A stretch of DNA of 47,967 nt from an uncultured Flavobacteriales bacterium (GTDB lineage: Bacteria > Bacteroidota > Bacteroidia > CAIKAF01). The position numbers and the translations under genes were made by a program. The notes under the pieces are model-generated. The model was given only the letters and a program-made list of their open reading frames with translations. It had not been told where the DNA came from and ran no database searches. Positions 1 to 47,967 of the stretch are shown piece after piece. The stretch's first letter is position 1; the number at the start of each line of letters is the position of its first letter. Location: contig CAILUT010000053.1 of NCBI GenBank assembly GCA_903837495.1, forward strand, positions 1-47,967, given 5' to 3'.

Positions 1-622
1 CGAATCTAAAGTTAGAGGTATTGATTAGCGATTGCTGGAATTTAGCGGCATGCACCACAGCCACATCGTTTTTAAAGAATTTGTGGTTCCCTGTCCACCC
101 CACCACCATACCTACCGTTTGCAGGTCGAGTTGTTTGATGTTGTTAACCACGATAGAGTCATTAAACAAGGTGTATTCATAGGAGAGATTCACAAAGGGT
201 TCCCATTTGTTTTTTTCTTGGTTAAGGACTCGAAAACTGACTCCGGCTCCGCTGATTGCCCGTGCCTGAAAAGCCCTAAGTAGAGAGGATTCAAAACCAC
301 CATTCACGAAACCTGAAACCCGTTTTAAAGGAAACAAAGACAAGGAAGAATTCGCGGTAAATTCATTGGCATTGGTGATGGTATCAATAATACCATACCT
401 ATATTGAACCACATTTTTTAAGGCAAACACTCTTTTTTCAAGATTAAACTTTCCCTGGTTTACGGTATTGATGGAAGATAAGTTGCCTCCAGAAATCGAA
501 AAATCACTGGACACCAAATACTTTATTCGCAAACTATCTTTAGCGGCCGAGGTATCGGTTGGATTGGCAAAAAGACGCAATCCCGACACAAAAAAGAGAA
601 TCAATAAAAAAACCCGAGTCAT
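1..622 (-). CDS. DUF481-like outer-membrane protein (partial, C-terminus off the window)
   Basis: An open frame of 207 codons runs from an ATG at 622 to the window edge without a stop, so only the N-terminal part is present. The translation begins with a hydrophobic signal peptide (MTRVFLLILFFVSGLRLFA), then alternating short beta-strand-like segments rich in aromatic and polar residues. The strand pattern (a GGFES segment, a GVSFRV segment, then a KWEPFVNLSYEY segment) resembles the DUF481 family of small outer-membrane beta barrels. A Bacteroidota promoter box lies 19 nt upstream of the start and the gene diverges from ribD. The DUF481 assignment rests on the look of the strands, not on a search. 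Localisation in the outer membrane is an inference; no substrate can be proposed. Confidence 0.7.
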   Translation of the reverse strand, partial: MTRVFLLILFFVSGLRLFANPTDTSAAKDSLRIKYLVSSDFSISGGNLSSINTVNQGKFNLEKRVFALKNVVQYRYGIIDTITNANEFTANSSLSLFPLKRVSGFVNGGFESSLLRAFQARAISGAGVSFRVLNQEKNKWEPFVNLSYEYTLFNDSIVVNNIKQLDLQTVGMVVGWTGNHKFFKNDVAVVHAAKFQQSLINTSNFRF

Positions 623-641
623 ATTCTAGCGCATTATGGTG

Positions 642-649
642 CAAATATA
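642..649 (-). promoter_or_regulatory. TAnnTTTG promoter box for the DUF481-like gene
   Basis: On the minus strand this reads TATATTTG, a perfect match to the Bacteroidota -7 element, 19 nt before the ATG at 622. It lies in the divergent region shared with ribD. A -33 TTG occurs at 672-674 (22 nt spacing), slightly wider than usual. Confidence 0.6.
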
Positions 650-685
650 CTCCAAGGATATGGGTTATAACCAAGCAAAGTACAT

Positions 686-693
686 TACTTTTG
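686..693 (+). promoter_or_regulatory. TAnnTTTG promoter box abutting the ribD start
   Basis: The sequence TACTTTTG matches the Bacteroidota -7 element and ends 3 nt before the ATG at 697. If transcription begins 4-6 nt after the box, the mRNA would be leaderless. No convincing -33 TTG is visible. Confidence 0.5.
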
Positions 694-696
694 AAC

Positions 697-1722
697 ATGG
701 AATTTACCATACCCAATTGGTCGGCCGAAGATGAAAAGTGGATGCGGCGCTGTTTAATCCTAGCAGAAAAAGGCAAATATCAGGTTGGCAGCAATCCCAT
801 GGTGGGCTGTGTTCTGGTTGAAGGGGGGCAGTGGATTTCGGAGGGGTACCACAAGCGATTTGGAGAAGCCCATGCCGAGGTGGATGCCTGGAAAAATGCA
901 GGGCAACCTGATTCGTTTGAACAGGGCACAATATACGTATCTCTTGAGCCCTGCAGCCACCATGGCAAAACACCGCCTTGTACCGATTTGCTGCTACGTT
1001 TGCGTCCAAGTCGGGTTGTGTTGGCTTCGACCGACCCCGATGTTCGGGTTTCTGGGAACGGAATCCGGCGGCTTTCTGAGGCTGGAATCAAGGTAGATGT
1101 TGGATGCCTAGATGCCGAGAACAGGCATTTGAATCGGCATTATTTTACCCAGCGTACGCACAATCGGCCCTTTGTTGCCCTTAAATGGGCCGAAACCTGC
1201 GGTGGTATGGTGGGGAAAAGCCAGGCAAGCCCTGAATCGCGCTTGATGATTTCAGGGCCCCAAGCCCTTGTGTACGGACACCGTTTAAGGGCCGAGCACC
1301 AATCTATTTTGGTTGGGGGCGGAACTGTTTTGGCAGACAATCCGCAGCTAAATCTAAGGTATTTTTCGGGCAATTCGCCGCAGATTTTGGTTTGGTGGAC
1401 CCGTTCTTCCCCGCTTGGAAACTATAGGTTTAAAAGCAATGCACACTTTACAGAAATAACGGCAGCCAGCCTTAAACAGGCCTGGCCCGAAATCACCGCA
1501 TCGGCAGGAAATTCAGTGTTGGTTGAGGGGGGGGCAAAAACCCAATCGGCCTTTATTGAAATGGGAATGTGGGACGAAATTCACCGCATTGTGAACCAAG
1601 AACCGCACAAAGGTGGGGGCATTTCTGCCCCAAGGTTGCCCAACAACGCCGCATTGATCAAAACGCTTCCCATTGGAAACGACACCGTATATATTTACCG
1701 CCCTAAAAAACAAATTCTATGA
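697..1722 (+). CDS. ribD: Bifunctional riboflavin biosynthesis deaminase/reductase RibD
   Basis: A 341-residue protein that should carry out two cytoplasmic steps of riboflavin synthesis: deamination of the pyrimidine made by GTP cyclohydrolase II, then reduction of its ribosyl side chain. The N-terminal cytidine-deaminase-type domain shows the zinc and catalytic motif HAE (residues 59-61) and PCSHHGKTPPC (85-95). The C-terminal half holds the DHFR-like reductase fold, with an ALKWAET segment and a VEGGAKTQ segment near the end. Length fits the family. The open frame continues upstream to 559, but the ATG at 697 begins just before the conserved domain and follows a promoter box, so it is the better start. 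The stop overlaps the next gene's start (ATGA), indicating co-translation. Confidence 0.95.
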   Translation: MEFTIPNWSAEDEKWMRRCLILAEKGKYQVGSNPMVGCVLVEGGQWISEGYHKRFGEAHAEVDAWKNAGQPDSFEQGTIYVSLEPCSHHGKTPPCTDLLLRLRPSRVVLASTDPDVRVSGNGIRRLSEAGIKVDVGCLDAENRHLNRHYFTQRTHNRPFVALKWAETCGGMVGKSQASPESRLMISGPQALVYGHRLRAEHQSILVGGGTVLADNPQLNLRYFSGNSPQILVWWTRSSPLGNYRFKSNAHFTEITAASLKQAWPEITASAGNSVLVEGGAKTQSAFIEMGMWDEIHRIVNQEPHKGGGISAPRLPNNAALIKTLPIGNDTVYIYRPKKQIL

Positions 1723-2555
1723 CCTGGCTACTTGGCAGCATTGCCTGTTACTCTTTAATTTTTATTGTTTTTCGATTTGCAGGACAAAAAGGAATGGCGA
1801 TGGCGCCGATGCTTTTTGTGAACTACGTTGTTTCTTTTGTTTTCAGCCTAATCCTAACGAAAAACTGGCCTCAACCCGAGTGGTGGATGCTCAGCTCCGC
1901 TTTGCTTGGCTTCTTATTTATGGTGGTTTTTCAGGTGATTGCCCATTCCACCAATTCAGCCGGTGTAGGTTCAACGGCCACGGCATCGAAGCTCAGCATG
2001 ATATGGCCTATTCTTGCCTTTAGCTTTCTGTTTGGAGAATGGCCTAAGTCTTTTCAATGGATTGGAATTGCCCTGGTTCTGACTTCGGTTCTGCTGCCTT
2101 TTTTTAGGTCGGGACACCCTGCCAAATCCTGGATTTTACCCCTCACCGTTTTTCTCTCTACCGGATTGGTCGACACCCTAATTGCTTTGCATAGCCGCCC
2201 GCAGTGGGTGGCCCCCGAGCACAAACAAGCTCTATTTACTTTTATTTTTGGATTTGCTGCCGCAACCGCTCTATTTCAGTCTCGGAAAGAAATACCCGCC
2301 CTTAGGCAACCTTCGATTTTGGTTTTGGGACTGATTTTGGGCCTTATTAATTATGGCTCTTTGTTTTTTCTGCTTGGCACCTTGCAATCGAAGTTTTTGT
2401 CGGGTGCCACCTTTTTCCCCGTCAACAATATGGGGGTAATTGCTGCAACGTCCTTGGCCGCCGTACTGCTGTTCCATGAACGGCCTAAAAGAATTGAATG
2501 GATGGCCCTTGTTTTGGGCATGTTGGGCTTGTTGTGCATCCTCTGGTTTTCGTAA
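1719..2555 (+). CDS. DMT/EamA-type membrane permease, substrate unknown
   Basis: A 278-residue protein with about nine to ten hydrophobic membrane segments from end to end and almost no soluble part, as in drug/metabolite transporter (EamA) permeases. Hydrophobic stretches begin at once (WLLGSIACYSLIFIVFRF) and the C-terminus is the short tail CILWFS. Its start overlaps the ribD stop by four bases, so it is translationally coupled to riboflavin synthesis. That might suggest a related substrate, but this is only a guess from position. The family assignment is from membrane topology and size and is moderately sure. Confidence 0.65.
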   Translation: MTWLLGSIACYSLIFIVFRFAGQKGMAMAPMLFVNYVVSFVFSLILTKNWPQPEWWMLSSALLGFLFMVVFQVIAHSTNSAGVGSTATASKLSMIWPILAFSFLFGEWPKSFQWIGIALVLTSVLLPFFRSGHPAKSWILPLTVFLSTGLVDTLIALHSRPQWVAPEHKQALFTFIFGFAAATALFQSRKEIPALRQPSILVLGLILGLINYGSLFFLLGTLQSKFLSGATFFPVNNMGVIAATSLAAVLLFHERPKRIEWMALVLGMLGLLCILWFS

Positions 2556-2592
2556 ATCGGATGGCACTTTGATGGGCTGAAGCTCCACAGCG

Positions 2593-2780
2593 TTTTTTAT
2601 GGTTTTTGGGATGCGCTCCACCGCGTACAAAGCCTTGCACTGCGTTTTTTAAGATAGTTGGGGATGCCCACCGCAGCGTACACAGCCTTGCACTGCGTTT
2701 TTTAGAATTGTTGGGGATGCCCACCACAGCATACACAGCCTTTCCAATCGGATGTTTAAAATCATTGGGAGCTCCATTCC
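2593..2780. repeat. 53-bp tandem repeat, three full copies and one decayed copy
   Basis: Three adjacent units (2593-2644, 2645-2697, 2698-2750) share a T6 start, a TTGGGGATGCCCACC core, a CGTACACAGCC segment and a TTGCACTGCG end. Unit lengths are 52, 53 and 53 bp. A weaker fourth copy covers about 2751-2780. The unit length is not a multiple of three and both frames that cross it are unrelated to known proteins, so it is non-coding. It fills the space between the convergent permease and metallophosphoesterase genes; no terminator is clear. Confidence 0.8.
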
Positions 2781-2818
2781 CCTCCCTTAGCACCTTAGCG
2801 TTTTAAACAGAGCTAAAT

Positions 2819-4030
2819 TCAAGCGTCCAACCCGCTCAATTCAAACACCGTAATTTCAGGGCGAATCCCGACCCGGCCGCTATACCCTATGCAACCTGTA
2901 CCTCGGTTCACATACAGATGTTGTTTGTCTTGCGAGTACAATCCCGCCCATTGTTTGTACACGTACTGCGAAGGGCTCCACCGAAATCCCGGAATCTCCA
3001 CTCCAAACTGAAACCCATGGGTATGCCCCGACATCGTTAAGGCCACCCGCTTGCGCTGCAAAATCTGAGCCTCCCAGTGCGAAGGGTCATGCGACATCAA
3101 CAGAACACAGGCTTCGTCCGGTATGTTTTTCAGCGCTTTCCCCAAATCCCCATACCGTTTAAAGTTTAAGCGAGCGCCCCAGTTTTCAACCCCTGCCAAG
3201 TAAAGCGATTCCCCGCCAAATTCAGCCAATTTAATGTGTGAATTCAACAGCAAGTTCCAGCCCATTTGTGCCTGTATATCGTACATAGCCTGAAGGTTGG
3301 CCTGTTTCGACTCGGCATCAGGCCAGCGGTAATAATCGCCATAATCGTGGTTTCCCAGAACCGAATGCACTCCCATTGGGGCCGACAAGCCCGCTAAAAT
3401 CGAAGCAAAAGGCAAAACCTCGGCACTGGTATTGTTTACCAAATCACCGGTAAACAAAATCAAATCGGGCTGTTCTTTCATCACGCTGTCAACCATTTTC
3501 TGAAGGGTGTCCTTTTGCAGCACCGAACCGGTATGAATATCAGAAATCTGAACCACCTTCAGCAGGCCCAATTTTCGTGGAAACCCAGGGAGTTGAAGGC
3601 GTTTCCGAACCAATTGAAAATCGGAGGCGGTTTGCAGCACACCATAAACCAGGGTAAAAAAAGGTAGTGCTGCAGCCACAGCAAAGGTTTGCCGTAAAAA
3701 TTCCCGACGGCTTGCCTGCAAGTCCATTCCAACTACACCTGTTCCGCCCAACACATAAAACAGGTTGATGCTCCCGACCAAAAAAAAGGCGAAAACCTTT
3801 GATGCCATTAAAATAAATAAAAGGTTTCCCGCCCACAGCGGAGCGGTTCCCGGCAGCAAGGAACGCAGCATGGCGATTCCCAAAAGCAGAACAGGCAGGC
3901 CGAACCACAGGCAGGTAAACAATACAACATACTTAGGGGAAGGCCAGTGCCGCAGAAGTCGGAACAAATACACCTCAGAAAACACCCAAAAAGCCAAGAA
4001 TACAATGGCCAAAATCCAACGTGGATGCAT
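2819..4030 (-). CDS. Membrane-anchored metallophosphoesterase (YkuE/YaeI-like)
   Basis: A 403-residue protein with about four membrane segments in the first 130 residues, then a calcineurin-like phosphoesterase domain. All five metal-binding blocks are present: SDIH (163-166), GDLVN (195-199), GNHDY (226-230), MSHD (312-315) and SGHTHG (334-339). Enzymes of this type cleave phosphodiesters or phosphomonoesters at the membrane; the substrate here is unknown. Just before the last membrane segment is a twin-arginine-like SRREFLRQ block (about 107-114), which matches the Tat signals of soluble relatives but is internal here. The frame is open to 4240, but the upstream part overlaps the small membrane gene and looks non-coding; the ATG at 4030 is chosen. 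It follows the small membrane gene by 8 nt. Confidence 0.88.
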   Translation of the reverse strand: MHPRWILAIVFLAFWVFSEVYLFRLLRHWPSPKYVVLFTCLWFGLPVLLLGIAMLRSLLPGTAPLWAGNLLFILMASKVFAFFLVGSINLFYVLGGTGVVGMDLQASRREFLRQTFAVAAALPFFTLVYGVLQTASDFQLVRKRLQLPGFPRKLGLLKVVQISDIHTGSVLQKDTLQKMVDSVMKEQPDLILFTGDLVNNTSAEVLPFASILAGLSAPMGVHSVLGNHDYGDYYRWPDAESKQANLQAMYDIQAQMGWNLLLNSHIKLAEFGGESLYLAGVENWGARLNFKRYGDLGKALKNIPDEACVLLMSHDPSHWEAQILQRKRVALTMSGHTHGFQFGVEIPGFRWSPSQYVYKQWAGLYSQDKQHLYVNRGTGCIGYSGRVGIRPEITVFELSGLDA

Positions 4031-4038
4031 AAAAATAC

Positions 4039-4233
4039 CTATGAATGAAGCGAAAAATGTTTGATGAACAGCAGCAGCACAACGCCCAGCACTAAAAACA
4101 CAGCCAAACCAGTCAAATGCTGATAATGCACCCGAATTTCCTTCAAATCTTTCCAGTACAGCCAAGCCGTTATCCCCAAAAAAACCACCGCAAAAACCAC
4201 CGCAAAATACAGATGTCCAATACCAATGCTCAT
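4039..4233 (-). CDS. Small two-helix membrane protein, unknown function
   Basis: A 64-residue protein starting MSIGIGHLYFAVV, with two predicted membrane helices (about 6-25 and 42-59) linked by a short charged loop with the sequence WKDLKEIRVHYQ. It begins 4 nt after a perfect TATCTTTG promoter box and ends 8 nt before the metallophosphoesterase gene. The position supports a real gene that is first in a two-gene unit. No family is recognised; a role together with the phosphoesterase is inference from the operon. Confidence 0.65.
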   Translation of the reverse strand: MSIGIGHLYFAVVFAVVFLGITAWLYWKDLKEIRVHYQHLTGLAVFLVLGVVLLLFIKHFSLHS

Positions 4234-4237
4234 GCCG

Positions 4238-4245
4238 CAAAGATA
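4238..4245 (-). promoter_or_regulatory. TAnnTTTG promoter box for the small membrane gene and phosphoesterase
   Basis: The minus strand reads TATCTTTG, ending 4 nt before the ATG at 4233. This is one of several boxes in the window that sit directly against a start codon. Confidence 0.6.
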
Positions 4246-4310
4246 CAAGAATCGCCCCAAACTTCTGGGAATTACAGGTTAAAAATACAAGGCCTGAAAG
4301 GAATAAAGCA

Positions 4311-4452
4311 GGGCGGCTGTTCCGGCTATCGCGGGTAGTACGCAGGGCAAGGGGCGGCTGCAGTGGGCAGGCAGTAGCTCCTAAAGTCGCTCTGCCAGCC
4401 CACGCAGCCTGCCCCTTGCCCTTTGCGCGCTACCCCGCTCTATCCGGGCCGC
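4311..4452 (-). ncRNA. 143-nt structured repeat, copy D (candidate RNA element)
   Basis: One of five intergenic elements with a shared fold. Read on the minus strand it starts GCGGCCCGGATAGAG and ends with GCCGCCC. From outside in, the arms pair as GCGGC with GCCGC, GGGUAG with CUACCC, a C/A mismatch, GCGC with GCGU, then a copy-specific 12-bp stem (AGGGCAAGGGGC with GCCCCUUGCCCU), GGCUGC with GCAGCC, GUGGGC with GCCCAC, and GGCAG with CUGCC. The apical loop is GACUUUAGGA (4379-4388), 64 nt from the 5' end. It lies between the divergent small membrane gene and the gene at 4541. It most resembles copy E. Whether it is transcribed is unknown. Confidence 0.75.
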
Positions 4453-4514
4453 AAGCCCCCTCTCTATTTTAACCGAATTAGCCAAAGAATCCCCCCTAGC
4501 GTCATTCTTTTTAT

Positions 4515-4522
4515 TAGATTTG
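4515..4522 (+). promoter_or_regulatory. TAnnTTTG promoter box for the rsmD-coaD cluster
   Basis: TAGATTTG matches the Bacteroidota -7 element and lies 18 nt before the ATG at 4541. No clear TTG is seen at -33. Confidence 0.5.
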
Positions 4523-4540
4523 CCCAGCAAAAAAACAACC

Positions 4541-5335
4541 ATGAAAAATCTTTCATACTGGATATCAAAGCTTCTAATCCCCTCCTTATTTGCCCTGGCT
4601 GGATTGTTTATGCTGTTCACCGGGCTTAAACCCGGAAAATATCAATCGGCCCTCTACGTTTTTTCTAGTTTTTTAATGGTGGCGGGGTCGGCTGTTTGGA
4701 TTCTGCTCGTCACCGGCAAACTCAGCATGCCCTGGGTCAGAAAATACGCTGCACTCATTTTTATTCCTGCCCTTATTGTGATGGGAGGGATTGTTTACAG
4801 CATACGTCAAAGCATCCGGTTTGAAGAAATAAAAGTAGAACGCGAAAACGTCATTATAAATCGATTGTTAAAAATACGCGAAGCTCAATTGGCCTATAAA
4901 GAAGTAAAAGGCGAATTTGCGAACAACTTCAGCGCGCTGATTGATTTCCTAAAAAACGGCAAAACATTCGTTGTTAAAGTAGATGGGAATATTGACGACA
5001 CCCTGGCTGTTGCTCAAGGACGTGTTAAAATTGATTCCATTTGGGTTCCCATTCTTGGCTTAAAATACATTGAAACCTTCCCGCTTGATTCGCTGCGGTA
5101 TGTGCCTTTTGCCTTAGACCCAGAAACAAGAAAACCGTCCGGCGAAGAATTCTTGCTTGAAGCCGGCAAACTTGAAACACCCGAAGGCCTTGAAGTTCCT
5201 GTCTTCGCCGCCTCAACCAACTACGGCATCTTTCTCGAAGATTTGTTGAAAGAATATGGTAAATTTAGTGTGGACTCGGTTATTCAAGTAGGATCTATGA
5301 CCGAGCCAACCACCAACGGCAGCTGGCGCAATTAA
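4541..5335 (+). CDS. Conserved Bacteroidota membrane protein of unknown function
   Basis: A 264-residue protein with three N-terminal membrane helices (about 11-29, 37-57, 68-87), then a basic and helical linker ending in REAQLAYKEVKGEF, and a soluble C-terminal domain of about 150 residues. The LRYVPF block and the REAQLAYK block are ones I recall from an uncharacterised family found across Bacteroidota near rsmD and coaD; this is recollection, not a search. The frame is open to 4520 but the ATG at 4541 (MKNLSYW) fits the promoter box at 4515-4522 better. The stop is 2 nt before rsmD, so they are probably co-transcribed. The long soluble part probably faces the periplasm. Confidence 0.7.
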   Translation: MKNLSYWISKLLIPSLFALAGLFMLFTGLKPGKYQSALYVFSSFLMVAGSAVWILLVTGKLSMPWVRKYAALIFIPALIVMGGIVYSIRQSIRFEEIKVERENVIINRLLKIREAQLAYKEVKGEFANNFSALIDFLKNGKTFVVKVDGNIDDTLAVAQGRVKIDSIWVPILGLKYIETFPLDSLRYVPFALDPETRKPSGEEFLLEAGKLETPEGLEVPVFAASTNYGIFLEDLLKEYGKFSVDSVIQVGSMTEPTTNGSWRN

Positions 5336-5337
5336 CC

Positions 5338-5883
5338 TTGAGAATCATTGCCGGAGCTTTAAAAGGCAGAACATGGACTCTGCCAAAGGGATTGGATTTA
5401 CGCCCCACGACCGACCGAGCCAAGGAATCGCTGTTTAACGTCCTTCAAGCCCAAGTGGATTGGCCGCTTGCGACCTGCTTAGATGCATTCTCGGGAACAG
5501 GATCTATTGGCTTTGAAATGCTTTCTAGGGGTGCCAAAGAAGTTCATTTTTTAGATAAAAATCCGAAGTCCATTCAACACATTCAAAAGCAACTCGCTGC
5601 CTGGAAAATGGAAAATGCCCAAGCGGTACAAGGCGATGTTTTTGAATTTGCCCACCGGCAAAAAAAACCCTACGACCTTGTTTTTTTAGATCCGCCCTAT
5701 ACCCTTAGCGAAGCCCTTGAACTTCCAGAGCGCTTTATTCAAAACGGCTTGTTAAAACCTGAGGGAGTTTTGGTACTGGAACACGGCCCCGATTGGGCAG
5801 CACAAACACCCAGCATTGCAGGTTGGCAAAGCACAAAGAAATATGGCCACGTTCATTTTTCTTACTTTCGTGTAGAAAATTGA
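5338..5883 (+). CDS. rsmD: 16S rRNA (guanine-966-N2)-methyltransferase RsmD
   Basis: A 181-residue SAM-dependent methyltransferase that modifies guanine 966 of 16S rRNA during small-subunit assembly. Visible motifs are the N-terminal RIIAGALKGR and RPTTDRAKESLFN blocks, the SAM-binding DAFSGTGSIGFE (residues 49-60) and the catalytic DPPY (118-121). Length is typical. The start codon is TTG at 5338, only 2 nt after the preceding stop; no in-frame ATG lies before the conserved N-terminus, so TTG is supported. The next gene, coaD, starts 2 nt after the stop, a pairing common in Bacteroidota. Confidence 0.94.
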   Translation: MRIIAGALKGRTWTLPKGLDLRPTTDRAKESLFNVLQAQVDWPLATCLDAFSGTGSIGFEMLSRGAKEVHFLDKNPKSIQHIQKQLAAWKMENAQAVQGDVFEFAHRQKKPYDLVFLDPPYTLSEALELPERFIQNGLLKPEGVLVLEHGPDWAAQTPSIAGWQSTKKYGHVHFSYFRVEN

Positions 5884-5885
5884 CC

Positions 5886-6365
5886 ATGCACATCGACCCC
5901 AAACCCATTGGCTTTTTCCCGGGCAGTTTTGACCCGCCCACCAAGGGGCACTTTGCCATAGTTCAGGCTGTAATGCCTTTGTTTTCAAGCCTAGTGATTG
6001 GAATCGGATCCAACAGCCAGAAACAATACTCCTGGCCGGCCGAACTCCGAAAAGAAATGCTGCAAGCCTTATTCCAAGATATGCCCTCCATACAAGTGGT
6101 CGTTTACCAAGGAATGACCATCGATGCCGCTGCACAGGTCGGAGCCCGTTACCTGATTCGGGGAATCCGCGACGAAAAAGACAGTGCCTATGAACGCCAA
6201 ATTGCGGAAGCCAACAAGGCGCTTTCTCCCCAAATTGAAACCATTTTTGTGCCCTCGCCAACCGGAGCTTCTCACATCAACAGCAGCATTGTTCGAGAAA
6301 TCCACAAACATGGTGGCAACGTAAGGCCCTTTATTCATGAACGACTTTGGAGGTTTTTCGACTGA
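5886..6365 (+). CDS. coaD: Pantetheine-phosphate adenylyltransferase (coenzyme A synthesis)
   Basis: A 159-residue nucleotidyltransferase that transfers AMP from ATP to 4'-phosphopantetheine, the penultimate step of coenzyme A synthesis in the cytoplasm. The N-terminal GSFDP (residues 13-17) and TKGH (19-22) motifs are characteristic, as are IRGIRDEKD and ASHINSSIVREI further on. The open frame extends upstream to 5793 inside rsmD; the ATG at 5886 places the catalytic motif at its normal distance. It starts 2 nt after rsmD and its TGA directly abuts the next ATG. Confidence 0.95.
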   Translation: MHIDPKPIGFFPGSFDPPTKGHFAIVQAVMPLFSSLVIGIGSNSQKQYSWPAELRKEMLQALFQDMPSIQVVVYQGMTIDAAAQVGARYLIRGIRDEKDSAYERQIAEANKALSPQIETIFVPSPTGASHINSSIVREIHKHGGNVRPFIHERLWRFFD

Positions 6366-7772
6366 ATGCGACGCATATACTTTTTACCCATGTCTGCCGT
6401 TCCATGTGTTGTGATGCGTACGGTTTTCGCTTTCTTCCTTTTTTGGGGTATAGGTCGGGCTCAATCCATTCAGATTATTGGAGAAGCCCCCTTTTTTCCA
6501 TCCACTCGAATTGAAGCAATTGGATTTGAAGATTGGGTGGTTAGCGAGCCCATCTTGCTTTCCAGTACCCTTTCTTCGGCAACGGGGCATTTCGAATTGA
6601 CAATCCCAACATCGCTTGCTCAGCAGGTAGCCTACCAACTAAAAATAGGCCGAGACAAAACAGCCTTGCACCTTCAGGCCGGAAAAACATACCGGTTGGT
6701 TTTGCCAAACCGAAATGCCGGGGCCGTTGGCATGACTCAAGAAAACGACACCAGCTTAATTTGGTATTCCATTTCTCAGTTTGAAATGGCATACAGCACA
6801 TTTTTGAACGACCATTACGATGTGTTTATGCGCAGGCAGCACAAAACGGCCGTTGACAGCTTTGAACTGGCTTTGCGAAACGACTCAGCCCAATATTCCA
6901 GCCCATTTCTGGCATCCATGCTAAAATACCGAATGGCCGATTTGCGCTTGACCACTCGGCTCATGAGCGAGAAAACCGCCGTTCGAACCTATATTTTTAA
7001 TCAGCCTGTACTTTACTCCCACCCTGATTACATGGATTTCTTCAAAAACCTGTATAAAGGAATGCTTCAAAAATGGGCAACCCTGCCCACCGAAGCAAAA
7101 CTCTATGAATGGTTGATTGAAAAACCAAACTACGATTCGGCTTTTCATCGAATCATGGAATTTGAATTGGTGCCCGGGCGGGAAGCGGCCGAACTGCTTT
7201 TGGTTGCGGGAATGTTGGAATGGCAACGCGAAAAAATACTGGACGAAGCCAAACTAATCACCCTGTTCCAGCAAGCATGGCCCAAGCAAATCGACCCCGT
7301 TCTTCAGCGCATTACCCAAAAAGCCATTGAACACCTGCAACGGTTAAAACCGGGCCAACAAGTCCCAGATTTGACCTTGAAAGACGAATTAGGCCAGCGG
7401 TTTCAACCCTTCAGCAAAAAAAATGGACTGCACACCTATTTGATTTTCTTTTCCTTTAAAAGTCCAGAAGCACTGGCCGAGGTCAAGGCCGCATCCGACT
7501 TTATTGCCCGTGAAAAACGCAAAATCAATTTAATATCCGTTTGCTTGGATTGCCAATATACCGACTTGCACAACCTAAAAAAACAGCATAACCTTCAAGG
7601 ACAACTGGGTATGCCCATCGAAGACCCCTCGTACACCTTTAAACTGGGAGGCTTTGTTGATTCTTTTTTGCTGGATGAAAACCAACGCTTTGTGTTGAGC
7701 CCAGCACCCAACTCCTCGACTGGAGGTCTCCTTCAAATTCAAAAAGTCGCCCCCACAGAACGCAACCGCTAA
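6366..7772 (+). CDS. Exported protein with a degenerate TlpA/thioredoxin-like C-terminal domain
   Basis: A 468-residue protein with an N-terminal signal peptide; the hydrophobic core ends in GIGRAQS. If the start is the ATG at 6414 (MRTVFAFFLFWGIG) the signal is of classical size; the ATG at 6366 directly follows the coaD stop. The middle part is largely helical, and the last 130 residues have the layout of a TlpA-like thioredoxin fold (LKPGQQVPDLTLKDELG, then a FFSFKSPEA turn). The site where redox-active members have WCxxC shows FFSFKS, so no disulfide exchange is expected. Bacteroidota have many such exported TlpA-like proteins, often in cell-surface or stress roles. Function is unknown. 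Confidence 0.7.
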   Translation: MRRIYFLPMSAVPCVVMRTVFAFFLFWGIGRAQSIQIIGEAPFFPSTRIEAIGFEDWVVSEPILLSSTLSSATGHFELTIPTSLAQQVAYQLKIGRDKTALHLQAGKTYRLVLPNRNAGAVGMTQENDTSLIWYSISQFEMAYSTFLNDHYDVFMRRQHKTAVDSFELALRNDSAQYSSPFLASMLKYRMADLRLTTRLMSEKTAVRTYIFNQPVLYSHPDYMDFFKNLYKGMLQKWATLPTEAKLYEWLIEKPNYDSAFHRIMEFELVPGREAAELLLVAGMLEWQREKILDEAKLITLFQQAWPKQIDPVLQRITQKAIEHLQRLKPGQQVPDLTLKDELGQRFQPFSKKNGLHTYLIFFSFKSPEALAEVKAASDFIAREKRKINLISVCLDCQYTDLHNLKKQHNLQGQLGMPIEDPSYTFKLGGFVDSFLLDENQRFVLSPAPNSSTGGLLQIQKVAPTERNR

Positions 7773-7814
7773 ATCCAATTCAGGCTCAAAACCCTAAAAT
7801 CGATTCCTTACTCG

Positions 7815-7822
7815 TACCTTTA
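7815..7822 (+). promoter_or_regulatory. TAnnTTTG-like promoter box for the GWxTD gene
   Basis: TACCTTTA matches seven of eight positions of the -7 element and ends 3 nt before the ATG at 7826. Confidence 0.4.
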
Positions 7823-7825
7823 ACC

Positions 7826-9337
7826 ATGCTTCTTTCTTTTTTTAACCGCTGCAAATCCCTTTCTATTTTAACTTGCCTAATTGCAGGATTGGGTTTTCAT
7901 GTTGGCCTTCTGCATGCCGGACTCAATGTGTCTATTCAGCATCAGGTTCTGTACTCCATACAAGGTAAACCCTATATTGAATCATGGATTCTGGTAGAAG
8001 GGAATTCCCTGCAATTCAAGCAAAGTTCTGGAACGCTCTGGAAAGCCTCGGTTCAATGTGCCATTCTGGCGCATGGCCCCGCCGGCATTTTAAATTACAG
8101 CAAGTTCAACTTGAACCAAGAAATTCAAGAAAACAACGATAAAAAAAGTGCGTCCAGCCTATTTCAAGACTTGTTCTACATAGAGCGCTTGGAAGTAGAT
8201 ACTGGAACCATTGTCTTAGAATACCTGTTGATTGACATCGGTTCCCAGAAAGCCGATACGCTGAAGTACATCGACACCCTGAAGGTTATGCCCTTAGCAG
8301 AACCGATTTCTGGAAAGCCCTTTTTTATATCAAAAATTACCAGTCCAATACAAAATACAATGCTGGCCCGGGGCAAATACGAAATCATGCCGATGTTGGG
8401 AAATGCCTTGGTTGAAAACAGCAACCCAGAATTAAAAATATACCAAGAGAGTTTCTTCCCCTTAAGCCAAATAGACAGCAGCCTAGCCTTTTACCAAACC
8501 ATTTGGGTTGAAAATGCCAGCGATTCTTCCGTTGTTCCTGGGTTTGCTCTTCGAAAACGATTTGAGCAGGTACGGCCTGTTGTTCCGGGAATTCAAACAC
8601 TAAATTTAAAAGAACTCCCCTCGGGCCACTACTGGCTAACAACCCAGCTGCTAGATAAAAACGGCAAGGTGTACAGCTCGTCCAAAGGCTACTTTTTCAG
8701 GGACAATCCAGAACAGCCTCTCGATTTGCTCAGCGTACAACAAACAGATTACTTGGGCAGTTTTTTAGAACCCATTCAAAATTTAGACACGCTTAAAACC
8801 ATGTTGGGCTTCCTAAGGCCTTTGTCCTCGGGCGAAGAAATTCAATTTGCTAAGAATGCCGCTGCCACGGAAGACATTCATTTGATAAAGCAATTTATTT
8901 GGAGTTTTTGGTTTAGCAAATACCCCAAACATCCGGCCGAGGAATGGAGCAAATACGTAGCCCTTTTAAAAGCCATTGACAAGGAATTTGGAACAGCGGC
9001 CATGCGTGGCTATGAAACCGACCGCGGCCGTGTGTGGTTAAAATATGGGGCCCCAAATTCCCGAAACAAACAATACAACGAACCCTCGGCTTACCCGTAT
9101 GAAATTTGGCAGTACTATCAAATTAAGGCCCAGTCGAACGTTCGGTTTGTTTTTTACAATCCAAACAACCTAAACAACGATTTCACCTTGATTCATTCTG
9201 AGTGCCGCGGCGAAATCAACAACCGCCAATGGCAATCCTTTATTTATCAACGAAACAACTCCTTTAACATCGACCAAAATCAGGCCATTCGCCATTTTGG
9301 GAACTGGAGCAACGATTTATTCAATTCGCCCCGATGA
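7826..9337 (+). CDS. GWxTD domain-containing exported protein
   Basis: A 503-residue protein with a signal peptide (hydrophobic stretch about 12-30). The C-terminal part (about 360-490) matches the GWxTD domain family of Bacteroidota: RGRVWLKYGAP, then PYEIWQYYQI, then RFVFYNPNN with a final QWQSFIYQR. The family has no known activity; members are exported and often occur near surface or secretion genes. The middle region is rich in beta strand. The stop overlaps the start of the glycosyltransferase by four bases (ATGA), so the two are translated together. A promoter-like box precedes the start by 3 nt. Confidence 0.85.
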   Translation: MLLSFFNRCKSLSILTCLIAGLGFHVGLLHAGLNVSIQHQVLYSIQGKPYIESWILVEGNSLQFKQSSGTLWKASVQCAILAHGPAGILNYSKFNLNQEIQENNDKKSASSLFQDLFYIERLEVDTGTIVLEYLLIDIGSQKADTLKYIDTLKVMPLAEPISGKPFFISKITSPIQNTMLARGKYEIMPMLGNALVENSNPELKIYQESFFPLSQIDSSLAFYQTIWVENASDSSVVPGFALRKRFEQVRPVVPGIQTLNLKELPSGHYWLTTQLLDKNGKVYSSSKGYFFRDNPEQPLDLLSVQQTDYLGSFLEPIQNLDTLKTMLGFLRPLSSGEEIQFAKNAAATEDIHLIKQFIWSFWFSKYPKHPAEEWSKYVALLKAIDKEFGTAAMRGYETDRGRVWLKYGAPNSRNKQYNEPSAYPYEIWQYYQIKAQSNVRFVFYNPNNLNNDFTLIHSECRGEINNRQWQSFIYQRNNSFNIDQNQAIRHFGNWSNDLFNSPR

Positions 9338-10365
9338 ACCTAAGCTCAAGGCCCAGCATCGCGGTAATCATATTGAATTACAACGGGCAGCATTGGCTTT
9401 CTGCATTTTTAGCTGGAGTTGTAGAACACAGCCACGAATGGGCCAGCGTTTGGGTGGCCGACAATGGCTCAACCGATGCCTCCTTTCAGGTGGTTGAAAA
9501 ACAAGGGCAGGCAAAATGGCTTGATTTAGGAAAAAACCATGGGTTTGCTCAGGGATACAACCTAGCCATTGAACGCATTGAAGCCGATTATGTGGTTTTG
9601 CTCAATTCAGACGTAGAAATACGCTCATCTTGGTTGCCGCCTTTGGTGGACTTTATGGAATCGAATGCCGATTATGCCGCTTGCCAACCCAAAATTAAAG
9701 CGCAGCGGCAACCCAGCCATTTTGAATATGCCGGTGCCAGTGGCGGATACATTGACGCGGTGGGATTCCCATATTGCAGGGGCCGGGTATTTTATACAAC
9801 CGAAGAAGACCTAGGGCAATACGATTCCCCCGCCGACATTCATTGGGCCAGCGGTTGTTGTCTTTTTATACGACGTACAGCCTATTTAAATGCGGGTGGT
9901 TTGGATGCCGACTTTTTTGCCCACATGGAAGAAATTGACCTCTGTTGGCGGTTGTTGGCACAAGGTTTTCGGTTGGCTGCCGTTCCAGCATCGGTGGTGT
10001 ATCATGTTGGGGGAGGCACCTTGGCGCAAAGTGCACCGAAAAAAACATTTTTAAATGTAAGAAACAACCTGATGATGTTGGCGAAAAACATGCCCGGCAG
10101 CCATTTCCTCTGGGTTTTTCCATTCCGCCTGATTTTAGACGGCCTGGGCAGCCTTCGGTTTTTGAAAGAACGGGGGGGAATCTCTCATGTTTGGGCTGTA
10201 ATAAAAGCCCATTGGGCCTTTTATGCCTTGCTTCCCAGCACCCTAAAAAAAAGAAAAGCCATTGCCCACAAGCGAGCTGACTTTTTATCGCCTTTTTTAT
10301 TGGTTCATCGGTATTTTTTGCAGGGAAAGAAAACCTATGCACAGCTGCACAAAAGCAAAAACTAA
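9334..10365 (+). CDS. Family 2 glycosyltransferase
   Basis: A 343-residue GT-A fold glycosyltransferase, similar in pattern to rhamnosyltransferase-like GT2 enzymes that build surface polysaccharides. Visible: the N-terminal IAVIILNYNG strand, ADNGSTD (42-48), the metal-binding LLNSD (89-93), and the acceptor-side WASGCCLFIRR and HMEEIDLCWRL segments with the HVGGGT block. The C-terminal 100 residues include a membrane-associating hydrophobic stretch (FRLILDGLGSLRF). It likely acts at the cytoplasmic face of the inner membrane. It overlaps the GWxTD gene by four bases and converges on aroQ with a gap of one base. Sugar and acceptor cannot be told. Confidence 0.9.
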   Translation: MNLSSRPSIAVIILNYNGQHWLSAFLAGVVEHSHEWASVWVADNGSTDASFQVVEKQGQAKWLDLGKNHGFAQGYNLAIERIEADYVVLLNSDVEIRSSWLPPLVDFMESNADYAACQPKIKAQRQPSHFEYAGASGGYIDAVGFPYCRGRVFYTTEEDLGQYDSPADIHWASGCCLFIRRTAYLNAGGLDADFFAHMEEIDLCWRLLAQGFRLAAVPASVVYHVGGGTLAQSAPKKTFLNVRNNLMMLAKNMPGSHFLWVFPFRLILDGLGSLRFLKERGGISHVWAVIKAHWAFYALLPSTLKKRKAIAHKRADFLSPFLLVHRYFLQGKKTYAQLHKSKN

Positions 10366-10366
10366 G

Positions 10367-10813
10367 TTAGCCTCCATTCACCGTAGGCCACAGCCCGCAG
10401 GCATGCAAGGCCAAACGCACGCCCAAATGATAGCCCTGTGTGCCGGCTCCGGCTATGCTGGCATTTACGCCAAGCGCTGTGATGCTTTGCCTACGGAATT
10501 CCTCTCTAGAAAAAATATGGGTAATGTGGACTTCGACCTTGTAGGTACCACAGGCGGTTAAGGCGTCGGACAAGGCGACCGAGCTGTGGGCAAAACCGCC
10601 GGGATTGATGATAAGTGCTTTGGCTTGAGCGGCTTGCTGCACCCAATCGATGAGCTCGCCTTCGTGGTTGGATTGAAAAAACCGAAAATGAATTTCAGGG
10701 AAAGCGGATTGCAATTCAGATTCCAATTGGGCCAAGGTGGTATGGCCATACTTTTCGGGCTCGCGGCTGCCCAGCAAGTTTAAATTGGGACCGTTGATAA
10801 CCCAAATTTCCAT
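10367..10813 (-). CDS. aroQ: Type II 3-dehydroquinate dehydratase
   Basis: A 148-residue enzyme of the shikimate pathway that dehydrates 3-dehydroquinate. The type II family signature is complete: NGPNLNLLG (residues 7-15), SREPEKYG with R17 and catalytic Y22, NHEGELIDW (49-57), INPGGFAHSS (69-78) and VEVHITHIFSREEFR with H96. Length is typical. The promoter box TACCTTTG ends 4 nt before the ATG. It is a single gene convergent with the glycosyltransferase, and diverges from the cystathionine beta-synthase gene across repeat element A. Confidence 0.95.
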   Translation of the reverse strand: MEIWVINGPNLNLLGSREPEKYGHTTLAQLESELQSAFPEIHFRFFQSNHEGELIDWVQQAAQAKALIINPGGFAHSSVALSDALTACGTYKVEVHITHIFSREEFRRQSITALGVNASIAGAGTQGYHLGVRLALHACGLWPTVNGG

Positions 10814-10817
10814 GCAA

Positions 10818-10825
10818 CAAAGGTA
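10818..10825 (-). promoter_or_regulatory. TAnnTTTG promoter box abutting the aroQ start
   Basis: The minus strand reads TACCTTTG, a perfect -7 box, ending 4 nt before the ATG at 10813. Confidence 0.6.
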
Positions 10826-10868
10826 GTGGATTTATGGTATTTGAATGGATGAACGCAGAGTGTGGCCC

Positions 10869-11011
10869 GCGGCAGGGATTGAAGCAGGTAGCCCACAGGG
10901 GCGGTGGGGCTGGCGGGGCCGGGGCCAAAGAGCGACCGGAGGAAGCTACTTTGGCCCTTGCCCCGCCCCCCACGGCACCGAGGATTACCGCTGAAAGCCC
11001 GCAGCCGCCCC
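10869..11011 (+). ncRNA. 143-nt structured repeat, copy A (candidate RNA element)
   Basis: It begins GCGGCAGGGATTGAA and ends GCCGCCCC, followed by an A-rich run. Arms pair as GCGGC with GCCGC, GGUAG with UUACC, GUGGGG with CCCCAC, GCGGGGC with GCCCCGC, and GCCAAAG (10924-10930) with CUUUGGC (10949-10955). The apical loop GACCGGAGGA is at 10934-10943, 65 nt from the start. The central stem is unrelated in sequence to other copies but is self-complementary. It sits between the divergent aroQ and cystathionine beta-synthase genes, 67 nt upstream of the latter's promoter box. Confidence 0.75.
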
Positions 11012-11078
11012 AAAAATAAAAAGCCCATGCATGGCGGTGTTTGAACACTCAATCTTACTGCCTGTCGCGGGATTTAGC

Positions 11079-11086
11079 TACCTTTG
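11079..11086 (+). promoter_or_regulatory. TAnnTTTG promoter box for the cystathionine beta-synthase gene
   Basis: TACCTTTG, a perfect -7 element, lies 22 nt before the ATG at 11109. Confidence 0.55.
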
Positions 11087-11108
11087 CCAGCAACATTTAC
11101 GATTGCTC

Positions 11109-12470
11109 ATGTGGTGTAAAACTATTTTGGAAACCATTGGAAATACGCCGATGGTACAATTAAACAGAGTCGCAGCGGGCCTGCCGGCTACCGTGCTGGC
11201 GAAGGTAGAGACCTTTAATCCCGGCAACAGCATTAAAGACCGCATGGCGCTGAAAATGATAGAAGATGCCGAGGCCAATGGGCGGCTGAAACCCGGCGGA
11301 ACCATTATTGAAGGGACCAGCGGAAATACAGGCATGGGCCTGGCCATTGCTGCGATAATTAAAGGGTACAAATGCATTTTTACTACCACCGATAAGCAAT
11401 CGCAAGAGAAGATTGATGCATTGCGCGCCTTGGGAGCCGAAGTTATTGTGTGCCCAACCAATGTGGAACCCGAAGACCCCCGCTCCTACTACTCCGTTTC
11501 AAGCCGCTTGGTGGCAGAAGTTCCAAACGCATGGAAACCAAACCAATACGACAATCTGAGCAATTCGCAAGCGCACTACGAAAGCACCGGCCCAGAAATC
11601 TGGGAACAAACCGAAGGAAAAATCACCCATTTGGTGGTGGGGGTGGGCACCGGAGGTACCATTTCAGGAACGGCCCGCTACCTAAAAGAAAAGAACCCGA
11701 ACGTACAGATTTGGGGGATTGACACCTATGGTTCTGTATTTAAAAAATACCATGAAACGGGGGAATTCGATAAGAAAGAAATTTATCCGTACATCACCGA
11801 AGGCATTGGAGAAGATTTTTTGCCAGAGAATGTAGATTTTTCGTTGATTGACCGATTTGAAAAGGTAAGCGATAAAGATGCCGCCATATACACCCGTGAA
11901 ATTGCCCGAAACGAAGGAATTTTTGCGGGGAATTCGGCCGGGGCTGCAGTGGCGGGATTGCTTCAGCTTAAGCATTTATTGAAAGAAGGCGATGTGGTGG
12001 TGGTTATTTTTCATGACCATGGCATTCGGTACTTGGGGAAAATGTTCAACGACAATTGGATGCGCGACCGCGGATTTTTAGACCGCAAGCAATTGACGGT
12101 AAAAGACTTATTGGTTTCGGGCGTATTGGCAAAAGCCATCACTGTGCCTGTAGGGCAAACCACATCAGAGGTGGTACAGCTGATGCAAATGCAGGGGATT
12201 TCACAGGTTCCCGTTGTAGATGGAAATCGTTTGGTGGGCGCATTGACCGACAGCCGCTTGTTTGGTTTCTTGGTGCAAAAACCCGAATCACACGATACCC
12301 CTATTGCCGAAATCATGGAAAAACCCTTCCCGGTCATTTCGGCAGATTGTGAGCTAAATCAAGTGGGAAAAGAGTTCTCGAAAGAAACCCATGCGGTTCT
12401 AGTTAAAGATGGGATGGGGGAATACTACATTATGACCCGCACCGATTTGCTGACGCAATTGATAGGATAA
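11109..12470 (+). CDS. Pyridoxal-phosphate cystathionine beta-synthase with C-terminal CBS domains
   Basis: A 453-residue fold-type II PLP enzyme. Residues 1-320 form the catalytic part: NPGNSIKDRMA with the PLP-binding lysine K43, the EGTSGNTGMG substrate loop (68-77), and the phosphate-binding GVGTGGTISG. The last 130 residues hold two CBS repeats (AKAITVPVGQTTSEVVQ, ISQVPVVDG, then IMEKPFPVISAD), which separates it from plain cysteine synthase. It most likely joins serine and homocysteine to cystathionine; O-acetylserine use cannot be excluded. The CBS repeats suggest adenosyl-ligand regulation. The frame runs upstream to 11031, but the promoter box at 11079 and family N-terminus favour the ATG at 11109. 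The next gene follows by 4 nt. Confidence 0.88.
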   Translation: MWCKTILETIGNTPMVQLNRVAAGLPATVLAKVETFNPGNSIKDRMALKMIEDAEANGRLKPGGTIIEGTSGNTGMGLAIAAIIKGYKCIFTTTDKQSQEKIDALRALGAEVIVCPTNVEPEDPRSYYSVSSRLVAEVPNAWKPNQYDNLSNSQAHYESTGPEIWEQTEGKITHLVVGVGTGGTISGTARYLKEKNPNVQIWGIDTYGSVFKKYHETGEFDKKEIYPYITEGIGEDFLPENVDFSLIDRFEKVSDKDAAIYTREIARNEGIFAGNSAGAAVAGLLQLKHLLKEGDVVVVIFHDHGIRYLGKMFNDNWMRDRGFLDRKQLTVKDLLVSGVLAKAITVPVGQTTSEVVQLMQMQGISQVPVVDGNRLVGALTDSRLFGFLVQKPESHDTPIAEIMEKPFPVISADCELNQVGKEFSKETHAVLVKDGMGEYYIMTRTDLLTQLIG

Positions 12471-12474
12471 GCCC

Positions 12475-13260
12475 ATGCGGGTAACAGATCAGCTTGGTTT
12501 TTCGGTAGAAGTCCCCGACTTGCCGCGGCGCATCGTGTCGCTGGTGCCTTCCATTACGGAATTGCTCGCCCACCTGTCGCTCGAAAAAGAAGTTTTAGGC
12601 ATTACAAAGTTTTGCGAATTTCCAACCGAATGGCAGCAAACAAAGGTGCGCGTGGGTGGAACAAAAAATCCAAATATCAAAGCCATTGAACTGTTAAACC
12701 CCGATTTAATTGTTGGGAATAAAGAGGAAAACACCCAGGAAATGCTGTTGAAGCTCAAGACCCGGTTTCCGGTGTGGATCAGCGATATTGAAACCCTTGA
12801 ACAAGCGTTGCAGATGATTGAAGCGCTTGGAGCATTGACTCGGCGTTCCATGATGGCCACAGAATTGAATCAACAAATTGCAAGCGCCTTTCGGGGCCTT
12901 GAGCCCGTTCGCCCGGCTAAGCGCTGCTTGTATTTGATTTGGTGCAATCCATACATGGTGGCGGGCAGCAACACCTTTATTGACGATATGCTAAAATGGT
13001 GTGGCTTTGAAAACGCAGCGGCGAACTTAGAGGGAAGGTATCCGGAATTGGATGCAGAAGGCATTCGAGCCTTGGCTCCGGAGCTTGTGCTGCTGTCATC
13101 GGAACCCTACCCGTTCAAGGATTCGCATGCCGATGAACTTCGGGCCTTGCTGCCCAACACAAGCAAGTGCATGTTGGTGGACGGGACGTATTTTAGTTGG
13201 TATGGCAGCCGACTTGCTGAATCGCCAAGGTATTTCCAGAAGGTGATTTCGGAGCTGTAG
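12475..13260 (+). CDS. BtuF-like helical-backbone metal receptor protein without signal peptide
   Basis: A 261-residue protein of the periplasmic-binding type III fold seen in cobalamin, haem and siderophore receptors (RIVSLVPSITELLAHL, then VGGTKNPNIKAIELLNPDLIVG, and a long central helix). It lacks any signal peptide or lipobox: it starts MRVTDQLGFSVEVPDLP, directly in the domain. It is therefore probably cytoplasmic, as many Bacteroidota relatives are. A conserved WCNPYMVAG block is present. It is 4 nt downstream of the cystathionine beta-synthase gene, so the two are co-transcribed. A link to cobalamin or methionine metabolism is possible but not shown. Confidence 0.8.
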   Translation: MRVTDQLGFSVEVPDLPRRIVSLVPSITELLAHLSLEKEVLGITKFCEFPTEWQQTKVRVGGTKNPNIKAIELLNPDLIVGNKEENTQEMLLKLKTRFPVWISDIETLEQALQMIEALGALTRRSMMATELNQQIASAFRGLEPVRPAKRCLYLIWCNPYMVAGSNTFIDDMLKWCGFENAAANLEGRYPELDAEGIRALAPELVLLSSEPYPFKDSHADELRALLPNTSKCMLVDGTYFSWYGSRLAESPRYFQKVISEL

Positions 13261-13374
13261 GGAAAGGTTTTGTGGGGAGTAAATGACCCGATACCTTCAG
13301 GAAAAGAAAGCGTTTTATTTGGCAAGGGGGCCCTACTTGCACGGGCAAGCATAAGCCTTAGCACCGCACCTGTT

Positions 13375-14685
13375 TTAATTCCTTTTTTGAATTGAAGACC
13401 AAAAGGTTCCCGAGGCCGATTGAACCCATAGATAATAAGTGCCTTCTGTCAATTCCGAAACCGAAATGCTGGGCGATACGCCCTCTTTCATGTTTTTTCC
13501 ATCTTGACTAAACAGGCGCCAGTGCAGAATCTGTTCCGCTTGGGTTCCAATTTGAAATGCATGTTGAACGGGATTGGGATAGCAATGCAAGGAGAAGGAA
13601 TGCGGAGGTTGAACCCCAGCAAGGTACTCGGAAACAGCGGCATCCATCAAAGCAAATCCGATTTGGTTGGGAAAGGTATTCAATTGATTCACAAGAACAA
13701 CAACGGTAATCCCTGTGGCCGTGTCGTGCATCGCAGTCGAAGCATAGCCGCCCCAAATGTTGCCTCCATGAAACCAGAGCGTACGGCCGTTTCGAACCTG
13801 CCTACCCATACCCAAACCATAATTGCCCGACCCAACGAATGTGGTCATTTCTTGAAAGCTGCTGGGTTGAAGAACCTGATGGTTCATCAATGCGTCGTAC
13901 CATTGCGCGAGCTCGTAGGCTGTGGAGTACATGGCCCCTGCCGACCAGGCGGCGCTGTTGACCGAAGTTCGGGGAACCGAATGGTTATCGACTCCAGCCT
14001 GCCAGGGATGAGCAATGGGAATGGTGGAGGTTTCGTAGGGGTCTAAAAATGTGCTGTCCAGGTTTATTGGGTTTAGCAGCATTTGCCTTAGCAGCTGATG
14101 ATAGGATTGGTTGGTCGCACTTTCGGCCACCAAACCCGCCAGCAAATAATTTGTATTGCAGTAGTCCCAACTGCTGCCTGGGGAAAACAAAGGAGGACCT
14201 ACCCAGCCCATTAGCTCGGAAGCAGTATAGAACCTATTGGGGTTGTTCATCATAGAGTCTGGGTAACCTGCAACGCTGCTCACATCGGCTAAACCCGAGG
14301 TGTGATTGAGCAATTGACGAAGGGTAATTTGGGGATTAATGTTGTTCCAAGTGGGCAAATATGTGCCAATTGGATCCTCTAAGTCGAGGAGGTTGGCCTC
14401 GGCCAATTTTAGCAACAAAACAGCGGTAAACAGTTTGGTGTTGCTGCCTATTCCAAATTGAAATTGAGGGGCAATGGGTTGGCCGGCATGGGAAATGCCG
14501 CTTACGCCTTTGAAAGAACCGTAGCTGGGGTGCAGCACACACACGGAAACTCCTTTTAAGTTCTGGGCCGTTCGGGAGCTGTCAACCACAAACTGCATGC
14601 GAGCAAGCAAGGCAGAGGGGAAGGTTTGAGCACCGAGGGCAGAAAAAAAGGAACAAACCCAAAAACAAAGCAAATTCATTTTCAT
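13375..14685 (-). CDS. Serine hydrolase of the beta-lactamase/DD-peptidase fold with a T9SS sorting domain
   Basis: A 436-residue exported protein. A signal peptide covers about residues 1-19 (ending SALGAQ). The catalytic set of the class C beta-lactamase-like family is complete: SNTK (81-84), Y175-C-N177 and HGG (306-308). The last 75 residues form a type A C-terminal sorting domain, with YPNPVQHAF, LFSQDGK and LTEGTYYL, which in Bacteroidota directs transport across the outer membrane by the type IX system. It should act outside the cell or on its surface, on a peptide, ester or amide not determined. It has no operon partner; a convergent gap of 114 nt separates it from the BtuF-like gene. 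Confidence 0.9.
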   Translation of the reverse strand: MKMNLLCFWVCSFFSALGAQTFPSALLARMQFVVDSSRTAQNLKGVSVCVLHPSYGSFKGVSGISHAGQPIAPQFQFGIGSNTKLFTAVLLLKLAEANLLDLEDPIGTYLPTWNNINPQITLRQLLNHTSGLADVSSVAGYPDSMMNNPNRFYTASELMGWVGPPLFSPGSSWDYCNTNYLLAGLVAESATNQSYHQLLRQMLLNPINLDSTFLDPYETSTIPIAHPWQAGVDNHSVPRTSVNSAAWSAGAMYSTAYELAQWYDALMNHQVLQPSSFQEMTTFVGSGNYGLGMGRQVRNGRTLWFHGGNIWGGYASTAMHDTATGITVVVLVNQLNTFPNQIGFALMDAAVSEYLAGVQPPHSFSLHCYPNPVQHAFQIGTQAEQILHWRLFSQDGKNMKEGVSPSISVSELTEGTYYLWVQSASGTFWSSIQKRN

Positions 14686-14756
14686 GCTTGGACGTAGGGG
14701 GATTAAAATAGAGATTCTATAAAAATAATGCGGGGATTGGCCATTCCCTTAAATCA

Positions 14757-14789
14757 GTAAAAAAAAAAGCTGGAATTTCTTCCAGCCCC
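14757..14789 (-). terminator. Rho-independent terminator after the sigma/anti-sigma operon
   Basis: On the minus strand a 7-bp stem GCTGGAA/TTCCAGC with a 4-nt loop (14769-14786) is followed by a run of at least nine T. It lies 12 nt after the stop of the gene at 14798-15292. Confidence 0.85.
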
Positions 14790-14797
14790 AAACGCAT

Positions 14798-15292
14798 TCA
14801 ATCTAGGTCGTCGGAGTCCTCTTGGGCGGGCATTTCGCCCCGTTGTTCCTTAATTTTCTTTAGCAATTCGCGTCTCCATTGTTTTTCGGCCAGCTGTATG
14901 CGCAGCACTTTCTTGGCGCCCAGTTGTTTTTGAGCCGATTCAATGCTGGCCTTTCGAACCGCCATTGCTTTTTCGGCATTGGCTATGCGCTCAGAGAGCA
15001 GGGCTTCGGCTTGGGCATCGGTCATGGATTCAATGGAGGTTTGACTGAGTCGATTTGCCCCTTTTTGTTGTTTTGTCCGATTGGATGCGCCCTGCATTCC
15101 GGCTTGGCGCTGGTTTTTCTGAAGGTCTTCCCAGGTCTTCATTTCGGCATCGGTAAGTTGAGCTTCTTTTTGCACAAAGGCTCTTTTTTGCGCTTTCAGT
15201 TCTTGCATTTTAGCCTTTGCGGGTTGAGCAATCAGGTTAAAAGAGCTAAGAAATAGAAAGCCGGTCAGCAATAAAAGGGATGTTTTGTTCAT
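14798..15292 (-). CDS. Small exported helical protein at the end of an ECF sigma operon
   Basis: A 164-residue protein with a clear signal peptide (residues 1-22, ending NLIAQ) and an almost wholly helical, Lys/Glu/Gln-rich mature part. The LTDAEMKTWEDLQ segment and the tail of basic residues before a final acidic EDSDDLD are the look of Spy/CpxP-like or LTxxQ periplasmic stress proteins, but no LTxxQ motif is certain. It is last in the sigma/anti-sigma operon, so it is likely a target or a partner of the envelope response. It ends 12 nt before a strong terminator. Confidence 0.6.
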   Translation of the reverse strand: MNKTSLLLLTGFLFLSSFNLIAQPAKAKMQELKAQKRAFVQKEAQLTDAEMKTWEDLQKNQRQAGMQGASNRTKQQKGANRLSQTSIESMTDAQAEALLSERIANAEKAMAVRKASIESAQKQLGAKKVLRIQLAEKQWRRELLKKIKEQRGEMPAQEDSDDLD

Positions 15293-15308
15293 GGTTTAGG
15301 TATTTGGG

Positions 15309-15680
15309 TTAATTAAAAAAAAGGGGGTCTAATTCAAGAGATTGGTTTGAAAAATCGTCGGATTCGGCTCCGGTTAAAACCAAGAGCAAATCGGCTTCGG
15401 TTGGCTGCTCTTCGTTCCACAAATAGGCTTCTAAGTCCTTAGAATGGCTGGATTCCGCCTGAGATGGGGGTTCGGGTATAAGATTCCAAAGGTAAAACGC
15501 CCCAAGAAGCAAAAGGAGAGCCGCTGCCGCACCAAAGCCAGCCAAAGCGAGGGACAGGGGGGCAGGTTTAGACTTCGTTGCTGTATGGCTCTGAATCACG
15601 CGTTCCGCCAAATCATGTGCATAGTTTTCTGGCGTTGCATTTTCAGCAGAAAAAGAGGGTATGTGGGGTTTGGAATTCAT
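15309..15680 (-). CDS. Putative anti-sigma factor, single membrane helix (second module)
   Basis: A 123-residue protein with one membrane helix (about 42-66, LSLALAGFGAAAALLLLLGAFYLW), an N-terminal cytoplasmic part of about 40 residues and an acidic periplasmic tail. It lies between the ECF sigma gene (38 nt upstream) and the exported helical protein (16 nt downstream). Size, topology and location match an anti-sigma protein, though no zinc-binding anti-sigma motif is seen. Function is inferred from context. Confidence 0.6.
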   Translation of the reverse strand: MNSKPHIPSFSAENATPENYAHDLAERVIQSHTATKSKPAPLSLALAGFGAAAALLLLLGAFYLWNLIPEPPSQAESSHSKDLEAYLWNEEQPTEADLLLVLTGAESDDFSNQSLELDPLFFN

Positions 15681-15718
15681 GCTTGTATGCTGATTGGTGC
15701 GAAAAAATTGGGCAAGGT

Positions 15719-16237
15719 TTAATGTTGAAGTAAAAAATACCGTTCCAATTTGGTTCGGGCGTGGTGGTATTGGGCTTTTACATTTCCTTCGGTGGTTTGG
15801 GTTAGGGCCGACAGCTCAGCAAACGGCAAATTTTCAAAATAGCGCAGCACAAAAATCAAGCGTTGTTTTGGAGGCAGTTCAGAAAGAGCGTTTAGCAGCA
15901 AAAGTTGGGGGTTGCTTGGGGGTAAATCTTCGTTGCTGGGCTCGGGTTCCCTTTCGGGCGCTCCCATCGCATGTGCCTTTTCCTGATTTATAAAATGCCA
16001 GGTAGTTCTTAAGGCAATGCGGTGCAGCCATGTTTTTAGGGCTGAATCGCCACGAAACCGCATAAGCCCTTTCCAGGCATGGATGTAAACGCGTTGCAAA
16101 ACTTCATCGGTATCGCTGTGCGACTGCAACATAGGCCGAATCAATCCATAGAGGTAAGGGGTAAAAACCGAAATCAAGGCACGCATGCCCTGATCTGGAT
16201 TTTGTTTAAAGGCCTGAAGGATTTCAGCGTCGTTCAT
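15719..16237 (-). CDS. ECF-type RNA polymerase sigma factor (second module)
   Basis: A 172-residue sigma-70 family member with regions 2 and 4 only. Region 2 shows DTDEVLQRVYIHAWKGL and FRGDSALKTWLHRIALRT; region 4 shows LPPKQRLIFVLRYFENLPFAELSA and the helix-turn-helix TEGNVKAQYHHARTKLER. A 20-residue acidic linker separates them. The gene follows the frameshifted first anti-sigma gene by 30 nt and precedes a membrane anti-sigma candidate by 38 nt. Such a pair normally responds to envelope conditions. The second sigma in the same operon is unusual. Confidence 0.9.
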   Translation of the reverse strand: MNDAEILQAFKQNPDQGMRALISVFTPYLYGLIRPMLQSHSDTDEVLQRVYIHAWKGLMRFRGDSALKTWLHRIALRTTWHFINQEKAHAMGAPEREPEPSNEDLPPSNPQLLLLNALSELPPKQRLIFVLRYFENLPFAELSALTQTTEGNVKAQYHHARTKLERYFLLQH

Positions 16238-16267
16238 GCCTGTTGGTGCATAAAAGCGCCCAAAGGT

Positions 16268-17039
16268 TTAAGGGCGTGTCCACACCTTTCCTTTTGAATT
16301 AAAGGCCGGCAACAAAGAATCCTTTCCGGTTGGTGTTTTAATGAGCAGCCAAAGGGTATCGTTACTCCAGATGCTGTCGCGTACAAACGGCAGCCCGCCT
16401 GCCATAACGGGGGGGGAATCCGCTGGGCTTCTGCTCTTTCGAGCCGAGGTGGATTCAGAAAGGGCGGGTTGAGAAAACCCTTGCCCCTGAGCAATCCCTG
16501 AAGCTTTAGTTCGAAGGTCCATTTCTGCTGCTGGAACTTCTTCCAATTTAGAATCCAACGCAGGTGTTAGAACCTGCTTTGATTTCAGATTGGATTCTGC
16601 AAGATTGGGAGCGGATTCTTCCTGAACAGAAATAGGCGTTCCCGGTTTAATCTGCTCCGTAAATCTATTTTCATTCGAAGTCAAGTTGGTTTCCTTCACC
16701 GAAAGGGAGCTGTTTTCAGGGTTTGAATAGGCTATTTGATGGGCTTGGTCAGGCAGGGTTAGGTAACCCAACGAAAGCAAAAGGGCCAGGGCTGCGGCTG
16801 CGCCAATGCCGTAAGGCACTCTTCTTAAAAGGCTTTTCTTGGGAACCTGTATGGCTCGCTCCTCTGAGAAAAGAGCTTCCGACTGAATCAACAACAGGTG
16901 TGCTTGATTGTATTCGACCTCGTTGAAAAAGGGGGGCCATGGTTTCACGTTGCTCTGGGCTTAGCGAATTCCAATCGTGGGTTTTAAGCAATTCCTCAAT
17001 GGAATCCCAAGGAATATGGATGTTTGGTTCTTGTTCCAT
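16268..17039 (-). pseudogene. Anti-sigma factor gene (first module), frameshifted at a G6/C6 run
   Basis: Two overlapping frames together make one protein. The first frame starts MEQEPNIHIPWDSIEELL at 17039 and carries the normal opening helix of Bacteroidota anti-sigma proteins (LSPEQRETMAP); it then departs into unrelated sequence. The second frame supplies the rest: FFNEVEYNQAHLLLIQS, a membrane helix (IGAAAALALLLSLGYLTL), and a long periplasmic part ending KGKVWTRP. Removing one base from the six-G run at 16931-16936 (minus strand C6 then T5) joins them into a continuous 256-residue protein. The second frame alone would need a GTG start at 16948. It could be a real mutation, phase variation, or a sequencing error. 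It lies 2 nt after the first ECF sigma gene. Confidence 0.75.
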
Positions 17040-17041
17040 AA

Positions 17042-17653
17042 CTACATGGATTGATAAATAGGTTGAAGGTGTTTCAGCATGCCGCCCAATTTTTTTACGG
17101 CGTAAAACAGGCGAGATTTCACGGTGCCTTCGGGTACTTCGAGCACCTCGCTAATTTCTTTAATGCTAAATTCTTGTTGATAGCGCAACAAAAAAACATT
17201 TCGATGCGATTCATCGAGGCGCAGCAGGGCTTCTTGCAAAGAATGACTAAACAAATTCAAATCAACCTGAACATCGGGGGCGGTATCGGAACTGCCTTGT
17301 TTAACCTCATCGGACTTTAATCCGCCTGCGTGGACTTTCCCGCGCACCTGCATTTTACGCCATTCGCTTTTGCTTAAATTGGAAGCAATGGTAAACAACC
17401 AGGTTTTAAACTTGTATTCGGGATTAAACAAGTGGGGTTTTTCCCAGACCCGGGCAAAGGTTTCTTGGGCTAAATCCTGTACAAGGTCAGAATCATTGGG
17501 ATGCATGCGCAGCAAAAAAGCCATCAGAGGTTGTTTGTGCCGGTCGAACAAGCACTGGAAATCTTTTGGGTTTTTTCGGCACACTCCGGCCATTAATTCG
17601 GCATCGTCAACCTCCTCTGTTTTACTTGACCACCACATAGAAATGACTTTCAT
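17042..17653 (-). CDS. ECF-type RNA polymerase sigma factor (first module)
   Basis: A 203-residue sigma-70 family member (start ATG at 17653, MKVISMWWSS; the frame is open to 17680). Region 2 contains SDLVQDLAQETFARVWEKP and YKFKTWLFTIASNLSKSEWRK; region 4 contains LDESHRNVFLLRYQQEFSIKEI and the helix-turn-helix EGTVKSRLFYAVKKL. It is the first gene of the minus-strand unit sigma, anti-sigma, sigma, anti-sigma, exported protein. It diverges from purK with no perfect TAnnTTTG box in between, so it may be read by its own or another sigma factor. Confidence 0.9.
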   Translation of the reverse strand: MKVISMWWSSKTEEVDDAELMAGVCRKNPKDFQCLFDRHKQPLMAFLLRMHPNDSDLVQDLAQETFARVWEKPHLFNPEYKFKTWLFTIASNLSKSEWRKMQVRGKVHAGGLKSDEVKQGSSDTAPDVQVDLNLFSHSLQEALLRLDESHRNVFLLRYQQEFSIKEISEVLEVPEGTVKSRLFYAVKKLGGMLKHLQPIYQSM

Positions 17654-17710
17654 AACATAGGGTTTACGCCCGAGTGCCAAATTAGTTCAAATTATAACGA
17701 ATTTTGTGGA

Positions 17711-18853
17711 ATGCGAACCAAAGTCAAGATTGGGATATTAGGTGGAGGGCAACTGGGAAGAATGATGCAAGAGGCAGCCCTGCCGTTGAATATTCAGCTT
17801 CAGTTTTTAGATCCTTCGCCACAGGCCCCTTGCGGCATATTTGAAAAACAATGCATTGTGGGCAATTGGAACGACGCCAACAGCGTGGTTTCTTTTGGCG
17901 CTGAATGCGATGTTATAGGTTTGGAGTTTGAAGACGTGAGCATTCGTGGATTGGAAGAGTTGCAGTCTAAAGGAAAAAAGTGCATTCCATCTCCCCAGGT
18001 GCTCGGCATCATTCAAGACAAATCGAAACAAAAAGCGTTTTTGCGGGATGCGGGCATCCCCACCCTCCCCTTTCAGATTGTTGATGCGGCAACCGAAATA
18101 CAGATGGACTTTCCCTACATTCTGAAAAAAGCAAAAGGGGGCTACGATGGATATGGAGTAAAAAAAGTAAACAGCCTTGGGGACATTCCAACAGACTGGG
18201 CAGGCCCTTTTGTGGTAGAGCCCCTGTGTGAAATCGAAAAAGAAATTGCGGTGTTGGTAGCCCGCAATGAACGGGGCGAAACCGCGGTTTGGGAGCCGGT
18301 TGAAATGGTATTTAATGCAGAAACCCATATGGTTGAGCGCTTGGTTTCTCCTGGCAATTTAAATTCTGAAAATAGGCAAAGAGCCCTTGATATTGCCTTA
18401 GATTGTGCCAACAAATTAAATGCCACAGGAATTTTGGCGGTAGAAATGTTTTTGAGCCACCGGGGCGAATGCCTAGTCAATGAAATGGCTCCAAGGCCAC
18501 ACAACTCTGGGCACTGGACCATAGAGGGCGCTGTAACGAGTCAATTTGAGCAATACGTACGTATTTTGAGCGGATTGCCCTTGGGGCGAACAGACTCGAC
18601 CGGTTATTCGGCCAGCCTAAACATTTTGGGTGATATAAGTGCCGATGGAGAAGCGGACGAGGCCACATTGCGGCAGCGGGTGGTTGAGATACCCTTTGCT
18701 CATCTTCACTTGTATGGTAAAAAATGGGTAAAACCCCACCGTAAAATGGGGCATGTAACAATAGCAGCAAAAACAGCCAAGGAATTACATGCCTATGTAT
18801 CGAAAATCCCCATTGAAGCCCTGCGCATTTTGTCGCTCCCTTCAAAACCTTAA
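17711..18853 (+). CDS. purK: 5-(carboxyamino)imidazole ribonucleotide synthase PurK
   Basis: A 380-residue ATP-grasp enzyme that carboxylates aminoimidazole ribonucleotide using ATP and bicarbonate in purine synthesis. The N-terminal KIGILGGGQLGRMMQEAA (6-23) dinucleotide-like loop, the YILKKAKGGYDGYGVKKV ATP-binding segment, and the EMAPRPHNSGHWTIEGA block are typical of PurK. Length is standard. The stop codon is part of the promoter-like box of purE and the two genes are 9 nt apart, so the two-step CAIR synthesis is encoded together. Confidence 0.96.
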   Translation: MRTKVKIGILGGGQLGRMMQEAALPLNIQLQFLDPSPQAPCGIFEKQCIVGNWNDANSVVSFGAECDVIGLEFEDVSIRGLEELQSKGKKCIPSPQVLGIIQDKSKQKAFLRDAGIPTLPFQIVDAATEIQMDFPYILKKAKGGYDGYGVKKVNSLGDIPTDWAGPFVVEPLCEIEKEIAVLVARNERGETAVWEPVEMVFNAETHMVERLVSPGNLNSENRQRALDIALDCANKLNATGILAVEMFLSHRGECLVNEMAPRPHNSGHWTIEGAVTSQFEQYVRILSGLPLGRTDSTGYSASLNILGDISADGEADEATLRQRVVEIPFAHLHLYGKKWVKPHRKMGHVTIAAKTAKELHAYVSKIPIEALRILSLPSKP

Positions 18854-18858
18854 ATTTG
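18851..18858 (+). promoter_or_regulatory. TAnnTTTG box inside the purK-purE junction
   Basis: TAAATTTG, a perfect match whose first three bases are the purK stop codon, ends 4 nt before the purE ATG. It could give purE an additional, leaderless transcript; it may also be a chance match. Confidence 0.35.
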
Positions 18859-18862
18859 CTAT

Positions 18863-19417
18863 ATGGATCAATGTGTAAGCGTAGGTATTGTGATGGGAAG
18901 TGCATCTGATTTACCCATTATGTCGGCAGCCGCCGATGTTCTAGACCAAGCTGGAATCCCCTTTGAAATCACCATAGTTTCGGCCCACCGAACGCCAGAA
19001 CGGCTTATGCAATATGGCCGGGCTGCACATAAGCGGGGGCTTTCTGTTTTGATTTCTGGAGCCGGTGGGGCGGCACATTTGCCGGGCATGTTGGCCAGTT
19101 TAACCCCCCTACCCGTTATCGGAGTCCCGATTTTATCGGCCAATTCCTTACATGGGGTTGATTCGATTCTTAGCATTCTGCAAATGCCCGCCGGGGTACC
19201 GGTTGCCACCGTAGGGCTGAACAATGCAAAAAATGCCGCTCTTTTGGCATTGCGCATTTTGGGCGTCGCCAATGTCGAAATTCGGCAACAGCAAATTGAC
19301 CATTTAATGCTGCAACAAGAAGCTGTTTTAAGCAGTCTTTCAAAAGTAGAATCGCCCCGCTGGACACACCAACAACCCATACCTCCTGGGGCCTTTTCAA
19401 CAACAGACCCACAGTAA
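18863..19417 (+). CDS. purE: N5-carboxyaminoimidazole ribonucleotide mutase PurE
   Basis: A 184-residue class I mutase that converts the product of PurK to 4-carboxyaminoimidazole ribonucleotide. Signature motifs are GSASD (12-16), SAHRTPER (40-47) and GAGGAAHLPGM (66-76). The fold is complete through the ALRILGV segment; about 20 extra residues follow (ending FSTTDPQ), a small extension compared with the usual 160-170. It starts 9 nt after purK. The next gene begins 1 nt after its stop. Confidence 0.95.
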   Translation: MDQCVSVGIVMGSASDLPIMSAAADVLDQAGIPFEITIVSAHRTPERLMQYGRAAHKRGLSVLISGAGGAAHLPGMLASLTPLPVIGVPILSANSLHGVDSILSILQMPAGVPVATVGLNNAKNAALLALRILGVANVEIRQQQIDHLMLQQEAVLSSLSKVESPRWTHQQPIPPGAFSTTDPQ

Positions 19418-19418
19418 T

Positions 19419-20258
19419 ATGACAATCTCACTGCGAACCATTCTGTTTTTTGCAATCTTAGGGCCTTTTGCCCGGGCGCAAAACTATCCGACCGGTGCTA
19501 AATCGGCATCGTTGGGACACGCCTCGGTGGCTCTAAGCGACCTTTGGTCTTCGTACAACAACCAAGCAGGGCTCGCCTTTCTAGAAGCTCCAGAAGTGGG
19601 CGCCTTTGTTGAAAATCGGTTTTTAATGCAAGAATTAAACGCCCAAGGCTTGGCTTATGCCATGCCCTTCAAAAAAATGGGCGGAACCCTGGGCATTAAT
19701 TTATACCGCTTTGGTTATTCCAATTTCAACGACAATAAGTTGGGGCTAACCTTTGCGAAAAAATTTGGAAAAGTATTCTCGGCAGGCATTCAGTTAAACC
19801 TCCATTATTTTCAGCAAGGCGGGGCATATGAGTCCATATTAACGGCCACGGGCGAATTGTCGGTCTTGCTGTATTTAGCCGAAAACTGGACCTTAGGAGC
19901 CCATGTCTTTAATCCTACCCGCAGTTCTATGGCTAGCTTTGACCGCGAAAAAGTACCCACCGTATTTCGGTTGGGAACGGCCTATGCCTTTAGCGATAAA
20001 GTTCAGGCTACCTTAGAAATTGAAAAAGACTTGGTGTACGATCCAACATTCCGAGCAGGCATAGAATACAAACCGGGCAAAAAAATATCCATCCGAGCTG
20101 GGATAAATTCAAACCCCATTTCGCCCGCCTTTGGTCTGGGTTTGCATTTGGGCGATTTTGTTCTGGATGCCGCTTCCGCATGGCATCAAACGCTGGGATT
20201 CAACCCTCAAGCTTCTCTAAGTTATCGGTTTAACCGACCTAAAAGCCGCAAAAAATGA
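19419..20258 (+). CDS. PorV/PorQ-like outer-membrane barrel protein
   Basis: A 279-residue protein with a signal peptide (1-20, ending PFARAQ), then GAKSASLGHASVALSDLWSSYNNQAGLAFL, which is the opening signature of the PorV/PorQ family (UPF0164-like outer-membrane barrels). Strand-like segments alternate throughout and the last strand ends SYRFNR. It begins 1 nt after purE and its stop overlaps the following gene (ATGA). It is paired with a helix-hairpin-helix barrel protein, a combination I associate with Bacteroidota outer-membrane gene sets; PorV itself acts as shuttle in type IX secretion, but a T9SS role for this gene is not shown. Confidence 0.75.
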   Translation: MTISLRTILFFAILGPFARAQNYPTGAKSASLGHASVALSDLWSSYNNQAGLAFLEAPEVGAFVENRFLMQELNAQGLAYAMPFKKMGGTLGINLYRFGYSNFNDNKLGLTFAKKFGKVFSAGIQLNLHYFQQGGAYESILTATGELSVLLYLAENWTLGAHVFNPTRSSMASFDREKVPTVFRLGTAYAFSDKVQATLEIEKDLVYDPTFRAGIEYKPGKKISIRAGINSNPISPAFGLGLHLGDFVLDAASAWHQTLGFNPQASLSYRFNRPKSRKK

Positions 20259-22375
20259 GATTGATCCTGCGCGGCTGCTTCCTGATTTTAGCCTTTCTAC
20301 TCACAGACCTGCTTCCTGCACAATCGGGAAGTGGCGACCCCAAAAAAGAAAACCTGATTGAACGGCTTATTGAAACCATTACCGAACAAAGCGATGCAGA
20401 AATAGATTACACGGAGTTTGTTGAAGATCTAAGCTTCTTCTACGACAATCCGATTAACCTGAACAACGCCAAACCTGAAGATTTAAGGCGTTTGCATTTG
20501 CTCAGTGAACTCCAAATTCAAAACCTGGCAAGCTACCGCCGTTTGTATGGAGACCTTTTAAGCATGTATGAGGTGAGCCTGATCAAAGGCTGGGACCAAG
20601 AAGTCATCTATTCCCTTCTGCCCTTTTTGATTGTTGCTCCCGTTAAAGAAAAACAAACATTGAAGTTTAAAAACGTGGTAAAGTATGGCAAGCACGAACT
20701 CATTGGCCGCTATTACGATGTTTTAGAACCGCAGCAAGGGTACATTACCCAACCGGGCGACAGCCTTCCTGCTTATTTAGGGTCTTCGTATCAAATCTTT
20801 ACCCGCTATCGGTTTAAATACAAAGACCGCATTAGCATCGGGTTTACCGCCGAAAAAGACCGAGGAGAGGAATGGTTTGGGGGCTCTCAGCCCCAGGGAT
20901 TCGACTTTTATTCGGCGCATTTCATGCTGAAAGATTTTGGGCCGATTAAAACCTTGGTTATCGGCGATTTTCAAACCCAATTTGGGCAGGGCTTAACTTT
21001 GTGGAACGGCATAGGATCCAGAAAAACAGCCTATGCCATGAATATTAAACGGAACGCAGCCGGAATTCGGGCCTATACGGCCACAAATCAATTTACATTC
21101 AACCGCGGCATTGCCGCCACAATCAACTTTGGCTTTTTGTCTCCCGTCTTAAAAAACCTAGACCTAACCGGCTTCGCCTCGCACAAACCCATTGATGGAA
21201 ACGCTGCTGAGTTAGATACCCTAACCGGCGAGGCCTTAGAGGTTTCTTCTTTTTTGTTGAGCGGGCTGCACCGCACGGCCGCTGAACTCGCAAAAAAAAA
21301 CACCATCGACGAAACGGTCCTGGGCGGCAACATTACCTTTCGAGGCAAAACCTTTAAGCTAGGGGCAACTGCCGTTCAAACCATGTTCTCGGCTCCATTC
21401 CAGCCCTCAGAACAATTGTACAACAAATACCGATTTGCAGGTGACCGGCTGTTCAACGCGGGGGTAGATTACGATTGGCTGATCCGAAAACTGCACCTCT
21501 TTGGCGAATTCTCCATCAGCGATAACGGAGGATTGGCCATGCTGCAAGGCATGCAAATTAGCCTGCATTCCAACCTCAACTTCTCTGCTTTATACCGAAA
21601 TTTTTCAAAAGAATACCAAAACCTAAAATCCAACGCCGTTTCCGACCGTTTTGGCACACAAAACGAAGAGGGTTTGTATGTTGGATTTGAAGCCAGCCCA
21701 TTTAAAAAAGTGAAAGTGCAAGGCTACGTTGACCTATTCGCCTACCCTTGGCTCCGTTCCAACATCGCATATCCATCGAAAGGGTACGAATACTTGGTTC
21801 AAGCGTCCTTTATTCCCAATCGAAACGTTGAAATGTACCTTCGATTCCGGCATCAAAACCGGCCTGAAAATGCAACAGGAATTGAAACTGGCCCTGCGGA
21901 AGTCATTCATTTTCAGCGGCAAAACTACCGCTGGAACATCACCGTACGGGTAAACAAAGAAATTCAATTGCGCAACCGCTTGGAGTGGGTAACTGTTAAC
22001 CGACCCGACAAAGCCTTTGAAATGGGTTTTATGATGTACCAAGACTTGATTTACAAACCTGCGAAGCTACCCCTTGATTTCTCCGGACGCATCGGTCTGT
22101 TCAGCACACAGGGCTCAGACGCCCGCGTTTACGCGTACGAAAACGACGTGCTGTACAGTTTTACCGTGCCCGGTTTTTCAGGAACAGGAATGCGGACATA
22201 TTTAAATGTAAAATGGGAGGTCCGACCCAACCTTACCCTGTGGTTGCGGTGGTCGCAAACTTTTTACAGCGACCGTTCGGTCATCAGCTCTGGCAACGAA
22301 GGAATTGAAAGCGATGCACGCAACGACCTTCGAATTCAGCTGCGCTACACCTTCCGTGCAGGGGGGAACCGCTAA
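20255..22375 (+). CDS. Helix-hairpin-helix outer-membrane barrel protein
   Basis: A 706-residue protein with a signal peptide (hydrophobic 8-20, ending LLPAQ). Residues about 66-107 form a ComEA-like helix-hairpin-helix region (PINLNNAKPEDLRRLHLL and a QNLASYRRLYG helix). From about 150 to the end is a long series of beta strands, many with alternating aromatic residues, ending RIQLRYTFRAGGNR, as expected for an outer-membrane barrel. This HHH-plus-barrel architecture is known in Bacteroidota without a defined role. It overlaps the PorV-like gene by four bases, so the two are probably made together. Confidence 0.75.
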   Translation: MRLILRGCFLILAFLLTDLLPAQSGSGDPKKENLIERLIETITEQSDAEIDYTEFVEDLSFFYDNPINLNNAKPEDLRRLHLLSELQIQNLASYRRLYGDLLSMYEVSLIKGWDQEVIYSLLPFLIVAPVKEKQTLKFKNVVKYGKHELIGRYYDVLEPQQGYITQPGDSLPAYLGSSYQIFTRYRFKYKDRISIGFTAEKDRGEEWFGGSQPQGFDFYSAHFMLKDFGPIKTLVIGDFQTQFGQGLTLWNGIGSRKTAYAMNIKRNAAGIRAYTATNQFTFNRGIAATINFGFLSPVLKNLDLTGFASHKPIDGNAAELDTLTGEALEVSSFLLSGLHRTAAELAKKNTIDETVLGGNITFRGKTFKLGATAVQTMFSAPFQPSEQLYNKYRFAGDRLFNAGVDYDWLIRKLHLFGEFSISDNGGLAMLQGMQISLHSNLNFSALYRNFSKEYQNLKSNAVSDRFGTQNEEGLYVGFEASPFKKVKVQGYVDLFAYPWLRSNIAYPSKGYEYLVQASFIPNRNVEMYLRFRHQNRPENATGIETGPAEVIHFQRQNYRWNITVRVNKEIQLRNRLEWVTVNRPDKAFEMGFMMYQDLIYKPAKLPLDFSGRIGLFSTQGSDARVYAYENDVLYSFTVPGFSGTGMRTYLNVKWEVRPNLTLWLRWSQTFYSDRSVISSGNEGIESDARNDLRIQLRYTFRAGGNR

Positions 22376-22391
22376 ATTACTCCCTTTTTTT

Positions 22392-22534
22392 GGGCGGCCT
22401 TTCCGGCTATCGCGGGTAGTACGCCGCTCCAGGCCAGGGGGGCAGTGGGTGGGCAGTAGCTCCTAAAGTCGCTCTGCCAACCCACGCTCCCCAGGCCTGT
22501 AAGCGTGCGCGCTACCCTGCTCTATCCGGGCCGC
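22392..22534 (-). ncRNA. 143-nt structured repeat, copy E (candidate RNA element)
   Basis: Minus-strand element starting GCGGCCCGGATAGAG and ending GGCCGCCC, followed by A7. Paired arms are GCGGCC with GGCCGC, GGGUAG with CUACCC, CAGGCC with GGCCUG, GUGGGU with ACCCAC, and GGCAG-type bases around the loop GACUUUAGGA (22461-22470), 64 nt from the 5' end. Most similar to copy D. It starts 17 bases after the helix-hairpin-helix gene stop and faces copy B across about 220 bases. Confidence 0.75.
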
Positions 22535-22755
22535 GGCCCCTCAAATCATTCGGCCAACACCATTCAAGATGGGCGCTAAGATTGATATTTAAACCAAAGA
22601 ACCTGAAAAACAGAAGCAAGGGCCGGTATTCCTTGGAATGTAAAAAAACAGGTGGCTTGGGAAGGCATGCAGGTTGGCATCGATTCGCCAAAGCAAAGCC
22701 CCGCGCCGAAGGACTTACCGGGTAAAAAACGCAACACAAGGTAAAAAGTACGACT
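22535..22755. other. Gap between the two facing repeat elements; no gene seen
   Basis: About 220 bases between elements E and B. I find no open frame with family resemblance and no promoter box; the two frames that cross it are low-complexity. It is only notable as the spacer of an inverted pair of elements. Confidence 0.4.
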
Positions 22756-22898
22756 GCGGCAGGGATTGAACCGAGTAGCCCGCAAGGCCGGCAGCGCTGG
22801 GGCCGCGAGCTGCGGAGGCGACCTTGGGAGCCCCCGAAAAGCCGCTGGCCCCACCGCTGCTGGACGCGGACTACCGGTGAAAGCCCGGCGGCCGCCCC
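22756..22898 (+). ncRNA. 143-nt structured repeat, copy B (candidate RNA element)
   Basis: Begins GCGGCAGGGATTGAA, ends GCCGCCCC and is followed by A7. Pairs are GCGGC with GCCGC; GUAG (22775-22778) with CUAC (22871-22874), then C/A mismatch, then CCGC (22780-22783) with GCGG (22866-22869); UGGGGCC with GGCCCCA; CAGCG with CGCUG; CGG and GGC with GCC and CCG around the loop GACCUUGGGA (22820-22829), 64 nt from the start. It lies between the helix-hairpin-helix gene and the rpoC terminator. Confidence 0.75.
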
Positions 22899-22963
22899 AA
22901 AAAAACAGCTTGAAACGGAAGGGAAATCATTCAAAATCAAGCTGAACTTAGGTAGAAAATGGC

Positions 22964-22993
22964 AAAAAAAAGGCGGCTGGAAACCCAGCCGCC
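22964..22993 (-). terminator. Rho-independent terminator of the rpoBC operon
   Basis: Perfect 9-bp stem GGCGGCTGG/CCAGCCGCC with a 4-nt loop at 22972-22993, followed on the minus strand by eight T. It begins 24 nt after the rpoC stop. Confidence 0.92.
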
Positions 22994-23016
22994 TGTAAAA
23001 AATGTTCCAAGGGGTT

Positions 23017-26000
23017 TTAAACCACAGCTGTACCTTTCCGGATCAACTCTTGAGTGTCTGCATTTGAATTTTTGAGGTTATCAAAGTCCTCTTGATTGTA
23101 AACCACAGACGTACGGTAGTCTTTAAGACCGGTGCCTGCAGGAATCAAATGGCCCACAATAACGTTTTCTTTCAGACCGTCTAGGTAATCGACCTTGGCT
23201 GATACAGCAGCTTCGTTCAGAACCTTGGTGGTTTCTTGGAAAGAGGCGGCTGAAATCCAGCTGTCGGTTTGCAGAGAGGCGCGTGTAATGCCCTGAAGAA
23301 CAGGGCGAGAGGTTGCGGCTTCGGCATCAATTACCTCGATGGGTTTCAATCCCTTGCGTCGCAGAGAAGAATTTTCGTCGCGCAGCTGACGGGTTGAAAT
23401 TAGGTTGTCTTCCAGAAAATCGGTTGAATCGCCAGGGTTAACCACCTTTTTCATGCCATAAATGGAATCGTTTTTCAACTGGAACTCCATTTTGTTCACC
23501 AAGGAATTTTCAAGCATGGTGGTATCACCGCGGTCAATGATTTCAACTTTCTTCATCATTTGACGAACAATGACTTCAAAGTGTTTGTCGTTGATTTTAA
23601 CACCCTGAGTGCGGTACACTTCCTGAATTTCGTTCACCAAGTATTCCTGAACGGCGGTTGGGCCTTTAATGGCTAGGATGTCTGAAGGTGTAACGGCCCC
23701 ATCGGTTAGGGGTTGTCCCGCTTTCACGTAATCGTTTTCCTGCACCAAAATGTGTTTGGTCATAGAAACCAAATAGGTTTTTTGCTCGCCCGATTTAGGT
23801 TGGATTAAGATCTCGCGGTTTCCGCGTTTAATGCCACCAAAGCTTACCAAACCATCAACTTGAGAGACCACGGCTGGATTTGAGGGATTCCGAGCTTCGA
23901 AAAGTTCAGTAACCCGAGGCAGACCTCCGGTGATATCGCCGGTTTTACCGCCTTGACGTGGAATTTTAACAAGAATGGCACCTGCTTTGAGTTGGTCGCC
24001 ATCGCTAACCATAATGTGGGCAGCGGTAGGAAGGGAATATTCCCTAAGCACATCGCCCTTTTTAGATTTGATTTTGATGGTTGGGTTCCGAGTTTTATCT
24101 CGGCGGTCTGTAATAACCTTCTCAACGAAGCCCGTTTGCTCATCTAATTCTTCGCGGTAAGTTAAGCCTTCAATAATGTTTTCAAAGGACACTTTACCAT
24201 CAAATTCCGAGATAATAACGGCATTCCATGGATCCCATTCGCAAATTACATCGCCTTTGCTGACTTTAGTGCCTTCAAGGATTTTGAGTGTACTGCCATA
24301 CGGAATGGTACCGGTAGTCAAAATCATCCCTGTATTTTCGTCCATCAAACGCATTTCAGCGGTACGGCCAATAACAAACAGGTCGGTTTCTTCGGTGGTT
24401 GGATTTAATGATTCTACATAACGCAGTTCATCAATTTGCAGGATACCGTCGTATTTTGCCACCAAGCGGTTGGCGGCAGAACTACCACCGGCCACGCCAC
24501 CTACGTGGAACGTACGAAGCGTCAGCTGAGTGCCGGGTTCGCCAATGGATTGAGCTGCAATAACACCTGCGGCCTCGCCCCTTTGCACCATGCGTCCTGT
24601 GGCTAAGTTGCGTCCATAGCATTTGCCGCATACTCCGCGTTTAGCCTCACAGGTCAATACCGAGCGAATATCTACCGATTCGATGGGCGAATTTTCGACC
24701 AAGGTAGCCAGAGCTTCATCGATTTCTTGGGCGGCTTTGATAATAATTTCGCCAGTGTTGGGGTGAACTACATCTTCAAGGGCAACGCGTCCTAGAATGC
24801 GCTCATAGAGTGTTTCTTTGACTTCGTCGTTTACTTTTAGGGCCGTCATGCTGAGGCCTCTCAAGGTACCGCAATCCACTTCGTTGATAATAACATCTTG
24901 GGCTACGTCAACCAAGCGGCGGGTCAGATAACCGGCATCGGCCGTTTTAAGTGCAGTATCGGCCAGACCTTTACGGGCACCGTGGGTAGAGATAAAGTAC
25001 TCAAGAATAGAAAGCCCCTCTTTGAAATTAGAAAGGATGGGGTTTTCGATAATTTCTCCACCGGTATCGCCCGATTTTTGTGGTTTAGCCATCAAGCCGC
25101 GCATTCCGCACAACTGCCGAATTTGTTCTTGCGAGCCCCTTGCACCTGAGTGAAGCATCATGTAAACAGGGTTAAAACCTTGTTTGTCTTCGCTGATTTG
25201 CTTCATCACAATTTGGGTCAACGAAATGTTGGTTGAGGTCCAAATGTCAATGATTTTATTGTAGCGTTCGGTATTGGTAATGAAGCCCATGTTGTAGTTG
25301 CTCCAAACCTCTTCTACTTGCTCTTGGGCATTTTCAATCAACACTGCCTTTTCTTCTGGAATAACCAAATCGTCAATCAGGAAGGACAAACCGCCCCGGA
25401 AGGCCATTGCAAAACCGATTTCTTTGATGCTATCTAGGAATTTTGCGGCCACGGCCAAGTTGGTTTTCTTAAAGACATCACCAATAATATCGCGCAGCGA
25501 TTTTTTGGTCAACAGTTGATTGATGAAACCGTACTCCTTTGGAACCACTTGGTTAAAAAGCACTCGGCCAACGGTTGTTTCGGTCAATAGATTAACCAGG
25601 CTTCCATCGGGCTGCCGCACATCCACTTTCACCTTAATGCCGGCGTGCAGGTCAATTTTTCGCTCGTTGTAGGCAATGATTACCTCTTGGGGCGAATAAA
25701 ACAGCATGCCTTCGCCTTTGACTTCGTGTTCCGGCGTGTTTTTGCGTTCTTTGGTGATGTAATAGAGGCCCAAGACCATGTCTTGAGAAGGAACAGCGAT
25801 GGGGGCTCCGTTGGCGGGGTTAATGATGTTGTGGGCACCCAGCATAAGGACTTGTGCTTCCAGAATGGCGGTATTTCCTAAAGGAACGTGCACCGCCATT
25901 TGGTCGCCATCAAAGTCGGCATTGAATGCGGTACAAGAGAGCGGGTGAAGTTGAATGGCTTTTCCTTCGATCAATTTAGGCTGGAAGGCCTGAATACCGA

Positions 26001-27333
26001 GTCGGTGAAGCGTTGGGGCCCGGTTCAAAAGAACGGGGTGTCCTTTAAGAACCGATTCGAGGATTTCCCAGATCACCGATTCACGGCGGTCAACCATTTT
26101 TTTGGCGGACTTAACGGTCTTAACCAAACCGCGCTGAATCAGCTTGCGGATAATAAACGGTTTGAACAATTCGGCCGCCATGTCTTTGGGAAGGCCACAT
26201 TCGTGCAACTGCAGGTCGGGGCCAACCACAATAACAGACCGGGCTGAGTAATCCACCCGCTTGCCCAAGAGGTTTTGACGAAAACGTCCTTGCTTGCCTT
26301 TCAAAGAATCGGAAAGGGATTTTAGGGCCCGATTTGAATCGGTTTTAACAGCGGAAGATTTCCGGCTGTTGTCAAAAAGAGCATCTACGGCCTCTTGGAG
26401 CATCCGCTTTTCGTTGCGCAGAATCACCTCAGGGGCTTTAATTTCGATAAGCCGTTTTAGGCGGTTGTTGCGAATAATAACCCGACGGTACAAATCGTTT
26501 AAGTCAGAAGTAGCAAAACGACCTCCGTCAAGAGGAACAAGGGGACGTAAATCGGGAGGAATAATCGGAATAACCTTAATGACCATCCATTCGGGACGGT
26601 TGTTGGTTCTTAGATTAGCGTCTTTGAAAGATTCAACCACATGCAAACGCTTTAGGGCTTCTTGCCTACGTTGCTGAGATTTGGTGTCGTGGGATTGGCG
26701 TTCGAGTTCCTTTCCTAATTTTTCAAAATCAACGCGCGAAAGCATATCGTACAAAGCATCTCCCCCCATTTTAGCGATAAACTTATTGGGGTCGCTGTCG
26801 TCTAAGTGTTGATTTTCTTTTGGAAGAGTTTCTAAAATTTCAAAGTATTCTTCTTCCGAAAGAAAATCGTGCTCATTGATTTCGCCGGCCTTAGCACCTG
26901 CCTGAATTACGACGTATTTTTCGTAGTAAATAATGGCTTCCAATTTTTTGGTTGGAAGGCCTAACAGCAAGCCAATTTTATTGGGCAGCGAACGAAAATA
27001 CCAAATGTGAGCCACCGGTACGGTTAGCATAATATGCCCGGTTCTTTCGCGGCGTACTTTCTTTTCGGTTACCTCAACCCCACAACGGTCGCAAACAATC
27101 CCTTTGTAGCGAATGCCTTTGTATTTGCCGCATGCACACTGCCAGTCTTTAACGGGTCCAAAAATGCGTTCGCAAAAAAGACCATCTCGCTCGGGTTTAA
27201 AGGTCCGATAGTTAATGGTTTCAGGTTTGGTAACTTCACCGCGGCTTTGCTCCAAGATGTAATCTGGAGAAGCTAAGCTGATTGTTATTTTGGAGAAGTC
27301 TCCAGTAGTTTTGGCTTCGGTTTGAAAGGCCAT
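23017..27333 (-). CDS. rpoC: RNA polymerase beta' subunit
   Basis: A 1438-residue protein, the normal size for Bacteroidota RpoC. The N-terminal zinc ribbon is at C66, C68, C81 and C84; the active-site NADFDGDQM motif lies near residue 475; the [13 protein letters not shown] bridge-helix/trigger region and the AKYDGI segment follow. The C-terminal [15 protein letters not shown] helix is typical. It forms the catalytic centre of transcription with RpoB and holds the catalytic magnesium. It starts 34 nt after rpoB and ends in a strong terminator. Confidence 0.98.
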
Positions 27334-27367
27334 ACTGTACTATCTTTTTGGTTTAAAAAATCCGAAA

Positions 27368-30300
27368 TTAGTCGAGAACGATTTTGAGGCCTAGGCCACG
27401 AAGTTCATGGAGCAGAACGTTGAACGATTCAGGTATGCCCGGTGTTGGTAAGGGGTCACCCTTCACAATACTTTCGTAGGCTTTTGCTCTGCCCGTAACA
27501 TCGTCGCTCTTAATGGTGAGCATCTCTTGCAAAATATGAGAAGCTCCGAATGCTTCGAGGGCCCACACTTCCATTTCGCCAAAGCGTTGTCCACCGAATT
27601 GAGCCTTACCTCCCAGCGGTTGCTGAGTAATAAGGGAATAGGGGCCAATCGAACGGGCGTGCATTTTATCGTCAACCATGTGGCTCAACTTGATCATGTA
27701 GATCATGCCCACCGTTGCAGATTGGTCAAACTGTTCCCCAGTACCTCCGTCGTACAATTGGGTTTTACCCAATCGGGGCAAACCGGCTGCTTCGATTTCA
27801 GTTTGGATATGGTCAATGCTAGCTCCATCAAAAATGGGGGTAGCGTATTTTTTACCCAATTTGTAACCGGCCCATGCCAGAATGGTTTCGTAAATCTGCC
27901 CTAGGTTCATCCGCGAGGGTACTCCCAACGGATTTAAAACGATATCAACGGGGGTTCCGTCTTCCAGGAAGGGCATGTCTTCAGGCCGAACTATTTTGGC
28001 CACAATGCCTTTGTTTCCGTGGCGTCCGGCAAGTTTATCGCCCACCTTTAATTTCCGTTTCTTGGCAATGTACACTTTAGCCAACTGAATGATGCCAGAA
28101 GGCAGTTCGTCGCCAACAGTAATGTTGTACTTCTTGCGTTTGAACACACCGAACAAATCATTGTGCTTAATCGAATAATTGTGAATAAGCTGTTTGATTT
28201 TGGGGTTTACCTCTTCATCTTTCACCCAGTTTTCTGGATTTACATGGATGAAATCTACGCCAATAAAGGATTTTTTGGAAAACTTAGAACCCTTTTTAAT
28301 GACTTCTTCTCGAACACTGTTGAAAACACCGTTTGAAACTTTGCCTTCCAAAAGGATCATCAACCTAGAGATCATTTTTTCTTTCAAGGCTAAGAACTCT
28401 TTTTCATATTCTTTATCCAGAATATCCAGTTCTTTTTTATCCTCGGCCTTGGCTCTTCGGTCCTTCATGCTTTTGGAGAAAAGCTTTCGGTCAACAACCA
28501 CACCATACAGAGATGGGGGCGCTTTCAAAGAGGCGTCTTTCACGTCTCCGGCTTTATCGCCAAAAATAGCTCTGAGCAATTTTTCTTCGGGAGTGGGGTC
28601 AGATTCTCCTTTCGGAGTAATCTTGCCAATTAGGATATCGCCTGGTACAACCTCGGCACCGACACGAATAATGCCGTTTTCGTCCAAATCCTTGGTGGCT
28701 TCTTCTGAAACGTTGGGGATATCGGCGGTTAATTCCTCGTGCCCCATTTTGGTATCGCGCACTTCCATGACAAACTCATCGATGTGCAAAGACGTGAATA
28801 CATCGTCGCGAACCATTTTCTCTGAAATTACAATGGCATCTTCGAAATTATACCCTTTCCAAGGCATAAAAGCGACCAACAAGTTCCGCCCAAGCGCTAA
28901 TTCGCCGTTTTCAGTTCCAAACCCTTCACAAAGAACTTGACCTCTGCTTACTTTATCGCCCTTTTTAACAATGGGCTTTAGGTTAATGGTGGTGTTTTGG
29001 TTTGTTTTTCTGAACTTAATCAGGTTATAGGTAACCAAATCGTCGTCAAAACTAACCAGCTTTTCTTCTTCGGTGCGCTGATACCGTATGGAAATACGGC
29101 GTGCATCTACCGACTCAACGACACCGTCAAACTCAGCGTTTAGCAACAAGCGTGAATCGCGGGCTACGCGTTCTTCAAGACCTGTACCCACGATTGGGGC
29201 TTGGGGTTGAAGAAGCGGAACTGCTTGGCGCATCATATTCGATCCCATCAGAGCGCGGTTGGCATCATCATGCTCTAAGAAAGGAATCAAAGAGGCAGCG
29301 ATGGAGGCAATTTGATTGGGAGCAACGTCCATTAACTTAACGGCAGTTGGGTCGGCCAATGGGAAATCGCCCTCAAAACGGCTCTTAATTTTATTGCTAA
29401 TGAATTCGCCTTTGGAATTTAGAAGGGCATTGGCCTGAGCAATAATGCTGGCTTCTTCTTCTTCAGCGCTTAAGTAGGTAATATCATCGTGCAACAAAAC
29501 CCGACCGTTTTCCACCTTTCGGTAAGGAGTCTCAATAAAACCGAGTTTATTGATGCGAGCAAAAACGCAAAGGGAAGAAATCAAACCAATGTTTGGACCT
29601 TCGGGGGTTTCGATGGTACACAGGCGGCCATAGTGGGTGTAGTGTACATCTCGAACCTCAAAACCAGCCCGTTCGCGGGAAAGACCACCGGGGCCTAAAG
29701 CAGACAAACGGCGTTTGTGGGTAACTTCAGCCAGCGGATTTGTTTGGTCCATAAACTGGGAAAGCTGATTGGTACCAAAGAAGCTATTGATTACAGAGGC
29801 CAAGGTTTTGGCATTGATCAAATCGGTAGGGGTAAACACCTCGTTGTCGCGCACGTTCATCCGTTCACGGATGGTGCGGGCCATACGGGCAAGTCCAACA
29901 CCGAACTGGTTGTACAGCTGTTCACCCACCGTTCTTACGCGGCGGTTTGAAAGGTGATCGATATCGTCAACATTGGCTTTGCTGTTGATAAGCATAATCA
30001 ATTGCTTGACAATAGCGATGATGTCTTCTTTGGTTAAAACGCGGACATCGCTCGAGATGTTCAGTTCCAACTTCCGGTTGATGCGGAAACGTCCTACTTC
30101 GCCAAGGTCGTAGCGTTTGTCGCTAAAAAACAATTTATCAAGTACGCTGCGGGCTGTTTCTTCGTCTGGGGGATCGGCATTCCGCAACACCTTGTATATT
30201 TTTTCGACCGCTTCAAGTTCAGAATTGGTTTCGTCTTTTTGAAGGGTATTGTAGATAATCCCAAAATCGGCGGAGTTCCCGTCTTCTTTGTGAAGAATAA

Positions 30301-31195
30301 TGCTTTTGGAGCCGGATTCCAGAATAGCGTCAATGTGGCTTTCTTCAATAACAACCTCGCGTTCTACAACCACATCGGTGCGTTCGATCGAAGTAACCTC
30401 GCCGGTATCTTCATCCGCAAAATCTTCAAACCAAACACGAAGAACGCGGGCGGCCAATTTTCTTCCAACCGATTTTTTCAGGTTGGCCTTATTCACTTTA
30501 ACCTCGTTGGCCAAATCGAAAATTTCGAGAATGTCTTTATCGGAATCGAATCCGATGGCCCGGAACAAAGTAGTTACAGGAAGTTTCTTTTTCCGGTCAA
30601 TGTAAGCGTACATAACGCTATTGATGTCGGTCGCAAATTCAATCCAAGAACCTTTAAAGGGAATAATGCGGGCCGAGTACAATTTGGTGCCGTTGGCGTG
30701 TCGGCTTTGGCCAAAGAAAACGCCTGGCGAGCGGTGCAATTGCGAAACGATAACCCGTTCGGCCCCATTGATAACAAAGGTGCCTTTGGGAGTCATGTAA
30801 GGTATAGTACCCAAATAAACATCTTGAACAATGGTTTCAAAATCTTCGTGTTCAGGATCTGTACAATACAGCTTTAATTTGGCTTTCAGCGGAATGCTAT
30901 AGGTTAAGCCACGCTCAATGCACTCATCAAGCGTATAGCGTGGGGGATCGATAAAGTAATCCAAGAACTCAAGAACGAATTGATTTCGAGCATCTGTGAT
31001 GGGGAAATTTTCGCTAAAAACAGCGTAAAGACCTTCGTTGATGCGATTTTCAGGAGTGGTTTCAAGCTGAAAAAAATCTTTAAACGATTTTAGTTGAACC
31101 TCCAGAAAATCGGGATAATCCAATAGGTTTTGAATGGAGGCAAAATTGTGTCTTGCCGGAGACAAAGATGGAGTAGATTTTTTATTTGCTGTCAT
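27368..31195 (-). CDS. rpoB: RNA polymerase beta subunit
   Basis: A 1275-residue protein. The rifampicin-pocket segment reads [20 protein letters not shown] and is otherwise ordinary, and the active-site [18 protein letters not shown] and [12 protein letters not shown] blocks are complete. The N-terminus [19 protein letters not shown] and the start at 31195 fit the family. It follows rplL across a 128-nt gap that holds a 15-bp hairpin. Together with rpoC, 34 nt downstream, it gives the core polymerase. Confidence 0.98.
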
Positions 31196-31256
31196 CGCTA
31201 ATAATGAGCACGAAATTAGACAATCAAGGGAAAAAGAACGGAGTCAAAATACAAAT

Positions 31257-31291
31257 ACTTTACCATGTTCGGAGTACGAACATGGTAAAGT
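31257..31291 (-). promoter_or_regulatory. 15-bp hairpin in the rplL-rpoB intergenic region (attenuator or processing site)
   Basis: A perfect 15-bp inverted repeat (31257-31271 with 31277-31291, arm ACTTTACCATGTTCG) with a 5-nt loop. On the transcribed minus strand it is followed by the U-rich AUUUGUAUUUUG. In Escherichia coli this same junction holds a partial terminator and an RNase III cut site that set the ratio of L7/L12 to beta subunit; the same function is inferred here. The uridine run is interrupted, so readthrough is expected. Confidence 0.8.
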
Positions 31292-31323
31292 GGAACAAGG
31301 TTTAGGTGCTTAGAGCACCAAAA

Positions 31324-31701
31324 TTACTTAACCTCAACCTCTGCACCTGCTTCGGTCAAAGCGGCTTTGATGGATTCAGCTTCCTCTTTAGAAACGCCTT
31401 CTTTGATAGGCTTTGGAGCTGCATCAACCAATTCTTTGGCTTCTTTTAGACCTAGGCCAGTTAATTCCTTAACGGTTTTAACGACATTCAGTTTAGAGGC
31501 ACCGGCGCTTTTCAGAATAACGTCGAAAGCGGTTTGCTCTTCAGCAACGGGAGCATCTCCACCGCCACCAACAGCGGCAACAGCAATGGCCGCAGCAGCA
31601 GGCTCGATACCATATTCGTCTTTCAGAATTTTAGCCAATTCATTGACTTCTTTAACGGTTAGGCTAACTAGTTGTTCAGCCAGTTCCTTAATTTCTGCCA
31701 T
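31324..31701 (-). CDS. rplL: 50S ribosomal protein L7/L12
   Basis: A 125-residue protein with the typical N-terminal dimerisation helices, an alanine/glycine-rich hinge ([14 protein letters not shown]) at about 36-50, and the C-terminal globular domain [31 protein letters not shown] that recruits elongation factors. It sits 44 nt after rplJ, whose product L10 anchors it on the ribosomal stalk. Confidence 0.97.
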
Positions 31702-31745
31702 AACTTTAATTTTTACAGGTTTGTTTTTAATGAATGAAAAGGATT

Positions 31746-32270
31746 TTAAGCGGCACGTTCCTCAAGTGCTTTGACCAGACCAGCGATTTTTTGACCAGCA
31801 CTTGCTTGCAACGCTCCAATAACATTTTTTGCAGGAGATTGCAGAAGCCCGATGATATCGCCAATAAGTTCTTCTCTGGATTTGATGTTCACCAAATTAT
31901 CCAATTGATCGGCACCGATGTACACGGCCGTTTCAACATAAGCTCCTTTAAATTTGAACTTATCGGACTTTTTAGAAAACTCCTTAATCAATTTAGCAGG
32001 AGCATTGCCGGTAGAGGAAACAATCAAAGCAGTATTGCCCTTGAGAACACAATAGATTTCAGAAAAATCCTTTTCGGACTTTTCCATGGCTTTAGTGAGC
32101 AGGGTGTTTTTTACAACTTGGATTTGAATTCCTTTGGCAAAGCACAGCCGGCGAAGACCATTGGCCTGGGCCACGGTCATTCCGGAAGTATCTGCTAAAT
32201 AGAAAACGTCGTTTTGAGTCAACACATCCAGAAGCGAATCAATGGCCTGGTTTTTTTCAGATTTGGTCAT
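31746..32270 (-). CDS. rplJ: 50S ribosomal protein L10
   Basis: A 174-residue stalk base protein that binds 23S rRNA and carries L7/L12 dimers on its C-terminal helix ([10 protein letters not shown]). The N-terminal rRNA-binding part contains [19 protein letters not shown] and [13 protein letters not shown]. It starts 17 nt after rplA; that gap is too short for a classical L10 leader, so any autoregulation site must lie elsewhere. Confidence 0.96.
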
Positions 32271-32287
32271 CCTTCGATTGGATTAAG

Positions 32288-32983
32288 TTAGCCTACGAGA
32301 TTTTTGGCTTCGATTCGGATTCCGGGTCCCATAGTAGAGGAGAGAAAAACGCTCTTCACATAGGTTCCTTTGGACGAGGAAGGTTTGAGTTTAGAAATGG
32401 TTTGAAGGAACTCGCGGGCATTTTCCGACAACTTTTGCGCGTCGAACGAAGATCGACCGATGGTGGTATGGACAATTCCATACTTATCGACTTTAAAATC
32501 GATTTTACCGGCTTTCACCTCTTCAACGGCCTTTCCAACATCCATGGTAACTGTTCCGGTTTTGGGATTAGGCATCAATCCTCGGGGACCGAGGATTCGA
32601 CCTAAGGCACCAATTTTACCCATCACAGAGGGCATAGTAACAATCACGTCTACATCGGTCCAACCGCCTTTGATTTTCTCAATGTAATCGTCTAGCCCTA
32701 CCATGTCGGCACCTGCGGCCCTTGCCTCCTCTTCTTTATCGGGGGGGCAAAGAACAAGTACCCGTACGCTTTTGCCAATACCGTGAGGAAGCTTCACGGA
32801 TCCGCGCACCATTTGATCGGCCTTCCGGGGGTCAACCCCCAACCGAACCGCAATGTCAACGCCGGAATCAAATTTGGCAAAAGCCACGTCTTTTACAAGC
32901 TGAGTAGCCTCGTCTAATGCGTACGATTTATCCGCATCAATTTTGGCCATCGCCGCTTTCATATTTTTTGTTAGTCGTGCCAT
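32288..32983 (-). CDS. rplA: 50S ribosomal protein L1
   Basis: A 231-residue protein of the L1 stalk. Recognisable are [31 protein letters not shown], and [18 protein letters not shown], the signature around residues 120-135. It binds 23S rRNA and, in many bacteria, its own mRNA. It starts 11 bases after rplK. Confidence 0.97.
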
Positions 32984-32993
32984 AATTACAACC

Positions 32994-33437
32994 TTAATTC
33001 ATTTCAGGAAAATCACCATCAACTGTAATGCCCATAGAGCGGGCCGTGCCGGCCACCATGCGCATTGCACTTCCTACTTCAAAGCAGTTTAGGTCGTTCA
33101 TTTTGGTTTCAGCAATTTCACGAACCTGCACCCAATTCACCGAAGCCACTTTTTTCCGGTTGGGTTCGGCCGAGCCGCTTTTCAATTTGCTTGCTTCCAT
33201 TAGAAGAATGGGAACAGGAGGACTTTTAACGATAAAGTCAAACGACTTATCGGCATAAACAGTAAGTACAACAGGCAAAATTTTACCTGTTTGCTCCTGA
33301 GTTCTTGCATTGAATTGCTTGCAAAACTCCATAATATTAACGCCCTTAGAGCCCAAAGCGGGACCAACTGGGGGCGAAGGATTGGCTTGGCCACCCTTCA
33401 CTTGCAGCTTAATAAAGCCTGTTACTTCTTTTGCCAT
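32994..33437 (-). CDS. rplK: 50S ribosomal protein L11
   Basis: A 147-residue protein of the GTPase-associated centre. The N-terminal [15 protein letters not shown] loop and the C-terminal [16 protein letters not shown] signature are present. It follows nusG by 12 nt and is co-transcribed with rplA. Confidence 0.97.
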
Positions 33438-33449
33438 AATTTATTCGTA

Positions 33450-34004
33450 TCAACCTTCTTTTTCAACTTGTAAATAACTCAACTCCAGGGGAGTTTTTCG
33501 TCCAAAAATTTTAACGGACACTTTCAATTTCTTTTTGTCTTCGTTCACCTCTTCGATAACTCCAGAAAAATTATTGAAAGGGCCATCAATTACCTTCACC
33601 GCTTCTCCGATAATAAAAGGGATATTGATTTCGGCGTCCGAATCGGCTAGTTCATCTACTTTTCCGAGCATTCGATTTACTTCAGAACTGGAAAGGGGCG
33701 AAGGACGTCCGCCTTTTTCACCTAGGAAATAAATGACCCCATTCACATTATCAATGATGTGGGGAAGTTCACCAACCAGAATGCCTTCGACAAACATATA
33801 TCCTGGATAGAGCGATTGTTCTTTTGAGATTTTCTTTCCTTTCCGAATCTGGTAGATTTTTTCAGTAGGAATGAGTACCTGAATCAGATAATCCTGAAGA
33901 TTGGCACGACGAACTTCCAATTCAATCTGGGCCTTAATCTTTTTTTCTTGACCACTGATAACGCGTACAACGTACCAATGTTTAGAAGTATCTGTGGTGG
34001 ACAT
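33450..34004 (-). CDS. nusG: Transcription elongation/antitermination factor NusG
   Basis: A 184-residue protein with the NGN domain (HWYVVRVISGQEKKIKAQIE near the start, YPGYMFVEG near 65) and a C-terminal KOW domain (EAVKVIDGPFNNFSGVIEEV). It binds polymerase and links it with the ribosome or Rho. The ATG at 34004 is used; an in-frame TTG precedes it by one codon. Slightly longer than the enterobacterial form, as usual in Bacteroidota. Confidence 0.96.
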   Translation of the reverse strand: MSTTDTSKHWYVVRVISGQEKKIKAQIELEVRRANLQDYLIQVLIPTEKIYQIRKGKKISKEQSLYPGYMFVEGILVGELPHIIDNVNGVIYFLGEKGGRPSPLSSSEVNRMLGKVDELADSDAEINIPFIIGEAVKVIDGPFNNFSGVIEEVNEDKKKLKVSVKIFGRKTPLELSYLQVEKEG

Positions 34005-34015
34005 CAATTCAAGAA

Positions 34016-34207
34016 TTAAAACAGAAAATCATAAATGGTACTCATGGAAAAGCTAAAAGCGAGATCCATAAAGCCCACAACAAGAGCAATAAGTAAAGAA
34101 GCGATCAAAACCACCACCGAGCTGCTTTGAAGGTCAGACCAGGTTGGCCAAGAAACCTTTGTATTCAGTTCCTCGTAGCTGTTTCGTATGTAAGATAATA
34201 GACCCAC
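34016..34207 (-). CDS. secE: Preprotein translocase subunit SecE
   Basis: A 63-residue single-helix SecE of the short type. The conserved amphipathic segment NTKVSWPTWSDLQSS (about 16-30) is followed by one membrane helix. It clamps SecY in the inner-membrane translocon. The start codon is GTG (34207); no ATG is available at the right distance. It lies 11 nt upstream of nusG and 18 nt after tRNA-Trp. Confidence 0.93.
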   Translation of the reverse strand: MGLLSYIRNSYEELNTKVSWPTWSDLQSSSVVVLIASLLIALVVGFMDLAFSFSMSTIYDFLF

Positions 34208-34224
34208 GATTAATGCTTTATTGG

Positions 34225-34298
34225 TGGCACGGGTGCCTGGATTCGAACCAAGATCAACGGTTTTGGAGACCGCTATTCTACCGTTGAACTACACCCGT
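34225..34298 (-). tRNA. trpT: tRNA-Trp (CCA anticodon)
   Basis: Full cloverleaf on the minus strand. Acceptor ACGGGTG pairs with CACCCGT, the anticodon loop contains CCA between GGTCT and AACCG-type stems, and the GGTTCGAATCC T-arm is standard. The 3' CCA is encoded (34225-34227). The T6 of the tuf terminator directly abuts its first base. It lies between tuf and secE, as in many bacteria. Confidence 0.97.
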
Positions 34299-34338
34299 AA
34301 AAAACCGATTGGCACCTCTACTACGAGGAGCCAATCGG
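34299..34338 (-). terminator. Rho-independent terminator between tuf and tRNA-Trp
   Basis: Minus strand stem CCGATTGGC, one-base bulge, CCTC, six-base loop, GAGG, bulge, GCCAATCGG (34305-34338), followed by T6. The T-run ends exactly at the first tRNA-Trp base. It begins 19 nt after the tuf stop. Confidence 0.9.
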
Positions 34339-34357
34339 ACGAATTGATTGGTTTAAA

Positions 34358-35545
34358 TTACTTAATAATTTCAGTTACCTGGCCGGCACCTACCGTTCTG
34401 CCGCCTTCACGGATAGCAAAACGAAGACCTTTATCCATTGCAACGGGAACGATCAAAGTAACATTGATGGATACGTTATCTCCAGGCATAACCATTTCAC
34501 GACCGGCTTCCAAAAGGATTTCTCCAGTAACGTCGGTAGTTCTTAGGTAGAACTGTGGACGGTAGCGGTTTTGGAAAGGCGTGTGGCGACCACCTTCTTC
34601 TTTCTTCAAAACGTAGATTTCAGCTTTGAATTCAGTGTGGGGAGTGATTGAACCTGGCTTAGCGATAACCATACCGCGGCGAATGTTGTTTTTGTCGATG
34701 CCGCGCAGCAGAAGCCCTACGTTATCGCCAGCTTCGCCGGTTGAAAGAATTTTGCGAAACATTTCAACACCTGTAACAACAGACTTCATTTTGCCTTCTT
34801 GCATACCGATGATTTCGACTTCTTCGCCAGAGTTGATAACACCTGTTTCAATACGACCTGTAGCAACGGTTCCGCGGCCAGTGATGGAGAACACGTCTTC
34901 AACAGGCATCAAGAAAGGTTTTTCGCGTTCGCGAGGTGGAACAGGGATGTATTCATCAACAGCTGTCATCAATTCGCGTATGGTTTCAACCCACTTGGCA
35001 TCGCCATTCAGGCCACCTAGGGCAGAGCCTTGAATAACAGGTATATTATCGCCGTCAAAATTGTAGAAGCTAAGAAGTTCGCGAATTTCCATTTCGACCA
35101 ATTCCAAAAGTTCTGGGTCGTCAACGGCATCCACTTTATTCATGAACACAACAATTTTCGGAACACCTACTTGACGGGCAAGCAGAATGTGTTCACGGGT
35201 TTGAGGCATAGGGCCATCGGTTGCAGCTACAACCAAAATAGCTCCATCCATTTGAGCGGCACCTGTAACCATGTTTTTCACATAGTCAGCGTGACCTGGA
35301 CAGTCAACGTGAGCGTAGTGACGGTTAGCGGTTTCATACTCAACGTGGCTGGTATTGATTGTAATACCACGCTCTTTTTCTTCAGGGGCATTGTCGATTG
35401 AATCGAATGACCGAGCTTGTGTATGACCGTCACCTGCCAAAACAGAAGTGATAGCAGCGGTCAAAGTGGTTTTTCCGTGGTCAACGTGACCAATGGTACC
35501 AATGTTTAGGTGCGGTTTTGTCCGCGCGAAGTTCTCTTTTGCCAT
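34358..35545 (-). CDS. tuf: Elongation factor Tu
   Basis: A 395-residue GTPase that delivers aminoacyl-tRNA to the ribosome. G1 GHVDHGKT (19-26), the switch DCPGH (81-85) and NKVD (136-139) are present, followed by domains 2 and 3 ([14 protein letters not shown] and the [11 protein letters not shown] tail). Single copy in this window. It is preceded by four tRNA genes and followed by a terminator, so part of its transcripts end before secE. Confidence 0.98.
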
Positions 35546-35590
35546 TTTTAGAGATTTAGAAACGGTTGAAATTAAGGGTTAATTATTCAG

Positions 35591-35663
<73 letters not shown>

Positions 35664-35696
35664 AATTCCATAAAGAACGCGTGCCACTTGGGACTT

Positions 35697-35773
<77 letters not shown>

Positions 35774-35796
35774 TTGGAATAATTCATAGCGGGTTG

Positions 35797-35804
35797 CAAA
35801 AGTA
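35797..35804 (-). promoter_or_regulatory. TAnnTTTG promoter box before tRNA-Gly
   Basis: The minus strand reads TACTTTTG, with a TTG on the minus strand (35825-35827) at about 20 nt spacing. It suggests a second promoter within the tRNA-tuf cluster. Confidence 0.5.
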
Positions 35805-35848
35805 GAAACTCTTACAATCAAATGCAATAGCATCGCTAAAAATTATAG

Positions 35849-35930
35849 TGGGGAGAGCAGGATTCGAACCTGCGAAGCCGTTGGCAACAGATTTACAGTC
35901 TGTCCTCGTTGACCGCTTGAGTATCTCCCC
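35849..35930 (-). tRNA. tRNA-Tyr (GTA anticodon)
   Basis: 82-nt class II cloverleaf with a long variable arm. Acceptor GGGGAGA pairs with TCTCCCC; anticodon GTA between CAGA and TCTG. CCA not encoded. Confidence 0.97.
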
Positions 35931-35943
35931 AAGCTAAAAAAAG

Positions 35944-36017
35944 AGCCGATGGAGGGATTCGAACCCCCGACCAGCTGATTACAAATCAGCTGCTCTGGCC
36001 AGCTGAGCTACATCGGC
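35944..36017 (-). tRNA. tRNA-Thr (TGT anticodon)
   Basis: 74-nt cloverleaf, acceptor GCCGATG with CATCGGC, anticodon TGT between GCTGA and TCAGC. First gene of the cluster; it has its own promoter box. Its acceptor arm is almost the same as that of the tRNA-Thr(GGT) downstream. Confidence 0.97.
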
Positions 36018-36034
36018 GTATATACAGCGGGGTG

Positions 36035-36063
36035 CAAAGGTAGAATTATTTTAAATAAATCAA
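36035..36063 (-). promoter_or_regulatory. Promoter of the tRNA-tuf operon (TTG and TAnnTTTG boxes)
   Basis: Minus strand: TTG at 36063-36061, 18 nt, then TACCTTTG at 36042-36035. Both elements of the Bacteroidota promoter are at normal spacing, 17 nt before tRNA-Thr. Confidence 0.75.
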
Positions 36064-36158
36064 AAAAGGGCGCAGCAATTTTATTTTTTTTGGGGGTAGA
36101 GATACAATCGGTCGTCTTTCATGGGTGTGGTTTTGTTGCAGGGCCTTTAATGCAAAGC

Positions 36159-36184
36159 AACGATGGCCCCGAAGGGCCACCGTT
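36159..36184 (-). terminator. Hairpin with UUCG loop after RNase P RNA, probable terminator or processing site
   Basis: An 11-bp stem (AACGGTGGCCC with GGGCCATCGTT, one G-U) closed by a UUCG tetraloop starts right after the RNase P 3' end. Only a weak UUU follows, so it is not a standard rho-independent terminator. Confidence 0.55.
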
Positions 36185-36532
36185 GGGTTTTAATAAGCCG
36201 GGTTCTGTCTAGATCTGCCATTTATCTGGGATGCAAGTCGCCTTGCACCTCGTTCAACCTACCCGTAAAGTTGACACAAACGTGTCGGACCAAGCCAGGC
36301 CTCAAACTTTACCTATTTGGTTTTTCAGCCTGTGGGGTTTACCCCGCCATTTGTCGCCAAATTGCGGTGTGAGCTCTTACCTCACATTTTCACCTTAACC
36401 CGGCAAGCCGGGATGTTTGTTTTCTGTGGCACTTTCCGTCGCCTCACGGCGCCTTCCCGTTAGGAAGCACAGTGGCCTTTTGCTGCCCGGACTTTCCTCA
36501 TGCTTGCAAAAGCACGCGGCAGATTAAAAACC
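36185..36532 (-). ncRNA. rnpB: RNase P RNA (class A)
   Basis: About 348 nt. The universal GAGGAAAGTCCGGGC near the 5' end, the AACGGGAAGGCG segment, GGTAAGAGCTCAC and the 3' ACAGAACCCGGCTTA are all present on the minus strand. The P1 helix pairs GGUUUU with AAAACC at the ends, placing the ends at about 36532 and 36185. This RNA is the catalytic subunit that trims tRNA 5' leaders; here it is close to four tRNA genes. Its promoter box lies only 3-4 nt before the predicted 5' end. Confidence 0.97.
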
Positions 36533-36535
36533 AGT

Positions 36536-36543
36536 CAAAGGTA
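36536..36543 (-). promoter_or_regulatory. TAnnTTTG promoter box of the RNase P RNA gene
   Basis: TACCTTTG on the minus strand, 3 nt before the predicted RNA 5' end. This spacing gives a local measure of where transcription starts relative to the box. Confidence 0.7.
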
Positions 36544-36563
36544 CGCTAAATTTACAATCGGCA

Positions 36564-38099
36564 TTAAAACTCGAACCGTATTCCCTGGGCCAAAGGCATG
36601 TCTGAACCGTAGTTCACCGTATTGGTTTGCCTGCGCATATACGCTTTCCAGGCATCTGAACCCGATTCTCTACCCCCGCCCGTCTCTTTTTCTCCACCAA
36701 AGGCACCGCCAATTTCGGCTCCACTGGTTCCCAAATTCACATTGGCAATACCGCAATCCGATCCTGCAAACGAAAGAAAATGCTCGGCTTCTTGCAAATG
36801 TTGGGTAAACAACGAAGACGACAAGCCTTGTGGCACTCCATTTTGAATCTCAATCGCCTGCTCAAGGCTGCTGTATTTCATTAAATACATCAGAGGAGCA
36901 AAGGTTTCAGTTTGGGTGCATTTAAAATCAGAAGCTACTTCAATAATGCATGGATTAACAAAGCAACCGCTTTCAAAACCTGCACCTTGCAACACACTTC
37001 CTGGCACACACACTACCCCGCCTTCCGCTTGGGCTATATCTATGGCTTTCAGATAGGTTGCCACAGCATCCAAATCAATAAGCGGGCCCATGTGGTTTTC
37101 AGGCTTTAGGGGATTGCCGATTTTAATTTGCTGATATGCCTTAATCAGCATTGCCTTAAAGGCATCGTAAATCTGTTCCTGCACAATTACTCTGCGCGTT
37201 GAGGTGCAGCGCTGCCCCGCTGTTCCTACTGCTCCAAAAACAACAGCTCGGATGGCTAAGTCTAGATTGGCATGTTGGCTTACAATTAAAGCATTGTTTC
37301 CCCCCAGTTCAAGCAGTGTTTTCCCCAAACGTGCGGCCACCACTTTTGCAACCTCTTTGCCCATGCGTACTGAGCCCGTAGCGCTGATTAACGGCAGTCG
37401 GGCATCTGCCGACATCCACTCCCCTACTTCACGGCCGCCTTGAACAAGGCAAGAAACCCCTTCAGGCACTCCCATTTCTGCGAACACCTGAGCAGCTATA
37501 TTTTGACATGCTATGCCACATAGAGGTGTTTTCTCGGAGGGTTTCCAGACGGCGGTATCTCCACAGACCCATGCAATAGCGGTATTCCAAGCCCAAACTG
37601 CCACAGGAAAATTAAAAGCGGTAATGATACCAATGGGCCCTAAAGGTTGCCATTGTTCCATCATTCTATGCGAAGGCCGTTCTGAAGCAATGGTTAGCCC
37701 ATACAACTGCCTAGAAAGTCCAACGGCAAAATCGCAAATATCGATCATCTCTTGCACCTCACCCAAGCCTTCTTGAAGGCTTTTCCCCATTTCATAGGAA
37801 ACCAATGCCCCCAGGGCTTCTTTGTTTTCACGCAGCTTCATTCCAAGTTGCCGAACCACTTCGCCCCTTCTGGGAGCCGGCCATTTACGCCATTCGCCGA
37901 AGCCTTGTTGGGCCTGCTTTACCACGGCATTAAAATCTTCAATAGAAACCGTACCTGTACTTCCAATAAATGAACCATCAACCGGACTTACACTTTTTAA
38001 TTCAGTGCCTTGTCCTTTTATTGTTCTTTGCCCAGTAGAGGCTGCAATGTTGCCAACGGGGTTGATTCCTAGTGTTTGTAGAGCTGAGTGGATGTTCAT
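36564..38099 (-). CDS. Aldehyde dehydrogenase of the ALDH7 (alpha-aminoadipic semialdehyde) type
   Basis: A 511-residue NAD-dependent aldehyde dehydrogenase. Catalytic C298 (GTAGQRCTSTRR), E264 (LLELGGNNA), the N163 in FNFP and K186 in WKPSEKT are all present. The sequence around GGEKETGGGRESGSDAWK is characteristic of the ALDH7/aminoadipate semialdehyde group, which works in lysine breakdown. Length is standard. Its start is 5 nt after the rseP stop, so it is expressed with it, without an obvious functional link. Substrate is inferred from subfamily features. Confidence 0.9.
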   Translation of the reverse strand: MNIHSALQTLGINPVGNIAASTGQRTIKGQGTELKSVSPVDGSFIGSTGTVSIEDFNAVVKQAQQGFGEWRKWPAPRRGEVVRQLGMKLRENKEALGALVSYEMGKSLQEGLGEVQEMIDICDFAVGLSRQLYGLTIASERPSHRMMEQWQPLGPIGIITAFNFPVAVWAWNTAIAWVCGDTAVWKPSEKTPLCGIACQNIAAQVFAEMGVPEGVSCLVQGGREVGEWMSADARLPLISATGSVRMGKEVAKVVAARLGKTLLELGGNNALIVSQHANLDLAIRAVVFGAVGTAGQRCTSTRRVIVQEQIYDAFKAMLIKAYQQIKIGNPLKPENHMGPLIDLDAVATYLKAIDIAQAEGGVVCVPGSVLQGAGFESGCFVNPCIIEVASDFKCTQTETFAPLMYLMKYSSLEQAIEIQNGVPQGLSSSLFTQHLQEAEHFLSFAGSDCGIANVNLGTSGAEIGGAFGGEKETGGGRESGSDAWKAYMRRQTNTVNYGSDMPLAQGIRFEF

Positions 38100-38104
38100 T
38101 GGTA

Positions 38105-39457
38105 TTACCGGATAAAGTCGTTGAGATTGGCATAGATTAAGAGGGCTAAAATCAGTACAAAGCCGACGGTATTGGCTTTTTCCATGAATTTTTCGCCCGG
38201 CGGGCGGCCCGTAATCATTTCAAAAAGAATAAAAATCATGTACCCTCCATCCAACATTGGAATCGGCAAAAAATTCATAAAGGCCAAGATCAGCGAAATG
38301 ATGGCGGTCAATTTCCAAAAAGCCTGCCAACTCCAATACTCAGGGAACAGCTCGGTAAAACGCTTAAAACCGCCTACCTGTTTGTATGCTCCTGTTGAAG
38401 GCTTAAAAATCAAACCAAATTGTTTTACCTGATCGGAAATGGTTCTGTAAGCCAGGCCCATTCCTGCAGGAAACGATTCTGCAAATGTAAAATCAACATG
38501 GGTCATTGAAAATCCCAATTGTTCCAATCGTTTTCCCAAGGGAGGCAGAACACCAATCCGAGCTTCCTGATTGGAGATAACAGAAACCCAAAGGGTATCC
38601 GTATTGCGTAGAATCTGAAACAGGTAGGCCTGATTCGGTTTGATTAAGCGGGCTTGAATATCTTGAAAAGAACGAATCGGTGTTGAATCCATCGAAAGCA
38701 CCAAATCGCCCGAAACGAGTCCAGCTTTTTGAGCGGAAAAGCCTGGCACAATGCTGTCAAAAATTGGAGGAAGAGCCGGCTCCAAAATTCCGCCGGCCCC
38801 TGCAGCCCGAATCAACTTGTTTTTGAAAAGAGGGGTAATGGCAATATTCATAGACCGTCCGTCCCGAAGAATTGAAATGCTTTTAACATCATCTAAAAGA
38901 AGATTCCTAGGTATGTTCGCATAATTATCAACCTCTTTCCCATCTAGGGCATAAATCACATCTCCCTGTTTTAGGCCTTCATCCAACAAAGAGGAATCGG
39001 CAAAATGCATTCCATAGGGCATGTTTTTTGGCGACATTCGGTCTTCGCCATAGGTCCAAAAAACCATGGCAAAAATGAAAAAGCCTGCCACCACGTTAAC
39101 TATGATGCCCCCTAAAATGATAATCAAGCGTTGCCATGCTGGCTTTGCCCTATACTCCCAAGGTTGTACCGGTTGTTTTAAGGCGTTTTTGTCGTCCGAT
39201 TCGTCCATCATGCCTGCAATTTTCACATATCCCCCAAGTGGAAACCAACCCAGTCCGTATTCTGTATCGCCTTTCTTCCATTTAAATAGAGAGAAATTCA
39301 ACAAATGAGGAAAGGGGAACAAGAAATCAAAAAACAGGTAAAACTTTTCAACCCGTGTTTTAAATAGCCTTGCGGCCAAATAGTGCCCGCCTTCGTGTAA
39401 AACGATCAACAAGGAAAGACTTAAAAAAAATTGCGAAATCTGAATGAGTAGGCCCAT
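38105..39457 (-). CDS. rseP: Site-2 intramembrane zinc protease RseP
   Basis: A 450-residue membrane protease that cleaves membrane-bound anti-sigma factors. The zinc motif HEGGH (21-25) is in the first helix, a PDZ-like region follows at about 210-290 (SAQKAGLVSGDLVLSMDS), and the second metal motif NFLPIPMLDGG (about 395-405) is in a C-terminal helix. It is a plausible processor for the two anti-sigma candidates in this window. A promoter box lies 34 nt upstream. It is followed by the aldehyde dehydrogenase gene. Confidence 0.95.
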   Translation of the reverse strand: MGLLIQISQFFLSLSLLIVLHEGGHYLAARLFKTRVEKFYLFFDFLFPFPHLLNFSLFKWKKGDTEYGLGWFPLGGYVKIAGMMDESDDKNALKQPVQPWEYRAKPAWQRLIIILGGIIVNVVAGFFIFAMVFWTYGEDRMSPKNMPYGMHFADSSLLDEGLKQGDVIYALDGKEVDNYANIPRNLLLDDVKSISILRDGRSMNIAITPLFKNKLIRAAGAGGILEPALPPIFDSIVPGFSAQKAGLVSGDLVLSMDSTPIRSFQDIQARLIKPNQAYLFQILRNTDTLWVSVISNQEARIGVLPPLGKRLEQLGFSMTHVDFTFAESFPAGMGLAYRTISDQVKQFGLIFKPSTGAYKQVGGFKRFTELFPEYWSWQAFWKLTAIISLILAFMNFLPIPMLDGGYMIFILFEMITGRPPGEKFMEKANTVGFVLILALLIYANLNDFIR

Positions 39458-39491
39458 GGGATATATTAACGGATAAGGCGAATTAAAGTGG

Positions 39492-39499
39492 CAAAGGTA
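39492..39499 (-). promoter_or_regulatory. TAnnTTTG promoter box for rseP
   Basis: Minus strand TACCTTTG, 34 nt before the ATG at 39457 and just beyond the stop of the GH3-like gene. Confidence 0.6.
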
Positions 39500-39504
39500 G
39501 AGTT

Positions 39505-41004
39505 TTAGGCTGTAAGAATGGGTAAGGCATCGGCGATTTTCCGATTGTCGGCCAATCGGGGCACTTTGTTTTGCCCCCCCAATTTGCCTTCAGACCTCAT
39601 ATAGGTATGGAATCCTCCCGGTGCAACGGGCCGAATCTCCAGATTTTGCAATATGTTGCCTTGTATTAAATCTCGGTAGTACACATTCTGCTGCTGCATT
39701 TGTTCGTCCAAAAAAAGTTGGATTGCAGGCAGGTTTTCAGGCGGCCGATGAAATTCAACGAACCACTGATGTCGAGGCAATTCAGGGGCTGTTGTTTGAA
39801 TGCATGGGGCCACATGAAATTCCATTACCTGCAGTTGGAAGTGGTCAATCGCCTTACGCATAGCGTTTTCAACTTCCTCTCCAATAACATGCTCTCCAAA
39901 AGCCGAAATAAAATGCTTGGTTCTGCCAGTTACCTTAATCCGATAGGGATTTTTTGAAACAAAGCGAACGGTATCTCCAATAAGATAGCCCCATAGCCCT
40001 GCATTGGTATTGAGAACAATGGCATAATTTTCGTTCAACTGCACCTCTGCCAATGAAATTCTGCTTTGATTTTCTTTGCCCAGTTCGCGCAAGGGAACAA
40101 ACTCATAAAATATACCCACATCGGTTTGAAGCAATAGGCCTTCCTCGGTTTGAGTGTCTTGAAAGGCGATAAAACCCTCGCTGGCTGGATACGTTTCAAT
40201 GGTATTTACATTCTGCCCCAGCAGCGCTGTAAATCGGGCTCGGTACGGCTCAAAATTAACCCCCCCAAAAACATACAATTTAAGGTTAGGAAAAAGCTCT
40301 TTTACGGTATTGGTATGGGTTTCTGCCAACAGCTGCTCAAAATACATCTGCACCCAGCTGGGAATGCCGCCAATTAAAGAGAGATCTTCATCCTTGGTCT
40401 CTTCTATAATGGCTTTCAATTTCAATTCCCAATCCTCCATGCAATTGGTCTTCCAACTGGGAAGTTGATTCCGTTTTACAAATGAGGGAATGTGGTGATT
40501 TACAATACCGCTAAGTCGCCCAGATTTAATTTTACCCATCCTTTCCAAAATGGGGCTGCCGGAGAGAAAAATCATTCGGCCATCAAATACCGAGGCATCG
40601 TTTGTTTCAGCCACATAGCAAAAAACTGCATTTCGGGCCGATCCAACATGGTAGGGCAAACTGTTTTTAGTGATGGGAATGTATTTAGTTCCCGATGTGG
40701 TGCCCGAGGTTTTTGCAAAATACAAAGGCAAACCGGGCCACAACACATTTGATTCTCCCGCCATTATTCTAGTAATATAGGGAGCAAGCCCCTCGTAATC
40801 GACCAATGGAACGGCGGCCTTGAAGTCCTCATACCGCATAAATGCCTCAATGTTATGGTCTTTCCCGAACGCCGTTTCAGCGCCCTTCTTCAGCAAGGTC
40901 TTAAACCAATAATCTTGGGCCTGAAGGGCCTGTTTTGATTTTCTTTTTATGCGGTATGCCCAAATGCGGGCAAACGGAAGAATAAGCAGCGATTTAAGTC
41001 CCAT
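39505..41004 (-). CDS. GH3-like acyl-adenylate-forming protein
   Basis: A 499-residue protein of the GH3 family (ANL superfamily). The ATP-binding loop TSGTTSGTKYIPIT, the SEGFIAFQ segment and the NTNAGLWGYLIGDTVRF and VTGRTKHFISAFGEHV blocks are those of plant GH3 auxin-conjugating enzymes and of their bacterial homologues. The product likely activates a carboxylic acid as adenylate, perhaps forming an amide with an amino acid; the substrate is unknown. The start is the ATG at 41004, which overlaps the stop of the M23-like gene by one base (TAATG). An upstream reading to 41052 is not used. Confidence 0.9.
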   Translation of the reverse strand: MGLKSLLILPFARIWAYRIKRKSKQALQAQDYWFKTLLKKGAETAFGKDHNIEAFMRYEDFKAAVPLVDYEGLAPYITRIMAGESNVLWPGLPLYFAKTSGTTSGTKYIPITKNSLPYHVGSARNAVFCYVAETNDASVFDGRMIFLSGSPILERMGKIKSGRLSGIVNHHIPSFVKRNQLPSWKTNCMEDWELKLKAIIEETKDEDLSLIGGIPSWVQMYFEQLLAETHTNTVKELFPNLKLYVFGGVNFEPYRARFTALLGQNVNTIETYPASEGFIAFQDTQTEEGLLLQTDVGIFYEFVPLRELGKENQSRISLAEVQLNENYAIVLNTNAGLWGYLIGDTVRFVSKNPYRIKVTGRTKHFISAFGEHVIGEEVENAMRKAIDHFQLQVMEFHVAPCIQTTAPELPRHQWFVEFHRPPENLPAIQLFLDEQMQQQNVYYRDLIQGNILQNLEIRPVAPGGFHTYMRSEGKLGGQNKVPRLADNRKIADALPILTA

Positions 41005-41870
41005 TAAAATCGGATAATGGATTTCGGATTTAGGGGTGTTTGACCATACCAAATTTGAAAATGCAAGGGTTCGTTTTCCACCTCGGCGCCGCCCCCTACC
41101 AAAGCAATAGGCTCGCCCGCAAGAACCGGGTCGCCAACGCGCTTAAGAAGAACTCCGTTGTTCCGGTAAATAGACAGCAATAAATGGTCGTGCTGCAAAA
41201 CCAGGGTGTAGCCCCCGGCCATGGTCCAATCTGAAAAAACGACCGTTCCAGGCAAAACGGCACTGACCACCTCGTTTTTTGAAGCCAACAAATCAACTCC
41301 ATAATGCCCACGTTCTAAGTTAAACGAATCAACCAACGTTCCTTTAAAGGGGGGAAAAAACAGGACGGAGGGGAAATCGCGTGGTTTTTTTGCCATTCCC
41401 ATGTAAGCCTGATTTTCTTCCAACACAAACTGAGCTCGGAAGGCCGAATCAACTTTGCTTCGTTGGTAATTTGGCAGGTAGTTGATTAAATTTGAGTCTG
41501 GCATGTTGGGAATTGTTTTAGGCAGCGGAGCCCCGGCCAATACCGCTTGAATGTTCCCCAAAAGCATTTCTTTTTGTTGTAAATCGCTTTGCAGGGAGTC
41601 CGACTGAAACAATAAATTTTGCAATTCAATCCGGACTTGGGGGTCGGCATACCCAGGAATGTATTCCCGAATCGGTGTAAAAGCCACCAAATAAATGGTC
41701 AATAGAACCATGCCCATCAAAACCCCGCCAAACAAGACAATCAATTTTAAGACCGACAACCGAAAGGTCCGCTTGTTTTCAAAATCCTGTTCATCCAGTA
41801 CCTGAATGCGGTATCGGTGGCGCAGCCTTTGAATTAGGCGTTGCATTGTTTTTGAAAATGACCTTTCCAT
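41004..41870 (-). CDS. M23-like (LytM) peptidase domain protein with missing catalytic residues
   Basis: A 288-residue protein. An N-terminal basic helix is followed by a membrane segment (about 40-63), a coiled region (80-110) and a C-terminal LytM/M23 domain. The zinc-binding HYGVD (189-193) is intact. The YxHN-type segment reads YRNN (235-238) and the HxH motif reads PLHF (268-271), so two histidines of active enzymes are absent. It may therefore act as an activator or scaffold in cell-wall cleavage, as other inactive LytM proteins do. The frame begins at a TTG (41891); the ATG at 41870 is used. Coupled to the GH3-like gene. Confidence 0.8.
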   Translation of the reverse strand: MERSFSKTMQRLIQRLRHRYRIQVLDEQDFENKRTFRLSVLKLIVLFGGVLMGMVLLTIYLVAFTPIREYIPGYADPQVRIELQNLLFQSDSLQSDLQQKEMLLGNIQAVLAGAPLPKTIPNMPDSNLINYLPNYQRSKVDSAFRAQFVLEENQAYMGMAKKPRDFPSVLFFPPFKGTLVDSFNLERGHYGVDLLASKNEVVSAVLPGTVVFSDWTMAGGYTLVLQHDHLLLSIYRNNGVLLKRVGDPVLAGEPIALVGGGAEVENEPLHFQIWYGQTPLNPKSIIRF

Positions 41871-41891
41871 AATTGGCCGAAAAGTACACAA

Positions 41892-42917
41892 TCAGGCCCA
41901 AACTTTTGTGCCCTCGGTGCAGTTCTTGCAAATGTCAATTTCGGATCTGGAGGATAAAATTGCCCTCCTAAAGTTCTGATAGGATTCCGATTGCCATATT
42001 TTGACAAACGGAGCCTCCTGTAAAGTTCCCATTTGATGGGAGGCGTCTTTGTCAAAGCAACAAGGTACCACTTTCCCATCCCAAGTAATTACGCAGCCAC
42101 TCCACATTCTCCAGCACTGATTTAGCAGGGGGTTTTTTATTTCTAAGCCTCCCCCCTCTGTTTTTTTGTACCGGCTAAACTCGGGCTCATCTGGAACCAA
42201 ATAATGGTCGGCCTTTAAGTCATAGACTTGAGCTGTTTTAAACACCACCCGGTCGGCGCCCAATGATTTGGCCAAAAGCTCAACCTGTTGCTTTTCATGA
42301 ATATTGGGTTTTACCAAGAGGTTTTGTACCACGATTTCTGGGTTCAACTTCCCTTTTCGTTTCCTTGCCTCGGCCACGTTCTTTATTCCTTCCAACACTT
42401 TTTCTACCTGACCTCCTTTTCGGTAAGCCGCATACACATCTTGGCTGGCACCGTCCAACGAAATAATCAGGCGATGCAAACCACTATCAACCACGCGCTC
42501 TGCAGTTTTAACGTTTAGGTAGTGTGCATTGGTGCTTGTTGATGTAAAAATAGAACGTTTAACACTGCCTTCAACCAAGTCCAAAAACGTAGGGTGCAAA
42601 AAGGGCTCCCCTTGAAAGTAAAAATTGAGGTAAACCAAATGTCCTTCGGTTTGATTCAGAAAAGCGTTAAATAAGTCGGGGCTCAACATGCCGGTAGGCC
42701 GAGAAAACGAGCGAAGACCTGAAGGGCATTCTGGGCAGCGCAAATTGCAAGAGGTGGTAGGTTCAATGGAAACCGAAAAAGGAAAGCCCATCATCATTGG
42801 GATTCGTCTCCAGCGGCTTAAATAATAGCTCAACAAAATCCGCATGGCGTTCTTTGCTTTTCTCGGAGTCCAGGCCTTCAATAGGGCTTTATGTGCCGCT
42901 CGGGTATTTCGATTCAT
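41892..42917 (-). CDS. Radical SAM/SPASM domain protein
   Basis: A 341-residue iron-sulfur enzyme. The SAM-binding cluster motif is C57, C61, C64 in SCNLRCPECPS; the NFYFQGEPFLHP block and the ISLDGASQDVYAAYRKGG segment are the radical SAM core. The C-terminal part holds a SPASM-type cluster region (CWRMWSGCVITWDGKVVPCC and the final ICKNC). Such proteins modify peptides or small molecules; no precursor peptide is visible nearby. Start 42917 overlaps the stop of rbfA by four bases. Confidence 0.93.
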   Translation of the reverse strand: MNRNTRAAHKALLKAWTPRKAKNAMRILLSYYLSRWRRIPMMMGFPFSVSIEPTTSCNLRCPECPSGLRSFSRPTGMLSPDLFNAFLNQTEGHLVYLNFYFQGEPFLHPTFLDLVEGSVKRSIFTSTSTNAHYLNVKTAERVVDSGLHRLIISLDGASQDVYAAYRKGGQVEKVLEGIKNVAEARKRKGKLNPEIVVQNLLVKPNIHEKQQVELLAKSLGADRVVFKTAQVYDLKADHYLVPDEPEFSRYKKTEGGGLEIKNPLLNQCWRMWSGCVITWDGKVVPCCFDKDASHQMGTLQEAPFVKIWQSESYQNFRRAILSSRSEIDICKNCTEGTKVWA

Positions 42918-43285
42918 GCTTCCCCACCTAAGGGCTTAGGTTTATCGAGGGTGCTGAGCAAAGCATCTATGCGTTGGGCATATTCCGCCGAATCGTCATG
43001 AAAAAAATGAAGTTCGGGAACGATTCTCAACGATTTACCCAATTCCTTTCCCAATTTAAACCGAATGCTTCGAGAGGCCGAATCAATTTCCTCCAAAATT
43101 GATTTGGGAGATCCAGGCCCCAACATGCTTAAATAAATCCGGGCAACTGAGAGGTCGGGCGAAATCCGAACCCGAGTAACACTTGTCAAGCCGCCTGCAT
43201 TAAACGACTTACCCTCACTCAAAAAAAACGACCCAAGTGCTTTTTGCAGCAAACGGGCTACCTTCTGTTGCCGCATTGATTCCAT
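42914..43285 (-). CDS. rbfA: Ribosome-binding factor A
   Basis: A 123-residue protein with the KH-like fold of RbfA. RQQKVARLLQKALGSFF and SVTRVRISPDLSVARIYLSML are the usual N-terminal and central strands, and RIVPELHFFHDDSAEYAQRIDALL is the C-terminal signature. It assists maturation of the 30S subunit and cold adaptation. The promoter box lies 4 nt before the ATG at 43285. An ATG three codons further in is less likely, since relatives begin with the extra residues. Confidence 0.95.
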   Translation of the reverse strand: MESMRQQKVARLLQKALGSFFLSEGKSFNAGGLTSVTRVRISPDLSVARIYLSMLGPGSPKSILEEIDSASRSIRFKLGKELGKSLRIVPELHFFHDDSAEYAQRIDALLSTLDKPKPLGGEA

Positions 43286-43289
43286 AGTA

Positions 43290-43297
43290 CAAAGGTA
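43290..43297 (-). promoter_or_regulatory. TAnnTTTG promoter box abutting the rbfA start
   Basis: Minus strand TACCTTTG, 4 nt before the ATG at 43285; likely transcribes rbfA, the radical SAM gene, the M23-like gene and the GH3-like gene as one unit. Confidence 0.65.
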
Positions 43298-43575
43298 GGC
43301 AATTGCACTTTCTTTTTATGTCCTTTTAAATTCCAATATCCATTCCAGAAAATTTCCTGAAAAACCGGAACCTTCTCTTTTTGCCCTTTCATAAAAAACC
43401 CTAGGCCTTGCCCATGTAACCCTGTGCACATAGTGCGAACAAACCTGCGCCCGCGGTGCACCCGTACCAAAAAACCCAGCGCCAATTCGGTGCAACTCTG
43501 TGCTAAAAAAAAACAGCCCCAAGCCGAAGCCAGATAAAAAACAGAAAATGGTACTGCAACAAGCATTTTTCATTG
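43298..43575. other. Divergent intergenic region without a recognised gene
   Basis: About 280 bases between rbfA and the PpiD-like gene. It contains two GTGCAC palindromes, a nearby GTGCAACTC segment and a run of A at 43503-43513. Reading frames here lack resemblance to any family. Nothing else is supported. Confidence 0.4.
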
Positions 43576-43583
43576 TATATTCG
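43576..43583 (+). promoter_or_regulatory. TAnnTTTG-like promoter box for the PpiD-like gene
   Basis: TATATTCG matches seven of eight positions and lies 28 nt before the ATG at 43612. Confidence 0.35.
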
Positions 43584-43611
43584 TGCCCTTAAATCTGAAT
43601 GTAATTCGATT

Positions 43612-45759
43612 ATGGCTGTAATAGGAAGCATTAGAAAACGTGGAACCCTGCTATTGATAGTTATAGGGCTCTCTATGGTTGCCTTTATCTTGGGTGAGTT
43701 TTTACCCAAGATTTTTTCGGAATCCTCCGATACGGGAATAGCAAGCATCAATGGGAAAGAGGTCCACGTAAATTCGTTTACCAACCTGTACTCAGGTGTT
43801 GTTTTGGATTGGCAGTACTCCAATCCCGACGATGAACTGAACGAGGACGCACGAAATCAACTCTCAGGCCAAACCTGGAAAAAACTGATTGACTCATTGG
43901 TTTTTTACAAGGAATACAGAAAAGCTGGCTTGCGCGTCAGCGTGGCAGAGCTTGAAGACATGCTCACCGGCCGCACGGTTCACCCCCTGATTCAACAGTA
44001 TTTTCCAGACCCAACTACTCAGCAATTCAGTCCCGATGCCGTACGCCGATTCGCGAATCAATTTGCCAATGTGCCGGCGGATATGGAGCCCGATCAAGCC
44101 AAATCGTTTTACCAAGCCCAAACCCAATGGGCTCAATTGCAAGAAGGAATCAAGGACGAACGGCTTTCTTCCAAGTATTTTAATTTGGTACGCAATGCCG
44201 TATATGCTCCCAGCAAATTGGTTGAGAATTTTTACCATCAATCGGCCGATATGTATAGCGGCGCCTTCGCTATGCTCTCCTATTTTTCTGTTCCTGACTC
44301 GAGTTACGAGCCCTCCGATTCCGAATTAAAATCATTCTTCTCGAAAAATGCCTGGAAATTCAAACGCAATCCCGGTTGGAGAATGCAGTATGGAGTTTTC
44401 GAGGCAACGCCAACTTCTGCCGATTCCATGGCTCTGAAAAATGAATTGATGGGATTGCTTGCCGAATTTAAAACCACCACGAAAGATTCGCTATTTGTGA
44501 TGAGCAATTCTGAAGACAAAGATTCAGAACCTGCTTTCTTTAAAGAGAACTCCTTGCCCGCCGCCCTAGATTCCATTTTATTTAATGCCACGGTAGGCTT
44601 AACCGTTGGGCCTGTTATCAGCAGCGGACAGTACATTATTGCAAAGAAAATGGAGGATAAATTTGAACCGGACAGCCTGTTCTTACACCACATTTTCTTC
44701 CAACCCACCACCGAAGCTGAAGTAGAAACGAAAAAAGCAAAACGAGACAGTGTTTTGAAATTATTGGAGTCGGGAGCCGATTTCTTTGCCCTGGCTGCTC
44801 AGTTTAGCGACATCCCCAGCGCTGCCGAAGACAGCGGCAAATTAAATTGGATTACCCGGGCCATGCCCGAACAAGCCGCTTTCCTTGATTCTGCATTCGA
44901 AACGACCTCACGGAAATTCATCGCAGCCAATTCAACCGGGGGCTATCATATTTTAAAGCAAACCCGCTATACCAAACCTAGAAAACAGGTACTTGTAGCT
45001 CAAATTGTTCGCGATATAGAACCCTCAAAGAAAACCCGCGATGAGGCCTTTACTCGGGCTTCTGAATTTTCATCTAAGGCCGTTGCCAAGGGCGAAAAAG
45101 CCAAAACATTCTTTGATGAGTCAAGAATGTCGGGCCAAGTTCGGGTTGAATACGATATGCTTAAACCTGCTTCCCGCCGCCTTAGAACCTTAGCGGAATC
45201 GGCAGAAATTGTTCGATGGGCTTTGGGTGCCGAAGTAGGGACAGTTTCTCAGGTATTTACCTCGAACAACACCTTTATGGTTGGGTATCTCGAGCAGAAA
45301 GACAGCTTTGACCCCAGCTTAAACGACGTTAAAAACGAGTTGATAGAAGAAGTCCGAAAAGCGAAAAAAGGAGAAGAGATGGCTCAGAAATTTAAAGATG
45401 CCCTTTCCAAAAACAAGAACGATTTGAATTTGTCGGCCAATTCCATTGGTGCCATGTACACTCCCTTAGGTGGAGTAACACCCAACGGAGCCATTCCTGG
45501 TCTTGGCATGGAACCTAAATTCTCTGGGGTTATGACAGGAATGAAGGTCGGCAAGATATCTGAACCCATTGCCGGTGCATACGGAGTATATGTCATTCAA
45601 ATTACTCAAATTGTTCCCGCTGCTAAATCCAACGACTACTCCATGTACAAAAACCAATGGAAGAGTCAGTTGCTGGGTTCCATAACTCAAGCCATTCCGG
45701 CGGCGATAGAAGATGCCTACGAAGTGAAAGACTGGAGATACAAATTCGGATCCTATTAA
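43612..45759 (+). CDS. PpiD-like periplasmic peptidyl-prolyl isomerase/chaperone
   Basis: A 715-residue protein anchored by one N-terminal membrane helix (about 12-30, LLLIVIGLSMVAFILGEFL). The region after it is the SurA-N-like chaperone part, and residues about 350-450 form a parvulin-type rotamase domain (HHIFFQPTTEAEVETKKAK, DFFALAAQFSDIPSAAEDSGKLNW, GGYHILKQT). It likely helps fold exported or outer-membrane proteins at the periplasmic face. The first in-frame ATG at 43573 lies near the promoter and is not used; 43612 (MAVIGSIRKRG) is preferred as relatives begin similarly. A strong terminator follows. Confidence 0.9.
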   Translation: MAVIGSIRKRGTLLLIVIGLSMVAFILGEFLPKIFSESSDTGIASINGKEVHVNSFTNLYSGVVLDWQYSNPDDELNEDARNQLSGQTWKKLIDSLVFYKEYRKAGLRVSVAELEDMLTGRTVHPLIQQYFPDPTTQQFSPDAVRRFANQFANVPADMEPDQAKSFYQAQTQWAQLQEGIKDERLSSKYFNLVRNAVYAPSKLVENFYHQSADMYSGAFAMLSYFSVPDSSYEPSDSELKSFFSKNAWKFKRNPGWRMQYGVFEATPTSADSMALKNELMGLLAEFKTTTKDSLFVMSNSEDKDSEPAFFKENSLPAALDSILFNATVGLTVGPVISSGQYIIAKKMEDKFEPDSLFLHHIFFQPTTEAEVETKKAKRDSVLKLLESGADFFALAAQFSDIPSAAEDSGKLNWITRAMPEQAAFLDSAFETTSRKFIAANSTGGYHILKQTRYTKPRKQVLVAQIVRDIEPSKKTRDEAFTRASEFSSKAVAKGEKAKTFFDESRMSGQVRVEYDMLKPASRRLRTLAESAEIVRWALGAEVGTVSQVFTSNNTFMVGYLEQKDSFDPSLNDVKNELIEEVRKAKKGEEMAQKFKDALSKNKNDLNLSANSIGAMYTPLGGVTPNGAIPGLGMEPKFSGVMTGMKVGKISEPIAGAYGVYVIQITQIVPAAKSNDYSMYKNQWKSQLLGSITQAIPAAIEDAYEVKDWRYKFGSY

Positions 45760-45765
45760 TCTCAA

Positions 45766-45799
45766 AAGAAGTCCGGGCCAGTCCCGGACTTCTTTTTTT
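45766..45799 (+). terminator. Rho-independent terminator after the PpiD-like gene
   Basis: A perfect 10-bp stem GAAGTCCGGG/CCCGGACTTC (45768-45777 and 45783-45792) with a 5-nt loop is followed by T7. Confidence 0.95.
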
Positions 45800-45812
45800 A
45801 CAGACTGCCCTG

Positions 45813-45820
45813 TATCTTTA
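45813..45820 (+). promoter_or_regulatory. TAnnTTTG-like promoter box for the PcrB-type gene
   Basis: TATCTTTA (seven of eight positions) ends 5 nt before the ATG at 45826, right after the terminator. Confidence 0.4.
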
Positions 45821-45825
45821 GGCCA

Positions 45826-46566
45826 ATGCCAAAATTACCCTTCCAACCTTCTCTGCTCCATTCCCTCCCAACTGCCGGTTGGGCTTTGTTGGTTGACCCA
45901 GACAAGTTTGAAAAGACAGAATTGACCCAGCGCCTTAATTTGGCGCATCGCTATGCCTGCTCTGCCATTTTAATTGGAAGCAGCACCACTCAAAATCCCA
46001 GGGCAGGAAGGGACCTGCTTCTATTTCTTCGCACCCAGACTCAGCTTCCCTGCATTCAATTTCCTGGACCAGACAATCCCCTGCTGCCTAAAGCCGACGC
46101 CCTCTTATTTTTATCCTTAATCAGCGGCCGCAATCCTGAATTTTTAATTGGGCATCAAGTCAAATTAGCCCAAGAAGTAGCGGCCTTGCACACAGAGGTG
46201 ATTTCCACCGGCTACATTTTAATGGATGGAGGCAAAGAAACAACGGCACACCGCATTTCAAATACAGCCCCTATCCCTTCACAGGATGCAGAACTGGCTT
46301 CAAACACAGCCTTGGCCGCGGAATTATTGGGAATGCATCTGATCTATTTGGATTCAGGTTCTGGGGCCAAACTTCCGGTTCAGGAGTCGGTGATACGTGC
46401 TGCGAAATCCAGAGTGAAACTGCCCATTTGGGTGGGTGGCGGACTGCGGAACGGCGAGGACATGAAAAAGGCCTGGCAGGCCGGAGCCAACATGTTGGTG
46501 ATCGGAAACCTGGGCGAAGAAAACATAAAACAACTTGAAGACTGCTTGATTCATGCCATGGATTGA
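45826..46566 (+). CDS. Geranylgeranyl/heptaprenylglyceryl phosphate synthase family protein (PcrB/GGGPS)
   Basis: A 246-residue TIM-barrel prenyltransferase of the bacterial/archaeal GGGP synthase family. VDPDK (23-27) binds the glycerol-1-phosphate/magnesium; SSTTQNP, FPGPDNPLLPKADALLFL, GYILMDGG and YLDSGSGA are family blocks, with VGGGLRNGEDM closing the phosphate site. Archaea use this reaction to begin ether lipids; Bacteroidota homologues are known but their product and purpose are less clear. The promoter-like box and terminator suggest a new transcription unit with pnuC and the kinase. Confidence 0.92.
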   Translation: MPKLPFQPSLLHSLPTAGWALLVDPDKFEKTELTQRLNLAHRYACSAILIGSSTTQNPRAGRDLLLFLRTQTQLPCIQFPGPDNPLLPKADALLFLSLISGRNPEFLIGHQVKLAQEVAALHTEVISTGYILMDGGKETTAHRISNTAPIPSQDAELASNTALAAELLGMHLIYLDSGSGAKLPVQESVIRAAKSRVKLPIWVGGGLRNGEDMKKAWQAGANMLVIGNLGEENIKQLEDCLIHAMD

Positions 46567-46567
46567 G

Positions 46568-47107
46568 ATGAAAACCCTGGCTGAAATTTCGGCCTTGCTT
46601 CTAGGCCTCGGTTTTCCTATCGCAGTGGGGCTTGGATATAGAATCGGCTGGTTTTTGGGGGGGCTTTCGGCCCTTTTGAATGGAATCATTGCCTTGGTGT
46701 CGGGCTATTATCTGGACCTGGCTTTGAATGTTTTTTACCTGGGAATATCGGCAAGCACCTTTTTAGGCTGGAAAACCAAAGAAGTCGAATTTAAACAAAT
46801 GGGAAGGAACGAAACCGCGTTCTGGCTTGTAATTCCTTTGATTCCCTCCCTTCTGTACTCCCTTGTTTCGCCCTACATTCCGGGTGCAAATTTGGGATTT
46901 GCCGATGGAATAACGACGTTTTACAGCCTGGGCGCCACCTATTTATTGAGCCAAAAAATCCGTTGGGCCTGGCTTATATTCATCCCCATAAATGCGCTAT
47001 CGGCCGGAATGTATTTTCTGCGCGACTACCCTATTTTCGCCCTTCAATTTGTGGTGCTAAGCTTTTTAGCCCTTTGGGCATATCGACGATGGGAAACAAA
47101 GCACTGA
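46568..47107 (+). CDS. pnuC: PnuC-like nicotinamide riboside transporter
   Basis: A 179-residue protein with six or seven membrane helices and little else. It is recognised from its topology, its size and an ASTFLGWKTK segment (the GW-bearing loop common in PnuC), and by its neighbour: a NadR-type kinase gene 1 nt downstream. It likely carries nicotinamide riboside across the inner membrane for NAD salvage. The start is the ATG at 46568, 1 nt after the previous stop; the frame is open upstream to 46553. Confidence 0.8.
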   Translation: MKTLAEISALLLGLGFPIAVGLGYRIGWFLGGLSALLNGIIALVSGYYLDLALNVFYLGISASTFLGWKTKEVEFKQMGRNETAFWLVIPLIPSLLYSLVSPYIPGANLGFADGITTFYSLGATYLLSQKIRWAWLIFIPINALSAGMYFLRDYPIFALQFVVLSFLALWAYRRWETKH

Positions 47108-47108
47108 C

Positions 47109-47615
47109 ATGAAAACCATCTTTGTTTCGGGTCCAGAATCCAGCGGGAAAACAAGTTTAGTCCAATGGGCAGCTGCAGAATTTGGTTGCCCATATAAACT
47201 TGAATATGCGCGGCATTTCTTTGACTGGCATCCTGAAAAGCTGCCTGGCAGTGCCGAGCTGATTCGGCAGGTGTATGCCGGTCAAATGCGCATTTGGGGA
47301 AACGCCTTGGTTGAAGCTCAGAAAAACAAGGCCAAGTGCTTGCTGCTAGACACCTGCCCCATCAACTTTTACATTTGGCATGCTTGGTATTTCGGTGAAA
47401 CTTGGACTGAGCCGCTTAAGGCCCTTCAAGAATGGCCTACGGAAGTGCAGGTATGGCTTTGCAAACCGGATTTACCTTGGGTCGATGATGGACAGCGGAG
47501 AAATGAAAAAGATCGGCATGCCTTGTTCGAGAAATTCAAATTGCATTGGGAATTGTCGGGACATTCTGTTCGCTTGGTGGAAGGTGGGCGGCTTTCGTGG
47601 CCGTTTGTCGGGTGA
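47109..47615 (+). CDS. NadR-type ATPase, probable nicotinamide riboside kinase
   Basis: A 168-residue P-loop kinase. GPESSGKTS (8-16) is the ATP loop; the LLLDTCPINFYIW segment and the WLCKPDLPWVDDGQRRNEKDR block are those of the kinase domain of NadR. It should phosphorylate nicotinamide riboside to NMN and so trap what the PnuC-like carrier brings in. The adenylyltransferase half of full NadR is absent; that step is encoded elsewhere. It begins 1 nt after pnuC. Confidence 0.88.
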   Translation: MKTIFVSGPESSGKTSLVQWAAAEFGCPYKLEYARHFFDWHPEKLPGSAELIRQVYAGQMRIWGNALVEAQKNKAKCLLLDTCPINFYIWHAWYFGETWTEPLKALQEWPTEVQVWLCKPDLPWVDDGQRRNEKDRHALFEKFKLHWELSGHSVRLVEGGRLSWPFVG

Positions 47616-47826
47616 GATTGGAGATTGGGGGCAGGATTTTGGCTAAAGGTGGCTGAATTTTGAAGATTGTTGATTGCAAGTGGGGATGAGATTTGTTCCA
47701 AGATTTTTAAGAACCTACGGGAAGGCCTAGATGGGCGCGATTTCAAACCAGAGAACCGTAAAATTTTCACATGTGGATGAACGCCTTAAACCCAATTTCA
47801 AATCCCACACGACAAACGGCTTCGAA
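47616..47826. other. Downstream gap without a recognised gene
   Basis: About 210 bases between the NadR-type gene and repeat copy C. No family-like frame, promoter box or terminator seen. Confidence 0.4.
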
Positions 47827-47967
47827 GCGGCAGGGATTGACGAGGCTACCCCGCAAGGGTGCCGAAGCCTGGCCCGCTAGGTGCGGAGGCGACGTTAGGA
47901 GCCCCCGCAAACCAGCTGGGCCAGCCTTTCGGCAACCGCGGAGTAGCCCGGAAAGCCCGGCTGCCGC
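47827..47967 (+). ncRNA. 143-nt structured repeat, copy C (reaches the window edge)
   Basis: Starts GCGGCAGGGATTGAC and runs to CTGCCGC at the last base; 141 nt are visible and perhaps 3 are lost. Pairs: GCGGC with GCCGC; GGCUAC (47844-47849) with GUAGCC (47943-47948), C/A mismatch, CCGC with GCGG; UGCCGAA with UUCGGCA; CUGGCCC with GGGCCAG; GCGG (47883-47886) with CCGC (47905-47908) around the loop GACGUUAGGA (47891-47900), 64 nt from the start. The second stem is base-swapped relative to copy B. Confidence 0.75.

Follow-up and report, generated by a model that had tools for sequence, protein, structure and literature searches.

Flavo-1 RNA (Rfam RF01705) was described by Weinberg et al. in 2010 (PMC2864571). 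Rfam lists it as an sRNA without a known function, and according to a review it is one of the most abundant families of sRNA (PMC9029176). In the transcriptome of F. psychrophilum, Flavo-1 matches lie indistinctly in sense or antisense and many of them fall outside any transcript (PMC9723704). Another relevant group is formed by the REP, BIME and REPIN repeats; among the RAYT transposases, subclass 2.6 of Bacteroidetes was reported with "atypical secondary structures" (PMC6006769). Here, we analysed a dispersed hairpin element present in a window of 47,967 nt, that is, the whole stretch of DNA under study, and compared it with both groups. Searching the literature with sequence strings retrieved unrelated primers only, and literature on attC/integrons and on Bacteroidota repeats held nothing on the present element.

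An earlier note, made from the sequence alone, had reported five copies of this element. On searching the window with a covariance model, we found exactly five copies, each with an E value of ~4e-21 or below: all those previously reported were found again, and no further one came up. The model was made of 38 copies with an RNAalifold structure and a short calibration, and it included four of the five window copies (47824-47967 was left out). The copies, with their neighbouring genes (named from Pfam) and the parts of copy B (read from the sequence), are the following.

4310-4455, minus strand: copy A, complete, model match of 119.7 bits (E 3.7e-26), between the divergent genes for a calcineurin-like phosphoesterase (2819-4240, minus) and an unknown gene (4520-5335, plus)
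10866-11013, plus strand: copy B, complete, model match of 97.7 bits (E 4.1e-21), between the divergent genes DHquinase_II (10367-10813, minus) and PALP/CBS (11031-12470, plus)
10869-10873, plus strand: 5' arm of the outermost stem of copy B, the invariant GCGGC, pairing with GCCGC at 11004-11008
10876-10882, plus strand: GGATTGA block of copy B, equivalent to the GAUuGa block of Flavo-1
10934-10943, plus strand: apical loop of copy B, GAC-CGGA-GGA (GAC-NNNN-GGA in the family)
10993-10999, plus strand: GAAAGCC block of copy B, equivalent to the GgAaAGC block of Flavo-1
11004-11008, plus strand: 3' arm of the outermost stem of copy B, GCCGC
11012-11016, plus strand: A-tract 3' of copy B, found after most copies
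22391-22537, minus strand: copy C, model match of 115.3 bits, half of a head-to-head pair with copy D, immediately 3' of the gene at 20255-22375 (plus) and antisense to it
22753-22899, plus strand: copy D, model match of 129.8 bits, the other half of that pair, downstream of rpoC (23017-27333, minus) and antisense to it
47824-47967, plus strand: copy E, model match of 120.4 bits, flagged as cut at its 3' end, of the commonest genomic subtype

As a correction to the earlier note, the copy cut by the edge is copy E. That the window stops within a copy of the commonest subtype points to the repeat as the cause of the assembly break. As a separate observation, on the minus strand at 34228-36535, RNase P RNA (36178-36535) adjoins a cluster of four tRNAs (35591-36017), and a fifth tRNA lies at 34228-34298.

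Each copy is a hairpin of ~143 nt (143-149 nt) of constant length, with an outer stem GCGGC/GCCGC. The hairpin base, GGATwGA/GAwAGCC, holds fixed A.G and G.A mismatches; above it come a second stem, interrupted by a fixed C.A mismatch, then a middle stem that varies, and finally the apex GAC-NNNN-GGA. Length, ends, both blocks and loop were all as first described. The four loop bases, in 130 sampled copies, were TTTA (64), CTTG (30), TTCA (11), GTTA (7), GCGA (5) and others. The conserved unit proved a little wider than had been noted: GGCCY precedes GCGGC, and GCCGCCC is followed by an A-tract, positions +14 to +24 being ~40-74% A; a run of at least five A near the 3' end was found in 103 of 200 copies, versus 8.5% of random 31-mers. 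The compensatory stem changes claimed from the five copies were real, since both sides had changed at 26 of the 49 predicted pairs. Likewise, among 38 diverse copies from the genus, 90.5% of pairing cells were paired; shuffling the columns gave 70.1%, and none of 500 shuffles reached the observed value. The score for covariation was 0.484 versus 0.132 in shuffles (0/500) and 0.04-0.10 for slid partners. As a further correction, one G-U pair sits inside stem II of the copy at 10869.

Copies were counted with the pattern GGATWGA-N95-125-GAWAGCC, using the reversed pattern as a control. In the 2.5-Mb source genome (G000, a freshwater Bacteroidota), the pattern matched 196 times and the control once, which is far beyond chance. 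The view of the earlier note that the element is dispersed and its fold conserved was supported. The congeners (G001-G005) have ~90-210 copies each: we obtained 212 matches in G002, 151 in G003 and 197 in G005, and in G001 and G004 the element takes a variant form, with at least 92 matches in G001 and 45 within 800 kb of G004. In stretches of G000, G002, G004 and G005, intergenic gaps held 195 of 200 copies (simple ORF call, elements masked). These gaps fell into classes at frequencies near those of all gaps, 42 of the 195 copies lying between divergent genes. On the A-tract (3') side, an opposing gene had its stop codon at a median distance of 26 nt, and on the 5' side the median was 82 nt; the stop codon of opposing genes lay within 30 nt of the 3' side in 61 of 112 cases. 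The long-gap pattern also matched in viral contigs (87 stretches), but it is loose and chance matches are expected.

The earlier note had taken the pair swaps to mean that the fold, not the sequence, was selected; selection of an RNA fold was not supported. The stems were almost purely Watson-Crick. On the plus strand, G-U made up 85 of 5860 stem pairs (1.5%), whereas the same material gave 8.5% for tRNAs and 8% for RNase P. For the minus strand the share was 5.1%, a part of which comes from the fixed C.A and A.C mismatches, seen as G-U on that strand. Outside the fixed sites, G/T and A/C mismatches were similarly rare (24 and about 16). In 13 ortholog pairs, we counted 37 double Watson-Crick changes, both directions included, and single changes that led to G/T in 8 cases, to A/C in 9 and to other mismatches in 44, which gives no preference for G-U over A-C. 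Where columns flipped from G-C to C-G, no intermediates were seen. G-U was equally scarce in a small set of Flavo-1-like copies taken from other genera, with 4 G/T and 6 A/C in ~330 pairs. Moreover, the element was indifferent to the direction of transcription: between tandem genes, it lay in sense 41 times and in antisense 55 times (p = 0.18). We conclude that complementarity is maintained at the DNA level, either because a DNA hairpin is selected or because one arm serves as the template for repair of the other. Copy exchange was rejected as the sole cause of the double changes: most of them were single base pairs absent from the other sampled copies, and some selection for pairing must therefore be assumed. 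The GC-rich stems could partly account for the low G-U. Besides, conserved purine mismatches on one strand would be a trait of functional RNA too, and this counts against the DNA-hairpin reading.

Comparison of orthologous sites showed that the element is stable between close species and turns over across the genus. Between G000 and G005, sites were occupied in 15/15 and 14/14 cases; an earlier test based on the pattern had given 19/19, with one copy falling outside the pattern but keeping its length. Between G002 and G005, 10 sites were present and one was cleanly empty in G005, next to an intact terminator (G002:C6:8136 versus G005:C4:86202-86262). At this empty site no target-site duplication was identified, the flanks being too diverged to read one. 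Between G004 and G005, no site was shared and three were empty. In two ortholog pairs (G000:C31:145771 versus G005:C5:113090, and G000:C3:29656 versus G005:C3:91061), the inner module had given way to the commonest genomic type and the locus-specific outer stem had been kept. These pairs are direct evidence that copies exchange sequence.

Neighbouring copies obeyed an orientation rule. Pairs less than 600 nt apart were head-to-head in 9 of 9 cases, from six independent loci, the window example being 22391-22537 (minus) and 22753-22899 (plus). Among neighbours less than 6 kb apart, inverted pairs amounted to 27/31 in G005, 9/10 in G004, 27/31 in G000, 27/28 in G002 and 9/10 in G001, that is, ~90%. 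These counts are interdependent for G000, G002 and G005, which share loci, whereas G005 and G004 share no tested site; in G000, G001 and G002 they rest on lists of pattern matches. Within 10 kb, G005 and G004 together gave 53 inverted neighbours out of 63, and beyond this distance orientation was near random, except in G001 (13/16 at 10-20 kb). A possibility was that the rule reflected a coupling between the orientation of elements and that of genes. This was rejected by a permutation preserving the coupling, in which 30.4 +/- 3.8 inverted neighbours of 61 were expected versus 51 observed (0/2000). The +- and -+ neighbours were equally common, and lag-2 neighbours were random in orientation. 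Most simply, direct copies close to each other would be lost through deletion of the interval between them, a reading that agrees with copy exchange. Simple deletion of direct pairs predicts a shortage of close neighbours; gap lengths showed only a slight one, which counts against the deletion reading. Inverted pairs may instead be actively preferred.

We then related the element to Flavo-1. At the gathering score (42 bits), Flavo-1 had no match in the window, copy B had no match to it at E <= 10, and there was none in the G000 and G002 genomes; a direct Rfam match of the window copies was rejected, as only microRNA noise was returned. Sub-threshold RF01705 matches appeared, however, in relatives from other families of the class (L153 with an E value of 3.6e-5, L131, L137 and L146). 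In the alignment, GGATwGA/GAwAGCC with its A.G and G.A mismatches corresponds to ccGAUuGaAGc ... GgAaAGCggG of Flavo-1. The covariance model R1, built on 38 genus copies, matched L115 (2e-6), L146 (E 4e-6), L253 (8e-5) and L131 (4.5e-4). L131, L146 and L153 were intermediates scoring with both models, L153 doing so with R1 at an E value of 0.055 only. L253 is a bridge sequence, GCGGCCCCGATAGC...GATAGCGGGAAATGCCGCCC-AAAAAAA. At L146 (G129:C12, ~1-440), units repeated in tandem every ~89 nt each carry a truncated copy (GCGTGAGGGATAGAAGcGGATAGCCCG...GGGGCACGCCC), and one full-length hairpin stands inside the array. In Algibacter and Mariniflexile (Flavobacteriaceae), the long-gap pattern coincided with Flavo-1 matches above the gathering score. 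Because intermediates match both models and the pattern falls on above-threshold Flavo-1 matches, the element can be regarded as a long GC-rich relative of Flavo-1. We place it beside Flavo-1 as a long, derived variant, a non-member by Rfam's own threshold. The relatives that the earlier note mentioned from other Bacteroidota do exist. As to its proviso that the copies might belong to a known Rfam family, Rfam thresholds were not reached, yet the copies grade into Flavo-1. Of 149 genomes of the class, 56 contained Flavo-1, against 0 of 14 controls, and several genomes had at least 20 matches with only 29 candidates scored per genome; hence Flavo-1 itself is a dispersed repeat.

Collectively, these data make it probable that the element is a dispersed, high-copy, REP-like DNA hairpin repeat of the long Flavo-1 lineage, whose copies exchange sequence and whose close direct copies are purged. 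Constraint would act on a DNA hairpin, formed in single-stranded DNA during replication or as a cruciform, rather than on a transcript. A putative protein may recognise the fixed loop together with the conserved A.G, tandem G.A and C.A mismatches. Frequent recombination among copies could then remove close direct copies along with their interval and leave inverted neighbours. We more tentatively propose that Flavo-1 at large represents phylum-wide, RAYT-independent DNA hairpin repeats, which in one clade have grown to 145 nt and ~200 copies, with module exchange and the inverted-neighbour rule; this would point to a hairpin-processing or recombination system in Bacteroidota.

A more specific form of the favoured reading is a non-autonomous transposon, moved as a single-stranded DNA hairpin by an HUH or other nuclease acting in trans and now almost immobile in the clade. 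Site turnover across the genus with its one clean empty site, the head-to-head dimers, whose short spacer recalls REPINs, and the report of RAYT subclass 2.6 with its atypical structures all speak for it. We nevertheless consider it possible but rather doubtful, since no target duplication was seen and the Y1/RAYT transposase (PF01797) had no match in G000 and G005; elsewhere, only 1 of 33 Y1 loci had a copy of the element in the flanking sequence retrieved. Neither a transposase nor any other protein that could mobilise the element was found. A RAYT/REPtron association was rejected, no Y1 gene being flanked by elements, including in Flavo-1-bearing genomes.

A structured non-coding RNA family, of the Rfam class of Flavo-1, with many transcribed loci and selection on the RNA fold, would account for the strong covariation, for the tandem G.A mismatches on one strand and for the stable RNA tetraloop types at the apex (CTTG 30, GCGA 5 and GTGA 2 of 130), and the relative Flavo-1 is listed as an sRNA. 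Given the very few G-U pairs without preference over A-C, the G-C to C-G swaps without intermediates, the random orientation to genes and, in F. psychrophilum, matches independent of transcripts, we think it unlikely. Still less likely, to our mind, is a chromosome-organising or topological site, similar to BIMEs, at which inverted pairs a few kb apart form domains or bind a nucleoid protein. The inverted-neighbour rule holding up to 6-10 kb in five genomes and the conserved positions between close species would suit such a role, but the equal frequency of +- and -+ neighbours leaves no domain polarity, and both the turnover across the genus and the random lag-2 neighbours argue against it. 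Finally, the closeness of the 3' side to the stop codons of opposing genes might suggest transcription terminators or stabilisers of mRNA 3' ends. This is very improbable: 42 of 195 copies lie between divergent genes, T-runs are not enriched near the 3' end and, at the empty-site locus, the element sits past an existing intrinsic terminator. An intrinsic terminator proper (GC hairpin and T-run) was rejected, as an A-tract stands in place of the T-run.

If Flavo-1 really is a DNA repeat, covariation alone has misled its annotation. The comparison of G-U with A-C states, combined with strand indifference, would then make a test for further orphan "RNA motifs". As for the inverted-neighbour rule, it is a new and sharp genome-wide regularity, which brings to light recombination among short, dispersed repeats in one of the major phyla of bacteria.

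With respect to known systems, the element resembles Flavo-1 in its end blocks (GAUuGaAGc ... GgAaAGC), in the A.G and G.A mismatches at the hairpin base, in the 3' A-tract, in its dispersed multi-copy occurrence in Bacteroidota and in the intermediates matching both models. It differs in that the inner stem of the window copies is about twice the 76-position Flavo-1 model, and these copies are very GC-rich, with the extra GAC-NNNN-GGA apex. With REP, BIME and REPIN sequences (PMC3733652, PMC6006769), it shares hundreds of intergenic palindromic copies indifferent to gene orientation and, as regards REPINs, the head-to-head dimers with a short spacer. In contrast, the element is ~145 nt long versus 20-40 nt for REPs and lacks the conserved GTAG or CGTC foot, and the high-copy genomes G000 and G005 have no RAYT gene, nor is there any element-flanked RAYT.
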